DNA from: a virus
IMG/VR virus record: IMGVR_UViG_3300048921_000571
Span: 1-46,978 of that record
Length of the DNA stretch: 46,978 nucleotides
Strand: one strand, 5' to 3'
Shown here: positions 1 through 46,978 of the stretch, piece after piece
How the letters are laid out: every line of letters begins with the position of its first letter
Position numbering within the stretch: position 1 is the stretch's first letter
Program-made: the position numbers and the translations under genes
Notes under the pieces: generated by a model
Told to the model about the DNA's origin: nothing
Databases searched by the model: none
The model's input: the letters and a program-made list of their open reading frames with translations, nothing else

Positions 1-411
1 TCAGCGCCTGCGTGCGGCGTTGCGTGCGGCCGATACGTAATCGTAGGCGCCCAGCGTCCAGCGCCCGTTCTGCCAGACGTACTGCCAGCGCTCTGTGTCA
101 CCGGCCGGCAGGCGGCGGGTGATCGTACGCGACTCGCCGGCGACGCCCTGCGCAGGCAGGTCCGCGTCGATCACCGGTCCAGCGGCCGGATACGTGCGCG
201 ACACCGTGAACGCACCGCCGGAGAGCATCGCCGGGCGATCGGGCGAGACCTGCGCCAGCCACTTCTCGATGCCCTGCGCCGGACTCGACCCCGCCGCATG
301 GTTGGCCCGGGTGGTGACGACCGACTGCGTGCCGGCCCCCTCGTGTGCGGCCGCCGCACCAGCCAGCAGCAGCCACAGTGCGATGCCGACGACGCCCTTC
401 TTCCCTGTCAT
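1..411 (-). CDS. Small secreted protein, host flank
   Basis: A 136-residue protein with an N-terminal signal peptide: a short lysine-containing start followed by a Leu/Ala-rich core ending near AAAAHEG, so it is probably exported. The rest has no motif I recognise; the C-terminal part (RWQYVWQNGRWTLGAYDYV) looks like a small beta-rich domain. I chose the ATG at 411 because AAGGAG stands six bases upstream; the longer open frame above it lacks such a site. It lies on the chromosomal side of ssrA and runs away from it, so it belongs to the host, not to the prophage. Function unknown. Confidence 0.75.
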   Translation of the reverse strand: MTGKKGVVGIALWLLLAGAAAAHEGAGTQSVVTTRANHAAGSSPAQGIEKWLAQVSPDRPAMLSGGAFTVSRTYPAAGPVIDADLPAQGVAGESRTITRRLPAGDTERWQYVWQNGRWTLGAYDYVSAARNAARRR

Positions 412-509
412 GTGCTGCTCCTTGAATGGGCCGGCTGGCCCTGCCGGCATCCTCCCAGCATCAACGCAGCGCGTCCATCGGGATGCCCCTACCCCGCCTG
501 GCGGCCACC

Positions 510-944
510 TCAGCCACCAAACGCACCGGCCTCCCCATCCCAGCCCAACACCCCTCGCACCGGCACGGGAATGATCGTGATCCGCCATTGCACCGGCGAC
601 AGCCAGGCGATTTCCGAGAAGCTGGCCGCCAATCGGCCGGTCTCCTGCCACCACGCCATCAGCCGCGCCGGCGCATCCACCGCGTGCGGCTGGAACTGGA
701 ACGGCACCCCGTCTGCGTTCAGCTTCCGCAGCGCATCGAACAAGGCCGGGTTGTCGCTGCGCGGCCCGTGGTCATCGAATGGCACGGTCTGCCGCGTCAG
801 CCCCTGGGCCAGCACAATGCCGCCCGGAGCCAGGTGGGACACACTCAACGGGGCCGGCGCACGCAGCGCGCCGATGCGTACGTCGAAGGGAGGCCGGCGT
901 CCTGGCAGAAGCATGGGGGTCCAGTGGAGAGGGGCGGGCTGCAT
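510..944 (-). CDS. Hypothetical protein, host flank
   Basis: An open frame of 144 codons upstream of and in line with the small secreted protein gene. The product has no signal peptide, membrane segment or motif that I recognise. No clear Shine-Dalgarno is seen before the ATG at 944 or before the next ATG at 914, so the start is uncertain. The protein-like composition (for example ALFDALRKLNADGVPFQFQP) makes it more likely real than the opposite-strand frames. It is host DNA beside ssrA. Confidence 0.5.
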   Translation of the reverse strand: MQPAPLHWTPMLLPGRRPPFDVRIGALRAPAPLSVSHLAPGGIVLAQGLTRQTVPFDDHGPRSDNPALFDALRKLNADGVPFQFQPHAVDAPARLMAWWQETGRLAASFSEIAWLSPVQWRITIIPVPVRGVLGWDGEAGAFGG

Positions 945-1020
945 GGTAGAGGAGAACGGCCCAACGTGACTGTTCAGCCAAATAGGCGTAGCATTCGCGT
1001 TGTCAGGTGAACCTCAGGCT

Positions 1021-1049
1021 TTGTCTTCGGACAGGGTCGGAGGTTTAAA
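1021..1049 (+). promoter_or_regulatory. Probable ssrA promoter
   Basis: TTGTCT (-35) and TTTAAA (-10) are separated by 17 bases, ending about 25 bases before the mature 5' end of the tmRNA. This fits a sigma70-type promoter giving a short 5' precursor that RNase P would trim. Inference from sequence only. Confidence 0.5.
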
Positions 1050-1073
1050 AGCCTTACCGTTCTTGAAGAAACC

Positions 1074-1476
1074 GGGGGTGCATTGGTTTCGACGGGGGTT
1101 GTGAAGTTACTTGGTGCATGCCGAGGGGGCAGCTTTCCTCGTTAATCCAGCAGCAAACTTTTAGTTGCCAACGACGACAACTACGGTTCGAACGACTTCG
1201 CAATCGCTGCCTAAAAACAGCTTTAGCGTTTAGTTCTACAGCCGCCTAAGGCGAACCCCCGAACCTACTTGTGCCCGTGCTCGTAGGTGTAGGGTCATTA
1301 TCACGGAACCGGTTGTGATGGCTGCCTGTCAGTCACGACTTAACTAAAGCAGGCTGGTCCTGGGGTGCGCTTTGCACACCGTGCTGCCACAGGATGAGAT
1401 CCAACGGTGAGCTAAGCATGTAGTACCGGGGATGGAGTGCCTTCGGACGGCGGTTCAATTCCGCCCACCTCCACCA
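1074..1476 (+). ncRNA. ssrA: tmRNA (SsrA)
   Basis: The 5' end GGGGGTG pairs with CACCTCC near the 3' end (one G-U), followed by A and CCA, giving a tRNA-like acceptor stem. The T-arm sequence GGTTCAATTCC is present close to the 3' end. The tag reading frame runs from the resume codon GCC at 1167 to TAA at 1212-1214 and encodes ANDDNYGSNDFAIAA, a typical proteobacterial tmRNA tag ending in AA. tmRNA rescues stalled ribosomes and marks the nascent peptide for proteolysis. Its 3' end is a frequent integrase target, and the integrase gene follows 160 bases downstream. Confidence 0.95.
1441..1476 (+). other. Probable attL core inside ssrA 3' end
   Basis: The tmRNA 3' end is intact and is directly followed by prophage-type sequence and an integrase gene. 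This is the usual arrangement when a phage integrates into the T-arm/acceptor part of ssrA and rebuilds it. The exact core cannot be set because the matching attR lies beyond the right end of the window. Confidence 0.5.
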
Positions 1477-1501
1477 TTAGACGGTCCCACAAGGACCACA
1501 G

Positions 1502-1543
1502 AAAGCCGGAACCTCCCGTCAAACAAGGGGTTCCGGCTTTTTT
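1502..1543 (+). terminator. Intrinsic terminator downstream of ssrA
   Basis: AAAGCCGGAACC at 1502-1513 pairs with GGTTCCGGCTTT at 1529-1540, followed by a run of T. It would end the ssrA transcript. If the crossover is in ssrA, this terminator comes from the phage and replaces the host one. Confidence 0.85.
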
Positions 1544-1590
1544 GTTGTCCGGGGTTGTCCGGCCTGTTCCGTTGCAGCCCATGAGACGCT

Positions 1591-1637
1591 GGGGGTATAT
1601 CTAGGGGTACAAGCCCGCCCTGAAAACCTTGTACCCC
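1591..1637 (+). repeat. Integrase arm-type site candidates, left end
   Basis: GGGGGTATATCTAGGGGTAC at 1591-1610 matches 46922-46941 at 18 of 20 positions. Inside the same stretch GGGGTACAAG (1604-1613) and CTTGTACCCC (1628-1637) form a perfect 10-base inverted repeat with a 14-base spacer, ending at the integrase start codon. Repeats of this kind at both prophage ends are expected for arm-type binding sites of the integrase N-terminal domain. They may also let the integrase repress its own gene. Confidence 0.6.
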
Positions 1638-1638
1638 C

Positions 1639-2844
1639 ATGCCCCTGTCCGATGCCGCGATCCGTCGCGTAAAGGCCACCGAGAAGCAGCAGAAGCTGTC
1701 TGACGGTGGCGGCCTGTTCCTGTTGGTCCACCCGAATGGCTCCCGCTACTGGCGCTGGAAGTACCGCGTCAACGGCAAGGAGAAGCTGCTGGGCATGGGC
1801 ATCTATCCCGACGTCAGTCTGGCCAAGGCCAGAGAGGCAAGAGAGGACGCGCGTCGCCTGCTGGCCCGCGGCGTAGACCCGAGCGAACACCGCAAGGCCG
1901 CGACCGCCTCCCGTGCCGTAGCGGACGGCGAGAGCTTCGAGGTCATTACCCGGGAGTGGCTCGCTGGCCGCCCTTGGGTGCCGGCCTACGGCAAGAAGGT
2001 GATCGCCTGGTTCGAGAAGGACGTGTTCCCCTACATCGGCGCACGGCGCGCAGGGGACCTGAAGGCCTCGGACTTCCTGCAGGTCGCCCGGCGGATGGAG
2101 GCCAGGGCCGCTTTCGAATCAGCCCATCGGGTGATGCAGAACTGCGGACAGGTGATGCGGTACGCCGTGGCAACCGACCGTGCTGAGCGGAACCCTGTCG
2201 CTGACCTGCGCGGAGCGCTTGTGCCGGCTCCCGAGAAAAACCACGCCGCCATTGTGGACCCCGTCCAGCTGGGAGGGCTGCTGCGTGCCCTGCATGCCTA
2301 TCACGGCACACCCGTAGTCCAGGCGGCGCTAAAGCTGGCCCCGATGGTGTTCGTGCGGCCCGGCGAGCTTCGGCAGGCAGAATGGGCGGAGGTCGACCTA
2401 GACGCCGCAATCTGGAGCATTCCGGCCACGCGCATGAAGATGCGCCAAGCGCACATTGTTCCCCTCGCAAGGCAGGCGGTGGAGGTCCTCAGGCAGCTGC
2501 AGCCTGTGACCGGCCACGGCCAATACGTGTTCGCCGGCGGGCGCAGCGATAAACGGCCGATGTCGGAGGTCGCCGTGTTGGCGGCCCTGCGCGTCATGGG
2601 GTTCGACAAAGACACCGTCACCGGACATGGGTTCCGCGCCACCGCGCGCACCTTGTTGGATGAGGTACTTGGCGTCCGGCCGGACATCATCGAGCACCAG
2701 CTTGCACATGCAGTGAAGGATCCAAATGGGCGAGCGTACAACCGTACTTCGCACCTGCAAGAGAGGGTGCGGATGATGCAGATGTGGGCGGACTACCTGG
2801 ACAGGCTGCGGGACGGGAATTCGGTGCAGCTGCGGACCGACTGA
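1639..2844 (+). CDS. int: P4-type tyrosine integrase
   Basis: A 401-residue site-specific recombinase that inserts and excises the prophage at ssrA. The N-terminal arm-binding domain (about residues 1-90, with LSDGGGLFLLVHPNGSRYW) is typical of the P4/CP4-57 integrase family, which often uses tRNA and tmRNA targets. A core-binding domain spans about 95-190 and the catalytic domain about 200-375. Visible catalytic residues are Arg240 (VRPGELR), the HxxR pair His330/Arg333, His357 and the nucleophile Tyr367. Length is normal for the family. The ATG at 1639 has no Shine-Dalgarno and lies directly on the inverted repeat described above. The gene sits next to attL and points away from ssrA. Confidence 0.95.
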   Translation: MPLSDAAIRRVKATEKQQKLSDGGGLFLLVHPNGSRYWRWKYRVNGKEKLLGMGIYPDVSLAKAREAREDARRLLARGVDPSEHRKAATASRAVADGESFEVITREWLAGRPWVPAYGKKVIAWFEKDVFPYIGARRAGDLKASDFLQVARRMEARAAFESAHRVMQNCGQVMRYAVATDRAERNPVADLRGALVPAPEKNHAAIVDPVQLGGLLRALHAYHGTPVVQAALKLAPMVFVRPGELRQAEWAEVDLDAAIWSIPATRMKMRQAHIVPLARQAVEVLRQLQPVTGHGQYVFAGGRSDKRPMSEVAVLAALRVMGFDKDTVTGHGFRATARTLLDEVLGVRPDIIEHQLAHAVKDPNGRAYNRTSHLQERVRMMQMWADYLDRLRDGNSVQLRTD

Positions 2845-2885
2845 AAGCATCGACGGCCCGCGCGCCAAACCCGCAGCCACAAAAA

Positions 2886-3572
2886 TCACTTATATTTCTT
2901 ATTATTATCCTCCGCTTTTGCGGAAAGCTCGTCATGCAAGTGCGCATCGTGGAGTTCAAATATTTGAATTGGCAGCAGAGCTGATCGGGCCAAACAAAGC
3001 ATCAAAAACCCAAGCAGCATGGCCAAATTCACAGAGTGCAAAAGCAGCGGCGCCCCCAAGAAATACACGATCAAGTAACTTATGCAAAGAACTGCACAAA
3101 TCATCGCAAATGCCAAAGTTACTGCCTGTGACACAAGCAGGTAGCGAAGTCGAGAACCATAACTACGAAGATCCTCAAAACTCAAACTCTGAACAGCTCC
3201 GAGGCGTCCAGTAAAAAGCATCAGCGTGACCAAAAACCCGACAAGCAAACCACAGAACGCAAGCACCCCGCCGAAAATTGCACCGAGAGCGCCTTCCGAA
3301 AGCTCAACAACGGCAGGGGATGCCAAAGCACCCGGAATTGCTCCAAGCGCAAAGATAAGCACAGAGAAAAGGCGGTTTCGGACCTTTTCCCTGCGATCAG
3401 GACTACGAAAACGCCCCATCTCTCCGGCCACATCACCCCAGGTAGCCCATTCGGATGGAAGTTGTTCGGCTAGGAAATTAGCCAACTTCTTGAATAATGA
3501 CCGGCGCGTCTGCATTGAAGAACCCGCCATCGTTGATAAGTCGCCACCTATTTCGCGTAATCCGAAGCTCAT
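2886..3572 (-). CDS. Four-helix membrane protein, RexB-like candidate
   Basis: A 228-residue membrane protein. Residues 1-65 are hydrophilic and basic. Four hydrophobic segments follow, at about 68-88, 94-118, 140-168 and 172-197, and the tail is charged (IFELHDAHLHDE onward). By eye the order of features resembles lambda RexB: a GALGAIFGGV-like segment, a loop with a SYGSRLRYL-like element, two more helices, then an acidic end. RexB is an ion channel opened by RexA during phage exclusion. The ATG at 3572 has GGAG eight bases upstream, so it is preferred; the reading frame then overlaps the upstream gene by 95 bases, which implies coupled translation. The region is visibly richer in A/T than the rest of the window. 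RexB homology is an inference, not a proven match. Confidence 0.65.
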   Translation of the reverse strand: MSFGLREIGGDLSTMAGSSMQTRRSLFKKLANFLAEQLPSEWATWGDVAGEMGRFRSPDRREKVRNRLFSVLIFALGAIPGALASPAVVELSEGALGAIFGGVLAFCGLLVGFLVTLMLFTGRLGAVQSLSFEDLRSYGSRLRYLLVSQAVTLAFAMICAVLCISYLIVYFLGAPLLLHSVNLAMLLGFLMLCLARSALLPIQIFELHDAHLHDELSAKAEDNNKKYK

Positions 3573-4494
3573 CCAAATAGCTCCACAGTCCTTCGATCAA
3601 CTCGCTGTAATGCAACAATCCGGCATTATCCATAGTAACATAAACTTGTGAGCGCGCCTTATAGCTGCCGAGACCCGTCAACTTATTGCCGTCATTTAGC
3701 TCCAGCGTAATTTTATCGAGCGCAGAATCTTCCTCCATCGAGTCATCAACTGCAGCGACGACATCATCGGTATTCAGAACCTCATCATCAGATGACTCCC
3801 ATATTCCAGCGAATTTCTGCGCATTCCGAAATCGCCCCTTCGAACTCTTAAGTGGTGCGGCCCAGCCGTCGTCACCCGGATCAGCCCCTTCCACCATGCG
3901 CAAAAATACCTTCTTTACTCCCCGCCCGCGCATGATGGCGGTGCGCAAATCTGCAGACGTGACATCAAGAAGTTCAAGCGTCGGGTGTTTCCTTCGTGTG
4001 TCTCCGTACGTAAGAAAATAGCTGAAGAGGCGACTTAGCAATTTTTGAACGCCGCCGACACCCCCACTACCCATGACATTCTCTACAATGAGGGTCTCGC
4101 CGAGCGCGACGCATCGACAAATGGTCACAATTTCTCGGACCTTTCCCTGGGCATCCCGTACGGGCTCCGTAGTGATGTCTGGCTCAGCAGCATTAAAGTC
4201 CAGCTCCATCTGATCTGGCGCATGACCATTTGTGTAGCTGCCAACCTCAAAATAGAGACCCTTCTCGTCTCCGTGGGGGCGGCTCGCTATGCGCCTTATG
4301 AAGGCACAAGCAACTCCAGGCTCTAAACGTCCACCATCAGGCACGACTGGCCAGTGCCGCTTGGACCACGTCGGCGCGGCCTGCTGCAGGCGCGTCAGCA
4401 GTTTCTCAATTGGCTCCGGTTGAAAATCCTTGTGCCGGCCGGCCTTAAAGCGAATCTTCTTTGCGTAGACGGTCTTGGCGATCTTTTTAGGCAC
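3478..4494 (-). CDS. Cytosolic partner protein, RexA-like candidate
   Basis: A 338-residue soluble protein without signal peptide or membrane segment, with a very basic N-terminus (PKKIAKTVYAKKIRFKAGRH). The middle part (CVALGETLIVENVMG, then PTLELLDVTSADLRTAIMRG followed by KKVFLRM) recalls by eye the central pattern of lambda RexA, in which a GDT-like turn precedes an LMRGTTKDD-like segment and a KVE-type strand. An acidic stretch (SSDDEVLNTDDVVAAVDDSMEED) lies at about 235-258. Translation starts at GTG 4494 behind AAGGA. It forms a two-gene unit with the overlapping membrane protein gene. KwaB of Kiwa is another possible comparison. Both would act as a sensor that triggers a membrane effector upon infection. 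Confidence 0.6.
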   Translation of the reverse strand: MPKKIAKTVYAKKIRFKAGRHKDFQPEPIEKLLTRLQQAAPTWSKRHWPVVPDGGRLEPGVACAFIRRIASRPHGDEKGLYFEVGSYTNGHAPDQMELDFNAAEPDITTEPVRDAQGKVREIVTICRCVALGETLIVENVMGSGGVGGVQKLLSRLFSYFLTYGDTRRKHPTLELLDVTSADLRTAIMRGRGVKKVFLRMVEGADPGDDGWAAPLKSSKGRFRNAQKFAGIWESSDDEVLNTDDVVAAVDDSMEEDSALDKITLELNDGNKLTGLGSYKARSQVYVTMDNAGLLHYSELIEGLWSYLDELRITRNRWRLINDGGFFNADAPVIIQEVG

Positions 4495-4590
4495 TGCATC
4501 CTTCCCCTGTGGTATAGCTCCGTGGGCGGGAGTATGCCAGAACAGAGGCGAAGCTAAGCCTGGATGGATTCCCCGCCCTTATCCACGCCT

Positions 4591-4938
4591 TCATAGGGTC
4601 ACGTGGCGGGGGTCTCCCAGCGAGTCATGGAGATACCGGGTGGTGGTCGCCTCCTTCAACCGAGCGGCCTGTTGGACCTCCAGCTCCAGGCGCTCTTGGC
4701 GGCGCCTCAACGACGCACGCATGGATTCCTGCCGGTCGGCGGCCTCGCTGCTGCAGTCCCTCGTCCGCCAACCGCGGCCATCGGCCTCTAGCTGAACATC
4801 AATCCGGTCGAACCAGCCGCTACAGTCCACCCGCTGGATGATCTGGGCCCCCCACTGATGGTCGCAAACCACAACGTTGGGCCAACCAGGTGTTTCCTGC
4901 TTGGCGCCGATCCATTGGAAGCCATCAGGGAGGGGCAT
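4591..4938 (-). CDS. Hypothetical phage protein, paralogue 1
   Basis: A 115-residue protein that resembles the product of the gene at 5737-6057: both begin with LP-x-x-F-x-W, continue with a central QW-x7-QRVD block and a WF-x-x-(I/L)DVQ strand, and end in a charged helix. The function is unknown. I start it at the ATG at 4938, which lines up with the paralogue's start; an in-frame TTG lies further upstream. The C-terminal half is an Arg/Glu/Gln-rich helix. It is separated by 126 bases from the next gene upstream; that gap carries a promoter-like element shared with the paralogue. Confidence 0.6.
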   Translation of the reverse strand: MPLPDGFQWIGAKQETPGWPNVVVCDHQWGAQIIQRVDCSGWFDRIDVQLEADGRGWRTRDCSSEAADRQESMRASLRRRQERLELEVQQAARLKEATTTRYLHDSLGDPRHVTL

Positions 4939-4945
4939 GCTGGGA

Positions 4946-4978
4946 AGGATACGCCCAGCGGTCACAGGGACTGCGATC
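4946..4978 (-). promoter_or_regulatory. Shared upstream element, copy 1
   Basis: Read on the minus strand, GATCGCAG is followed 19 bases later by TATCCT, which stands seven bases before the ATG at 4938. The same pair with the same 19-base spacing precedes the paralogue (6066-6098). It could be a promoter with a -10 box TATCCT giving a nearly leaderless mRNA, or a relic of duplication. Confidence 0.35.
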
Positions 4979-5064
4979 GACAGGGCACCGCGGCTAAACT
5001 GCTCTGATACCTGTCGGTTCAGCCGCACCAAACACCACGCATTGCCCGGCGTACGCGTCCCCAG

Positions 5065-5679
5065 TTACACGGCGCCGAGGTCTGAGACGGTCGCCTTACC
5101 GTGGTTCAGCAAGGCCGCCAGGAGCCGGCCGCCCGCGACCTCTCGACGTGAGGCTCGATTGAGAAATTCCGCCTGCAGCCGCCCCGCCTCCAGGACGTCA
5201 GCAGGCTCGAAGCTGTCCGGTCGACCCCGCAGGGGTTCACCAGGCGAGGCTAGCCCACCGGCAAGTACCTGGACCACTGCGGCCGCGCCGCCAGCGTCCT
5301 TGGCGTAGGCCGTAGCCATCATCCGGCCATTCTTCGGCGACCAGCCACCCAGAACCAGCTCCGTGTGCAGGTCGCTTCGCGGCAGACCTGCCCTATCGGC
5401 GGCCTCCACGTAGGCTGGCCATACCTTGTCGATCACCAGGCCCAGCTCGGCCATGAGCTGCTCCATCGTGAAATCCGCACGGAAGCTGGCCTGCAGGCAC
5501 AGCTCGTAGATCCTCAAGAAGAACTGAGCCGAGCCCCTACAGGCCAGCACGAGGTTGTACTGGGGGATGAGCAGGAGCTTGGCGCCTTCGGACTGCTGCC
5601 CTGTGTGCGCGTCCTGCGCGAGGGTGTCGACGGCCACCAGTAGCTTGTCAGGGCGCAGCAAGACGTTGAGGATGCTCAT
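5065..5679 (-). CDS. Proteasome/HslV-like (Ntn-hydrolase fold) protein
   Basis: A 204-residue protein. Its first half (KLLVAVDTLAQD, then KLLLIPQYNLVLACRGSAQF) follows the pattern of proteasome-type Ntn-hydrolase subunits: a strand ending in A-x-D-T, a lysine strand, then a hydrophobic strand leading to G-x-x-x-x-F. The second half (TELVLGGWSPKNGRMMATAYAKD) fits the following beta strands. The usual N-terminal catalytic Thr is not visible; the chain begins MSILNVLLRPD, so it may be inactive or uncleaved. The gene lies in the phage block past J, between two paralogous genes. It could act on tail or host proteins, or serve only as a structural fold. Fold call from pattern only. Confidence 0.55.
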   Translation of the reverse strand: MSILNVLLRPDKLLVAVDTLAQDAHTGQQSEGAKLLLIPQYNLVLACRGSAQFFLRIYELCLQASFRADFTMEQLMAELGLVIDKVWPAYVEAADRAGLPRSDLHTELVLGGWSPKNGRMMATAYAKDAGGAAAVVQVLAGGLASPGEPLRGRPDSFEPADVLEAGRLQAEFLNRASRREVAGGRLLAALLNHGKATVSDLGAV

Positions 5680-5736
5680 GGGTATGGGGCAGGTCCAGGG
5701 CGAGACGCCACTATTACGGGCTGGCGCCTGCTCCGT

Positions 5737-6057
5737 CTAGGCCTTGGGATGGGGCGCGTGGAACTCCCCTAATTGCTTGACGGGAAACTTCGCGGTGGCG
5801 TACTTGGCCAGCACCTCGGTTCGCAGCCGGTCCTGGTGACGCTCAACCCACAGCTCGGCACCGATGATGCCGGTGTCGTAGCTTTCACAGAGCCTCTTCG
5901 GCCGGCGCTCCCGCTGCACATCCAGCTCGGCAAACCACGTCCCGTTATCCACCCGCTGGTGGAGCCTGACGACCCACTGCCCACGATGCCGGATCACGTC
6001 CGGGCGGCAGTCTGGGTTGGGGAGGGACATCGCCCATTCGAAGTCATGAGGAAGCAT
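5737..6057 (-). CDS. Hypothetical phage protein, paralogue 2
   Basis: A 106-residue protein that resembles the product of 4591-4938 over its first 50 residues (LPHDFEWAM, then QWVVRLHQRVDNGTWFAELD). I know no function. I chose the ATG at 6057 by alignment with the paralogue; no Shine-Dalgarno precedes it. The upstream gene ends 26 bases before, and the shared element lies across that junction. Confidence 0.6.
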   Translation of the reverse strand: MLPHDFEWAMSLPNPDCRPDVIRHRGQWVVRLHQRVDNGTWFAELDVQRERRPKRLCESYDTGIIGAELWVERHQDRLRTEVLAKYATAKFPVKQLGEFHAPHPKA

Positions 6058-6065
6058 GGGGGGGC

Positions 6066-6098
6066 AGGATAAGGATGAACGTCTCACGCCCTGCGATC
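6066..6098 (-). promoter_or_regulatory. Shared upstream element, copy 2
   Basis: Minus-strand GATCGCAG and TATCCT with 19 bases between them, nine bases before the ATG at 6057. It overlaps the last codons of the gene at 6084-6482. It matches the element before 4938 in both sequence and spacing. Confidence 0.35.
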
Positions 6099-6482
6099 CG
6101 GGAGCGGCGCCCCGGGCCTGGCCTGCGACCTACCCATCGGGAACTCGTGGCGCACCCGCTCGTTGTGGGTACGCCGCGAACACCTGCCAGGAAGAGCCCA
6201 CAACCCCTGTTCGTTCACATCGGCGTCCCAGTCTGCGCCGGCGAGGGTCTCGCCCAGCTCGTGCGGACGGCGCGACGCGCGGTAAATCGCATCCGCGACC
6301 GCCTCCATCTCGTGGACAAACCAGCGGTAGCCGTTGACACAGATCGCCACTGGCTGGTCATTTGGATGGGGATAGTGCGGCAGCACCTCCTGGAGCTGTG
6401 CGGCAGCCACAGCGACCGTCAGAGCCCGGAAGTCGGGCGAGGACGCCCAATGATCAAGTATGCGCACGGCGCCGGGGGTCAT
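6084..6482 (-). CDS. Hypothetical phage protein
   Basis: A 132-residue soluble protein beginning MTPGAVRILDHWASSPDF, with an Ala-rich helix (FRALTVAVAAAQLQEVL) and a strand-turn region (QPVAICVNGYRWFVHEMEAV). The C-terminus is basic and rich in Arg/Pro. AAGGAG stands six bases before the ATG at 6482, so this start is used rather than the GTG at 6497. It is the first of four leftward genes at the phage tail end. Function unknown. Confidence 0.65.
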   Translation of the reverse strand: MTPGAVRILDHWASSPDFRALTVAVAAAQLQEVLPHYPHPNDQPVAICVNGYRWFVHEMEAVADAIYRASRRPHELGETLAGADWDADVNEQGLWALPGRCSRRTHNERVRHEFPMGRSQARPGAPLPDRRA

Positions 6483-6579
6483 GTCGTTCTCCTTCACCAG
6501 CCGGGCACTCGATACTCACGCCCGCCGGGTAAAAGTTGCGCGAACGCCCCGTCGCTGAACGAGGAACGGGATCACAATT

Positions 6580-6651
6580 ATGTGCGGCCGATTCGTCCAG
6601 ACCCTAATCCGCGACGCTCCCGCGAGGCTGTTCCCCCCAACTCGTGGGTGA
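6580..6651 (+). pseudogene. N-terminal remnant of an SRAP (YedK/HMCES) gene
   Basis: ATG at 6580 opens a 23-codon frame starting MCGRFVQ, the invariant N-terminus of the SRAP family, whose Cys2 forms the covalent DNA-protein crosslink at abasic sites. After that the family sequence is lost and a TGA follows at 6649. GAGG lies upstream, as for a real start. No continuation of an SRAP domain is seen in any frame downstream, so this is a truncated remnant at the border of the cargo cassette. A chance MCGRFVQ is unlikely but not excluded. Confidence 0.55.
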
Positions 6652-6819
6652 CCTGCTGTCCATGCCTTGCGCCGACCCTGCGCGCATTTGTGATCCTTGA
6701 CCGAGGCACGGCCTGCAGCTCACCAGGCTCTCGTGGATCACGACAAGCGCCGGAGCAGAGAGCATCACCCTCACGCTCGCAGCGATACGGTTATGCGGGG
6801 CCCTAACGGAGCAAAGACA

Positions 6820-6984
6820 ATGAGCAAGCTTCCTCTCAACCCTACCGCCGATGTTGACGACCAGGACAAGGCACACACGCCCGACAAGCTTCGCAACGAC
6901 GATGCAAAGTGGAAGGACAAGGATATGCCGGAGCAAGACGAAACCGCCCGGCCTGACGATTATGAACGACCGCCAAAACCTTGA
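6820..6984 (+). CDS. Short disordered acidic/basic protein
   Basis: A 54-residue, highly charged protein (DDQDKAHTPDKLRNDDAKWK and so on) without hydrophobic core, probably disordered. GGAG stands upstream of the ATG at 6820. It heads the rightward cargo genes and precedes the YciE/YciF-type gene by 122 bases. Small hydrophilic proteins of this sort often accompany general-stress genes; that link is inference. Confidence 0.6.
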   Translation: MSKLPLNPTADVDDQDKAHTPDKLRNDDAKWKDKDMPEQDETARPDDYERPPKP

Positions 6985-7106
6985 AGACCTATGAAGGTAG
7001 CCGCCACCTCCGGGAGAGTGTCTATGCCACTTTCACAGAAATGGGCGTCACCCTAACGATCAACGGGGTAGGTTGAAACTCCGTACTTGGACAGGAGCTT
7101 TCTGAA

Positions 7107-7604
7107 ATGGCGATCAAAACAGCAGAAGACCTTTTCATTCACGAGCTTTCGGACATCTACAGCGCCGAAAAGCAACTCACCAAGGCGCTCCCGCGCTTGG
7201 CGCGCGCGGCATCCGACCCTGATCTCTCAGCCGCGTTCGAGACCCACCTTGAGGAAACCCAAGGTCAAGTTGAGCGGATCGATCAAGTTGTGGAACTGCT
7301 TGGCATCCGTCTGAAGCGCATCAAATGCGCCGCGATGGAAGGCTTAATCGAGGAAGGCAAGGAAGCGATCGATGGTATCGAGGAAGGCCCCGTGCGTGAT
7401 GCGGCTCTCATCGGCGGTGCACAGAAGGTAGAGCATTACGAGATTGCCTCCTATGGCACCATTGCCGCGCTCGCCAAGCAGCTGGGCTACAAAGCGGCGC
7501 TTCCGCTGCTGATCGAAACGCTGGATGAGGAAAAGGCGACTGACGAGAAGCTGACAATTCTCGCCAAGGCGGGCGGCAACGCAAAGGCCGCACAGGCTGC
7601 ATAG
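7107..7604 (+). CDS. YciE/YciF ferritin-like family protein (DUF892)
   Basis: A 165-residue four-helix-bundle protein of the DUF892 family. The N-terminus (ELSDIYSAEKQLTKALPRLA) and the later KVEHYEIASYGTI are signatures; the Glu and His residues in these helices form the di-metal site of the fold. E. coli YciE and YciF belong to a stress-induced group. The start ATG has AGGAG in front. A strong terminator follows at 7649. In a phage this is cargo, probably helping the lysogen against oxidative or osmotic stress (inference). Confidence 0.9.
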   Translation: MAIKTAEDLFIHELSDIYSAEKQLTKALPRLARAASDPDLSAAFETHLEETQGQVERIDQVVELLGIRLKRIKCAAMEGLIEEGKEAIDGIEEGPVRDAALIGGAQKVEHYEIASYGTIAALAKQLGYKAALPLLIETLDEEKATDEKLTILAKAGGNAKAAQAA

Positions 7605-7648
7605 GTTGAAGGTGAGTCACTGACATCTATGGTTGCAACCATCGCACT

Positions 7649-7678
7649 AGGAGCGGCATTCCGTGCCGCTCCTTTTTC
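7649..7678 (+). terminator. Intrinsic terminator after the DUF892 gene
   Basis: AGGAGCGGCA at 7649-7658 pairs perfectly with TGCCGCTCCT at 7664-7673, with five loop bases and a T run after it. It ends the transcript of the first two cargo genes. Confidence 0.85.
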
Positions 7679-7735
7679 TAGCGCCGAGCGCGCGGCCGCT
7701 TAGAGGAGTGGCTGCGTAAACGAGGTCTGACGGGT

Positions 7736-8374
7736 ATGTGGCGGAGAAACGGACTATCAATCGTACTTTTCCTGCTGCTCGCATGCTTTTTGATTGGCCA
7801 GATCTGGACGGGATTTCTCACGCATAACGAAGAGCTGGCAGAAGCAGGCAGGGGCACCCTGGGTCTCTGGGATTACCTGCACAGCGGCCATTTCGTCAGT
7901 GCCACGTTCGAGAACTGGGAGAGCGAGTTCCTTCAGATGGGCATGTATGTGCTGCTTACGGTCAGCTTGAGGCAGAAGGGTTCGGCAGAATCCAGGCCGA
8001 TGAATCCTGCAGATGAACAGGAGCGTATTGAGCCTGGCCCTGAGCCTTGGGCATTGCGTAAAGGCGGGCTTTGGAAGCTTCTTTACGGTCACTCCCTGGC
8101 GATCGCGTTTGCGGGCCTCTTCTTCATCAGCTTCTGCCTGCACCTGGCAGGCAGCTGGCAGGCGGAGGTGGATGAGCAGATTGCGCATGGCGTCGCGCCA
8201 CCCACGTGGTGGGAGCACCTGCACTCCAGCAGCTTCTGGTTCGAGTCCTTCCAGAACTGGCAGAGCGAGTTCCTGGCGGTGCTGGCCTTGGTGATTCTCA
8301 CCATCTTCCTCCGCCAAAAGGATTCCCCTCAATCGAAGCCGCTCGCTGCCCCACACAGTCAGACCGGCGATTAA
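7736..8374 (+). CDS. DUF6766-type membrane protein
   Basis: A 212-residue membrane protein with an internal duplication: each half has hydrophobic segments and a conserved block, HSGHFVSATFENWESEFLQM in the first and HSSSFWFESFQNWQSEFLAV in the second, followed by a helix ending LRQK. There are four membrane segments, at about 6-22, 65-80, 116-138 and 182-196. This is the pattern of the DUF6766 family, which has no known biochemical role. It follows a terminator, so it must have its own promoter, and it is 15 bases upstream of the hydrolase gene with which it is probably cotranscribed. Confidence 0.8.
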   Translation: MWRRNGLSIVLFLLLACFLIGQIWTGFLTHNEELAEAGRGTLGLWDYLHSGHFVSATFENWESEFLQMGMYVLLTVSLRQKGSAESRPMNPADEQERIEPGPEPWALRKGGLWKLLYGHSLAIAFAGLFFISFCLHLAGSWQAEVDEQIAHGVAPPTWWEHLHSSSFWFESFQNWQSEFLAVLALVILTIFLRQKDSPQSKPLAAPHSQTGD

Positions 8375-8389
8375 CCAACCTGCCAACAC

Positions 8390-8938
8390 ATGAAGAAGAG
8401 AACACCGGCACTCCTCATCGTGGACATGTTCACCCGTTTCGATTTCCCGAACGCAAAGGGTCTCGAACCGGCCGCCGTACGGGCAGCAAGCCAGATCGCG
8501 CGTCTCAGCCAGTATTTTCGTGCACGTAGTCTTCCCGTCATCTATGCCAATGACAACTTTGCTGACTGGCAAATGGACTTTCGAGACCTGGTTCGCGTGT
8601 GCGCGGCAACTGAGGGTGCGGCCTCCACGATCACAGAGAAGCTGCGGCCTCATACCGGCGACTACTTCATTCTCAAGCCAAAGCACTCTGCCTTCCTGGC
8701 GACCCCGCTTGCAATTCTCTTGGCCAAACTCGGCACGAACGAGCTCGTGGTCTGCGGAATGACTACCGAGTCATGCATAGCTGCCACATGCTTTGACAGC
8801 AATGCTCGCGAATATGACACCGTGGTTATCCGCGAGACGGTTGCCTCGATGGGTTTACGAAAGGAGACTGCGCTCCGTCTCTTGCAGGATTCCAAAGCAG
8901 CACGAGTACTCACGCTCAGGAGCTATCTATCTCGCTGA
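8390..8938 (+). CDS. Cysteine hydrolase, isochorismatase family
   Basis: A 182-residue enzyme of the isochorismatase-like hydrolase fold. The catalytic triad is visible: Asp12 (LLIVDMF), Lys98 (LKPKHSAF) and Cys129 (MTTESCIAAT). The family hydrolyses amides or related bonds; the substrate cannot be told. No strong ribosome site is seen before ATG 8390, so it may be coupled to the DUF6766 gene ending 15 bases upstream. Cargo of the prophage, not a phage growth gene. Confidence 0.9.
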   Translation: MKKRTPALLIVDMFTRFDFPNAKGLEPAAVRAASQIARLSQYFRARSLPVIYANDNFADWQMDFRDLVRVCAATEGAASTITEKLRPHTGDYFILKPKHSAFLATPLAILLAKLGTNELVVCGMTTESCIAATCFDSNAREYDTVVIRETVASMGLRKETALRLLQDSKAARVLTLRSYLSR

Positions 8939-9161
8939 CAGACGGTGAACCACGACGAAACGCACTCGCACATGCCCGATGCTGGCCACTTCCAAGCCAG
9001 CTTTCACAAATGCTGTGAATATGCAGAGTCCTTTACTTGCCTCACACTATCGCAACACCGGTAGGCGCAAGTTGACATTACGCCGACCCGATGCGGATAC
9101 CAGCAACAGCGCAGGAGACCCAGCATTTGGCCATGTTGAGCCAAATGCAGAGGAGGCTCGA

Positions 9162-9452
9162 ATGCCAAACACCGGTCTGTTCTATCTTCTGGAAGTCAAT
9201 TTCGCACCCTGTAGCCGAGAGACCAAGGTTTCGTTGGTGCGTGCGGACTGCAACAGCTGCCACCACATGTTCACTGGAAGGGAGGAACCGGAGCTACACC
9301 CTATTGGGGCCAGTGGCGCCGTTCTAACCTGTCCTCGGTGCGGAAGTAGGCAAGCGATCTCTGGCGCTCGTTTCTTGGAGTTCCTAGTGCGCTTTCCCTG
9401 CGGCTATCCGAGCAGGTCAACGGACGCATCGCTTCTAAGCTTGGAAGACTGA
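9162..9452 (+). CDS. Small zinc-ribbon protein
   Basis: A 96-residue protein with two CxxC pairs, CNSC at 30-33 and CPRC at 57-60, which would bind one zinc. A perfect AGGAGG lies five bases before the ATG at 9162, so I prefer it over the longer upstream frame. It is the last rightward cargo gene and runs toward the leftward tail genes. Role unknown. Confidence 0.7.
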   Translation: MPNTGLFYLLEVNFAPCSRETKVSLVRADCNSCHHMFTGREEPELHPIGASGAVLTCPRCGSRQAISGARFLEFLVRFPCGYPSRSTDASLLSLED

Positions 9453-9515
9453 TACACAGCAATTCAGCTTCGGCGCGCCGCTTCCTCCATTCGCTATTCT
9501 CCGCCCAAGGTGTCG

Positions 9516-9839
9516 TCACTCACCGGCAGTGTTGTTCGCGTAGACGGCGTCGGTCGCCGCCTTGATCATGGCCATGAGCTTCCACCCTGGCTCCACGGTT
9601 TCCTCGCCGGTGACGGGGTGCTGGACGGTGTAGTCCCGCGCCAGCAGTTCGCTGATCCGTGCCGGCAGCACGCCGAGAAAGGTGCGCTCCAGGACCGTGC
9701 CGTCGGCCTGCGTGGTCACCTTCTCGAAGTGGAAAGTCACCGGCCCGTCGTTCGTGTACGGGCTCCAGTCGATCCCGATGCGAGGCGCGATCGCCTCCAC
9801 CTTCGTGCCGAACTGCTCGCTCTCGCTGATTACTGCCAC
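9516..9839 (-). CDS. Phage tail-end protein downstream of J
   Basis: A 107-residue protein (MAVISESEQFGTKVEAIAPR and so on) encoded one base after the stop of the J gene, so it is part of the tail operon. It contains no signal peptide or membrane segment. Small genes in this position often encode tail-fibre accessory proteins, but I do not recognise the family. It is the last leftward morphogenesis gene before the cargo cassette. Confidence 0.7.
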   Translation of the reverse strand: MAVISESEQFGTKVEAIAPRIGIDWSPYTNDGPVTFHFEKVTTQADGTVLERTFLGVLPARISELLARDYTVQHPVTGEETVEPGWKLMAMIKAATDAVYANNTAGE

Positions 9840-9840
9840 G

Positions 9841-12800
9841 TCAAGCCTCCGTACTGATCAAGGACAGCTCCTGGGAGCCGATGTGGAAGTTGCTGCCGTT
9901 GGCCTCGGCCAGGGTGACCGGCCACAGGCCGGCGGCGCCGCTGAGCAGCACCCGATAGGCGAACGTCCCGGTGCCAGGCAGGCCATCGGTGAACGTGACA
10001 CTTCCACCGACCTGCGCCTCGTAGCTGTACCGCCCCCACAGATCGTCGTAGTAGACCGACGTCTGTCCGCCAACCTGCATCGAACTGACGGTCTCCCACG
10101 CACCGCCGTTGTAGCTGCGTTGCAAGGTCATGATCACGCTGTTGGCGACCACGCCTGGCGTACCCGAATCCAAGTAGCCGGAGTTGTAGTAGGCCAGGCT
10201 GAAGACCACGGTCTTGGGCGCTCCACCGGTGCCAAACGGCGGCGACTCCACCGTCGCGGTCGTAGAGACGGCCGTCGAGCGGTAGGCGTTGCGCCGGATG
10301 CCGGCCGAGAGTGAGCCCCCAAAGAAGCCGGCGCCCTTGTTGTCGAACCACAGCAGGCCGTTGGCCTTGCTGCAGGCATTCACGTCTGAGCCGACGCCGA
10401 TCCAGAACAGAATATCCCCCGAGGTGCCGAATGGCTTGCCGTGCGCCAGCAGGAGGCCGCCCGACCGCGTCAGCCAACGGCCACCCTCGAACGTGGTGCT
10501 GCCGGTATTGTTCGGGTCTACGATTCCGAAGCGGTCGGCCACGAAGTCGATGCGGCCGATGGTGCCGTTGTTCACCGAGGTCATGCCGATCGCGCGGCCG
10601 TTGACGTCGAGCGCCCAGGTGTACTTGGCGAACATCTGGCTCTGGCCGTTCTCCAGAGTCGTGGCGCGAACCTCCAAGGCCTGCGTGGCCGACGCGGTGC
10701 CGCCGACGGTCACCTCGTCGCTCCACACCGTCGGCACCGCACCCAATTCCAGCTTCAGCCGTCGGAAGGACGATACGGCGTCGGTGACCTCGCAGATGAT
10801 GCCCACCAGCAGACGGGTGGTGCCGGCAGGCACGTCGATCGTGCAGCTGTACCTGGTCCAGACACCCAGCTTGGTCGGGTCCGACATCGCCGTAACCGAA
10901 CCGATAAGCCCGTCGCTGTTGTACGCGCTGAGCCCCAACCGGGCATTGCCCTGCAGCCCGTTGCGGAAGATCTCCCCGGACAGCGTGTGGAGCCCGGGCG
11001 TAATGGGGCCCGGGATGAACTGGTAGGAGGTGTCGTTGCTGGCGGTGGCGAGGATCGCCGCGAACGGTCCGAAGCTGGCGTCCGAGTACGCCCCACCACT
11101 TGCCGGAGTGGTCCACGATGCGAAGCCGCTGCGCCACGTCGGGTTGGCGATCATGTTGGGATTGGCAGCGGTGGACGCTTTCACCTGCGTGATCGCGGTG
11201 CTGTTCGCGCTGACCGCACCCTCGAGCTGCTGCACCTCGCTGCTGAGCAGCTGCAGCGCATCCGCAGACGCCTTCCCTGCCAACGCGGCATTCGTCTCGG
11301 AGAGGCTTTGGCCCAGAGCGTTGTCGCGCCCCACGCTGGCCAGTTCGACGTTGTTCACCCGTGCGTTGCTGGCCTTGCCGTCCAGTTCCGCGCTGGTGGT
11401 ATCCAGACGCTGCGCCAGCGCCGCGTCCACTTCCGCCAGCGCCTGAATCTGGCCGGCCACCTGCGCCGCACTGGCTGCGGCGCCACCATCGCCCGGCAGC
11501 TGGGCCACCACGGCATCGATGCGGCCCGCCTGTGCCGAGATGTCGGTGGTGTTTTGCGTGGACATGCTGATCGACGCCGCCAATGCGTCACCGACCGAGG
11601 TGTAGTCACCGATCTCCCGCCACGTGGCCGGATCCGTGCCCGGCTCCACGCCGGTGTTCGGCACCAGCGCCTGGTACATGGTGCCGGCATGGCGGACGAA
11701 GTCGCCCTTGGGATAGTCGCCACCCGCGGTCCATTCGTCCGCACCGACGATGTCCTCGAGGATGCCGTTCAGCGCGGCCACCTGGGTGTCGGTGTACTGG
11801 CGTGCGTCGCTCACAGCCTTGTTGATGGCCGCCACGTCCCCGGCCAAGCGATCGATGATCTCCTGCCCGATGCGCTGGTTCGCCCGCTCGGCCTCTTCCC
11901 AGGTCTCCTGCATCTGCTCGCCGAGGTTCCGCCCCAGCTGCCTGGAAACCACACGCATGCCGGTCGACAGCTCGCCGGCGGTGTTGCGCGAGCGGCAAGC
12001 GAAGGTCCACGCGCCGGACGTGGGCACGACCGCCTCGAACGGCACCGTGTGGTAGCCGCTCTCGCCGATGGGCGTCATGGCCGTCCAATCCGGCTGCGCC
12101 ACCGTACCCGGCAGGTAGCGCACCTCCACCCCGGCGAAGTCGGGCGACTGGATGGACTCGGACAAGAACCCCCAGGTGTACATGCGGACACCCCCCGACA
12201 TCTCGTCAACGTCGAAGAAGTCGACCAGCTGAGGCGGCACGTCGGCGCCGGCGGTGATGTAGGTCACCGAAGCCGAAACACCCACCTGCCCGTCCGGGCT
12301 GAAGGGCCGCACCACCACCGTGTACTGGTCAGCACGGCTGATGCGCCACGTGGCGGTCCGAGTGGCCGTCTGGGCCACCTCGGCCAGCACGCCGTCGCTG
12401 CCGGCCGCCAGGATGACCACGTTGCCTACCGGGCCGCTGATGCCAAAGGTGACGGTCAGCTCGGTGAACACGGTGTCGCCCTGCACCACCTGCTGCTCGG
12501 TCACGGCCAAGCCGCTGGCGATGGGCCGGCTGATGACCGGGTTCGTGTTGGCCGGCGGGGTGTACTCGCCCGTGAGCACGTAGGTCCAGAACTCCGGCGG
12601 CTCCGGCACCACAGAGACCTTGGCGCCCTTGAGATCGCTCTCCGGCTCGATCGCGGTCACGCGCACCCGATAGCCCGGGGTCTGCTTGAAATCGTAGATC
12701 CAGATGGTGTCGTGGGCAGGATTGCCAGCAGCGGCACCGGGCAACGGGGCATCCGCCGGCCAGGCCCCGGTCAGGCGCAGCGTGTCGCTGGTGCCGGTGA

Positions 12801-14835
12801 ACGGCTGGACACCGAATACCCGGTATACCCGCTCGCCCGGGATGCGCAAACCGATCCACGCGTTGCTCCCGGTCGGGGCGGGAACCGGCTCGTCAAGCTG
12901 CAGGGTGACCACTCCACCTTCCACGCTCGCCGCAACCAGCCGGCCACCACAGCCCCATTGCGTCAGGTCGTGCTGCAGCGCAAGCACCGACAGACGGCGG
13001 TAGCTCAGGTGCTCGATGTCGGTGCTGTAGCTGATGTCCTTGTACTGGAACAGCGACTGCGCCAGGTGGTAGCGCGCCATGCGTGCGGCGTGCGCCTCAT
13101 TGGTGATGCCCTCGCCCTGCACCGTCGCGGGGTTGAGCATGGTGGTCACGCCCGGCGCGGCGACGCGCAGTGTTTTCGTGGTCCAGTCGGTGGCATCGTA
13201 GTAGCTGTACTCGATCCCATCGGCCGCGTTGGCCAGGGTGTAGCCCACCTGGAACTGGCCTCTCTTGATCGTGGCCATGTTGACCACGCCCGACAGCGGC
13301 TGCTCGGCGCCGGCCCATACCACCGACAGCCGCCCCCCCGCCCAGCTGATCTGGCCGAAGCCAGCGAGTGCCACGGCGTTCAGCGCGTCGTCGTGGTTGC
13401 GCACGTCCTTGAGGTAGTGGGCGTAGCCGTAGGCGTTGTCCTGACAGAACAGCATGAACGCCTTTAGCGCCTCGATGTCGATCTGCACATCGTCCAGTCC
13501 GATGCCCGCGATCAGCTTGCCATCCTCATCGCGGAAACCACGGGCGTAGGCCAGGATCAGCGCGCCGCAGTTGTTGGTTTCCTGAGTGACCCAGCCGCCG
13601 GCCGTCCACACCGGTACCGGCGCGCAGTGCGCCACGCAGCGGATCTCATCCGGCTGGCCGTTCAGTTGACCGGTCGCCTTGATGCGGATGCCGATGCGCG
13701 AGATCCCCGCGTAATTGGCGGTGTCCCTCTGGATGCTGGTCAGCGTGGACCAGGTGAAGTCGCTGGTGGCGCCGCTGCCATCGGTGTTGCGGCCGGCAAT
13801 GCGCACCCGCAAGTCATACTGGCCCTCGTGCACGTCCAGCGAGTAGCTGCGGCGTTGCTGCTTCTGCGAGCGGCTGGTGATGGCGTAGGAGCCAAACGCC
13901 ATCCAGTTGGTAGCGCCCACAACCCTGTACTGAACCTCGATGGTCTCCTGGTTGTCCTTGGGCTTCCCCTTGCTGGTGACGTCGAACAGCATGAAGTCCA
14001 CGTCCACCTTCAGGCGGATGGTGTTCGTGCTGCTCGTGCGCTGCACCCAGGCGCTGGGCACGCCCTTCTCGGCCTCCAGCGCACCACCGGTGATGGTGTC
14101 GGCATTGCTATACAGCGGGATGTCCTCGCTGGGCATGCCGGAGAAGCCGTTGTGCCAGACCGTCACGCCCTCGTAGGAGGACAACAGCGCGTCGCCGTTG
14201 TGCAGCGCCTCCACCCGGCCCACGTTGATCCCCGGCGTCAGAACCAGCGCCATGTACTGGTCGTCGGCCTCGTACCAGGTGTACGGGTTGCTGGCCACGT
14301 CAGGCGCGATGCGCAACGGCCCACCGAGCAGCAGCGGCAGCGGCTCGTAGGGGCGCGGCTGATTCCGGGCTGCACCAATCGTGTAGACCGCGCTGGCGTC
14401 GCTTGCGCTGGGCTTGGGCGGCTTCGGGCCCAGGACCTTGTTGATCAGGAGGGAGCCGGCCATATACACAGCAGCTTGGGCCAGCCCCGCCACGGCCGCG
14501 CCGTAGCCAGCGGCCAGGATCGCGGTCCCCACACCTGCGGTGAAGATAGTCAGCGCGACAAGCGCGACGATCATCAACGCGGCCTTCTTCACCACACCGC
14601 GCACTTCGATGACAGCCCCGACCTTCGGCCGAACGCGGTCCATGACCTCGTGCGGCACGAGAACACCGTTGATCCGCACCTCCCACAGGTCGCCATCGTA
14701 GTCCGGCACGGTGCGGGCGAGGAAGGCACCCAAGCGCTCGCCCGCCTGCAGCTCGGCGGCCACGGTGCGCTGGCCCTCCAGCGTCACCGGATGCGGGGTG
14801 ACGATCAATGGCGTGGCGGCGTTCATCAAACCCAT
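9841..14835 (-). CDS. J: Tail tip host-specificity protein J, with gpI-like N-terminus
   Basis: A 1664-residue lambda J-type protein that forms the tail tip and contacts the receptor. Residues 1-75 look like a ubiquitin-like domain and 84-140 are hydrophobic (ALMIVALVALTIFTAGVGTA), which is the layout of lambda gpI; no separate I gene is present, so I and J appear fused. The J core follows to about 960 with fibronectin-type regions. A coiled coil lies at about 975-1030. A carbohydrate-binding-like repeat (DFVRHAGTMYQALVPNTG) lies at about 1035-1080, then more coiled coil. A DUF1983-like block (about 1410-1470) and a beta-rich end follow. An alternative start is the ATG at 14826, which overlaps the K stop as TGATG. 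Confidence 0.9.
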   Translation of the reverse strand: MGLMNAATPLIVTPHPVTLEGQRTVAAELQAGERLGAFLARTVPDYDGDLWEVRINGVLVPHEVMDRVRPKVGAVIEVRGVVKKAALMIVALVALTIFTAGVGTAILAAGYGAAVAGLAQAAVYMAGSLLINKVLGPKPPKPSASDASAVYTIGAARNQPRPYEPLPLLLGGPLRIAPDVASNPYTWYEADDQYMALVLTPGINVGRVEALHNGDALLSSYEGVTVWHNGFSGMPSEDIPLYSNADTITGGALEAEKGVPSAWVQRTSSTNTIRLKVDVDFMLFDVTSKGKPKDNQETIEVQYRVVGATNWMAFGSYAITSRSQKQQRRSYSLDVHEGQYDLRVRIAGRNTDGSGATSDFTWSTLTSIQRDTANYAGISRIGIRIKATGQLNGQPDEIRCVAHCAPVPVWTAGGWVTQETNNCGALILAYARGFRDEDGKLIAGIGLDDVQIDIEALKAFMLFCQDNAYGYAHYLKDVRNHDDALNAVALAGFGQISWAGGRLSVVWAGAEQPLSGVVNMATIKRGQFQVGYTLANAADGIEYSYYDATDWTTKTLRVAAPGVTTMLNPATVQGEGITNEAHAARMARYHLAQSLFQYKDISYSTDIEHLSYRRLSVLALQHDLTQWGCGGRLVAASVEGGVVTLQLDEPVPAPTGSNAWIGLRIPGERVYRVFGVQPFTGTSDTLRLTGAWPADAPLPGAAAGNPAHDTIWIYDFKQTPGYRVRVTAIEPESDLKGAKVSVVPEPPEFWTYVLTGEYTPPANTNPVISRPIASGLAVTEQQVVQGDTVFTELTVTFGISGPVGNVVILAAGSDGVLAEVAQTATRTATWRISRADQYTVVVRPFSPDGQVGVSASVTYITAGADVPPQLVDFFDVDEMSGGVRMYTWGFLSESIQSPDFAGVEVRYLPGTVAQPDWTAMTPIGESGYHTVPFEAVVPTSGAWTFACRSRNTAGELSTGMRVVSRQLGRNLGEQMQETWEEAERANQRIGQEIIDRLAGDVAAINKAVSDARQYTDTQVAALNGILEDIVGADEWTAGGDYPKGDFVRHAGTMYQALVPNTGVEPGTDPATWREIGDYTSVGDALAASISMSTQNTTDISAQAGRIDAVVAQLPGDGGAAASAAQVAGQIQALAEVDAALAQRLDTTSAELDGKASNARVNNVELASVGRDNALGQSLSETNAALAGKASADALQLLSSEVQQLEGAVSANSTAITQVKASTAANPNMIANPTWRSGFASWTTPASGGAYSDASFGPFAAILATASNDTSYQFIPGPITPGLHTLSGEIFRNGLQGNARLGLSAYNSDGLIGSVTAMSDPTKLGVWTRYSCTIDVPAGTTRLLVGIICEVTDAVSSFRRLKLELGAVPTVWSDEVTVGGTASATQALEVRATTLENGQSQMFAKYTWALDVNGRAIGMTSVNNGTIGRIDFVADRFGIVDPNNTGSTTFEGGRWLTRSGGLLLAHGKPFGTSGDILFWIGVGSDVNACSKANGLLWFDNKGAGFFGGSLSAGIRRNAYRSTAVSTTATVESPPFGTGGAPKTVVFSLAYYNSGYLDSGTPGVVANSVIMTLQRSYNGGAWETVSSMQVGGQTSVYYDDLWGRYSYEAQVGGSVTFTDGLPGTGTFAYRVLLSGAAGLWPVTLAEANGSNFHIGSQELSLISTEA

Positions 14836-15218
14836 CGGTAGTACCCCTCAATCCTCAAGCCGAAGTCCGGCAAGTCACGAACCCGGTGCAGCACGCTGCA
14901 ACCGTTCTTCTCGTTGGAGTGCAGCACCCAGCCTTCGTGGGCCAGATGGAAGTAGACGCCGGCATGGCCAGGACGCCTCATGCCGTGCTCGATCATGAGC
15001 ACCAGGTCGCCATCGCTCGGCGCCGCCACGGCAGTGCCATATGGCCTCGACAGCTCGCCGATGACTGCCTGCCCCTCGGCCCCACGCGGGCGGCCGCTGG
15101 GCAGCTGCACCGCTCGACCGAACAGCTGCTGCTGGACCAGCACCACAAAGTCGGCGCAGTCGCACGCACTCTCGGAGTACGGCACCCCAACCAACGCTTC
15201 AATCTCTGCCAGGCGCAT
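14826..15218 (-). CDS. NlpC/P60 tail-tip peptidase (K-like)
   Basis: A 130-residue cysteine peptidase of the NlpC/P60 family, corresponding to lambda gpK. Catalytic Cys21 (SACDCADFVV) and His85 (RPGHAGVYFH) are visible. In the tail tip it may cut cell-wall peptide during DNA entry or process the tip during assembly. It lacks the extra JAB domain of lambda gpK, so it is short. The start overlaps the L stop as TGATG, showing translational coupling. Confidence 0.85.
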   Translation of the reverse strand: MRLAEIEALVGVPYSESACDCADFVVLVQQQLFGRAVQLPSGRPRGAEGQAVIGELSRPYGTAVAAPSDGDLVLMIEHGMRRPGHAGVYFHLAHEGWVLHSNEKNGCSVLHRVRDLPDFGLRIEGYYRWV

Positions 15219-15676
15219 CAGAAGATCCCCGGCAAGGTGAACGGGTTGGCTCTCAGTCGCACGGCCTGTTGACGCATCAGGAAGTCAACGCCGCACTGCG
15301 CCGTGGCGGTCGCGCCACCCACTACCACCTGGGTGACCGGCAAGTAGAAGTCCCTCTCGTACACGTTAGGCTGGGCACGATCGCTGACCATCAACCGCGC
15401 CATCATCAACTCATTGGGCCCGAGCGACTCCAGATCCTCCGAGATTCCCCGGCCGACGTTGTCCAGCACGAGCTGCGCGCGCGGCGATTGGCCCCGCGTG
15501 TCGTCGGGCAATTTGAAGCTGAAAGGCACGCCCAGGTACACCACGCCCTGGCTGACCCAGTCCTGCGTATCGTTGACGATCCGAAGCGGACCAGGCAGCG
15601 AAGGCGCAGAAACGGAGAGGAACAGGAGCGTTCCACTGGTGTCGGTGACGCGCTGCTTGCGCTCAGTGAACGTCAT
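15218..15676 (-). CDS. Minor tail protein, DUF1833-like (L position)
   Basis: A 152-residue protein with the pattern of DUF1833 tail proteins (DTQDWVSQGVVYLGVPFSFK, then DNVGRGISEDLESL). It occupies the lambda L position between M and K. Lambda gpL carries an iron-sulphur cluster; only one Cys is seen here, so that feature is not shared. It overlaps both neighbours by a few bases. A role in tail-tip assembly follows from position. Confidence 0.8.
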   Translation of the reverse strand: MTFTERKQRVTDTSGTLLFLSVSAPSLPGPLRIVNDTQDWVSQGVVYLGVPFSFKLPDDTRGQSPRAQLVLDNVGRGISEDLESLGPNELMMARLMVSDRAQPNVYERDFYLPVTQVVVGGATATAQCGVDFLMRQQAVRLRANPFTLPGIF

Positions 15677-16029
15677 CGCAGGTACTCCACTACAACATCA
15701 CGCCGGTAGTCCGACGAGAATTTGTCGTCCGGAACCAGCTCGCCGATCGCACCACCCTCGAAACGGACGGTCACAGGCGCGCCGGTGTAGGGGTGGACCA
15801 TCGTGAACCAGTCGATACGACGAATTTCGTTGAAGTACCAGGCTTCGAACTGCTCCGCCGCGCTGATGCTGTCGAAGTAGAGCGACATGGCCTGCTTGAC
15901 CAGGACCTGCGTGTTGAGCAGCCGCTGCTTAGGCACACCACGCTCCATTTCGGTGCGCTCCACGGAGGGGTCGAACTCTCGTTTCTGACCGTCGAACATG
16001 ACCCGTGCGACAGGAGGGAGTGAGGCCAT
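15673..16029 (-). CDS. Minor tail protein (M position)
   Basis: A 118-residue beta-rich protein (EAWYFNEIRRIDWFTMVHPY, then VTVRFEGGAIGELV) located directly after the tape measure gene, where lambda has gene M. Its start overlaps the tape-measure stop as TAATG and its stop overlaps the next start as ATGA. It is probably a distal tail hub component. Confidence 0.75.
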   Translation of the reverse strand: MASLPPVARVMFDGQKREFDPSVERTEMERGVPKQRLLNTQVLVKQAMSLYFDSISAAEQFEAWYFNEIRRIDWFTMVHPYTGAPVTVRFEGGAIGELVPDDKFSSDYRRDVVVEYLR

Positions 16030-18749
16030 TACACGGCATCCTTGGCGCCGAAGCGCCCTTTGATATTGGCGTAGGTCGCGCCCGCACCTGCGGCAATCTG
16101 CCCGCCGATGTAGCTGTCGACCTGACCGAGAATCACGTCGACGTCGAACTTTCCGCTGTCGTTTCTGGAGGCGCTCGCGGTGGTGCCCGGCGGCGCATTA
16201 CGCACGTTCACATTGATCTCCCATCCCGGCAGCGTTCCTGCGGTTGACGGGCCCACCACTCCCCCCTCGGCGTAGCCGCGGTAACCCTGACGCATGGCTT
16301 CCACAATGCCCACGCCGCCGGCGCGCGCCACGTCCGCTTGAGACCAGACCACCTCGCCCTTGTGCACCAGCCCGGCCGGCTCGAACTTCCCACCGTCACC
16401 GGTGTATCCGCCTGCAGAGAATCCCCATGACCCCGAGTAGAGCGAGCTGACGGTGCCTGTGTAGCCGCCGCCAAAACTTTTCGCGATACCCATGACAGCT
16501 TGGCGCATGGCGATCTTGCTCAAGTCGGCAAGAACAGAGCGCGTCAGATCGGAGAAGTTGAGCTTTCCCGTGGTGGTGAACGTTGCCCAGGCTTCCTCGA
16601 AGCCGCTGAAGACGCTCCCCACCACGCTGCCCATCTGCTGCGCTGCGTTGCTCGCCTGCTGCTGGTAGTTCGCCCACGCTCCTGCGGCGCCAGCCAACCA
16701 GTCCCCTTCAGCCTTCTGCAGTTCCTCGTAGCCGTCTTTGATGGCTTGCAGGCGATCCAAGGTCTTGGCGAGCAGCGTGGCACGCTCGGCCTCGAACGTC
16801 TCCTGGTCGACCTGGCCGGCATTCATCTGCATTTGAAGCTCGCGCAGCTTGTCCGCCTGATCGGCGTAAGCATCGTTGAGCCGTTGCTGAATCTCGTACT
16901 CGCGGTCACCCATTCCGACACGCTCGGCCTGGGTGGACAGTTGCCGCCTCAGCGCCTCGTTGCTCGCGTCCAGCGCATTGGCGTAGGCAGCAATCGCATT
17001 GGCCCTCACCTTGGCAGCCGCGCCTTCCTCGGTAGTGAGTACCTGCAGGGCACCAGCCCCCTCTGTGCGCACCTTCGAGAGCCGGGCCTCCAGGTCCCCG
17101 ATCTGCCGGTTGACGTTGATCGCATCCTTCCCAGCCACCGCCTGCTTCTGCAGGAACGCGATCTGCTGCTCCAGCGACTTGGCCTGCGCGTCAGTGCCCT
17201 GCTGGATGAGCGCCCGCATGCGGCTGTAGTACTCCGCCGCGGTGATCTCCCGCGCCGATAGCTGGGCGCGCAGCAACTGCGTACCGGCGGTGATCTGCGC
17301 CTGCTCGGCTACCAGGTCATCCTTGTAGCCTTGCAAGCCGGCCGAGCGTGATGCTGCGCCTGTGCCGGCCGACGGCTTCTCTTGATACTTCTTGTCGATA
17401 GCGGCGAGCGCCTTCTCGCGCTTCTCGGCGAGTTGCTTGGCGACATCGATCAGCCCTGCAGCGTTTGCCCGCTCGATGGCGACCTTAGCCTCCATACGGA
17501 TCTTGCTAGCCTCACGGTCTCGCTTTTCTTGTTTAGAGAGCTGCGAATCAATGATCTCGTCCTGGGCGCGCATGGTATCGACTGCCGCTGCCTGAGCGGC
17601 CTTCACCTCGGCATCCTTACGCTCTTTGATCAGATCGGTGGCGATCGCCTTGATCTTCGCGGAGCGTTCGATGATGGAGTCGCGCATGGCAGCGAGAGCG
17701 AAGGAATTTCTAGCCAACGGCAGGCCGTTCTGGCTGCCATTGGCCAAACTGTTCAGCTTATTCAGCTCACTCTGGTTCTCCGCCATGAGGCGCTGCATCT
17801 GGGCGGCCTGGGGCCCGAAGCCCATGTTGCTCTGCATCGCGGCCCACGCTTTGCTCGCTTCGACGAAGATGTCCTTGAACCCGCGGATCACTGGATTCTG
17901 GCTGGCGCGCACCTTCGCCAGCGCCATGACCGTCTCGTCGGACGCGGCGCGGGTAATGACGGTCGCGGCGTCCTGGTTTCGGCCTTGATCCTGCAATGCC
18001 TTCACCTGCTCATAGAGCGCGACGGTCATGAAGTTGACCTGCCCGTTGAGCTTCTGGGCGTTCTTGAGCGGGTCCTGGGCAAGCTTTCCGTACAGCGCCA
18101 CGGTGTCGTCGATCGCCTGACCGGTGACCTCCTTCATAGCCACTGCAGCTGCAGCCACTGCCTGCATGTTCTGGGCGGCTATCTGACCGTTCGATCCCAC
18201 CTCCCTGGCCGCCTCAGCGCCGGCGCCGGCTGTGACGCCCATTGCGTCGCTGGTGCGCTGCGCCAGCGCGACGAGTGTCAGCGTCGTGGCGGCCGCCTCG
18301 TTGCGCGAGAGCGCGAGAGCCTTCGTGTAGGCCTCGGCCTGCTTCTCCGCGTCATACCACGCGTACACAACCAGGCCGACGGCCGCCGCGGCGATGGTGT
18401 ACGGGTTGACCATTCCCAACAACGCCGCGGACACGCCCTTCAAAGCTGGCTCGATGCCGCCGAAGCTGTCCTTGATCTGACCACCCTGCTGCATGAGCAC
18501 CGTGAACCACGGCATGCCACCTTGGATGCTGGTGATGACGTCCGTGAACTGGGCGGGCAGCTGCCGCATGGCCTGAGCGGTTTGGCCAGCGGAAACGCCG
18601 AGGGTTTCGATGCCGTTCTTCGACGGCATAGGACGCGCGGCCTCAGCACGAACCATGCGCATCTCGCGAACGAGCAGACCCATGCCTTGGCGAAGGTCAG
18701 CAAGGTCCGCGCTGAAACGGACGCGCAGGTTTGCCGTGGGCTCAGCCAT
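16029..18749 (-). CDS. Tape measure protein (H-like)
   Basis: A 906-residue protein that sets tail length and is the largest protein after J. It begins with a basic/helical region, contains hydrophobic stretches near 110-130 (LLGMVNPYTIAAAAVGLVVY), a long coiled coil (about 370-690, rich in Ala, Glu, Lys, Gln), and a glycine-rich C-terminus (FGGGYTGTVSSLYSGSWGFSAGG). This is the lambda-type tail-length protein organisation. It follows the G/GT chaperone pair and overlaps the GT stop by eight bases. Confidence 0.9.
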   Translation of the reverse strand: MAEPTANLRVRFSADLADLRQGMGLLVREMRMVRAEAARPMPSKNGIETLGVSAGQTAQAMRQLPAQFTDVITSIQGGMPWFTVLMQQGGQIKDSFGGIEPALKGVSAALLGMVNPYTIAAAAVGLVVYAWYDAEKQAEAYTKALALSRNEAAATTLTLVALAQRTSDAMGVTAGAGAEAAREVGSNGQIAAQNMQAVAAAAVAMKEVTGQAIDDTVALYGKLAQDPLKNAQKLNGQVNFMTVALYEQVKALQDQGRNQDAATVITRAASDETVMALAKVRASQNPVIRGFKDIFVEASKAWAAMQSNMGFGPQAAQMQRLMAENQSELNKLNSLANGSQNGLPLARNSFALAAMRDSIIERSAKIKAIATDLIKERKDAEVKAAQAAAVDTMRAQDEIIDSQLSKQEKRDREASKIRMEAKVAIERANAAGLIDVAKQLAEKREKALAAIDKKYQEKPSAGTGAASRSAGLQGYKDDLVAEQAQITAGTQLLRAQLSAREITAAEYYSRMRALIQQGTDAQAKSLEQQIAFLQKQAVAGKDAINVNRQIGDLEARLSKVRTEGAGALQVLTTEEGAAAKVRANAIAAYANALDASNEALRRQLSTQAERVGMGDREYEIQQRLNDAYADQADKLRELQMQMNAGQVDQETFEAERATLLAKTLDRLQAIKDGYEELQKAEGDWLAGAAGAWANYQQQASNAAQQMGSVVGSVFSGFEEAWATFTTTGKLNFSDLTRSVLADLSKIAMRQAVMGIAKSFGGGYTGTVSSLYSGSWGFSAGGYTGDGGKFEPAGLVHKGEVVWSQADVARAGGVGIVEAMRQGYRGYAEGGVVGPSTAGTLPGWEINVNVRNAPPGTTASASRNDSGKFDVDVILGQVDSYIGGQIAAGAGATYANIKGRFGAKDAV

Positions 18750-19403
18750 TGGTCATGGTTCCTTTCTTGTACTCGGCCGGGGACTGGTGACGCAGAGCCG
18801 TGAGGAAGAGCTGCCAGTCGGCCGCTGGTGCGCACATGGCCATGCGGGTCGCCACAGCCAGATCAGCGAGGCGCTCGCGATCGTCCTGGGCTGCGGCCTT
18901 GGTGAATGCCCGCAGCTGGGCGAGCGTGTAGGTGAGGACGTCGCGGCGGCCGTGGCCGCGCGCGATCAGGTACTGGATGAGGTCGGCCAGCCCGTGCTGG
19001 TCGCCGCCGCCGGATTGGCTCCCGCCGACCTGGCCGCTTGGACCAGACGCAGCAGCCGGCGGGCAAAAAAATCCCGGTTCAGCCCGACGACCGCTTCGAG
19101 CAGGTCCGCGACCTCGTCCAAGGTGCCGCCGGCCACCCATTCCGCGTCGCGGCCAATCGCGACAGCCAGCGCCTTCGCCACTTCCGGCCCGTCCTGCTCG
19201 AGCAGGTCGAGCAGGAGCGCGCCGACCTCGACCGGGCCGGCATCCTCCACCACGCCGGCCACCATCGCCACGCGGGCGATGATGGTGCGGCTTGCAGCGA
19301 TGAAGGGACCGATCTGCTCCAGCCGCAGCGGCATCACAGTGACCTGCGTGCCACGGAAGGCGACATGTCGAGCGGGGGGCGTGATCACTTCCAGGTCGTC
19401 CAT
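18742..19403 (-). CDS. Tail assembly chaperone GT, made by -1 frameshift
   Basis: The first 113 codons are shared with the G-like gene. At a run of seven U, ribosomes can slip back one base and continue in the frame that ends at 18742, adding about 107 residues (beginning CPPAAASGPSG and ending PAEYKKGTMTNG). The fusion would have about 220 residues. In lambda, G and GT are made in a fixed ratio and coat the tape measure during tail assembly. The downstream frame is open and protein-like over its whole length and stops exactly at the tape-measure start, which supports this reading. Confidence 0.8.
18966..19403 (-). CDS. Tail assembly chaperone (G-like)
   Basis: A 145-residue, acidic, helical protein (MDDLEVITPPARHVAFRGTQ at the start) in the position of lambda G, between the tail tube and the tape measure genes. 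It ends in the zero frame at 18966 when no frameshift takes place. The start is four bases after the tail-tube stop. It would bind the tape measure protein and recruit tail tube subunits. Confidence 0.85.
   Translation of the reverse strand: MDDLEVITPPARHVAFRGTQVTVMPLRLEQIGPFIAASRTIIARVAMVAGVVEDAGPVEVGALLLDLLEQDGPEVAKALAVAIGRDAEWVAGGTLDEVADLLEAVVGLNRDFFARRLLRLVQAARSAGANPAAATSTGWPTSSST
19065..19071 (-). promoter_or_regulatory. Programmed -1 frameshift site (U UUU UUU)
   Basis: Seven T in a row on the coding strand are placed so that codons 112 and 113 of the G frame are both TTT, giving a canonical slippery heptamer with full re-pairing after a -1 slip. It lies where the downstream open frame overlaps, 32 codons before the G stop. 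Confidence 0.8.
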
Positions 19404-19406
19404 GAC

Positions 19407-20159
19407 TTACTTCTCTTCCTGCCAGTGGTAGTAGGCCGACATGTGCGGGCCCGTGGCTTTGGCGCTGTCCTTGAGCAAGGCTCCCGGCACGCTACCGGCG
19501 CCGAACTCGTTCCCGATCAGGCCCATGCTCTCGATCAGTCCCCCGCTGACCTTGTGCACCACCATGCGCACCAGCTTTCCACCACGGGCCTCGTTGGCGC
19601 CGTAGAACTGCATCTCGTAGAACTTCTGCGAGGTCACGCCGGCCTCGACATGGCCCAGATCACCGTGCTGGTAGGTGACGCGCACGTTGGGCTCGCCGGC
19701 AACTGGCGCCGGAATGGTGGATTCGGCAGGAATGAAGAGCATTCCCCGCTCGTAACGGTAGTCGCTCCCTTCCTCATACTCGGTCGTGCCGGTCGAATCT
19801 TCGACCATCGTGATGCTGCTGGCCAGCTTCTTCAGCGGCACGAACGAGCCCTTCGCCGCGATCGCCGGCTCGTCGTCGACGCTCGCGGCAGCGATGGTGG
19901 AGGCCTTACCACGGGTCGCGCGCGCGAAGTTCGCGGTGTTGAAGTCGTGGAACGTGTAATTCAGGTTGTAACCGGTCACGCGGTCGACACGGTTGGCCGT
20001 GCCACCACCCGGGTTCTGGTTGTCGGCCAGTTCGATCGTGTTGGTCTGCGGCGCGACCGCGAAGGCGGATACGTTGCCGATCTCCTGGAACGGTTCGCCG
20101 CTGTTCCATTCGCGGATCAGAACGACGCCGCTACCAATGTAGCTGTGATCTTCGGCCAT
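19407..20159 (-). CDS. Major tail tube protein (V-like)
   Basis: A 250-residue protein between the tail terminator and the chaperone genes, the place of lambda V. It is rich in beta strand and small residues (IGSGVVLIREWNSGEPFQEI, TIELADNQNPGGGTANRVDR). GGAG precedes the ATG at 20159. It should polymerise into the tail tube on the tip complex, with length fixed by the tape measure. Confidence 0.85.
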   Translation of the reverse strand: MAEDHSYIGSGVVLIREWNSGEPFQEIGNVSAFAVAPQTNTIELADNQNPGGGTANRVDRVTGYNLNYTFHDFNTANFARATRGKASTIAAASVDDEPAIAAKGSFVPLKKLASSITMVEDSTGTTEYEEGSDYRYERGMLFIPAESTIPAPVAGEPNVRVTYQHGDLGHVEAGVTSQKFYEMQFYGANEARGGKLVRMVVHKVSGGLIESMGLIGNEFGAGSVPGALLKDSAKATGPHMSAYYHWQEEK

Positions 20160-20193
20160 GTTGGCTCTCCAAGTTGTGCCGCTGCGCGGCGGA

Positions 20194-20646
20194 TCATTTT
20201 TTCGGGATATTCGATTGATAGGTGAGCAGGACGCCCACCCAGCCGGCGCCGGCTTTCTCCGGCATCAGCGGCTCCATGCCCACGTAGACCGGCACCTGAA
20301 TGCCGGGCGGGTAGTTGCGCGCCGACTCGCGGCTATCCAGTGCCGCCTCGACGTCGGTGACCAGGTCATCGAGCGTGGCCTGGTATTCGTCCGTCCCGGA
20401 CGGCACCTTCGCCATCACGCTGACGGTGGTCAGCCGGTGGCTGTTGACCTTGGCCGGGTCCGTGGCCCGTTGCTGCCTCTCGACAACGGCAGTGAGCAAG
20501 GCAGCCGTGTCCTGGTCACCCGGCCGGGGCTCCAGCGTCCAGCCGCTGCCCGCGTCGGTGAGGTAGCCATTTGCCTTACTGATCGCCTGCAGCGTGACGC
20601 CCATCGCGTCCAGGAGCTTTCGCCGCGGGCTCGGCGGGCTAGACAT
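20194..20646 (-). CDS. Tail terminator protein (U-like)
   Basis: A 150-residue protein in the lambda U position. The central TTVSVMAKVPSGTDEYQATL and DDLVTDVEAALD resemble the core strands and helix of tail terminators, which cap the tail tube and join it to the head. GGGAGG stands six bases before the ATG at 20646, so this start is taken rather than an in-frame codon 30 bases upstream. Confidence 0.75.
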   Translation of the reverse strand: MSSPPSPRRKLLDAMGVTLQAISKANGYLTDAGSGWTLEPRPGDQDTAALLTAVVERQQRATDPAKVNSHRLTTVSVMAKVPSGTDEYQATLDDLVTDVEAALDSRESARNYPPGIQVPVYVGMEPLMPEKAGAGWVGVLLTYQSNIPKK

Positions 20647-20956
20647 TGGATACCTCCCACTGCTCTGCGGACGCATCGCCGCGCAGCTTCTGCTCCAGCT
20701 TCAGGCGGCGCCCTGTGGCCTCAATGACGACGATTCCACTGCTGCGCGGCGTGACCTCGGCAAGCTGCAACGTGACCCGGTCATACCGGGCAACCACGGT
20801 GGCCGGATCTTCGTCGGTGAAATTCTGCACGCCCTCGTCGAGCAGCGCAGTGCACGGCACTGGCTCGGCACCAGCGCCCGGCGGGGTGTAGGTGGCCGCG
20901 TCGGCGACGCCGGCGGCACGGAATGCCCCGAACGCAAGGGCATCGAAGGACTGCAT
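20639..20956 (-). CDS. Head-tail joining protein (FII-like)
   Basis: A 105-residue protein starting MQSFDALAFGAFRAAGVADA, with a hydrophobic strand at its end (GIVVIEATGRRLKLEQ). Its size and the opening F-D-x-L-F-like motif agree with lambda FII, the head completion protein that makes the tail attachment site. Compared with lambda, FII and Z are in swapped order. The start is 15 bases after the Z stop and has only a weak ribosome site. Confidence 0.65.
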   Translation of the reverse strand: MQSFDALAFGAFRAAGVADAATYTPPGAGAEPVPCTALLDEGVQNFTDEDPATVVARYDRVTLQLAEVTPRSSGIVVIEATGRRLKLEQKLRGDASAEQWEVSNV

Positions 20957-20970
20957 GAATGCTTTCTGGC

Positions 20971-21729
20971 TCAACGTAGCGGCCTCGCGGTCAGCATCGC
21001 TTTCTCCGACTCGCGCTTGAGGAAGAAGGGCATCAGCTTCTTCCACGTGTCCTCGGCCATCCCGAAGATGTCGTAGCGCGGGCGGTATCCGGCGGTGTTG
21101 GTGAAGATGAAGATGGACCGGACGCCTGAGCCTTGCCCGATGCGTTCGTAGACGCCCGGGCGTAGCGCCCCCTTGCGGGTGGTCAGCACGAAGTACTCAC
21201 CGTCGCGGTTGTTTTTCTTGCCGCGCCGGCGCTTTCTGCTGACGTCGGTCTGGTTCTGGTAGCGGTCCCGCTGGGCCCCGAGCTGCGACAGGATCTTCGT
21301 GACCTGGCCGGCCGGCACGTTGCCGTACTGGTTGGCCTGAGCACCACGCCCCATCACCGCGAATTGAGTCGGGGACAGGATTCCCCTGCTCTGCAGCAGC
21401 CGCTCGAAACCTTTGCGACGCCGCTGGCCGCCTTCCACCTCAGCCACCAGGTACTTGGATGGAGGCGTTCCCTTGAACGCCTCGTCGCGGATGAAAACCT
21501 CTGCGTAGGGCTGGGCCTTGGTGGCCTTGCGGTACATGGCGGCGTTCACCGTGAGCGGTGTCGGCCGGTCGAAGACCCGCGGTGCCTGACGCTTCCAGCG
21601 CTCGCGCACCTCGTAGGCCACCTTGTTCGCGGCTTGCGCCGCGGCGAAGGGAAGCTGGCTCTGCTCCAGCTCCGTGAGCTGCCGGTCCAGGATGTTGTCC
21701 GGGTCTACGGTGATTCGAATCTGTGCCAT
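20971..21729 (-). CDS. Minor tail protein (Z-like / HK97 gp10 group)
   Basis: A 252-residue protein beginning with DPDNILDRQLTELEQSQLPF and AANKVAYEVRERWKRQ, a pattern of lambda gpZ and HK97 gp10-type neck proteins, which help connect tail and head. The middle is Arg/Lys-rich (RKRRRGKKNNRDGEYFVLTT). It sits between the capsid gene and the FII-like gene. Confidence 0.75.
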   Translation of the reverse strand: MAQIRITVDPDNILDRQLTELEQSQLPFAAAQAANKVAYEVRERWKRQAPRVFDRPTPLTVNAAMYRKATKAQPYAEVFIRDEAFKGTPPSKYLVAEVEGGQRRRKGFERLLQSRGILSPTQFAVMGRGAQANQYGNVPAGQVTKILSQLGAQRDRYQNQTDVSRKRRRGKKNNRDGEYFVLTTRKGALRPGVYERIGQGSGVRSIFIFTNTAGYRPRYDIFGMAEDTWKKLMPFFLKRESEKAMLTARPLR

Positions 21730-21772
21730 GTCCCCTCCAGCCCGGCCCGCCGAAGCGGGCCGGGCGCGCCGC

Positions 21773-22774
21773 TTACTTGGCGCCGGCCTTCAGGCGGATG
21801 ACCGCATCGGGGCGGGTGTTGATGTTCAGCGGGTTGGACTGGCTTTCCAGCTCGATGCCCTTGTCCATCCGCAGCTTTGCGGTCTTGCTGTAGTACGGCA
21901 GACCCACGTCGCGCACCGTCTCCAGGTAGTCCGCCGGCGCGAAGCGGGTGAGGAACATGTCCGGAACACCCAGCGGGAACGCGATCGCCTCGTTGTCGGC
22001 GATCGCCAACTTGCCGCCGCTGCTGCCCTGCAGCTCTTCGAAGATCACGTCCCCATACACGAAGCCCTTGCGCAGGTCCGTGCGCAGAGCGGCGCCGTCC
22101 TGCCAGCGCTGGTAAGCGTCGCGCACCTCATCATGCTCAACGAGAGCATCGAAGAACCCGGGACTGCAGAACACGTGGACGCCGGTATACGGAACGCCAC
22201 CGAGCTTGTCCTCGATCGCACGTTTGATGGACACCGTCTTGGCGCGAACCCGGGTCTCGGGCTTGTTCAGCTCCATGCCGATGGTGACCTTCTGCATGTC
22301 GAACTCCTCGTAGAAGTCGACGATCACCGAGCCATCGGCGTCGAGCAGCTTGCCCTGCAACGCGCCCATGCGGTGGTACTCGATGGTGTAGTCCAGGTCG
22401 CGCTTGTGCACGGCCTGGAGCTTGTTGACCACCGCCGCGACGTTGGCACCTTCCGGGTCGGTCGGGTTCCACACGCCCAGCAGCTGGTCAGCCATGACCG
22501 TCGAGCGCTGCGGCAAGTGGGTGGTTTCCAGCAGCTTGACCTTGCCGCGGTCCAAACCCTTGGGCTGGCCGGGGGCTCCACGCGCCGCGTTGGGCACGAG
22601 GGTCAGCTTGTTGTTCTCGATGCCGATCCTGACGACCGTGGTGCCAATCAGGCCGTCTTCCTGGAACAGGCGCATATCGGCCAGCCGGGTGGAGATGCGC
22701 GGCAGGTTGTTGATGTAGGCGTTCAGGGACTCGACGCTCAGCACGCCCAGCGCCAGAAGGGTCTGCAGATCCAT
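21773..22774 (-). CDS. Major capsid protein (E-like)
   Basis: A 333-residue protein of the lambda E family (lambda E has 341). The motif region AYINNLPRISTRLADMRLFQ near the N-terminus and FEELQGSSGGKLAIADNEAI, ADYLETVRDVGLPYYSKTAK near the C-terminus are typical of this HK97-fold group. It forms the icosahedral shell. A terminator-like hairpin separates it from the decoration gene upstream. Confidence 0.95.
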   Translation of the reverse strand: MDLQTLLALGVLSVESLNAYINNLPRISTRLADMRLFQEDGLIGTTVVRIGIENNKLTLVPNAARGAPGQPKGLDRGKVKLLETTHLPQRSTVMADQLLGVWNPTDPEGANVAAVVNKLQAVHKRDLDYTIEYHRMGALQGKLLDADGSVIVDFYEEFDMQKVTIGMELNKPETRVRAKTVSIKRAIEDKLGGVPYTGVHVFCSPGFFDALVEHDEVRDAYQRWQDGAALRTDLRKGFVYGDVIFEELQGSSGGKLAIADNEAIAFPLGVPDMFLTRFAPADYLETVRDVGLPYYSKTAKLRMDKGIELESQSNPLNINTRPDAVIRLKAGAK

Positions 22775-22802
22775 AGTGTTTGTCTCTCTCGAAAGGGGAT
22801 AC

Positions 22803-22833
22803 GAAAAAAGCCCCGCAGATGCAGGGCTTTTGA
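22803..22833 (-). terminator. Terminator-like hairpin between decoration and capsid genes
   Basis: On the minus strand AAAAGCCCTGC and GCGGGGCTTTT form an 11-base stem with one mismatch and a four-base loop, followed by more T. The element lies inside the head operon between gene D and gene E, so it must be read through (for example by Q-modified polymerase) or act as an RNA processing or stability element. Confidence 0.65.
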
Positions 22834-22852
22834 GGTGAAGCGGTGGCGGCGG

Positions 22853-23539
22853 TTACGGTCCGGCGGCGTCGATGGTGATGGTCTCGGTGGCCGCCTCGTC
22901 CAGGTCCGGCGCCGTCGCCTTCAGGGTGTAGTCGCCGGCCGCGCTCAGGGTGGCCGCATCCCAGGTGACCACCCCGCCAACCGCCGCCTTCGCGCCACCG
23001 CCGGCCAGGTTGCCTGCGCCGGTGGCCTTGGCCAGGGTCACGCTGATGGCACTGCCAGTGACCAGAGCGCCGAACACGTCCTTGACGTGCGCGACGATGG
23101 GGGACAGCGGCTCGCCGGCGGTACCGGTGAGCGGGGTGGTCACGAACACCAGGTGATCGGCCGCGTTGGAGGCGATCGGCTGCTCGGTCCAGCGGGTGAT
23201 GATCCCGGACTCGGCCAGGCTCAGCGCTGCCAGCAGCTTCTGGTCGGCGGTCACGCCCGGCGCCCACACCAGCTTCTCGCCGAAGACCTCGGCATCGCGC
23301 GCTACGGCGGCACCCTTCACCGCCAGGTCTGCGACGTCGGTGCCGGTGTCCACGGCGCCGTACAGCACCTTCACCGCGTCGGCGCCGGTGGCGGCGACGG
23401 TGTTGTCCGCCTTGAGCAGGGTGCCTGCGCGCAGCACGCCCTGCCCCGCCGGAATGCGGATCAGCTCGCGGCTACGCTCGCCGCCGGCTTCGGAGAGCAG
23501 GAATTCGCCGGTACGGGGGCCGGCCAGGGAGATTTCCAT
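22853..23539 (-). CDS. Head decoration protein (D-like) with Ig-like C-terminal domain
   Basis: A 228-residue protein, twice the size of lambda gpD (110 residues). Residues 1-125 match the D pattern (SRELIRIPAGQGVLRAGTLL, DAVKVLYGAVDTG). Residues 126-228 form a second domain of beta strands with small residues (VKDVFGALVTGSAISVTLAK, GDYTLKATAPDLDEAATETI), as in bacterial Ig-like (Big) folds. The D part stabilises the expanded capsid at threefold sites; the extra domain would project outward and may bind surfaces. Confidence 0.85.
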   Translation of the reverse strand: MEISLAGPRTGEFLLSEAGGERSRELIRIPAGQGVLRAGTLLKADNTVAATGADAVKVLYGAVDTGTDVADLAVKGAAVARDAEVFGEKLVWAPGVTADQKLLAALSLAESGIITRWTEQPIASNAADHLVFVTTPLTGTAGEPLSPIVAHVKDVFGALVTGSAISVTLAKATGAGNLAGGGAKAAVGGVVTWDAATLSAAGDYTLKATAPDLDEAATETITIDAAGP

Positions 23540-23541
23540 CG

Positions 23542-24933
23542 TCAGTTTCCTCGGTTCTTGTAGATGTTGGTGGGGTCCAGCTGCGCCTTGATCTGGGCGA
23601 CTCGTTGATCGGCCATCGAGGCCGGTTGCGCGGTGATGACCTGGGTGGCCCGGCCTTCTTCCGCCTTCATCGACAGCAGCTGCGTACGCACCGTGTCGAG
23701 GTCGGTGTTCTTCTCGATGAAGCTGGCGGCGAGCGTCTCGTCACCGCGCAGGGTGGCGGCGCATGCGTCCTGCACCGCCGTCGCATATTCAATCGCCGCC
23801 TCGGCGGTTTCCCCCGGCTGGGCCGGACGCCGCAGCACCGCCACCGCGATCGCGGCGGGCAGCTCGCTCACGGCGATCGCGGCCATCAAGGCTGCAGCGC
23901 CGCTCGGCGCCTGCGCATCGTCCACCAGCTGCTCCGCTGCTGCTGCCGGCGCCGCTGGCGCTGCAGTCGTCGGCGGAGGAATGGCAGCGACAGCCTCGGG
24001 ATCGTCCTCGCCTGCGGCATCACCATCGGTGCGCGCTGCGGGCGCGCCGCCGGCCCGCAGGTGCGCCATCAGGTCGTGCCACGTGCCCATTCGCGTGGCG
24101 AAACCCACGTCAACGGCGGCCTGCCCTCGGTAGCACGCCGCCTGGGTTGCCCTAACGGCCTCCGCGTCCATTCCCAGGTTTCGGGCTACGGTTTCCACGA
24201 ACATGGTGTGCAGGCCGTCGATGTCCGCCTGCGCCCACGCGCGAGCCGATTCGCTGAGCGGGAAATTGGGGTTCAAGTCAATCTTGTGCTCGCCAGCGAA
24301 CAGCGGCGTTACCTTCAACCCCACCTTTTCGTTGCTGCCGCTCCGGTCACAGTGGAAGGCCACGACCCCAACCGAGCCCACACCGCCGGTGCGGCTGATC
24401 CAGATTTCGTTGCATGCGGTGGCCAGCGCGAAACACGCGGACAAGGCGTGGTCATCCACGAGCGCATACAGGGGCTTGGCACCTCGCGCGGCGTAGATTC
24501 GGTCGACCAGATCGAAACAGCCCGATGCCATGCCGCCCGGGCTGTCCAACCGGAAGACGATCGAGGCGACCTCGTCATCCTCCAGCAGCTCGTCGAAGGC
24601 ATCGCGCACCGCCGCATAGCTGACCGGGCCCGGCCCGCTGTCACCCGGCATCGGTCGATTCACCATCGCGCCGGACAGGTTGATCACGCCGACCACCGAT
24701 TTCGCGACGGCGACGGCATCAGCCCCGTTTTCCGCTACCTCGAAGCGGTCGGCCTTCAGCGTGCTGTCAGCGCTGGTGACGCTCCCCTCGAGGTAGCCTG
24801 CGATCAGCGCCTCGCCAATCGCAGGCTGAACCATGAGGGGTTGGTTGAGGATGGCGCTGGCCAGCGTCGCGACGACAGGCGCGCGGTTGCCACGACTGAA
24901 CATGCGGGCCAGCAGGCCGGGCTTATTCGTCAT
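23542..24933 (-). CDS. S49 capsid maturation protease/scaffold (C-like)
   Basis: A 463-residue protein. The S49 (SppA-type) peptidase domain covers about residues 60-300, with the SPGG motif at 131-134, a Ser165 nucleophile (DDHALSACFALA) and the GSVGV turn. The remaining Ala/Pro/Glu-rich and helical part is the scaffold, equal to lambda Nu3, which is made there from an internal start. The ATG at 24933 has AAAGGA in front and overlaps the portal stop by 11 bases. Confidence 0.9.
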   Translation of the reverse strand: MTNKPGLLARMFSRGNRAPVVATLASAILNQPLMVQPAIGEALIAGYLEGSVTSADSTLKADRFEVAENGADAVAVAKSVVGVINLSGAMVNRPMPGDSGPGPVSYAAVRDAFDELLEDDEVASIVFRLDSPGGMASGCFDLVDRIYAARGAKPLYALVDDHALSACFALATACNEIWISRTGGVGSVGVVAFHCDRSGSNEKVGLKVTPLFAGEHKIDLNPNFPLSESARAWAQADIDGLHTMFVETVARNLGMDAEAVRATQAACYRGQAAVDVGFATRMGTWHDLMAHLRAGGAPAARTDGDAAGEDDPEAVAAIPPPTTAAPAAPAAAAEQLVDDAQAPSGAAALMAAIAVSELPAAIAVAVLRRPAQPGETAEAAIEYATAVQDACAATLRGDETLAASFIEKNTDLDTVRTQLLSMKAEEGRATQVITAQPASMADQRVAQIKAQLDPTNIYKNRGN

Positions 24934-26407
24934 CGTTGTTCCTTTGATCATTGGGGGCGCCAGTGGCGCCGGGTTCGGGTTCGTCCTGTTGCGCGCCGGA
25001 GACGTTGGTTCGCCGGGGGTCGCTGTCATAGATCAGGCCCGCGCCGTCGGCGCGCGCGTTGTCAGCTGCCTGCTCGAGGTCAACCTGCTCCGGATCCTCA
25101 CCGGCCCCCAGTACCACCTTCGTGCGCGATTTGAAGCCGGCGCGGACCGCCTTGATCTCGGAGGTGACGTCCTGCACCGGGTGGCTCCAAGGCCAGCCCT
25201 CGGGCACCCACAGCGTCTCTGTGACGTCATCGCGCAGAGCTGCATAGCCCGGCACCTTCAGCAGCCCCGCCAGCACGGCCTGGTCGAAGAAGGCATCGCG
25301 GACGCGCTGGCAGAACATGGGAATCATGTAGAGCCACTGGTCCTGCTCGATGACCCGACGGAACTCGTTCAGGATCAGGCGAAGCGCCCGATCAGAGACG
25401 TTGCGCAGGTCACCGGTCAGCACTTCGTAGGGCACGTCCTGGCTCGCACAGATGGCGAGCAGATGGCCCCGCAGGAACTCGGCGTAATCTGCCCCCGCGC
25501 TCGGTGGGTTCGCAAACTCGACCTTTCGACCCGGCGGCAGCTCCTGCAGCGTCCCCGGCTCCAATCCACCGATGGCGGTGCCGTCAGGATCTTCACCGGT
25601 GACCAGGTCACCGACCGCCGCGCCCTCGTCGCTATCAGCGCTGGGCTCGGTGGTGATGAAACCAGCGAACAGGTTGGCCAGCGCCTGCCGCTCCAGCACC
25701 GCGTCATCGAGACGGTCCAGATTGAACATGCGCAGCAGCGCCGGGGCCGATCCTGGCACCCCGCGCATGGCGCCGGCGCGGTTCGGCCGGTACAGATGCA
25801 GCACCTGCTCGGCCGGAACACGGACCAGCTCATTCCCGTTGACCGCCACGTGCAGGTCACCGGGGTGCTCGCGGTACATCCAGTAGGCCACGCGACGGCC
25901 GATTCGATCGACCTCGATGCCCTGCCGGATGACGTTGCCATTGCTGGCCACGCCGTTGTAGTGCTGCGGACACTGCTCCGATTCGATGAGCTGGACCTGC
26001 AGGGGCACCGGCAGGCCGTCCTCCGGCAGTCGGTATCGGATGCGGGCAAACACCTCGCCGGCCTCCTTCCACTCGCGCCAGGCCAGCGCCTGCAAACCGG
26101 CCCAGTCCAGCACGCCATCGGCGTCGGCGTATTTGCCCCAGCGCTTCCAGAGCTTGGCCACACGCCGCTTGTGCGCGCTGTTGCCCCAGATCGGCTTCGC
26201 CTGGATGCCGGTGGCGATGCCGTTGGACACGCTCTTGTTGAGCGCACTGACCATCCACGGGTCATTCCGGGCCAGGTGCCGGGCACGCGCCAGCAGCGTC
26301 GGAAGACCGAGCAGCGCCGCGTTAGGGCCCAGCGACACCGGGCGGAACAAGCGCAGCCTGCGGCCATTGCCTGCGGCGCGGTAGCTGCCTTCGGACACGT
26401 CAGACAT
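24923..26407 (-). CDS. Portal protein (B-like)
   Basis: A 494-residue protein of the lambda B portal family (533 in lambda). Segments NDPWMVSALNKSVSNGIATG, LVRVPAEQVLHLYRPNRAG and QDVPYEVLTGDLRNVSDRAL are typical. It forms the ring through which DNA is packaged and ejected. The start at 26407 overlaps the gpW stop by eight bases. Confidence 0.95.
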   Translation of the reverse strand: MSDVSEGSYRAAGNGRRLRLFRPVSLGPNAALLGLPTLLARARHLARNDPWMVSALNKSVSNGIATGIQAKPIWGNSAHKRRVAKLWKRWGKYADADGVLDWAGLQALAWREWKEAGEVFARIRYRLPEDGLPVPLQVQLIESEQCPQHYNGVASNGNVIRQGIEVDRIGRRVAYWMYREHPGDLHVAVNGNELVRVPAEQVLHLYRPNRAGAMRGVPGSAPALLRMFNLDRLDDAVLERQALANLFAGFITTEPSADSDEGAAVGDLVTGEDPDGTAIGGLEPGTLQELPPGRKVEFANPPSAGADYAEFLRGHLLAICASQDVPYEVLTGDLRNVSDRALRLILNEFRRVIEQDQWLYMIPMFCQRVRDAFFDQAVLAGLLKVPGYAALRDDVTETLWVPEGWPWSHPVQDVTSEIKAVRAGFKSRTKVVLGAGEDPEQVDLEQAADNARADGAGLIYDSDPRRTNVSGAQQDEPEPGATGAPNDQRNNDDE

Positions 26408-26615
26408 TGCCGGTCCCCGACTGGTAGAGCCGCACGATGCGCGGGCGCCGACGGACACCGCTCGCATGGCCGAGCTCGTCGCGCATCTGCTTGAGCAGCT
26501 TCCGCATCTCGGCCAGGCTGTGGTACGTCACGGTGCGGTCTGCGTACCGGACGCTCAGCACGCCCGCCGAGATCGCGCCCTCAAGCTGCGTGACCTGCTC
26601 TTTGGTGAATGCCAT
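26400..26615 (-). CDS. Head-tail joining protein gpW-like
   Basis: A 71-residue protein (MAFTKEQVTQLEGAISAGVL, ending with a basic tail) equal in size and position to lambda gpW (68 residues), which plugs the portal and makes the site for FII binding. It lies between large terminase and portal genes, as in lambda. Confidence 0.9.
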   Translation of the reverse strand: MAFTKEQVTQLEGAISAGVLSVRYADRTVTYHSLAEMRKLLKQMRDELGHASGVRRRPRIVRLYQSGTGNV

Positions 26616-26616
26616 A

Positions 26617-28704
26617 TCAGCGTCCCAGGTAATTGCTTCGGATGACGCGTCGGGTGCGAGTGCGCGGCGGCGCTGCCGGCGGTGCGTCCTCTGCCCTCAC
26701 GTCAGGGTTGTCGTCCCACGCTGCGGCCCAGGCCGGTGGCGTAGTCAGGTTGATTGCCGGCACGTTCAGCCACAGCGCCAGCCCTTCGGCGTAGCCGGTC
26801 AGATCGAATGCCTCGTTCCGGCGGCCGGCCAGGTTTTTCCACCCGTTCGCGGTCCGCGATTCGGCGGTCAGTTCGGCGTAGAAGGCCTCCGGCAGCCAGT
26901 CCGGGAAGTGGTAGTAGCCCGGGCCCGGCTCGGCTCGCTTTACGTTGGCGTCGACCGTGTCCTTCAGTCGGTCGACGTTGAGCAGCAACTGCGGTACGTC
27001 GCCCTTCGAGCCGGACTTTCGATCACGCCGTTTGCGGCTGTCGGGGAAAGTTTCCCGGAACAAGGCGGCCTCGCGCCGGGCTTCGCCCTTGACCAGACGC
27101 ACCCTCGCGTGCAGCTGCCGCTCCTTGAGCGAACGCCAGAACTCCAGCGCCCGAACCGACGTGCCCGCCTTGCCGCCCCAGTCGATGCCCACGGCGCGCA
27201 TCGGCATGCTGCGCCCGGTTTCGTCATCAAGCGGGTAGCGCCGGCTGACCACCTTCTCCACCAACCGTTCCCAGTCCTCGAGGTACTTCGGCGGGTCCAG
27301 CGGAAGGAATCCACCCGAGCCATCCTCGCGCTTGGACGTGCGCAGGGTGAAGGAATCCACCACCCAGCGCTCCAGCTGTCCGGATTCGCCAACGCCGAAC
27401 CCCAGCACCAGGACCACGAAGCGGTTGGCCTGGACGTCGACGGTGGCGATGAGGAAGCGCACGCCAGCAGGGACTGTGCCTGCCGGCCACACCTCGGCCC
27501 GCTCCTTCATTTCGTTCGGGTCGCTGGCCGAGCGCGCGGCCATCGGCACGTAGTTGATCGCGCCGTCAACGTTGTGAGTCGTCTTGAGCGGTCGCTCTTC
27601 ACCGGTGGTGGCAAACGTGCGCAGAGCCTGCAAGTAACGCTCGATCAGCGATTCCCACGACTGGTAGGCGGCTGCGACGCCGCCCAGCCAGTAGCTGGCG
27701 ATGCGCGCCGCCGGCCGCTCTCCAGTTACCGTCCCGTCTGCATGGACCAGCTGACCTTCAGCCGCCCAGACGCCGGCCCGGTTCATTTCATCCTTCCACC
27801 GGTGCTGGAGTCCCACGCCGCAGTTGGGGCAGTGCAGCAACGAGTAGTGCCGAGCCATCTTCTGTACGTCGTCCAGCACCACACGCTCCAGCAGTTCCTC
27901 CATCGGCGGGAGGGCGAAGCCGTCGTAGCCGGGCGCTGCCTGGAACCGCTCACCGCACTCGGGGCACGGCCAGTACCACCGGCGCCGGTCACCGCGCGCA
28001 TACAGCGCGGCGATGCCGGCAGCAGGCGGCCCCTGATGCGGGTGACTGGGCTTCCATGCGCCATCGGCGTAGTCCGTAGCGGGACTGGACTCGGCCACCA
28101 CCATGCCGGCGGACATGTAGGTCTGCGTGCGCTTCAGGGCGAGGCCGAAGCACTCGTCGATCGCCAGATCGCCCGTGTAGTTGTCCACGTCTGTCATCAG
28201 GACGTCGTGGATGTCCTTGCCCGAAAGCACTGAAACCGATGGCCAGCCCATGCGAAGCGACATACCTGACCGAAAGAACTTCAGCAGGATGTTGTCGTCG
28301 TGAGCCCTCGGGCTCAGTCTGCAGCGAAGCTCGGGGCTTGCGGCGATGCCGCGCGAGAGGCGCGTTTTGCTGAAGTCCTCAGCAGCGTCCTTGGACATCT
28401 GGACGACCATCGCATCGGCCGGATTGCAGGTGATGAGGTACGCCAAGCGAGCATCGATCAGCGAAATCGTCTTGCCAGAACGGGCCGGGCCAACGAATAC
28501 CACAGCTTCGTAGTGACGGCTGCCAGTGGAATCCAGCGGATCGACCATGTAGGGCGTGGTGTCCGCGTCCCAAGCGCCCGCCGCACCGGCAGCGTTTGCC
28601 ACCTGCAGCACTCGTGCGCCTTCGCTGACTCGAATCCGCCGCGGTGGCCGGATCATCTCGGCGACGCCGAGCCGCACGTTACGCGCGGTCGCGTACGTCG
28701 TCAT
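26617..28704 (-). CDS. Terminase large subunit (GpA family)
   Basis: A 695-residue DNA-packaging motor. The ATPase Walker A motif GPARSGKT lies at 72-79, and later Asp-rich motifs (DVLMTDVDNY) follow. Two Cys pairs (CPECGERF and CPNCG) give the zinc-binding element common in this family. The C-terminal nuclease part (VGIDWGGKAGTSVRALEFWR) makes the cos cut. It overlaps the small subunit gene by 26 bases. Confidence 0.95.
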   Translation of the reverse strand: MTTYATARNVRLGVAEMIRPPRRIRVSEGARVLQVANAAGAAGAWDADTTPYMVDPLDSTGSRHYEAVVFVGPARSGKTISLIDARLAYLITCNPADAMVVQMSKDAAEDFSKTRLSRGIAASPELRCRLSPRAHDDNILLKFFRSGMSLRMGWPSVSVLSGKDIHDVLMTDVDNYTGDLAIDECFGLALKRTQTYMSAGMVVAESSPATDYADGAWKPSHPHQGPPAAGIAALYARGDRRRWYWPCPECGERFQAAPGYDGFALPPMEELLERVVLDDVQKMARHYSLLHCPNCGVGLQHRWKDEMNRAGVWAAEGQLVHADGTVTGERPAARIASYWLGGVAAAYQSWESLIERYLQALRTFATTGEERPLKTTHNVDGAINYVPMAARSASDPNEMKERAEVWPAGTVPAGVRFLIATVDVQANRFVVLVLGFGVGESGQLERWVVDSFTLRTSKREDGSGGFLPLDPPKYLEDWERLVEKVVSRRYPLDDETGRSMPMRAVGIDWGGKAGTSVRALEFWRSLKERQLHARVRLVKGEARREAALFRETFPDSRKRRDRKSGSKGDVPQLLLNVDRLKDTVDANVKRAEPGPGYYHFPDWLPEAFYAELTAESRTANGWKNLAGRRNEAFDLTGYAEGLALWLNVPAINLTTPPAWAAAWDDNPDVRAEDAPPAAPPRTRTRRVIRSNYLGR

Positions 28705-29182
28705 CGGTGATGCCCTCGTACATGGATTGGCGGACGCGGTCGCACTCGTCCTGGACCTTGACCACCTGCTCGGGCGTCAGCCCCGCCTTGCGCTCAAGCA
28801 CGTCAGGCAGCGTGTCGAAGAACTGCACCACCTTCTTCACCAGCTCGGCGTAGTCGGCTTCCACCTCCGCGGCTGGGACCAGTTGCCCAATGGTGGACTC
28901 CACCTTCAGGCGCTCGTTCTCGGACTGGTAGTAGGCGCGACGTTCCATCGGCGGAAGGTCGCGCGGGTCCACCACGCCATCTGCGCCCAGCGCCATCCCA
29001 GCCGTTGAGATCAGCGCCGGCGCGGCGTCGGCCAGGCGATACACGTCGTGGCCGGCGCGCTTCGTCAGCGGCGGGACTCCGGCCTCCTTGAGGCGCTTAC
29101 TGGCGGTCCGTCGGTCGATGCCGAACTCATCCGCCAGGCGGGCGACGGACCAGCCTTGGGTGAATTCGCGGATGTCAGCCAT
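28679..29182 (-). CDS. Terminase small subunit (DUF1441/Nu1-like)
   Basis: A 167-residue DNA-binding protein. The N-terminus (WSVARLADEFGIDRRTASKR) is a helix-turn-helix, followed by a helical region and a C-terminal part that should bind the large subunit. It would recognise the cos/pac region that lies directly upstream in the 250-base gap. Confidence 0.85.
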   Translation of the reverse strand: MADIREFTQGWSVARLADEFGIDRRTASKRLKEAGVPPLTKRAGHDVYRLADAAPALISTAGMALGADGVVDPRDLPPMERRAYYQSENERLKVESTIGQLVPAAEVEADYAELVKKVVQFFDTLPDVLERKAGLTPEQVVKVQDECDRVRQSMYEGITDDDVRDRA

Positions 29183-29432
29183 GTCCTACCCGATGCGCAA
29201 CCTATTTAGCTCAGAAAATGCGGTTTCTCCGGGGAAAACACGCCAAATGCGTCCCCTGTGGTGGAGCACTAAGGGCCGAAATACTGTCAATCACCGGGGT
29301 CCGAATTCCCCCCGGTGGCTGTGGATAAATCCCAGGGGCCCCGCCCCATTCAGTTTTCTGTGGATAATCTGTGGACATTAACAATTACCTTCACGTCGCC
29401 GCGCGTGGAACCTTCTGCGTGGAACTCGGCGG
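29183..29432 (-). other. Gene-free region, probable cos site
   Basis: This 250-base gap upstream of the terminase genes is where lambda-type phages carry cos. It holds GC-rich palindromes (for example GGGGCCCC at 29335-29342), the inverted blocks GGGGAA and TCCCC around 29240, and three TGTGGAT/TGTGGAC motifs. I cannot point to the nick positions. No gene is seen here. Confidence 0.5.
29320..29367 (-). promoter_or_regulatory. Two perfect DnaA boxes
   Basis: TGTGGATAA at 29320-29328 and 29359-29367 are the complement of TTATCCACA, the strongest DnaA box. A third related copy (TGTGGACAT, 29370-29378) follows. They stand in the packaging region and not near the replication genes. Confidence 0.6.
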
Positions 29433-29648
29433 CTACCTGCGGCTGTGGATCGGGCTCTGGGGCCGGCGCGCCATCACCACGCGACCCTTGGCGCGCGCCG
29501 GGGCGTCCAGCGCAAGCACTGCGCCCATCAGCAGGCAGGCGGCCGCGAAGCACGTCCCCGAAGTCGCAGTGCTCCTGTCTGCGAGCCACAGCGCTGCGCC
29601 AACGCACGCCACAGCGGCAGCCCATGCCGCCCATGCCGCGCGCCTCAT
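29433..29648 (-). CDS. Small two-helix membrane protein, lysis locus
   Basis: A 71-residue protein with two hydrophobic segments (about 4-23 and 31-48) and a basic tail (ARAKGRVVMARRPQSPIHSR). Start ATG overlaps the stop of the o-spanin gene as ATGA, so it is cotranslated with it. Two-helix membrane proteins in lysis loci may be class II holins or antiholins, or may fold otherwise; no family recognised. Confidence 0.6.
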   Translation of the reverse strand: MRRAAWAAWAAAVACVGAALWLADRSTATSGTCFAAACLLMGAVLALDAPARAKGRVVMARRPQSPIHSRR

Positions 29649-29926
29649 CGGATTCGCTCCGGCACGGGCTTGCCCTGCACCTGGTCGATGCCGTCGAGCT
29701 GCGCCTCGTACTGCTGGAGACAGCGCTTTCGCCCGTTGGACACGGAGAACACCTGCGACGGCATCCCTTCCCGCTCCCACTGGCACCGCCGGCGCAGATC
29801 GGCATCGATGGGAACGTAGACCAGCACGGGCATCTCGATGAGAGCGGGCGGCGGCGGGTTGAGCGGGGCGGGAGCGGACCGGCACGCGGCGAGCAGCGCA
29901 GCGGTGGTAAGCAGGATGATGCGCAT
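29645..29926 (-). CDS. Outer-membrane spanin lipoprotein (Rz1-like)
   Basis: A 93-residue lipoprotein: signal sequence and lipobox LLAAC, with Cys15 as lipidation site, then a Pro-rich stretch (APAPLNPPPPALIEMP) as in Rz1 o-spanins. It would be anchored in the outer membrane and pair with the Rz-like inner-membrane partner to fuse the membranes at the end of lysis. Unlike lambda, it is not embedded in the Rz gene but follows it. Confidence 0.8.
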   Translation of the reverse strand: MRIILLTTAALLAACRSAPAPLNPPPPALIEMPVLVYVPIDADLRRRCQWEREGMPSQVFSVSNGRKRCLQQYEAQLDGIDQVQGKPVPERIR

Positions 29927-29927
29927 A

Positions 29928-30410
29928 TCAGTACCCCTTCAGTGCCGGGCAGGCCGAATCGAGCAGCTCCAGCGCTGCCTTGCAGGTGTCGGGCCGCTGT
30001 TCGTAGCGCCCGCGCCAGGTGGATGCCTCCTTCTCGGAAGCCTCGATCTTGCCGGCCAGGCTCTTCAGTGCCGCCGCGCTCTCAGCCTTGAGGGCCTTCA
30101 ACTTCTCGGCTTCTGCCCTCAGTGCGGTGGCGACCTCGGCCAAGCGCTGATCGCGCGTGTGGACGTCGGCCTGCAGTCGGGCGGCATCGGCCGTCCAGTC
30201 GGCCCGGACCTTGGTCACCTGGGCGCTCAGGTCGCGGATCTTCTGCTCCCTCTCCCAAGCGGACAAACCGCAGACCAGGCAGCCGAACGAGAGGACCGCG
30301 CAGACGACCTTGAGCTTGCTGCTGGGCTTGCGCAGCCACACCAAGGCATCAGTAACGGCCCCGGCGATCAAGCGCCACAGCGCGCTCAGCAACCGCAGCA
30401 TTTCACTCAT
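29928..30410 (-). CDS. Inner-membrane spanin (Rz-like)
   Basis: A 160-residue protein with one membrane segment (VVCAVLSFGCLVCGLSAW, about 35-52) and a long periplasmic coiled coil (LSAQVTKVRADWTADAARLQ and following) as in Rz i-spanins. It begins within the holin stop (ATGA overlap) and is followed directly by the lipoprotein gene. Confidence 0.8.
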   Translation of the reverse strand: MSEMLRLLSALWRLIAGAVTDALVWLRKPSSKLKVVCAVLSFGCLVCGLSAWEREQKIRDLSAQVTKVRADWTADAARLQADVHTRDQRLAEVATALRAEAEKLKALKAESAAALKSLAGKIEASEKEASTWRGRYEQRPDTCKAALELLDSACPALKGY

Positions 30411-30862
30411 GGTCTATCGCCTCCGATTGCGCCGGTGGCTCGTTCCACCAGACGGACGTAGCTGGGTAGCAGCCGCCGAATCAGCAAGCCAGAAAGCCCC
30501 GCCAGCGGCAGCTGAGGAGCGCCGGCGAGGTCGTGCCAGATGTAGCAGACGACCGAGATGACCCACGCGGCAACGATCGCGTAGCCCACGACAGCGACGC
30601 CGAGCGCCAGCCAGCGCGCGGCAGTCTGCAGCCATCGGTGCCCACGCCGGCGCCCAGCGTCGGCCGCCATTCGCTCGGCGTCCTTCTCGGGCAGCAGCAG
30701 TACACCGATCAGCGCTCCGGCCATCGCCACCAGCAGCACCGACTGCGGCACGCCCAGGATGATGCGTTCGGCTTCGCGCAGGGCGTCCGCCGTTGCAGGT
30801 GCGACCACCGCGGCAGTGAATGTGCCGACGGCCAGCTTCAGAGTGCTCACGGGCTCGGTCAC
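30407..30862 (-). CDS. Holin-like membrane protein
   Basis: A 151-residue membrane protein with at least two clear hydrophobic segments (SVLLVAMAGALIGVLLLP and WLALGVAVVGYAIVAAWVIS) and possibly a third near the start. It begins at GTG 30862, which overlaps the stop of the endolysin gene as GTGA. Its place between endolysin and spanin genes makes a holin likely. The long open frame upstream of this start is only a shadow of the endolysin gene. Confidence 0.75.
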   Translation of the reverse strand: MTEPVSTLKLAVGTFTAAVVAPATADALREAERIILGVPQSVLLVAMAGALIGVLLLPEKDAERMAADAGRRRGHRWLQTAARWLALGVAVVGYAIVAAWVISVVCYIWHDLAGAPQLPLAGLSGLLIRRLLPSYVRLVERATGAIGGDRP

Positions 30863-31371
30863 GACACGATGGCCCCGCCCGCCTTCCGGTAGACGGCCAG
30901 CAGTTTGTCGAGCGCGTGCTCGGGCTGCCCGTAGCCAGCGCCGGGCAGGCTCGCCCAGATGTTGCGCACCGCCGCGATCGCCTGCGTGATCTTCCCCGCC
31001 TGGATCAGCGGCAGCGCGCGGCACTCCCGGATCAGTTGAATTGCCCAACGATCCTGGGACAGCGGCCCGAAGTCCGGCAGTTTCAGCTGCGCGCGGTAAT
31101 GCGCGTAGTCCCTCAGCATGAACTGGTATCGGCCGGACGCGTTGGAGGTCAGGCCCTTGCTGGTGATCACCTTCGACTTGCGCCCCCGCGAGAACGGATG
31201 CACCGAGTAGTCGGTGAAGATCTCGGGCGCACGATCGAACCCGGTCACGACCACGTCGTAGCCCTGGTCCTTCGTCGCCGGGCTGGTGCTGGTGCCTTCC
31301 GCCCACGCGAGCATGTCCAGGAAGGCAAGCACGTTGGTGCCGCCCGCTTCTTTCGCGGTGATCTTGGCCAT
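30859..31371 (-). CDS. Endolysin, lambda R-type lytic transglycosylase
   Basis: A 170-residue enzyme closely following lambda gpR (GH104): LAFLDMLAWAEGTS contains the catalytic Glu25, then KDQGYDVVVTG, SGRYQFMLRDY and NIWASLPGAGYGQPEHALDK match the same order of motifs. It cuts glycan strands of the cell wall and releases phage once the holin opens the membrane. There is no signal peptide, so export depends on the holin. Confidence 0.95.
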   Translation of the reverse strand: MAKITAKEAGGTNVLAFLDMLAWAEGTSTSPATKDQGYDVVVTGFDRAPEIFTDYSVHPFSRGRKSKVITSKGLTSNASGRYQFMLRDYAHYRAQLKLPDFGPLSQDRWAIQLIRECRALPLIQAGKITQAIAAVRNIWASLPGAGYGQPEHALDKLLAVYRKAGGAIVS

Positions 31372-31443
31372 CGGGTTTCCTGCAAAAGGCGCCCGCCCCG
31401 CTGCCGGCTGGGCGCGAGGGTTGATCCGGACTGGGAAGCGGGC

Positions 31444-31474
31444 AAAGAAAAACCCCGGCTGGATGGGCGGGGTC
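31444..31474 (-). terminator. Intrinsic terminator before the lysis genes
   Basis: Read leftward, ACCCCG pairs with CGGGGT, followed by TTTTTCTTT. It lies between the early/Q region and the endolysin gene, so it is a good counterpart of lambda tR', where Q-modified polymerase must read through. Confidence 0.65.
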
Positions 31475-31512
31475 TAGGCGTGCGCGATGGTAGCCAATGT
31501 GGCAGGTTTCAT

Positions 31513-31531
31513 GCGGAGGTGTCACCTCCGC
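31513..31531. repeat. Perfect inverted repeat
   Basis: GCGGAGGTG and CACCTCCGC are separated by one base, directly after the stop of the gene at 31533-31964. It has no T run on the minus strand, so it may stabilise the mRNA end or bind protein. Confidence 0.55.
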
Positions 31532-31532
31532 A

Positions 31533-31964
31533 CTATTCGAGCGGATAGACCCCTGCGTAGACGTACTTGGTACCGCACGTTGGGCACACAACTGGGTTGT
31601 CCATCATCGTCCCACCGTACGCAAGATGACGCAGCTTGCTTTCCACTTCGTAGCAACGCATGCAGTATCCATGACCCGTCGGCCTTCCGTCTTCGTTCTT
31701 CATGTAGTACGCGCTATTCACAAGCACCACAGAGCCCTTGATTGCCAAGGCTTCCTTGAGCCGTTCAATTTCTGCGTCACGATCATCGATGGCCTGCCTC
31801 GCATCAACCAGAGCCATCTGCGCAGTGACCATCTCGTTGACCGCACCTAGCAACTTCAACTTGAGATCCGCTTCGTTGAGCGCTCGGTCTGCAGCGGCAA
31901 CTCCTCTCACCAGCTCAACCGCAGTCTTCAGACCTCCTATCGCAGATCCAAACTCAACGATCAC
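31533..31964 (-). CDS. Zinc-ribbon protein with coiled coil
   Basis: A 143-residue protein: an N-terminal helical region and coiled coil (ALVDARQAIDDRDAEIERLK), then a C-terminal zinc-binding part with CMRC and CPTC. A GTG at 31964 preceded by GGAGGG at the right distance is preferred over the ATG 36 bases upstream. Proteins with this layout are common in bacteria and prophages but have no known role. It lies between the Q-like gene and the terminator in front of lysis. Confidence 0.7.
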   Translation of the reverse strand: MIVEFGSAIGGLKTAVELVRGVAAADRALNEADLKLKLLGAVNEMVTAQMALVDARQAIDDRDAEIERLKEALAIKGSVVLVNSAYYMKNEDGRPTGHGYCMRCYEVESKLRHLAYGGTMMDNPVVCPTCGTKYVYAGVYPLE

Positions 31965-32004
31965 CGTGAACCCTCCGTGTGAATGACCCGAGATTACCAC
32001 TAGG

Positions 32005-32700
32005 TTATGCAGCCGAGCTCAAGGCATCCCGCATATGCCATGCGGCTTCCTGCTCTGCCTCGACCATTTTACTCAACAGCCACTCGTATACCGGCTTCCA
32101 GGTCCGCCGATAGGCCGCTTCGTCCCTCCCGATGGCGCACGCCCGGCGCCGGTCGCTGACTTGGCCCAGTCCGGCCCCGCCGCATACTTTGCACGTCATC
32201 AGCAGCTCGCCTGCCAGCGTATGGCCCCTTCCTTCGCAGCTGGCGCAGTGCGGTCGGTGCGAAATTTCGCTGATCACCGCGATCGCCAGCGTCGGCAGCG
32301 ACTCCAGCGTGCTGATTGGCCAGCACTGACCCTTGACTTGCCCCAGCCGGTGCGCCGCGCGATCACGCTCGGCGCGCTGCTCGGCGGTCACGGCGCCGGC
32401 CCAGCCCATGCACACCTCGGCCAGCCCCAACTCGGTCCGGGCGTCAGCGAGCCTCCGCTGCTGCCGACGCAGCTCGGGGGTGACCAAAGCGATGACCGCG
32501 TCCCGCAGCCGGTGCCGGCGCAGCGCCGCACCGTCCGGCCACCAGCACGCCTCCAGCAGCTCCCTGCCCAAGCCAGCAGGCACCATGCCGAGAGCTGCCG
32601 CGATGTCCTGGTTGGTTAGGGCCGGGACTCCGCCGCGCCCGGTATCGAATTTGACGGTCGTCGGCCCCAGTCGGCCCATCAACTCACGTACGTCTGCCAT
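32005..32700 (-). CDS. Q-type antitermination protein (candidate)
   Basis: A 231-residue protein with a DnaJ-like zinc module (CASCEGRGHTLAGELLMTCK, then CKVCGGAG), placed between replication/recombination genes and the lysis genes. Lambda-type Q proteins have such a zinc finger and this position. It would load on polymerase at the late promoter and allow transcription through terminators into lysis and head genes. AGGGGA six bases before the ATG at 32700 supports that start. Confidence 0.7.
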   Translation of the reverse strand: MADVRELMGRLGPTTVKFDTGRGGVPALTNQDIAAALGMVPAGLGRELLEACWWPDGAALRRHRLRDAVIALVTPELRRQQRRLADARTELGLAEVCMGWAGAVTAEQRAERDRAAHRLGQVKGQCWPISTLESLPTLAIAVISEISHRPHCASCEGRGHTLAGELLMTCKVCGGAGLGQVSDRRRACAIGRDEAAYRRTWKPVYEWLLSKMVEAEQEAAWHMRDALSSAA

Positions 32701-32887
32701 GCCCATTCCCCTGTCGCTCTCGTCGATTGATCTCACGGCGCAGCGCGCGTGCTCGGCGCAGTGCCTGCTCTGCCTGCTGCCTCTGGGCCGGGGCATTCCA
32801 AGCCCTTGCCCAGCGCATCGCGGCTATGTCTTGCTGGATGCCGCTCAGCAGCTCCAGCGCCTTGTCGTCGTAGCAGGTCAGGTCCAT
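32684..32887 (-). CDS. Short helical phage protein
   Basis: A 67-residue protein with an N-terminal acidic/hydrophobic helix (YDDKALELLSGIQQDIAAMR) and a basic Arg-rich C-terminus. It overlaps the start of the Q-like gene by 17 bases, so the two are cotranslated. Function unknown. Confidence 0.6.
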   Translation of the reverse strand: MDLTCYDDKALELLSGIQQDIAAMRWARAWNAPAQRQQAEQALRRARALRREINRRERQGNGHGRRT

Positions 32888-32926
32888 CCAGCCAGCTTGC
32901 CGCCCTTCCGTCGCACCACTCGCGAC

Positions 32927-33313
32927 CTACTCCACCATCCGGGGCTTGCCCGTAATCCGCATCACTACCTGCCCGCCGGGCCGGCGCTCGTCATGGACGA
33001 ACGGGAGGCAGCGAAACCGCTTGTCGTCGATGCCCAGCGCCTGGGCGATGCCGTCCCGGTAGGGCTTGCACCGGCCAATCATGTTGTCGTCGTCCGGGAG
33101 CTTCTTGCCCGGCGCCTGGTAACACTCGATCCACAGATACAGCCGGCCCTCCGGCAGCCGCAGGCCTCGCCATCCGGCCTCATAGGCCAGCAGCACCGCC
33201 GTTTGCCGTGCGGTCTTCGTGGCCTGCGCCTTCACCCGGTAGTGGACACGAGCGTTCGGCGACAGGTCCTTGCTCGGCCAGGGGAGCACCAGCTCCAGCG
33301 CGGGCTCAGCCAC
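32927..33313 (-). CDS. RusA-type Holliday junction resolvase
   Basis: A 128-residue protein with the RusA layout: an N-terminal strand ([20 protein letters not shown]) and the acidic cluster [20 protein letters not shown] with further Asp at 96-97. RusA resolves recombination junctions formed during phage replication. It starts at GTG 33313 and overlaps the upstream gene by eight bases. Confidence 0.9.
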
Positions 33314-33596
33314 CGGTCACCTCCGGGCGAGCGGCGAGCATCGCGACGTAGCTGGATTCGCATTTCCCGTCATACGCAAGGATCCCGGCGTCGATCATTC
33401 GACCGGTCGGTTCTACCGGCACCAGCACGTAGCCCTCGGGCGGCATGAGGGCGGCACGGATCGCTCCTAGCGCTCGCAGAAAGTCATCGCCAAGCGCTGC
33501 AGGATCGACCCTGATCTGCCTTGCGGTGAATGACCGGCTACCTGCATCGTACTGGGCCGCCAGCAGCTCCCGCGCCCGCATCTCGATGGCGTCCAT
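33306..33596 (-). CDS. Phage protein, tandem paralogue A
   Basis: A 96-residue protein sharing with its upstream neighbour an N-terminal helix ([11 protein letters not shown]), a [13 protein letters not shown] block and a C-terminal [11 protein letters not shown]. The PEGY-LVPVEPT motif is widespread in phage small proteins of unknown role. The start overlaps the stop of the neighbour (TGATG). Confidence 0.75.
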
Positions 33597-33892
33597 CAGA
33601 ACACCCCCGGGCGTGCAGCGAGCATGGCGGCGTAGCCAGCCGACATCATCGGATTGAACTTCTGGCCGGTCTTCCGGGCTACGCCAAACGCCGCCGCCTG
33701 CAGCATCTCCGGGGTCGGCTCAACTGGCACAAGCGCGTAGCCCTCGGGCGGCGTGAGCGCGGCGACCAGCGCGCGCATCGAAGGGCTCAGGTCATATCCC
33801 CCATCTCGGACACCTGCCGCAGTGCTAGGCAGGTCGAATCGCTCATACTCCGCAGCCAACAGCTCCCGCGCGCGCTTCTCGATTTCGCTCAT
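33596..33892 (-). CDS. Phage protein, tandem paralogue B
   Basis: A 98-residue protein with the same helix ([11 protein letters not shown]), LTPPEGYALVPVEPTPEMLQ block and YAAMLAARPGV end as the following gene, so the pair arose by tandem duplication. Function unknown. Start ATG 33892 overlaps the end of the upstream gene by four bases. Confidence 0.75.
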   Translation of the reverse strand: MSEIEKRARELLAAEYERFDLPSTAAGVRDGGYDLSPSMRALVAALTPPEGYALVPVEPTPEMLQAAAFGVARKTGQKFNPMMSAGYAAMLAARPGVF

Positions 33893-34401
33893 GCCGCCCG
33901 CTCCGTCTGGTCCCAGCTCGCCGCCAGCCGGTGTACCCGGCCACCGCGCGCCAGGAACTGCTCTACCGTCTCGGGCGCGCGCCCGGCCGCCGCGACGGTC
34001 GGCAGCGACACCCCGGCCGCCGGCAGATTCACCCGCGTCGCCCGGACCAGCTTCGAGCGGTTCGGCACCGGCTTCACGCCCTTGGCGCGGCGATGCCGCT
34101 CGTGGCGCGCCCGCTGGTTCGCCAAGCTGCGCTCGCGCCGCTCTTCCTCGCTCAGCCTCTCCCTCCGCATGCTCTTGCCGCTCACCCGATACGCGGTGCC
34201 GGCTGCCACCTGCGTCCGCTCGAGGAAGCCGCACAGGAAGCCGCAGCGGACCGACGAGGCCAGCCTGCGCCGTTCCTCACCCGGCGCCACGCCGAATGCC
34301 TTGCTGATTGCCGGCATCGTGAACACCGCGCCGGCCGGCTGGTCCGCGAACCAGGCGCGAATCGCGTCCGGGGTCAGGTCGTGGGTGGTACTGGTCGTCA
34401 T
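33889..34401 (-). CDS. Helix-turn-helix-like phage protein with basic region
   Basis: A 170-residue protein. The N-terminal part (AIRAWFADQPAGAVFTMPAI, then SKAFGVAPGEERRRLASSVR) resembles a winged helix domain. The centre is strongly basic (RRERLSEEERRERSLANQRA followed by RHERHRRAKG), which would bind nucleic acid. The C-terminal part (VEQFLARGGRVHRLAA) is a short motif seen in other phage regulators. The role is unknown. Confidence 0.65.
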   Translation of the reverse strand: MTTSTTHDLTPDAIRAWFADQPAGAVFTMPAISKAFGVAPGEERRRLASSVRCGFLCGFLERTQVAAGTAYRVSGKSMRRERLSEEERRERSLANQRARHERHRRAKGVKPVPNRSKLVRATRVNLPAAGVSLPTVAAAGRAPETVEQFLARGGRVHRLAASWDQTERAA

Positions 34402-34766
34402 GCTGCCTGCCTCTGTTCGTTGACGAACGTCTGCTGTGCGATCAGCTCGTCGTCGGTGCCATACGTCTCGTGGAAGGTCCGCGAGCCATCCATCAGGCTC
34501 GGGCCGTAGATCTCGCGCATCGTCGCGAAGCTGTTCCCGCCCAGCGGGTGCCGGCGGTGGTGCCAGGTGCACAGGGCGTACCCGAAGGCGTGGCCGCGCC
34601 GCAGGTTCCCGCTCTTGGCGTGGTTGTAGTCGCAGCCGTAGACCACCAGCGGCGGCGCCAGCAGCTCCTGGGCGACCAGCGACAGGCAGGCCATGCACGG
34701 CCCCACCTTGGATGCCTCGATGCGGGCTGCCTCGGCTGCGGTCGGCGGTGGTGCCTTGGACCACAT
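34398..34766 (-). CDS. Ref-like HNH nuclease (RecA-dependent nuclease family)
   Basis: A 122-residue protein with Cys pair CMAC, the GCDYNHAKSG strand, the HAFGYALCTWHHRRH core and the end MREIYGPSLMDGSRTFHETY, which together match the C-terminal domain of phage P1 Ref. Ref makes RecA-directed cuts in DNA. Start at 34766 overlaps the previous stop as TGATG. Lambda NinG is an alternative comparison, also with HNH-like zinc residues. It is grouped with RusA and other replication-region genes. Confidence 0.7.
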   Translation of the reverse strand: MWSKAPPPTAAEAARIEASKVGPCMACLSLVAQELLAPPLVVYGCDYNHAKSGNLRRGHAFGYALCTWHHRRHPLGGNSFATMREIYGPSLMDGSRTFHETYGTDDELIAQQTFVNEQRQAA

Positions 34767-35053
34767 CAGGTTGCCCCCTCTCGCGGGGAGCGAGAGACAC
34801 ATACACGCCGGTAGTAGCCGATGCTGCTATGCGGGTCCTCACCGTCACCGGCCATGTGAAAGCGCATCCGATTGCCCAGCTCGCAAGGGTTGTAGTCCTT
34901 GGGCACTTCGCCGCTGGCGATCCAGAACTTGAAGTGCCTGCATTCATCGCAGGGCTGCACGTCCCCTATGTCCTTCCGGTCCTCGCGACGCCGGACGATC
35001 TCTTCCAGCAACTGGTCGGTCGTGAACTGGGCGAGCATCTTCCTGGCACTCAT
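34766..35053 (-). CDS. Cys-rich phage protein
   Basis: A 95-residue protein with an N-terminal helix (KMLAQFTTDQLLEEIVRRRE) and Cys residues in CDEC, PCELG and VCVSR, likely a zinc-binding fold. Stop and next start overlap (TGATG). Function unknown. Confidence 0.7.
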   Translation of the reverse strand: MSARKMLAQFTTDQLLEEIVRRREDRKDIGDVQPCDECRHFKFWIASGEVPKDYNPCELGNRMRFHMAGDGEDPHSSIGYYRRVCVSRSPREGAT

Positions 35054-35289
35054 CAGCGCGCGCCTCCCCTGCCACTTTCGTCCTTGTCGGCCAGCCTCCA
35101 CCCGTGCTGCCAGGCCTGCGCCTTCTCGCTCAGCGCTCCAGCCCTGCGGTTGGCCCCATCCTCGGTTTCGCACTCGATCCATACCAGGTGCGGGTTGTCG
35201 CTCAGGCGCTTGCCGTTGAGCCGGGCCGAGTACCCGGCGTTGATCTCGGCGGCGAACCTGCTGCGGGTGCTGTAGGCGTTGAAGTCCAT
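35053..35289 (-). CDS. Hypothetical phage protein
   Basis: A 78-residue soluble protein (MDFNAYSTRSRFAAEINAGY and so on), with ATG at 35289 overlapping the stop of the preceding short membrane protein gene. The open frame continues far upstream but only this part is coupled and protein-like. Function unknown. Confidence 0.6.
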   Translation of the reverse strand: MDFNAYSTRSRFAAEINAGYSARLNGKRLSDNPHLVWIECETEDGANRRAGALSEKAQAWQHGWRLADKDESGRGGAR

Positions 35290-35417
35290 CAGGCAGTCCG
35301 CCGCAGCAGCACCAGGCTTGCCCCTACCAATACCCCGGCCCAGGCGGGGGCGCTCATCCCGAGAACAGCCAGAAACCCCGTCACAAACAAGACTGCATCC
35401 CACGTTGACCTCTTCAT
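35289..35417 (-). CDS. 42-residue membrane protein
   Basis: A very short gene for a protein with two hydrophobic stretches (AVLFVTGFLAVLGM and WAGVLVGASLVLL). It starts three bases after the DHH gene stop and ends in a TGATG overlap, so the spacing supports it as real. Possible small membrane regulator. Confidence 0.55.
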   Translation of the reverse strand: MKRSTWDAVLFVTGFLAVLGMSAPAWAGVLVGASLVLLRRTA

Positions 35418-35419
35418 GG

Positions 35420-36334
35420 TCAGGCCCTCGCCAGTTCGTGGTCGCGCGGGACAGTGAATCCTGCAGCGCGCGCATGCCCACCACCGCCGTACAGCGCGGC
35501 CACCTCGCTCACGTCCACCGCGTCCGGCGTGGACCGCAGGCTGAACACGCGGCCGGCGGCCGTGTCGTAGTAGCAGGCGGCGAAGGCGCGGCCCTTGCCC
35601 ATGAGGTGGCCGGCCTCGCTCACCAGCGCGCGCGGGACGTTCGCCGCCGGCACGTGGTAGTTGCCGATCACCAGCTCCCGGCGCGACAGCGCGACCTGTT
35701 CGGCCACGTCCTTCGCTCTGGCCCGCTCCAGCACCAGCCCCTGCTGGTACAGCGAATAGGTCGTCTCGGCGGCCAGCGCGTCCCACGCCTGGAACGTGTA
35801 CGGGTGGCTGTGGACCGTGGCGCAGATCTCGCGCGTGTGCTGCAGGGCAAACCGCCACAGGTCGCGGTCCTCTACGTGATCAAGGAACGCCGGCCGCGCC
35901 TTGCCGGGGTGGAAGAAGTCCCACGCAATACCGGCCCCACTGCGGTTCATATCGAAGAGCGCGCAGACGATGCCACTGCCGACACTGGCGTTGGCGGAGT
36001 AGTAGTCCCAGGCCTGCCGCGCGTCCGGCAGGTTGTCGAGTCGAACAACGTGCGCCATGCCACCCTGACCGAAGTAGCGATTCTCCGTCGTCAGGCTGGC
36101 TTCGGCCGACTTGTGGTGGTCGAGCACCAGCACCGAGCGGGCAGCCCGTCCCAACCGCATCAGCACGTCGAACGGATAGCAGAAGTCCACCAGGATCACG
36201 TCGCGGCCGGCGACCTCCGGCGGCGGCTCCCCGTGAACGCCGGGGTGGAACTCGGCGTCCATCGCCTGGCGGACGGCCCATGCCGCGGTGAACCCGTCGG
36301 CGCAGTTTGCGTGGTAGATGACCAGCGGCTTCAT
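35420..36334 (-). CDS. DHH/DHHA1 phosphoesterase
   Basis: A 304-residue protein with the start MKPLVIYHANCADGFTAAWA (metal-binding N-terminal strand), Asp50 in ILVDF, the DHH motif at 72-74 (VLVLDHHKS) and a C-terminal DHHA1 motif GGGGHARAAG. Families with this fold include nanoRNases/oligoribonucleases (NrnA), RecJ and cyclic dinucleotide phosphodiesterases. Its short size and lack of RecJ extensions speak for a small nucleotide or oligonucleotide substrate. In a phage replication operon it could recycle nucleotides or remove cyclic dinucleotide alarm signals (inference). Confidence 0.9.
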   Translation of the reverse strand: MKPLVIYHANCADGFTAAWAVRQAMDAEFHPGVHGEPPPEVAGRDVILVDFCYPFDVLMRLGRAARSVLVLDHHKSAEASLTTENRYFGQGGMAHVVRLDNLPDARQAWDYYSANASVGSGIVCALFDMNRSGAGIAWDFFHPGKARPAFLDHVEDRDLWRFALQHTREICATVHSHPYTFQAWDALAAETTYSLYQQGLVLERARAKDVAEQVALSRRELVIGNYHVPAANVPRALVSEAGHLMGKGRAFAACYYDTAAGRVFSLRSTPDAVDVSEVAALYGGGGHARAAGFTVPRDHELARA

Positions 36335-36573
36335 CGTGGTGTTGCTCCTGTCTGTCTGGTGGTGCGGCGGCGGCGGGCCGGCGCGGGTTTGCATTGGCGG
36401 GCCAGCGCTTCAAGCCGCAGCGCCTCGCCCAGGTAGTAGTCGTGGCGTTCCTGACGCTCGGTCGCACTGAACTGCACGTCGCGCAGCGCGGTCTCGGCAG
36501 CCACACGGTTGGCCTTGGCCAGCCGCGCCGGGTCGCGCTCGAAGATGTCCAGCTGGGTCCTGAGCGGGCGCAT
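36331..36573 (-). CDS. Small basic phage protein
   Basis: An 80-residue helical protein with a basic C-terminus (CKPAPARRRRTTRQTGATPR). Its start overlaps the stop of the upstream gene and its stop overlaps the DHH gene start. Function unknown. Confidence 0.65.
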   Translation of the reverse strand: MRPLRTQLDIFERDPARLAKANRVAAETALRDVQFSATERQERHDYYLGEALRLEALARQCKPAPARRRRTTRQTGATPR

Positions 36574-37226
36574 CAAGCGGCCAGCTCCCGTGCCAGCTCT
36601 TCCAGCCGCGCCCGGGTCTTCTCGCTCGCGCCGGGCGATGCCTCGACCTTCCCCGCAAGCAGTGCCACGGCGTTGAACGTCGGCGCCGGCGCGGCCAGCT
36701 CCAGGTGGTGGCTCACCTGCTCGTGCTGCAGCAGCCCCTTCGCCAGCGCATCCGAGAGCGCAGCGCGGCGGCAGGCCGCATCGAAGCCCAACGATGGGGT
36801 GTAGGTAGCCGGCTGGCGGGCAGCGCGCGCCTCCTTCAACAGCCGACCGTAGGTTTCGAGGAACGCAGGGCGAGCGGCGATCTTGTCGCCCGCCAGCACC
36901 AGCGGCAGCGCCGTCGACCATGCCTGCTGCGTGAGCGTGGTCCAGACCACCGTGGCCCGCTCGTCAGCGGCCTGGATGGCCACAGCCCATGCTTCGTTCG
37001 GCGCAGGGTGCCCATCGGCGATCCGCTCCAGCACGGCCGCCAGTGACAGCCGCCCCTTCAGCTCGCGGCGACAACCGGCCAGCGCGGCCTCCAGCACCGG
37101 CATCGTGTAGCAGGCCAGGTCCTGCACCATGTACGCGGCAGTGGTGGGCCGCATCTGGTCGCCGATCACCTCAGCGGTCGCGACAAGCAGGTCCACCAGG
37201 TGGTCCTGTTCGTGGTCACACAGCAT
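36573..37226 (-). CDS. Putative replication accessory protein (P position)
   Basis: A 217-residue, mainly helical protein directly downstream of the O-type gene, the place of lambda P (helicase loader). The segment GRLSLAAVLERIADGHPAPNEAWA is a pattern seen in phage proteins at this position. No ATPase motif is present, as in lambda P. GGGGAG upstream of ATG 37226 fixes the start; the gene overlaps its neighbour by 11 bases. Confidence 0.6.
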   Translation of the reverse strand: MLCDHEQDHLVDLLVATAEVIGDQMRPTTAAYMVQDLACYTMPVLEAALAGCRRELKGRLSLAAVLERIADGHPAPNEAWAVAIQAADERATVVWTTLTQQAWSTALPLVLAGDKIAARPAFLETYGRLLKEARAARQPATYTPSLGFDAACRRAALSDALAKGLLQHEQVSHHLELAAPAPTFNAVALLAGKVEASPGASEKTRARLEELARELAA

Positions 37227-38106
37227 GGGCAGCTCTCCCCTTGCGCAGAAGGGCCTTCGCCTCATCGGCCGCGCTGACGTTCGATTGCGTCTGGTCCGCG
37301 TGGCGGGCGCTGGTCTCGGTCACTTGGCGCCCGGTCGCCCACTGGGTGCGGTAGGCCTCGCAGCGCGCCAGCAGCAGCCCGAGGTCGTGCATGCCCTGGA
37401 CAACCATCCGCTCGTTGACCCGCAGGAACCACCCAGCCACCTGCGGCGCCTCAATGCGGCCGAGGCGCTGGACGATCTGCTTCACGTTGGCGTTGACCTT
37501 CGCGTTGCGCACCGGCATTGCGCCGTGGCGGTTGCGATAGGCCACCGCGTACGCCGCCCAGGTGGCCCGGCATGCGGCCTGCAGTTCCGTCTCGGTGTCC
37601 TCTGCCGGCGGCGTGGCCGGCAGGCCCGCCGGAGATGACGGTTCTCCTGACGGTTCAATGGGGGTTATATGACGGTTAGGCGGCACGGGGCGCACCTCCA
37701 GACCTGCGCCCGCTGCCTCACCCCCTGCACCGGGCGCATCCCCGGGTGCATCGGGCGCACCACCTGCATGGGGCGCATCACCTGCGCCCGCTGCATCCCC
37801 CGATTTCCCAACCTTGCGCTTGCCCCTCGAAGCAGTGGCAGCAGCGTCGAACTTCGCCGGCGTGACAACGTAGACGTTGCTGCTGTTGAACCTGCGCTCG
37901 CGGGACAGCAGCCCGACAACCTCAAGATGGTCCATCGCACTGCGCACAGCGCGCGCCGACATGCAGCAGCGTTTGGCGATGGTCCCGATGGCCGGCCAAC
38001 ACACGCCGTCGTCGTTGGCTTGATCGGCGAGCGAGATCAGCACGGCCTTCTGGGTGACGCTCAGCCCCTGCAGCGGCCAGCAGCTGCTCATGATGATGGT
38101 GGACAT
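37216..38106 (-). CDS. Replication initiator-like protein (O position)
   Basis: A 296-residue protein. Residues 10-90 form a winged helix domain (LSVTQKAVLISLADQANDDG, IAKRCCMSARAVRSAMDHLE) as in phage O-type initiators. Residues 103-135 are a Gly/Ala/Asp/Pro repeat linker. Residues 155-296 are a helical C-terminal domain. In lambda O the origin iterons lie inside the gene at the linker; direct repeats are seen at the same place here. Confidence 0.75.
   Translation of the reverse strand: MSTIIMSSCWPLQGLSVTQKAVLISLADQANDDGVCWPAIGTIAKRCCMSARAVRSAMDHLEVVGLLSRERRFNSSNVYVVTPAKFDAAATASRGKRKVGKSGDAAGAGDAPHAGGAPDAPGDAPGAGGEAAGAGLEVRPVPPNRHITPIEPSGEPSSPAGLPATPPAEDTETELQAACRATWAAYAVAYRNRHGAMPVRNAKVNANVKQIVQRLGRIEAPQVAGWFLRVNERMVVQGMHDLGLLLARCEAYRTQWATGRQVTETSARHADQTQSNVSAADEAKALLRKGRAAHAV
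37687..37779 (-). repeat. Iteron-like direct repeats in the O-type gene
   Basis: Five copies of (C/G)GGG(C/T)GCA(T/C)C on the + strand, at 37687, 37731, 37743, 37752 and 37770, mixed with repeated ACCTGC. They encode the low-complexity linker of the replication protein. Possible phage origin, by analogy with lambda; a simple coding repeat is the alternative. Confidence 0.45.
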
Positions 38107-38109
38107 GGC

Positions 38110-38424
38110 TCAGACCGCCAGGGTGTAGTTGTCGCCCGGGGCAACAGGCCACCAGGTGCAGACGTTGATGTTGCTGATGGGGCACAGCGTCTTCGGGCCG
38201 CGCCATGCGCGCCCTTCGCGCACCAGCTCAGGCAGATAGCGAGCGATCATGTGGCGATCCATCCCCGTCGCGCGTGCCAGCTCCATGCTAGTCATCCCGG
38301 GGTGCCGCTTTACCGCCACAGCGGTGCGGTCCTTCTGGATATCGAGAGCGCCGCTACGCACCATTCTGGCGGCGGCGTCATGGCTGCCGCCGGCGTCAGT
38401 TGATCTGGCAAGGTTCGTGCTCAA
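38110..38424 (-). CDS. Small winged-helix protein
   Basis: A 104-residue protein with a DNA-binding domain (RHPGMTSMELARATGMDRHM and following). The start is TTG 38424, which overlaps the stop of the previous gene and has GGAGG seven bases upstream. It may be a regulator of the replication genes. Confidence 0.7.
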   Translation of the reverse strand: MSTNLARSTDAGGSHDAAARMVRSGALDIQKDRTAVAVKRHPGMTSMELARATGMDRHMIARYLPELVREGRAWRGPKTLCPISNINVCTWWPVAPGDNYTLAV

Positions 38425-39002
38425 GCCACGCCCTCCAAGCCCATGACGCGGATAACCGCTTTCCGGAACGTCAGTAGAGCGATGACCATGTCATCGGTCT
38501 CGTTGGTGATTTTATTGGCATGAGGACGGTCCTTCTCGTCGATCACGCCATCGGCTACTGCCGGGCTGATCGCGGCACACAGGTCCCCGAAGTCCTTGCA
38601 GAGCTGCCCGAAGCCCACGGTGTCGGCGGCCGTGTCGATCGCATCGATCCGGATCGGAAGAAGCCCCCGCCGGCGGGCCAGTTCCCGCTCGCAGTTGGTC
38701 TGGTACGGGTCCGGGAGGCTGAGAACCCATGCGTCCTCGAGGTTCGCCGGCAGGGTCTTAACCACGCCATCCAGGTAGCGGCCCAGAATCTGGCCGTTGT
38801 GCTTCTTGTCAGCGTCGCTGTCACCGCCGCGGGTGATCCGGAAAGGGACCTCCCGGTCATCCTCAGCCACCCGCTGCAGGTACAGGTCGGCTACCGCCAT
38901 CGCGAAAGAACGGCGATTGCTGCCCGTGTCTCGCAGCATCTGCTCGGTGAACCCGTAGATCACGGTCTGGCGCTTAGGCAGGAAATGGGTCGCGTGCTTC
39001 AT
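38421..39002 (-). CDS. Phage protein of the early rightward (PR) operon
   Basis: A 193-residue soluble protein (MKHATHFLPKRQTVIYGFTE, later LPANLEDAWVLSLPDPYQTN). I do not recognise its family; its place between cro and the replication genes is that of lambda cII, and a role in early control is possible. No clear ribosome site is seen before ATG 39002 or the earlier in-frame ATG 39050. Confidence 0.65.
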   Translation of the reverse strand: MKHATHFLPKRQTVIYGFTEQMLRDTGSNRRSFAMAVADLYLQRVAEDDREVPFRITRGGDSDADKKHNGQILGRYLDGVVKTLPANLEDAWVLSLPDPYQTNCERELARRRGLLPIRIDAIDTAADTVGFGQLCKDFGDLCAAISPAVADGVIDEKDRPHANKITNETDDMVIALLTFRKAVIRVMGLEGVA

Positions 39003-39124
39003 GACTGGGTCTCGGGTCAGCGCCAGACTGGCTGCTATGGACGAATTCAAATCAGGGATCGAGGGCGTCGCCCTTCTTGCGCTACGCTGGATGTGCCAAC
39101 AACACAGCCCGCAAGGAGGGCGAC

Positions 39125-39331
39125 ATGGATATCGAGTTTCGAAACAGCATCTTGGTCGGTGTGACTGCGCTGGAAGCGATCACCGCTGTGTTGGTCAAGC
39201 ACGCGAAAACGCAAATCCCCAATTTCGAACAAGAAGTGTTGGACACGCTCAGCGCGGGAACACGCAACTCAGATCCGGTAACGTCGGCGGCGGTTCAGGC
39301 TCGGGTTCGCGAGTACTTGGCCCTTCGCTGA
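39125..39331 (+). CDS. Reverse-oriented small protein within the PR operon
   Basis: A 68-residue protein (MDIEFRNSILVGVTALEAIT, then VLVKHAKTQIPNFEQEVLDT) with a strong AAGGAGG before ATG 39125. It runs against the surrounding genes and overlaps the 3' end of the next one by 83 bases, tail to tail. A gene of this sort may be expressed in the lysogen. No known family. Confidence 0.65.
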   Translation: MDIEFRNSILVGVTALEAITAVLVKHAKTQIPNFEQEVLDTLSAGTRNSDPVTSAAVQARVREYLALR

Positions 39332-39518
39332 CCTGCGTCACACTGAAGCCGTCCGCGAGGTACTTGGGCCCGTGCGACTGCGGCGTGCTCATGGCCTTGA
39401 ACATCTGCGCAGCGGCCGCCTCGGCGGTCCTGCGCTCTTCCAGCTCAGCCAGCGACGGACGGTTCAACCACTCCCTCAGCCACAGGCGGGGGTTCCACTT
39501 GTCGGACAGCACGCGCAT
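39249..39518 (-). CDS. Hypothetical early protein
   Basis: An 89-residue protein with Trp-rich N-terminus (DKWNPRLWLREWLNRPSLAE), an Ala-rich helix and a Pro/Glu-rich tail. It begins just after the stop of the Cro-like gene with AGGTGG upstream. Its 3' end overlaps the opposite gene. Function unknown. Confidence 0.55.
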   Translation of the reverse strand: MRVLSDKWNPRLWLREWLNRPSLAELEERRTAEAAAAQMFKAMSTPQSHGPKYLADGFSVTQVSEGPSTREPEPEPPPTLPDLSCVFPR

Positions 39519-39519
39519 A

Positions 39520-39975
39520 TCAGGCCACCTGCACTTGGATGACGCGCTCGGCGTCGGGATCGATTTGGGCGGCCTCGGCCGCCGGTTGTTCGGCCTGGAC
39601 ACCGAGCAGCTTCATCACCTGCGGGAGGGCCGGAACGCCCTGCTCTTCCGGCCAGGCCTCGACCTGCTCCACCGGGAGCTGAAGCACCTTCGCCAGGTGC
39701 GCATCGGTCTTGAAACCGAACTTGGCCCGCAGCGCGCGTTTGCTCATCCGGCTGTCGACCAACGGTCCGATCACAGCGCGCGGGCTCGCGATAGCCACCA
39801 GCGGCTCGGCATCGACCATCCGGGCTAGCCGGAACGCTGCGTCGGCTCTCGGCGCCTTAGTACGCCCAGCGATGATTTCGCGGACTGCATTGGGCGTAAC
39901 ACCCATCCCGGCCGCAATCGAATCAACGGTTGCGCCGGCACCGATCAAACCTTGAATTTGAGATTTCCAGTCCAT
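39520..39975 (-). CDS. cro: Cro-like transcriptional regulator
   Basis: A 151-residue protein with an N-terminal helix-turn-helix (GATVDSIAAGMGVTPNAVRE) and a helical C-terminal part. It is the first gene of the PR operon and divergent from the repressor, the position of cro. PR has its -10 only eight bases before the ATG, so the mRNA would have almost no leader. It is larger than lambda Cro (66 residues). Confidence 0.75.
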   Translation of the reverse strand: MDWKSQIQGLIGAGATVDSIAAGMGVTPNAVREIIAGRTKAPRADAAFRLARMVDAEPLVAIASPRAVIGPLVDSRMSKRALRAKFGFKTDAHLAKVLQLPVEQVEAWPEEQGVPALPQVMKLLGVQAEQPAAEAAQIDPDAERVIQVQVA

Positions 39976-39983
39976 GTATAGGA

Positions 39984-40036
39984 AAGCTACAGAATCCTGT
40001 AGGTCTAGTCAACAGCATTCTGTTACAGAGTTCTGT
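39984..40036 (-). promoter_or_regulatory. PR promoter with three-site operator OR
   Basis: Minus strand: TTGACT (complement at 40007-40012), 17 bases, TAGCTT (complement at 39984-39989). Three operators fit ACAG-N4-CTGT: 39989-40000, 40012-40023 and 40025-40036. The first fills the spacer of PR and the second touches its -35. Centres are 23 and 13 bases apart. This matches lambda OR in design. Confidence 0.85.
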
Positions 40037-40048
40037 GACCATTTCCCG

Positions 40049-40729
40049 ATGGAAACCATCGGCACCCGCGTTCGTCGTGAGCGCGAATCACAAGGCATTG
40101 AGCGGCGCGAGCTGGCCTCAAAGACCGGTATCGGCTACAGCACGCTGTCCGAGCTGGAACGCGGGGGTATGCAGACCACCACGAAGCTGCGCGTCATCGC
40201 CGACGCGCTGGGCGTCTCCCAGCGCTGGCTGGAAACCGGCAAAGGTCCGAAGACGGCGCGGGGAGAGGCCCCGGTCTCAGCCGTCTTAGCGATTGAGACC
40301 AGCCCCGACTATGTTCGCGTCCAACAACTGGATGGAGACGCAGACATGGGGGATGGACGCATCAATGAGGACTTCCCGGACATTGTCCGAGGCATGGATT
40401 TTGCCCCCACCTACATCCGTTCCGTGGTTGGATTCGTGCCGCCACCAGGCCGCCTTGTGCTGGTCACCGGCCGCGGCGATTCCATGATCCCTGTCATCAA
40501 CCCAGGTGAGTCTCTGATGGTGGATACGGGAGTGGAGTCCTTTGACGGTGACGGCATCTATCTGCTCAACACGGGCAATGGCCAGCAAATCAAGGGACTG
40601 CAGGATCGTGGCGACGCGATCTACGTGGTGAGTGCGAATGCTGCCCTGTATCCCGCGTTTCCCATGCCCAAAGGAACGCTGATCGGCGGAAAGGTCTACC
40701 TGCGCAACAGGATCGATCGATTTAATTGA
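40049..40729 (+). CDS. cI: CI-type repressor with S24 domain
   Basis: A 226-residue lysogeny repressor. The HTH domain covers about 5-62 (ELASKTGIGYSTLSELERGG). The LexA/S24 domain has Ser145 (RGDSM) and Lys182 (QQIKGL), 37 residues apart as in LexA. No Ala-Gly or Cys-Gly pair is present where cleavage normally occurs, about 30-35 residues before the Ser. No Shine-Dalgarno precedes ATG 40049, so translation may be leaderless as for lambda cI from PRM. It should bind the five ACAG-N4-CTGT operators. Confidence 0.9.
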   Translation: METIGTRVRRERESQGIERRELASKTGIGYSTLSELERGGMQTTTKLRVIADALGVSQRWLETGKGPKTARGEAPVSAVLAIETSPDYVRVQQLDGDADMGDGRINEDFPDIVRGMDFAPTYIRSVVGFVPPPGRLVLVTGRGDSMIPVINPGESLMVDTGVESFDGDGIYLLNTGNGQQIKGLQDRGDAIYVVSANAALYPAFPMPKGTLIGGKVYLRNRIDRFN

Positions 40730-40771
40730 TGGCGCCGACAGGCGCTTTGTCTACACCCAGGGGAACCAAGG

Positions 40772-41338
40772 ATGAAGAAGCTATTCCTCGCAGCCGCCAT
40801 CGCGATGTCGGTGGCCGGCTGCTCCACAAACCCGCCGTTGAACTTCTCAGTTCCCAGCGTCGGCGTCAGCACCAAGAAGATCGAAGGAGAGCTCAGATCC
40901 CTGACGGTCACGCTTGCTCGACCGGATGAGGCCAAGGGCAGAATCCCTGCCCAGGCGCAGCACGAAGTCCCACAGATGTGGCAGACAGCTCTGACTGAAG
41001 CCCTCAACAAGATGGCAATCTTCCGAGACGATGCACCCAGAAAGTTCAGCCTCTCGGTCAAGATCCTTGCGATTGATATCCCTGGATTTGGTGCATCCAT
41101 GACGACGAAGACGATCGCACGATACGAGCTCATCGATCGCGCCAATGGAAGCATCGTCTATACGCAGGACGTCAGCGCTGAGGGAACCGTCCCCTTCGAC
41201 TACGCCTTTGTAGGTGTCGTCAGGGCGCGTGAATCGCTCAGCCGCTCGGCGCAAAACAACATCTCGCAGTTCCTTCAGGCGCTGGAGACTGTGGACGCGA
41301 GCAAGCCGATGTTCCCTAGCTCCCAGGTGAGCGAGTGA
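40772..41338 (+). CDS. Lipoprotein downstream of the repressor
   Basis: A 188-residue lipoprotein: MKKLFLAAAIAMSVAGC with lipobox VAGC, Cys17. Residue +2 is Ser, which fits outer-membrane sorting. The mature part resembles the YajG-like type of lipoproteins (MWQTALTEALNKMAIFRDDA, then IPGFGASMTTKTIARYELID), but I cannot assign a family. It follows the repressor by 42 bases and overlaps the next lipoprotein gene (GTGA). Its position equals that of rexAB in lambda; it is probably made in the lysogen. Confidence 0.75.
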   Translation: MKKLFLAAAIAMSVAGCSTNPPLNFSVPSVGVSTKKIEGELRSLTVTLARPDEAKGRIPAQAQHEVPQMWQTALTEALNKMAIFRDDAPRKFSLSVKILAIDIPGFGASMTTKTIARYELIDRANGSIVYTQDVSAEGTVPFDYAFVGVVRARESLSRSAQNNISQFLQALETVDASKPMFPSSQVSE

Positions 41339-41802
41339 AGCGCGCCTGCCTTGCGCTCTTTGGTGCCGCAGCGCTGTCCGCATGCGCACCAAATGTCAGA
41401 ACTGACAGCTACTCGATTGGCTCCGTTGGGCAGGTGAATCGGACTGTTGCCGGAACAGTGATCAGCGTTAGATCCGTGTCCATTGACGGTAGCCAAGGCG
41501 GCGGAGCCGCTGCCGGCGCTGCCGCCGGCGGCGTCGCTGGCTCAACGATAGGCGGGAGCGACAGGGCAAATGCAGTTGGTGCGATTGGTGGAATCGTGGT
41601 CGGCGCCATTGCAGGCGCTGCCACCGAGCGCAGCGTTTCCGCCACTCGCGGACTTGAGTACGTGGTGCAGACAGAGAACGGCAACCTGATGACAGTTGTT
41701 CAAGGCCCAGACCCGACGTACGCGACCGGATCAAGGGTGCTTGTGCTTTACGGGTCACCGTCCAGAGTGATCGCCGACCCCAGGCACCCACCTACACCGT
41801 AA
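41335..41802 (+). CDS. Glycine-zipper (SlyB-like) outer-membrane lipoprotein
   Basis: A 155-residue lipoprotein with lipobox LSAC (Cys17), a glycine zipper (about 54-97, GGGAAAGAAAGGVAGSTIGG and GAIGGIVVGAIAG) and a C-terminal beta domain (EYVVQTENGNLMTVVQ), the layout of SlyB/Pcp proteins. It starts at GTG 41335 overlapping the previous stop. A terminator follows. Confidence 0.8.
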   Translation: MKRACLALFGAAALSACAPNVRTDSYSIGSVGQVNRTVAGTVISVRSVSIDGSQGGGAAAGAAAGGVAGSTIGGSDRANAVGAIGGIVVGAIAGAATERSVSATRGLEYVVQTENGNLMTVVQGPDPTYATGSRVLVLYGSPSRVIADPRHPPTP

Positions 41803-41806
41803 GAAC

Positions 41807-41829
41807 AGCCCCGCATCGCGGGGCTTTTT
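41807..41829 (+). terminator. Intrinsic terminator of the repressor-lipoprotein operon
   Basis: AGCCCCGC at 41807-41814 pairs with GCGGGGCT at 41818-41825, loop ATC, then five T. It insulates the lysogenic operon from the PL operon. Confidence 0.9.
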
Positions 41830-41872
41830 CATGACAGCCCCGTCAGGCCCGGCCAGCAGCCCGAAAAGAATT

Positions 41873-41913
41873 ACAGAATCCTGTTGACAGGTCACTACAG
41901 GATTCTGTAACTT
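41873..41913 (+). promoter_or_regulatory. PL promoter with two-site operator OL
   Basis: TTGACA at 41884-41889 and TAACTT at 41908-41913, spacer 18. Operators ACAGAATCCTGT (41873-41884) and ACAGGATTCTGT (41897-41908) overlap -35 and spacer/-10. The second operator and the -10 nearly repeat those of PR. The promoter drives the rightward early operon from 41965. Confidence 0.85.
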
Positions 41914-41964
41914 TACTTCGTCGCCCCAGTAACAGCCCATCCGGGCCGGGGCACGGAGATCAGC

Positions 41965-42156
41965 ATGGCCACCCTGGCCCTCAGCACCTCTTCCGGACCC
42001 GTCCTGGTCCAAGCCCAACCCGTAACCGGCAAGGTCGCCATGCACGTCGGCGCCGCTGGCCGCGTCTACCTCTCCGCCACCGAAGCCGAAGACGCCGCCG
42101 CGCAGCTCCTGAGCGCCGCCGCAGACCTGCGCAGCACCCAGCAGGCTGCGGCATGA
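41965..42156 (+). CDS. First gene of the PL operon
   Basis: A 63-residue Ala-rich protein (VAMHVGAAGRVYLSATEAED). GGAG precedes ATG 41965. Its stop overlaps the next start (ATGA). The slot is that of lambda N, but no Arg-rich RNA-binding motif is visible, so an N function is not supported. Confidence 0.7.
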   Translation: MATLALSTSSGPVLVQAQPVTGKVAMHVGAAGRVYLSATEAEDAAAQLLSAAADLRSTQQAAA

Positions 42157-42383
42157 GCGCCCCTGTCGATGTGCTGGCGGTGCTGCGCTACAACGCCAAG
42201 GAGGCCACCAAGAAGTGGGGGCCGGACAACCAAGATGCTGCGACGCTGGCCGCAGTCGCCGAGTTGCTTGGTGAGTGCGAGGTGCTGGCCATTACGCCGC
42301 ACGGCCATGTGGACATCGTTCTGCAGGATCGAATCGCCTCCGTGACCGGCGCCCTCTCCCGGGCCAAAGGCGGCGCCGCATGA
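42153..42383 (+). CDS. Hypothetical early protein
   Basis: A 76-residue protein (VLAVLRYNAKEATKKWGPDN, EVLAITPHGHVDIVLQDRIA) with a small alpha/beta look. ATGA overlaps join it with both neighbours. Function unknown. Confidence 0.65.
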   Translation: MSAPVDVLAVLRYNAKEATKKWGPDNQDAATLAAVAELLGECEVLAITPHGHVDIVLQDRIASVTGALSRAKGGAA

Positions 42384-42679
42384 GCTCCAAGGTCGAGTTC
42401 ACCGCTCGCTGCTTCGGCGTCCTCCTCGGCCTGGGCCGCGGTCACGACGGCATCTGGAGCATGTGGCTGTACACCGCCAACAGGAAGGGCAGCGCGAGAC
42501 GGACGATTGCCTTCGCCTGGGCCAACCGCGGTCAAAGGCCGCGAGTGGATCCGTCCGACGCAGACACCTCCACCCCGGCATCTCTTTGGGTAGGGTCGGC
42601 CTGCTTCGATGGGCCTGACAACCTGGTGCCGAAGCTGCAGGCGTTCATCGCCGAACACACCGATGGCCGTGCCGCATGA
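42380..42679 (+). CDS. Hypothetical early protein
   Basis: A 99-residue protein (MSSKVEFTARCFGVLLGLGR, then HDGIWSMWLYTANRKGSARR). ATG 42380 overlaps the previous stop. No family recognised. Confidence 0.65.
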   Translation: MSSKVEFTARCFGVLLGLGRGHDGIWSMWLYTANRKGSARRTIAFAWANRGQRPRVDPSDADTSTPASLWVGSACFDGPDNLVPKLQAFIAEHTDGRAA

Positions 42680-42912
42680 GCGCCGTCGTCCTGCAGTTCC
42701 CCATCGACAACGCAGCGCGCGCCAACGGCGCCGGCCTGGCGGTGGCCATCGCCGCCAAGCGCATGGGCTACGCCGCGCATCACATCGCCCGCGCCGCCGC
42801 GCTGGCGCGCCGCGAGGTGCTGGACGGCCGCAAGAGCGCAGGCCGCGCGGCATCCGACATGACCCGTACCCTCGCCCGCGCAGCGCGCGGCAACGGAGGC
42901 GACGCCGCATGA
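42676..42912 (+). CDS. Hypothetical early protein
   Basis: A 78-residue Ala/Arg-rich helical protein (RMGYAAHHIARAAALARREV). Overlaps both neighbours by four bases. Function unknown; the basic helices could bind nucleic acid. Confidence 0.6.
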   Translation: MSAVVLQFPIDNAARANGAGLAVAIAAKRMGYAAHHIARAAALARREVLDGRKSAGRAASDMTRTLARAARGNGGDAA

Positions 42913-43043
42913 ACGCCCTCGACTTCTCCTTCGGTCTGGTGCTGGGTTTCGCCACCGGCGCGTGGGCCAGCCTCCACTGGGCGCTGCGCCGCCAGGAAGA
43001 GCAGTTCGCGCGCCTCATGGAGCAGATCCGATGCGCGCACTGA
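42909..43043 (+). CDS. 44-residue membrane protein
   Basis: A short protein with one hydrophobic segment (FSFGLVLGFATGAWASLHWA) and a charged tail. ATGA overlap with the upstream gene and 13-base overlap with the next one support it. Confidence 0.5.
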   Translation: MNALDFSFGLVLGFATGAWASLHWALRRQEEQFARLMEQIRCAH

Positions 43044-43213
43044 TCCGCCACTGGCGCGCGGCCGTCCTGGTGCTGCTCTGTGCCCTGCTCGCGGCCGTCG
43101 CCGGCGCCATGCACTGGGCAGGCATCAACGACACCGGCGTCTACATGCTCATGGGCGCCCTGCTCTGCGCCAGCCAGGTGCCCGACGCGTGGAGGCGCGG
43201 CCGCGATGGCTGA
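43031..43213 (+). CDS. Small two-helix membrane protein
   Basis: A 60-residue protein with segments AAVLVLLCALLAAVAGAMHW and GVYMLMGALLCASQV. It overlaps neighbours on both sides. It may be a small early-expressed membrane factor, such as one that modifies the envelope; no family recognised. Confidence 0.55.
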   Translation: MRALIRHWRAAVLVLLCALLAAVAGAMHWAGINDTGVYMLMGALLCASQVPDAWRRGRDG

Positions 43214-43751
43214 GGCGCCGACCGTGGCCTCGACCGTGCGTGACATGCGCCGCGCTGGCGCCGCAAGCGAGCCGGTGCCGGCCGCAGTGGTGCAGGTCTG
43301 GGCGCAGACGCTCCTGACCCAGCTGTACGGCACGCAGAAACCGGTCCGATACGAGCGCAGGCCGCGGCACAGCACCGAGCCGTGGCAACCGGCCGAAATG
43401 GGCGCCGTACAGCACCGCCGGCGCCGGAATCTGGAAATCCGCGCGCTCTATCTGCACCCGCCCGCCGGCAAGCACAAGGACCACCGATGGCCGGCCGGCA
43501 GCAACGGCCAGGGCGAATGCCTGGACTGCGGCGAAACCGAGTGGCTCGCGGGGCCGGACTGCAGGCCGTTCGCGCCGATCCGCGACCACCGCTCCGACAC
43601 GCCCTTTTCCCTGACCTGGCTTATCGAGCCGCTCGAAAAGCTCCAGTACCTCACGAAGCACATGAACCCGCTGGACCGCGCCAAGTGGCGCACCGAAACC
43701 ACCTACCTCATCGATCGCATCAAAGACCACGCGAAGGGAAGCCAGCCATGA
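43206..43751 (+). CDS. Zinc-binding phage protein
   Basis: A 181-residue protein with a basic middle (KPVRYERRPRHSTEPWQ) and a CxxC (GECLDCGETEW); an HPPAGKHKDH cluster could add ligands. The C-terminal part is helical (WLIEPLEKLQYLTKHMNPLD). Function unknown. Overlap of eight bases upstream and ATGA downstream. Confidence 0.7.
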   Translation: MAEAPTVASTVRDMRRAGAASEPVPAAVVQVWAQTLLTQLYGTQKPVRYERRPRHSTEPWQPAEMGAVQHRRRRNLEIRALYLHPPAGKHKDHRWPAGSNGQGECLDCGETEWLAGPDCRPFAPIRDHRSDTPFSLTWLIEPLEKLQYLTKHMNPLDRAKWRTETTYLIDRIKDHAKGSQP

Positions 43752-44350
43752 CGACCAACAACCACAATGCTCAGTTCGTGCCGCCTTCGGGCGCCATAGG
43801 CAAACAGCCTGTACAGGTTGGCGAGGTGCAGGGGGATGCGCACGTCCTGGTGCTGCGGGAGATGCGTGCTCGACTGACTGATGCAGGTAGCCCCGCGCGA
43901 ACTGCCGCTCTCGATGCAGCCATTGCCGCCCTCGCCGCCAGCCAGCCGGCGGCGCAGGAGGTGGCGGTTTGGGTCAGCCCGGAACAACTGGAAGCGCACG
44001 CAGATCCGCAACGCGGTGAGGGCGGTCACTACCTGCCCGCGCGCAAAAGCGGTGCCGGGAAGCTCACTCAGCCGCTCTATCGCGCCACGCCCGCGCAGGG
44101 CATCGACCTGGAGCCGATTCGCGAGTTGCTCGAGCGCCGTCGGCGGCATTGGAAGACGCATCTGCCCAAGGACCCCAACGCGCCCGGAACCCGTGCAATC
44201 CGCACCATCGTGCCGCCGCACGGGATCGAAGGCGAAACGGACTACAACAACGACGTCGCCCTGTATCGCGAAGGGATCGCGGTGATGGACGAGGCGCTTG
44301 CCCTCATCGACGGCCAGCGCGATGCAGCGCCGGGGGTGGGCAATGGCTGA
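43748..44350 (+). CDS. Hypothetical early protein
   Basis: A 200-residue protein. The middle (EVAVWVSPEQLEAHADPQRG, then LTQPLYRATPA) has the shape of the many phage proteins that carry a 'PLY' motif and no known role. Overlaps the next gene by eight bases. Confidence 0.7.
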   Translation: MTTNNHNAQFVPPSGAIGKQPVQVGEVQGDAHVLVLREMRARLTDAGSPARTAALDAAIAALAASQPAAQEVAVWVSPEQLEAHADPQRGEGGHYLPARKSGAGKLTQPLYRATPAQGIDLEPIRELLERRRRHWKTHLPKDPNAPGTRAIRTIVPPHGIEGETDYNNDVALYREGIAVMDEALALIDGQRDAAPGVGNG

Positions 44351-44555
44351 GCCGGTCAAACACACGAGAACCCCAGTGACCGGCGAGTACACGTTGTGCG
44401 GTGTCGCCTGGGACTGCAATCACCTCAAAGACTGCGCCGACGAGCCGGATGTTCTGTTCGCAGATCCCAGCGAGAAGATCACCTGTCCCGATTGCCGGAA
44501 GGTGATTGCTTACTGCAAAACGATAAAGCGCTGGGAGGCCACTACCAATGGCTGA
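44343..44555 (+). CDS. Small zinc-finger protein
   Basis: A 70-residue protein with a cluster of Cys/His (LCGVAWDCNHLKDC and CPDCRKVIAYC), likely a zinc-bound fold. Overlaps both neighbours. Function unknown. Confidence 0.65.
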   Translation: MAEPVKHTRTPVTGEYTLCGVAWDCNHLKDCADEPDVLFADPSEKITCPDCRKVIAYCKTIKRWEATTNG

Positions 44556-44898
44556 CACCAAACAGCAGCACGCCATCAATCCGTACTGCGACGGCCCCGT
44601 CTGGCAAGCGTTCGGTCTCGGCCGGGCCGGCTACCTGGTCGTGCCGCGCCGCACGCTCCAGTCCATGCCCCTCGAATGGCAGCAGAAGTTCGTCGCGCTC
44701 ATGGACGAAGCCCAGGCGCTGTTGCCGGGCGATGCGTTCCCCGAGTACGTCGTGCAGCGCCGCGAGCGTGGCCGGTTCGTGGCCGACGTACTGCGCGAGT
44801 ACCGCCACACCGGCCCGATCCCGCACACCACCGCCACCCAGGGCGCAGTGAAGCCGCTGCGCCGTGGCCCCACTCTGCTGCCCAAGGATCCCCGCTGA
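44548..44898 (+). CDS. Hypothetical early protein
   Basis: A 116-residue protein (YLVVPRRTLQSMPLEWQQKF, then RFVADVLREYRHTGPIP). It has no motif that I know. It overlaps the ASCH-like gene start by one base. Confidence 0.65.
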   Translation: MADTKQQHAINPYCDGPVWQAFGLGRAGYLVVPRRTLQSMPLEWQQKFVALMDEAQALLPGDAFPEYVVQRRERGRFVADVLREYRHTGPIPHTTATQGAVKPLRRGPTLLPKDPR

Positions 44899-45482
44899 TG
44901 CGCGAGCGTCCCATCCTGTTCAACGGCGCGATGGTGCGCGCCATCCTGGCGGGCGCGAAGACGCAGACCCGGCGCGTAGCCACGCCCAAGCGCAGCATCG
45001 AGCCGATGTCTGACGAATGCCCCTTCGGCCAGCCCGACGACCGGCTGTGGGTGCGGGAGCGCTTCAAGCCTGTCGCCAGTGGCCAAGTCAAGGATGGCTA
45101 TGGCGAGGTGCGCTATGGCTACGCCTACGAGGCTGACTCCGCCACCCGGTGGAACAAGCGCACGACCATCATCCACGACCTGACTGGCCAGCCCGGGAAA
45201 GGGCCGATGCAGTTCCAGCAGACCCCGTGGAGGTCTTCCATCTGCATGCCACACCGAGCCTGCCGCCTGTTGCTGGAGATCACCGCCGTCCGCGTGGAGC
45301 GGCTGCAGGCGATCAGCGCGCAGGACTGCGTCGCCGAAGGCATCACGACCCGCTTCACCGTGGACGGCGGCAATGACGATCTGCGCATCCAATTCAGAGA
45401 GCTTTGGACCAGCACGGGCGGCGACTGGGACAGCAACCCGTGGGTATGGGTCATTGAGTTCAAGCGCGTGGAGGTGTCCTGA
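44898..45482 (+). CDS. ASCH-domain-like phage protein
   Basis: A 194-residue protein typical of phage ASCH-like proteins: MRERPILFNGAMVRAILAGA with TQTRR (the G-x-K-T-x-T-x-R-R pattern), DRLWVRERFK, later CRLLLEITAVRVERLQAIS and NPWVWVIEFKRV. The fold resembles PUA domains and is thought to bind RNA or modified nucleotides. Confidence 0.8.
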   Translation: MRERPILFNGAMVRAILAGAKTQTRRVATPKRSIEPMSDECPFGQPDDRLWVRERFKPVASGQVKDGYGEVRYGYAYEADSATRWNKRTTIIHDLTGQPGKGPMQFQQTPWRSSICMPHRACRLLLEITAVRVERLQAISAQDCVAEGITTRFTVDGGNDDLRIQFRELWTSTGGDWDSNPWVWVIEFKRVEVS

Positions 45483-46006
45483 TGGCTGGGCCGGTTCACA
45501 ACGAAATCGTTGCGGCTGCCGTAAGGTGGCTACGGCGAAATGGCTGCGCCGCGATCCTGGCCGATCCATTTAAGGCCGCGTGCAGCGAGCAGCCGGATGC
45601 CATTGGCTGGCGCGATGCCGTCTCCATGGCAGTAGAGGTCAAGGCCAGCCGCTCGGACTTCCTCGCTGATGCGAAAAAGCCACACCGCGTCGATCCCGCT
45701 CGCGCTGTTGGCGACTGGCGCTTCTATGCCGCCCCCGCCGGGGTGATTCGGCCTGATGACCTGCCGATGGGCTGGGGCTTGCTGGAATGGGATGGCCGCT
45801 GTCTGAAGCCTGCGCACGGCGTTCCGCTGGGAAATTGCAACTGGCACGCCGCCCCGGTCCGCGCTGCGGCCAACAAGCGCGCAGAGACGCAGCTGCTTGT
45901 TTCCGCGATCCATCGGCCGGCGTTCGCACCCCGACCTGGGGCGAAGCTCCGGGCGGGGATCCATTTCGAAGCCTGGGGAGACCCGAGTGCGGAGGAAGTC
46001 GCCTGA
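45482..46006 (+). CDS. Putative PD-(D/E)XK nuclease (MmcB-like)
   Basis: A 174-residue protein with helix HNEIVAAAVRWLRRNG and then Asp-containing strand and the ExK motif MAVEVKASRSDFLADAKK, characteristic of the restriction-like nuclease fold and near MmcB/VRR-type proteins. Might cut or process DNA; active in early infection. Starts on the stop of the ASCH-like gene. Confidence 0.65.
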   Translation: MAGPVHNEIVAAAVRWLRRNGCAAILADPFKAACSEQPDAIGWRDAVSMAVEVKASRSDFLADAKKPHRVDPARAVGDWRFYAAPAGVIRPDDLPMGWGLLEWDGRCLKPAHGVPLGNCNWHAAPVRAAANKRAETQLLVSAIHRPAFAPRPGAKLRAGIHFEAWGDPSAEEVA

Positions 46007-46029
46007 TGGACGATCCCCTAGAAGCCTCG

Positions 46030-46281
46030 TCAGGCTGCGCCTCGATGCCCCGACTTCTGTTCCGCCAGCTCCGCGATGACGGCGCGCTCAGCAGCCTCCA
46101 GCGACGCTCGACAAGAAGCAAAGTCGACCCGCTCCAGAACCGGGATTGCGACGCCACAAACTTCCACGGACAGCAGACGCCACTGCGCGGGACCTCCGCG
46201 CCAGAGGTGCGCCGTGTAGCTATGCCGCTCGATCGACAACGTGACGCTGTGAAACGACTCAGGCGCTTCTCTCGAACCCAT
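46030..46281 (-). CDS. Reverse-oriented small protein in the PL operon
   Basis: An 83-residue protein (FHSVTLSIERHSYTAHLWRG, later VCGVAIPVLERVDFASCRAS) with strand/helix pattern, opposite to all neighbours. GAGG lies before ATG 46281. The rightward frames over this stretch look less like protein. Possible lysogen-expressed gene. Confidence 0.55.
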   Translation of the reverse strand: MGSREAPESFHSVTLSIERHSYTAHLWRGGPAQWRLLSVEVCGVAIPVLERVDFASCRASLEAAERAVIAELAEQKSGHRGAA

Positions 46282-46376
46282 GCAACACCTCGACTACTCC
46301 ACAGCCCGACTGTCTCCCTTCCCGGGGCAAACCTCAATAGATGCCGTGTGAAATCGATCTAAATAGGAGCCACTCC

Positions 46377-46706
46377 ATGACCCAGCGACACATCAGCCAC
46401 CCCGAAGGGCTGCCGGCCTGCGCCGCCGGACACAGCGCGCGCCACATCCTCGACCTGCGCGGCCTGACCGCCGGCGGCGGCCACCTCGTCGAGTGCCGTT
46501 GCAGGGCGACCAGCAAGCACGCAGAGCCCGAGGCAGCCCTGGCGGAATGGCGGCGCATCAATCGCCCCGCCCGCAGCGCGCGCAAGGTGCTGCCCTCGAT
46601 CGCGGCGCCACACAACGTCGTACAGATGCGGCTGCCGGGGCTGGCCGCGCAGACCCCATTTTCTAAAACGAAACAGCCGCGAGCTGCGGCGAAGGAGGCA
46701 TCATGA
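46377..46706 (+). CDS. Hypothetical phage protein upstream of alpA
   Basis: A 109-residue protein with Cys/His residues (LPACAAGHSARH, VECRCRATSKHAE) and a helical end. AGGAG precedes ATG 46377. Stop overlaps the AlpA start. Similar small proteins with HxxE/C spacing occur in phage early regions; role unknown. Confidence 0.65.
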   Translation: MTQRHISHPEGLPACAAGHSARHILDLRGLTAGGGHLVECRCRATSKHAEPEAALAEWRRINRPARSARKVLPSIAAPHNVVQMRLPGLAAQTPFSKTKQPRAAAKEAS

Positions 46707-46978
46707 CCGCTGACCAGCCGCCCATCATCCCGCGCCGCCTGCTCCGCAGAAGCGAGGTCCAGGACCGGGTGGGCCTGGGCAAGTCGACCCTGTATTCGCG
46801 CATTTCGGCCGGATCCTTCCCGAAACCGGTGACTTTGGGCAGCTCGGTTCGCTGGGTGGAATCCGAGGTCGAGGCGTGGATTTCGGAGCGGGTTTCGGAG
46901 CGGGACCATGCAGCGGGAAACGGGGGTACATCTGGGGGTACGGGGACAGAGGAAGGCACGCCACCCCTTGCGGCATAA
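46703..46978 (+). CDS. AlpA-type regulator, excisionase candidate
   Basis: A 91-residue protein: RRSEVQDRVGLGKSTLYSRI is the AlpA/excisionase-type winged helix, and LGSSVRWVESEVEAWISERV its second half. AlpA proteins activate excision or transcription of P4-type integrases. The tail after residue 65 is Gly/Thr/Glu-rich and carries the arm-type repeat in its DNA. The gene ends at the window's last base; attR should follow. Confidence 0.85.
   Translation: MTADQPPIIPRRLLRRSEVQDRVGLGKSTLYSRISAGSFPKPVTLGSSVRWVESEVEAWISERVSERDHAAGNGGTSGGTGTEEGTPPLAA
46922..46941 (+). repeat. Integrase arm-type site candidate, right end
   Basis: GGGGGTACATCTGGGGGTAC, 18 of 20 identical to 1591-1610 at the other prophage end. 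It lies inside the 3' part of alpA. Confidence 0.6.

Follow-up and report, generated by a model that had tools for sequence, protein, structure and literature searches.

The analysis of the window, the whole stretch of 46,978 nucleotides of viral DNA considered here, identified a pair of overlapping genes, A and B, best read as a new and sequence-divergent branch of RexAB systems that has a putative role in defence. The pair is likely to represent a divergent exclusion module of the RexAB type that rides as cargo at a prophage end; in it, A would sense infection and activate B, and membrane damage would abort the infection. Rex was the first phage-exclusion system to be seen and, to our knowledge, its trigger is still not known. 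Only five RexAB-like systems have been described (PMC12894663, 2026), and the pair adds a family of at least 17 pairs that was overlooked by defence and protein-family libraries. A system of the RexAB kind is taken here to consist of a soluble A followed by a four-transmembrane (4-TM) B, where A has the RexA fold, is a dimer and binds DNA without sequence specificity, B has both ends in the cytoplasm (N-in/C-in), and the two together bring about exclusion. The features concerned are as follows.

1074-1476, plus strand: tmRNA gene at the left end of the window, the probable attachment gene (ARAGORN)
1639-2844, plus strand: tyrosine integrase gene int, convergent with the pair (Pfam Arm-DNA-bind_3, Phage_int_M, Phage_integrase)
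2886-3530, minus strand: gene B, 214 aa, 4 TM, predicted membrane effector (open reading frame, alignments and topology)
3478-3530, minus strand: overlap of the end of A and the start of B, with translational coupling probable (open reading frame positions)
3478-4494, minus strand: gene A, 338 aa, soluble, predicted infection sensor and DNA-binding activator of B (open reading frame)
4495-4507, minus strand: ribosome-binding site of A, GGGGAAGGATGCA-GTG (sequence)
39974-40729, plus strand: CI-like repressor, helix-turn-helix and S24 peptidase (Pfam)

Both reading frames are present, with four hydrophobic segments in B and none in A, in agreement with an earlier note on this DNA that described a soluble protein of 338 residues overlapping a four-helix membrane protein. 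The start codon of A is GTG and is preceded by a good GGGGAAGGAT ribosome site. The length of 228 residues given in that note for the membrane protein holds for the open reading frame, which opens at 3572 (2886-3572, minus strand), but not for the conserved part, which in the alignment with relatives runs from the methionine at 3530 or 3515 and comprises 209-214 residues; judged from the sequence, the true start of B is probably one of these two. The start of B lies within the end of A, in an overlap of about 40-50 bases that is a probable sign of translational coupling, and in the relatives A and B likewise overlap or nearly abut. The note also correctly placed the pair right behind int and in A/T-richer DNA: the GC content is 53% for A and 50% for B against 66% for int and 67% for the tail gene J, and GC3 is 0.56 and 0.49 against 0.81 and 0.88, a comparison that gives the pair an AT-rich cargo signature.

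Sixteen more full pairs were recovered by whole-genome and virus searches and in all of them, as in the window, a soluble gene is followed by a co-directional 4-TM gene; the A proteins of these relatives are 22-68% identical to that of the window. A search with A in 397 genomes of the Stenotrophomonas family returned eight convincing homologues, each with a 4-TM B directly downstream, scanning viruses with the alignment of B gave six more loci, with a full A in five and a shortened A in the sixth (L047), and one and two further pairs came from searches at class and order level, respectively. The family, at least 17 pairs including that of the window, is found mostly in Xanthomonadaceae and their phages, and no A without B was found among the relatives. 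There were no matches in 120 genomes of the Paraburkholderia family or in 399 genomes drawn across the phylum, empty answers that are weak evidence, and three genome matches (G204, G081 and G1426) were weak and were dropped as probable chance. At L047 (5702-6588) B is intact and A is only a 125-residue piece, so that a full A may not be required for B to be tolerated, or used.

Within the family, the distance matrices of A and B are closely correlated (r = 0.95, 0 of 2000 permutations), partly through shared descent. Comparison of the close pair L034/L035 gave a dN of 0.03 and a dS of 0.84 for gene A and a dN of 0.064 and a dS of 1.73 for gene B, a dN/dS of about 0.04 for both alike, and both genes are under purifying selection. 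This ratio, and the 16 further homologous pairs with their order kept, indicate that the pair is real beyond chance. In the closest relatives, L043 and L044, the alignment to the window is limited to the pair; the nucleotide match of L044 covers window positions 2926-4509 and thus begins and stops with the pair. Given that the flanks of these nearest relatives are unmatched and the pair is matched, it follows that the pair moves as a unit. The settings of the relatives are siphophage-like, Mu-like and others, with a terminase (L034), Mu gp27 (L045 and L046), an integrase (L048) and a minor tail protein (L047) as phage neighbours. The conserved pairing, the alignment of the pair only and the purifying selection together define a conserved, mobile and selected two-gene module.

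The host prophage is of the lambdoid siphophage type, in a Stenotrophomonas-like bacterium. The stretch from the tmRNA gene to int is also present in Stenotrophomonas loci and the closest relative of the integrase, 90% identical, is from Stenotrophomonas rhizophila (L002). This locus aligns with the window at 1055-2802 and from 9550 on, with nothing aligned between, and the pair therefore lies within an exchangeable cargo segment. Terminase, portal, tape measure and tail protein J are all encoded on the minus strand, which places the pair beyond the last late genes and convergent with int. In integrated order the CI-like repressor is about 35 kb from the pair, which does not share the immunity-region layout of lambda Rex, with its genes directly behind CI. 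The earlier note regarded the slot next to the integrase as a usual place for exclusion genes; this position is not typical of the family, in which only the window and L048 show it. Directly behind a related int in Xanthomonas arboricola (L007, 9294-11005) there is a Macro-domain and DarT pair of the DarTG type, and an int-adjacent slot can therefore carry defence cargo.

Sequence searches of A and B against Pfam, PHROGs, NCBIfam, PADLOC and the PDB matched no family. SLATT was rejected as a family for B, at an E-value of 0.14 that is below the cut-off, as were single stray Pfam matches in relatives, which were below the cut-off and unshared. Single-protein pattern scans of virus and genome collections and tblastn against phages and plasmids gave no relatives of the pair, which were recovered only by the whole-genome search and the B alignment. 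The Pfam models for RexA (PF15969) and RexB (PF15968) and the PADLOC models for RexA and RexB matched neither the window proteins nor their relatives, while the lambda controls matched; the verified CarolAnn and Butters pairs were also missed by PADLOC. DUF4747, reported as weakly present in RexA-like proteins, was found in none of 143 genomes and was also absent from the controls, and is unusable. The order of motifs in which the earlier note recognised RexA and RexB by eye was not measurable, and the profile-profile check that it proposed, extended here to the CarolAnn and Butters proteins, gave nothing above reversed controls for either A or B. In the same comparison the known Rex systems give no signal with one another either.

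The structure prediction also proposed in that note was run on A. A single-sequence AlphaFold model was useless; the AlphaFold2 model from a 17-sequence alignment has a pLDDT of 84 and a pTM of 0.82. Its top Foldseek match among 350,542 PDB chains is lambda RexA (8TWQ; E 1.6e-4, probability 1.00), over 327 alignment columns and near full length, and no other PDB match falls below E 0.001. Ranks two to four are weak matches (E about 0.05-0.09) to CCAN chains N, that is CENP-N, which we take to be the human counterpart of Chl4. Against viral models, four unnamed phage proteins rank first (E 5e-13 to 2e-7), followed by a weak match to phage RdgC (E 0.01). The published structural relatives of RexA are RdgC and the kinetochore proteins IML3/CHL4 (PMC11077077), and a chance match is unlikely because the CENP-N and RdgC matches agree with these. 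When superposed globally, the A model and 8TWQ give TM-scores of only 0.32/0.37 and an rmsd of 16.8 A. Given that RexA consists of two hinge-joined domains, for which closed and open forms have been proposed (PMC11077077), the low score of the model is attributed to a differing domain angle. On the global match, A is thus predicted to have the RexA fold, which comprises a split globular domain and a dimerisation domain. The four uncharacterised phage proteins that match the fold of A better than RexA does (A0A8S5S8L2, A0A8S5MSR5, A0A8S5QGP5 and A0A8S5PCY0) may be further Rex-like sensors.

The topology of the B proteins (n=18), RexB, CarolAnn gp43 and Butters gp31 was predicted from hydropathy and positive-inside counts. 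In all full B proteins, that of the window included, the predicted plan is N-in/C-in with four helices: a positively charged N-terminal region, a short outer loop, a cytoplasmic central loop of 24-39 residues with 2-5 Lys/Arg, a second short outer loop and a charged tail. This plan, at similar lengths, is also that of CarolAnn gp43 and Butters gp31, and RexB is a shorter form of it. In the conserved sequence of B, GF(L/M)VTLMLFTG ... R...P.QI.E.H, the invariant residues cluster at three places: helix 2 (GF..T.M.FTG), the beginning of helix 3 and the end of helix 4 (R...P.QI.E.H). Sequence profiles gave no link between B and RexB. The suggestion in the earlier note of a distant branch of Rex is consequently supported for A by the fold and for B by predicted topology only. 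The alignment, with clear invariant residues in A and B, makes a putative sensor groove in A and a putative pore in B accessible to mutation.

Comparison with known systems indicates where the likeness lies. Lambda RexA/RexB share with the pair the order A then B, the soluble and 4-TM N-in/C-in proteins, the role of prophage cargo and, over the length of A, the predicted RexA fold. However, the family proteins are larger, at 311-352 aa for A against 279 for RexA and about 200-219 aa for B against 144 for RexB, the N-terminus and central loop of B being longer, lambda Rex lies behind CI, where the pair does not, and sequence similarity is undetectable. RexABpp of Pseudomonas putida prophage P1 (PP_5643/PP_5644) is, by description, likewise a prophage two-gene system of a RexA-like soluble and a 4-TM protein, but is near a CI-like repressor; it was unrecognised by BLAST, needs both genes and damages membranes (PMC12894663). 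The actinophage pairs CarolAnn gp44/gp43 and Sbash gp30/gp31 also have adjacent A and B genes and a 4-TM B, although their hosts are actinobacterial. For CarolAnn the gene order and overlap are as in the pair, A is about 370 aa and the central cytoplasmic loop of gp43 is about 30 residues, yet there is no profile similarity to the window family. Butters gp30/gp31 resembles the pair in layout and follows the lysis genes instead of adjoining the repressor; as with Sbash, the position is not directly behind CI. The Butters proteins have no sequence similarity to the family.

A further possibility is that DNA sensors of the RexA fold belong to a broad superfamily in which unrelated four-helix membrane effectors have been gained repeatedly, and that B is not a descendant of RexB. 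This is a tentative possibility that we consider somewhat doubtful; if true, the B family, marked by the invariant GF-TLMLFTG helix and the R-P-QI-E-H motif, would be a separately recruited effector.

For a RexAB-type module, the mechanism would be as follows. A and B would be made in the lysogen from one coupled transcript, A being a RexA-fold protein that is probably a dimer and would bind DNA. Infection by another phage would switch A, the cue by analogy being either a phage protein or an intermediate of replication or recombination, and the switched A would activate B, presumably by contact. B, a four-helix inner-membrane protein, would then permeabilise or depolarise the membrane, so that growth stops and the infection is aborted. 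The roles of sensor and effector are assigned by analogy with published Rex-type pairs, in which mostly both genes are needed, RexB-like proteins are membrane effectors and RexA-like proteins are triggers, with Butters as an exception in which the roles are reversed (PMC12894663). Given that the gene order and B topology of Butters gp30/gp31 match those of the pair, it is conceivable that A is instead the toxic or antiviral effector and that B only anchors it to the membrane and keeps it in check until infection sets it free, as Butters A is reported to be the effector and its B the brake. This is unlikely for two reasons: first, B is the effector in the lambda, CarolAnn, Sbash and P. putida pairs. 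Second, the greatest invariance in B is seen in a membrane helix, GF..TLMLFTG, which would be expected of a protein whose membrane part is the active one.

A role outside defence, with A as an RdgC/RexA-like regulator of lysis-lysogeny or recombination and B as an accessory lysis or superinfection-exclusion protein, would be in keeping with the bias that lambda RexA exerts on the CI/Cro switch and its resemblance to RdgC (PMC11077077), and with the location of several relatives close to the lysis or packaging genes of Mu-like phages. It is nevertheless quite improbable, in view of the carriage of the pair by unrelated phages with unshared flanks, the strict pairing and the AT-rich cargo signature. 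A Kiwa-like system, also suggested in the earlier note, in which B would sense attack at the membrane and A would bind incoming DNA and block replication or late transcription (mechanism: PMC12904381), likewise joins a 4-TM protein to a soluble one that probably binds DNA, but is highly improbable, as Pfam (KwaB domain PF16162) and PADLOC gave no KwaA or KwaB match, profiles show no similarity to a Kiwa pair, the gene order in Kiwa (L074) is the opposite, membrane then soluble, and the fold match of A is RexA. The search of the PDB set used gave no KwaB homologue, and Kiwa is thus rejected by models, profiles and gene order, not by fold.

Returning to the prophage that carries the RexAB-type pair, window positions 7107-8938, which lie between the tail genes and the pair, have three plus-strand genes that resemble stress cargo of host type; their products are a membrane protein, a DUF892 protein and a member of the isochorismatase family. 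The record contains only two copies of an imperfect repeat of 20 bases, GGGGGTAyATCTrGGGGTAC, one by the start of int (1591-1610) and one at the far right end (46922-46941), which are possibly arm-type integrase sites or att-related. At the right end of the record (46704-46976) there is a short protein that by eye is like AlpA-type helix-turn-helix regulators, which suggests that the prophage is nearly complete.

Follow-up and report, generated by a model that had tools for sequence, protein, structure and literature searches.

What do two lipoprotein genes do between the repressor gene and the left operators of a lambda-like phage? The genes, here called lip1 and lip2, lie in a viral contig of 46,978 bases (IMG/VR record IMGVR_UViG_3300048921_000571; 'the window' denotes this whole stretch of DNA). 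The window is a lambda-like temperate phage, with genes for an integrase, terminase, portal, major head protein, tape measure, tail fibre J, an O-like replication protein and an excisionase-like protein. That genes for exclusion or defence stand next to a repressor is a known principle (rex, bstA). In the P22-like phage BTP1, with the order c1-bstA(st313-td)-N, a cargo gene between the repressor and N takes the same slot; its product BstA is a phage-defence protein, not a lipoprotein. An earlier note on this DNA had suggested that the two lipoproteins may form a superinfection-exclusion unit, an interpretation that is plausible, and is strengthened and partly supported here.

Organization of the immunity region

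Along the + strand, the region runs from an HTH gene in the cro position (transcribed from the − strand) through three operators, cI, lip1, lip2, a terminator and two operators to the early operon. The earlier note had equated the order OL–lip2–lip1–cI–OR with lambda OL–rexB–rexA–cI–OR, and this is borne out by ORFs, operators and terminator, in mirror image of lambda. The cro-position gene (39520..39975, − strand, 151 aa) is the first of the divergent operon equivalent to the rightward operon of lambda; it gave a weak HTH_3 match (E 0.0056) and a match to phrog_25161 (E 1.6e-45), which carries no assigned function. The cI repressor (40049..40729, + strand, 226 aa) has an HTH and an S24 peptidase-like domain (Pfam PF01381, HTH_3; PF00717, Peptidase_S24). 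The 14-bp operator consensus TACAGRATYCTGTA was matched seven times in the window against 1.0 expected, a count reached by 0 of 100 shuffles of the window. Five of the seven matches lie at OR (39988..40001, TACAGAATCCTGTA; 40011..40024, AACAGCATTCTGTT; 40024..40037, TACAGAGTTCTGTG) and OL (41872..41885, TACAGAATCCTGTT; 41896..41909, TACAGGATTCTGTA). A putative PL −35 element, TTGACA (41884..41889, + strand), is found between both OL operators and points away from cI; it is kept in L004, a relative with ∼87-89% identical cI in which gene order and operators are conserved and substitutions occur at OL. The first gene of the early 'left' operon (41965..42156, + strand, 63 aa) stands outside the cI-lip1-lip2 unit. 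A DHH phosphoesterase gene was also noted in the early operon (35420-36394, − strand; phrog_4771, E 2e-101).

Both lipoprotein ORFs are exactly where they had been placed before, lip1 at 40772..41338 (+ strand, 188 aa) and lip2 at 41335..41802 (+ strand, 155 aa, GTG start), and their 4-bp overlap recurs in nearly all homologous loci. The 42-bp gap between cI and lip1 (40730..40771, + strand), which includes the ribosome-binding site of lip1, was searched for a terminator or a sigma-70 promoter and neither was recognised; a good intrinsic terminator, composed of a terminator-like stem (41807-41825) and a T-run (41807..41830 in all, + strand), follows lip2 and would close the unit. The proposal of a unit shared with the repressor and ended by a terminator thus has the support of the sequence, and we infer that lip1–lip2 would be cotranscribed with cI and hence expressed in the lysogen. 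Compared with the chromosomal copies of the pair described below, the window shows upstream similarity in the ribosome-binding stretch only (CAGGGGAA). The chromosomal Xanthomonas copies and those of L005-L007 have in common one more block upstream, with a TACAAT/TACTAT-like hexamer, and a TATAAT-type promoter-like site lies ∼30 bp upstream of the E. coli copy. Judging from these comparisons, the pair seems to have arrived in the window phage without its own promoter and to depend on cI transcription.

The lambda genes rexA and rexB are likewise two genes between cI and OL, on the cI strand and ending before PL. However, their proteins are unrelated to Lip1 and Lip2, which are lipoproteins, and no Rex family was found among the Pfam, NCBIfam and PHROG matches of the pair. 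The rexAB-equivalent position, and the prophage-stage expression that coexpression with cI would mean, could suit a role in the phage's own cycle, such as lysis timing, antiholin/spanin-like control or a Rex-type membrane response. We consider such a role very improbable, as neither protein matched a holin, spanin or Rex protein, homologues occupy phage-free chromosomal sites, and both proteins look like outer-membrane (OM) lipoproteins, unlike RexB, an inner-membrane protein, and RexA, which is cytoplasmic.

Lip2 is a SlyB-family lipoprotein by sequence and predicted fold

Both its sequence and its modelled fold place Lip2 in the SlyB family. It begins with a lipobox (MKRACLALFGAAALSAC17) whose Cys17 is invariant in 17 aligned sequences, followed after the lipid anchor by the conserved stretch SYSxGSVGQVNR and by a glycine-zipper transmembrane segment (residues ∼52-96) with invariant glycines at positions 57, 61, 65, 69, 73, 74, 82, 85, 86, 90 and 94. 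The alignment to E. coli SlyB (PDB 7ojf) is full-length, with a phmmer E-value of 5.3e-13 across residues 9-150, and the profile match to SlyB reached E 2.6e-15; the match to PF05433 (E 9e-4) was under the curated cut-off, and the PHROG assignment is phrog_13877 (E 6e-52). With the AlphaFold2 model, whose pLDDT was only 71, Foldseek matched just the SlyB13–BamA complex (7ojf; E 1.3e-8, TM 0.65/0.72), the next match being not significant. Thus, likeness to SlyB (7ojf/7ojg) extends over the 155-aa length, lipobox, glycine zipper, C-terminal beta domain and fold; the SlyB-type glycine zipper noticed before in one of the two genes understated a protein that is SlyB-like in its entirety. Lip2 differs from SlyB in being prophage-encoded and apparently expressed with cI, whereas SlyB is under PhoPQ, in being paired with lip1 at every locus found, and in its own N-terminal motif, SYS(I/V)GSVGQVNR.

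Rings of SlyB encapsulate OM proteins under stress (PMC13067283, PMC13082787), and a role of SlyB in OM stress is established (PMC13067283). Since Lip2 is a real SlyB homologue, the pair could be a case of lysogenic conversion, an extra SlyB-type OM guard that stabilises OM proteins or OM lipids under metal starvation, antimicrobial peptides or detergents; the gain would be lysogen fitness, and exclusion would be absent or incidental. We regard this explanation as possible but rather doubtful, for reasons that come from the related loci below.

TraT is a chromosomal OM lipoprotein that plasmids have repeatedly co-opted as a ring-shaped exclusion protein (PMC11733297). The parallel lies in an OM lipoprotein of chromosomal origin taken up by mobile elements and, for TraT, in an oligomeric ring; TraT also appeared in the Lip2 fold search, with a match that was not significant (E 0.68). 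By this precedent the pair could exclude other mobile elements or envelope attackers, as in conjugation or attack by contact-dependent toxins or colicin-like proteins. This is improbable in our estimate, since a sequence relation of the pair to TraT was not found and linked transfer genes were not seen.

Lip1 has a predicted OM-lipoprotein fold

Lip1 also carries a clear lipobox (MKKLFLAAAIAMSVAGC17; Cys17 invariant in 18 aligned sequences), as claimed before for both genes, and the conserved stretch after its lipid anchor is PPLNFSVPxVGV. It belongs to phrog_12521 (E 3e-73), with no function on record, and because its sequence matched nothing in Pfam or the PDB, we treat it as a family of its own. 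The AlphaFold2 model (pLDDT 77) predicts a beta-alpha-beta-beta-beta-alpha domain, for which Foldseek returned PqiC/DUF330 (XCC0632), Cj1090c, PelC, CsgG and LptE (E 1e-7 to 1e-5), at modest TM-scores of about 0.4-0.47 by query length for the best matches. The predicted fold of Lip1 is thus that of PqiC, PelC, CsgG, LptE and similar OM lipoproteins, to none of which it has a sequence-level match. Both PelC and CsgG assemble into rings at the outer membrane. Searches against viral predicted structures gave weak, uninformative matches only. The full-length homology of Lip2 to SlyB and the predicted fold of Lip1 are both new here.

Two existing names for Lip1 homologues were rejected. The E. coli copy has a PGAP name of the YajG family (PF03923), which was matched by none of the Lip1 proteins of the window, E. 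coli and L011. In phage PhiR30_1, the homologue (PV340558.1 11151-11711, equal to L002:8001-8561) is annotated as a UDP-N-acetylglucosamine acyltransferase; 'acyltransferase' has no Pfam support, and the label is probably a spreading misannotation.

Cor, T5 Llp and mEpimmI Lpp resemble the pair as phage-encoded lipoproteins made in the host envelope, although they are single proteins and apparently unrelated to Lip1 and Lip2. Against the Cor family (phrog_1119), the pair gave only E 0.098, over Lip1 residues 1-20, so that the likeness is confined to the signal peptide. The mEpimmI lpp genes, unlike lip1–lip2, are in the structural cluster; their products, shown to act against phages that depend on OmpA or LamB, are the example of prophage lipoproteins that can exclude phages at the receptor or at DNA entry (PMC11893012).

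Envelope proteins in the cI–OL interval of related phages

The interval between cI and OL was read in 49 viral contigs with a repressor related to the window cI, and envelope-directed proteins were predicted with a simple lipobox/hydropathy rule rather than with SignalP. In 40 of the 49 loci, the start of an ORF of 80 aa or more lies no more than 120 bp from the cI stop codon. These ORFs fall into 12 unrelated families, all 12 predicted as envelope-directed (seven lipoproteins, three secreted and two membrane proteins), compared with 6 of 101 control gene families of the same loci (Fisher p 4e-12). When any possible start codon was allowed, 9 of 97 control families were envelope-directed (Fisher p 9e-11), and two of these nine are lipoproteins within the cI–OL interval on the other strand. 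Of the nine loci left, seven (L079-L083, L085, L086) have a convergent lipoprotein in the interval. At L041/L042, a 127-aa secreted protein (+ strand) faces a convergent lipoprotein; that of L042 (199 aa) is a true YajG-family protein (PF03923, E 1e-21). In whole Xanthomonadaceae genomes, a set partly overlapping the viral one, an envelope protein was found in the interval at 11 of 18 loci.

That every relative has an envelope gene in the slot is ruled out: such a gene is absent near cI in L051/L093 and absent in L104 and L108, L109 has no predicted one, and L100 and L106 carry other genes. In L100, cI is followed by two small co-oriented non-envelope genes, by eye look-alikes of a BrnT/BrnA-type toxin–antitoxin, and in L106 by a gene for a 250-aa predicted cytoplasmic protein.

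The commonest occupant after cI (11/49), located right after the cI stop codon in L039, L048, L050, L052-L054, L057-L060 and L087, is a protein of ∼290-310 aa with an N-terminal zinc ribbon (MALISCVECGRQVSDQAEACPNCGHP) and then a transmembrane segment. L073, L075, L078 and L103 encode a protein with lipobox and transmembrane segment, which has a PDZ-like domain in L073 (PDZ_6, E 9e-6). Besides the zinc-ribbon, PDZ-like, YajG and DUF matches, the slot proteins gave no known domain, and PADLOC-DB had no match for Lip1, Lip2 or ten other slot proteins tested.

Among phages with related repressors, the cI–OL interval therefore appears as a hot-spot of interchangeable, predicted envelope proteins. 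This suggests that the slot is a place for changing the host surface, perhaps so as to shut out competing viruses, and the unrelated envelope proteins of the relatives give indirect support to a position serving functions of the superinfection-exclusion type. An OM guard against stress would leave unexplained why at least 12 unrelated envelope families occupy the same slot by the repressor. In the papers searched, no description was found of a slot with nearly all envelope occupants or of a SlyB-family pair in it, nor, in the open-access literature, of a SlyB encoded by a phage or of a lipoprotein gene located downstream of cI.

Distribution, exchange and selection of the pair

The earlier note proposed searching for the same pair downstream of other repressors. 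Three other immunity groups (L005; L006/L007; L008-L010), whose operator sequences differ from those of the window, do have the pair between cI and OL, but convergent to cI. In L003/L004 it is arranged as in the window. In L005-L010, two operator copies immediately precede lip1, and others lie at cI. Cotranscription with cI as a fixed property of the pair is thus ruled out by the convergent pair of L005-L010, with OL directly upstream; given also the other places taken elsewhere, co-orientation is not conserved. Lip1 is present in L008-L010, where lip2 is not recognisable. Other positions are after the tape measure gene (L011/L012), shortly after the terminase large subunit gene (L017) and, in E. 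coli lambdoid prophages, between ren and ninB/ybcN (280 of 5,426 complete genomes, ∼5%, all at least 99% identical); phage PhiR30_1 carries the pair as well. In the phage collection, a near DNA match to the region was not found. In E. coli CUVET20-1573 (L037:6874-7854), IS5 interrupts the lip1 homologue and lip2 is intact.

On chromosomes, the pair was found in Stenotrophomonas, Xanthomonas, Lysobacter, Luteimonas and one Alcaligenaceae genome, next to ordinary genes, for example queC, an MmeI-type restriction gene and those for sensor kinases, a UvrD-type helicase, an alcohol dehydrogenase and a TonB-dependent receptor. In Luteimonas arsenica (L034:2247-6573), it begins 68 bp after an MmeI-type restriction-modification gene, which suggests a defence neighbourhood around that copy. 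Based on its presence on chromosomes and at several positions in phages, the pair is best described as a host-type module carried as phage cargo, and its location between cI and OL is not exclusive.

Selection was estimated between the window and L004. With dN/dS of ∼0.01 for lip1 and ∼0.11 for lip2, both genes are, on these sequence comparisons, under purifying selection. The pair has dS ∼0.2 and cI ∼1.0, and so the pair was apparently exchanged more recently than the adjoining repressor, as a mobile cargo cassette ('moron') would be. Mobility between loci would also fit passive cargo without benefit at this position, an idea that is hardly credible given dN/dS far below 1 and a pair that, with one exception, is intact in every group examined.

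For a host-type module of the SlyB family that also occurs on chromosomes, protection from envelope stress is compatible with the sequence as well, and the OM stress guard is the main and a serious rival to exclusion: it fits well with chromosomal copies away from phage genes and with strong purifying selection. It also fits the observation that 7 of 8 tested pair-bearing genomes have no other SlyB-like gene (E ≤ 1e-4), a second one being found in G005 only. However, it leaves repeated phage pick-up at several positions unexplained, and a core stress gene is unlikely, since no more than 5 of the 199 family members sampled carry lip1.

DISCUSSION

Taken with the precedents of mEpimmI Lpp, SlyB rings and TraT, the slot statistics make hindrance of superinfection the most likely reading of the locus: lip1–lip2 would alter or cage an OM protein in the lysogen. 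We favour this reading tentatively, at somewhat less than an even chance. The mechanism that we infer, from lysogen expression and OM location to ring formation, target and exclusion, would run as follows. The lip1–lip2 cassette would be expressed from the prophage together with cI, and both lipoproteins would reach the outer membrane. Lip2 would encircle an OM beta-barrel with a transmembrane ring of the SlyB kind, and Lip1 would dock on the periplasmic side beneath this ring. The barrel, a receptor or DNA-entry route of other phages, would then be enclosed or plugged by Lip1–Lip2, and the lysogen would resist superinfection by a receptor-masking exclusion like that of Cor or T5 Llp, with a different protein architecture.

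Exclusion is favoured by a topology identical to lambda immC-rex-OL and by the presence of the pair in the cI–OL interval of three groups with different operators. Against it, the pair is strongly conserved and not diversifying, an unusual pattern for an arms race over a specific receptor; the copies on chromosomes and outside immunity regions, the L008-L010 loci with lip1 and no recognisable lip2, the lack of a PADLOC match and the modest TM-scores of Lip1 also count against it.

More generally, temperate phages may repeatedly have taken up SlyB-type OM 'guard' rings, along with a dedicated lipoprotein partner, which may itself make a ring in the periplasm, as a general receptor-caging barrier to superinfection, and more broadly the repressor–OL interval may be a dedicated exchange slot for lysogeny-stage envelope proteins; we offer this as a possibility clearly short of an even chance. 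Standard laboratory strains would allow the hypothesis to be tested with the E. coli copy, which occurs in ∼5% of complete genomes and in PhiR30_1. Should the pair exclude phages, the slot would provide a ready list of at least 12 candidate envelope exclusion proteins, most of them without annotated function, and the encapsulation of OM proteins by SlyB would gain a natural role in virus–virus competition.
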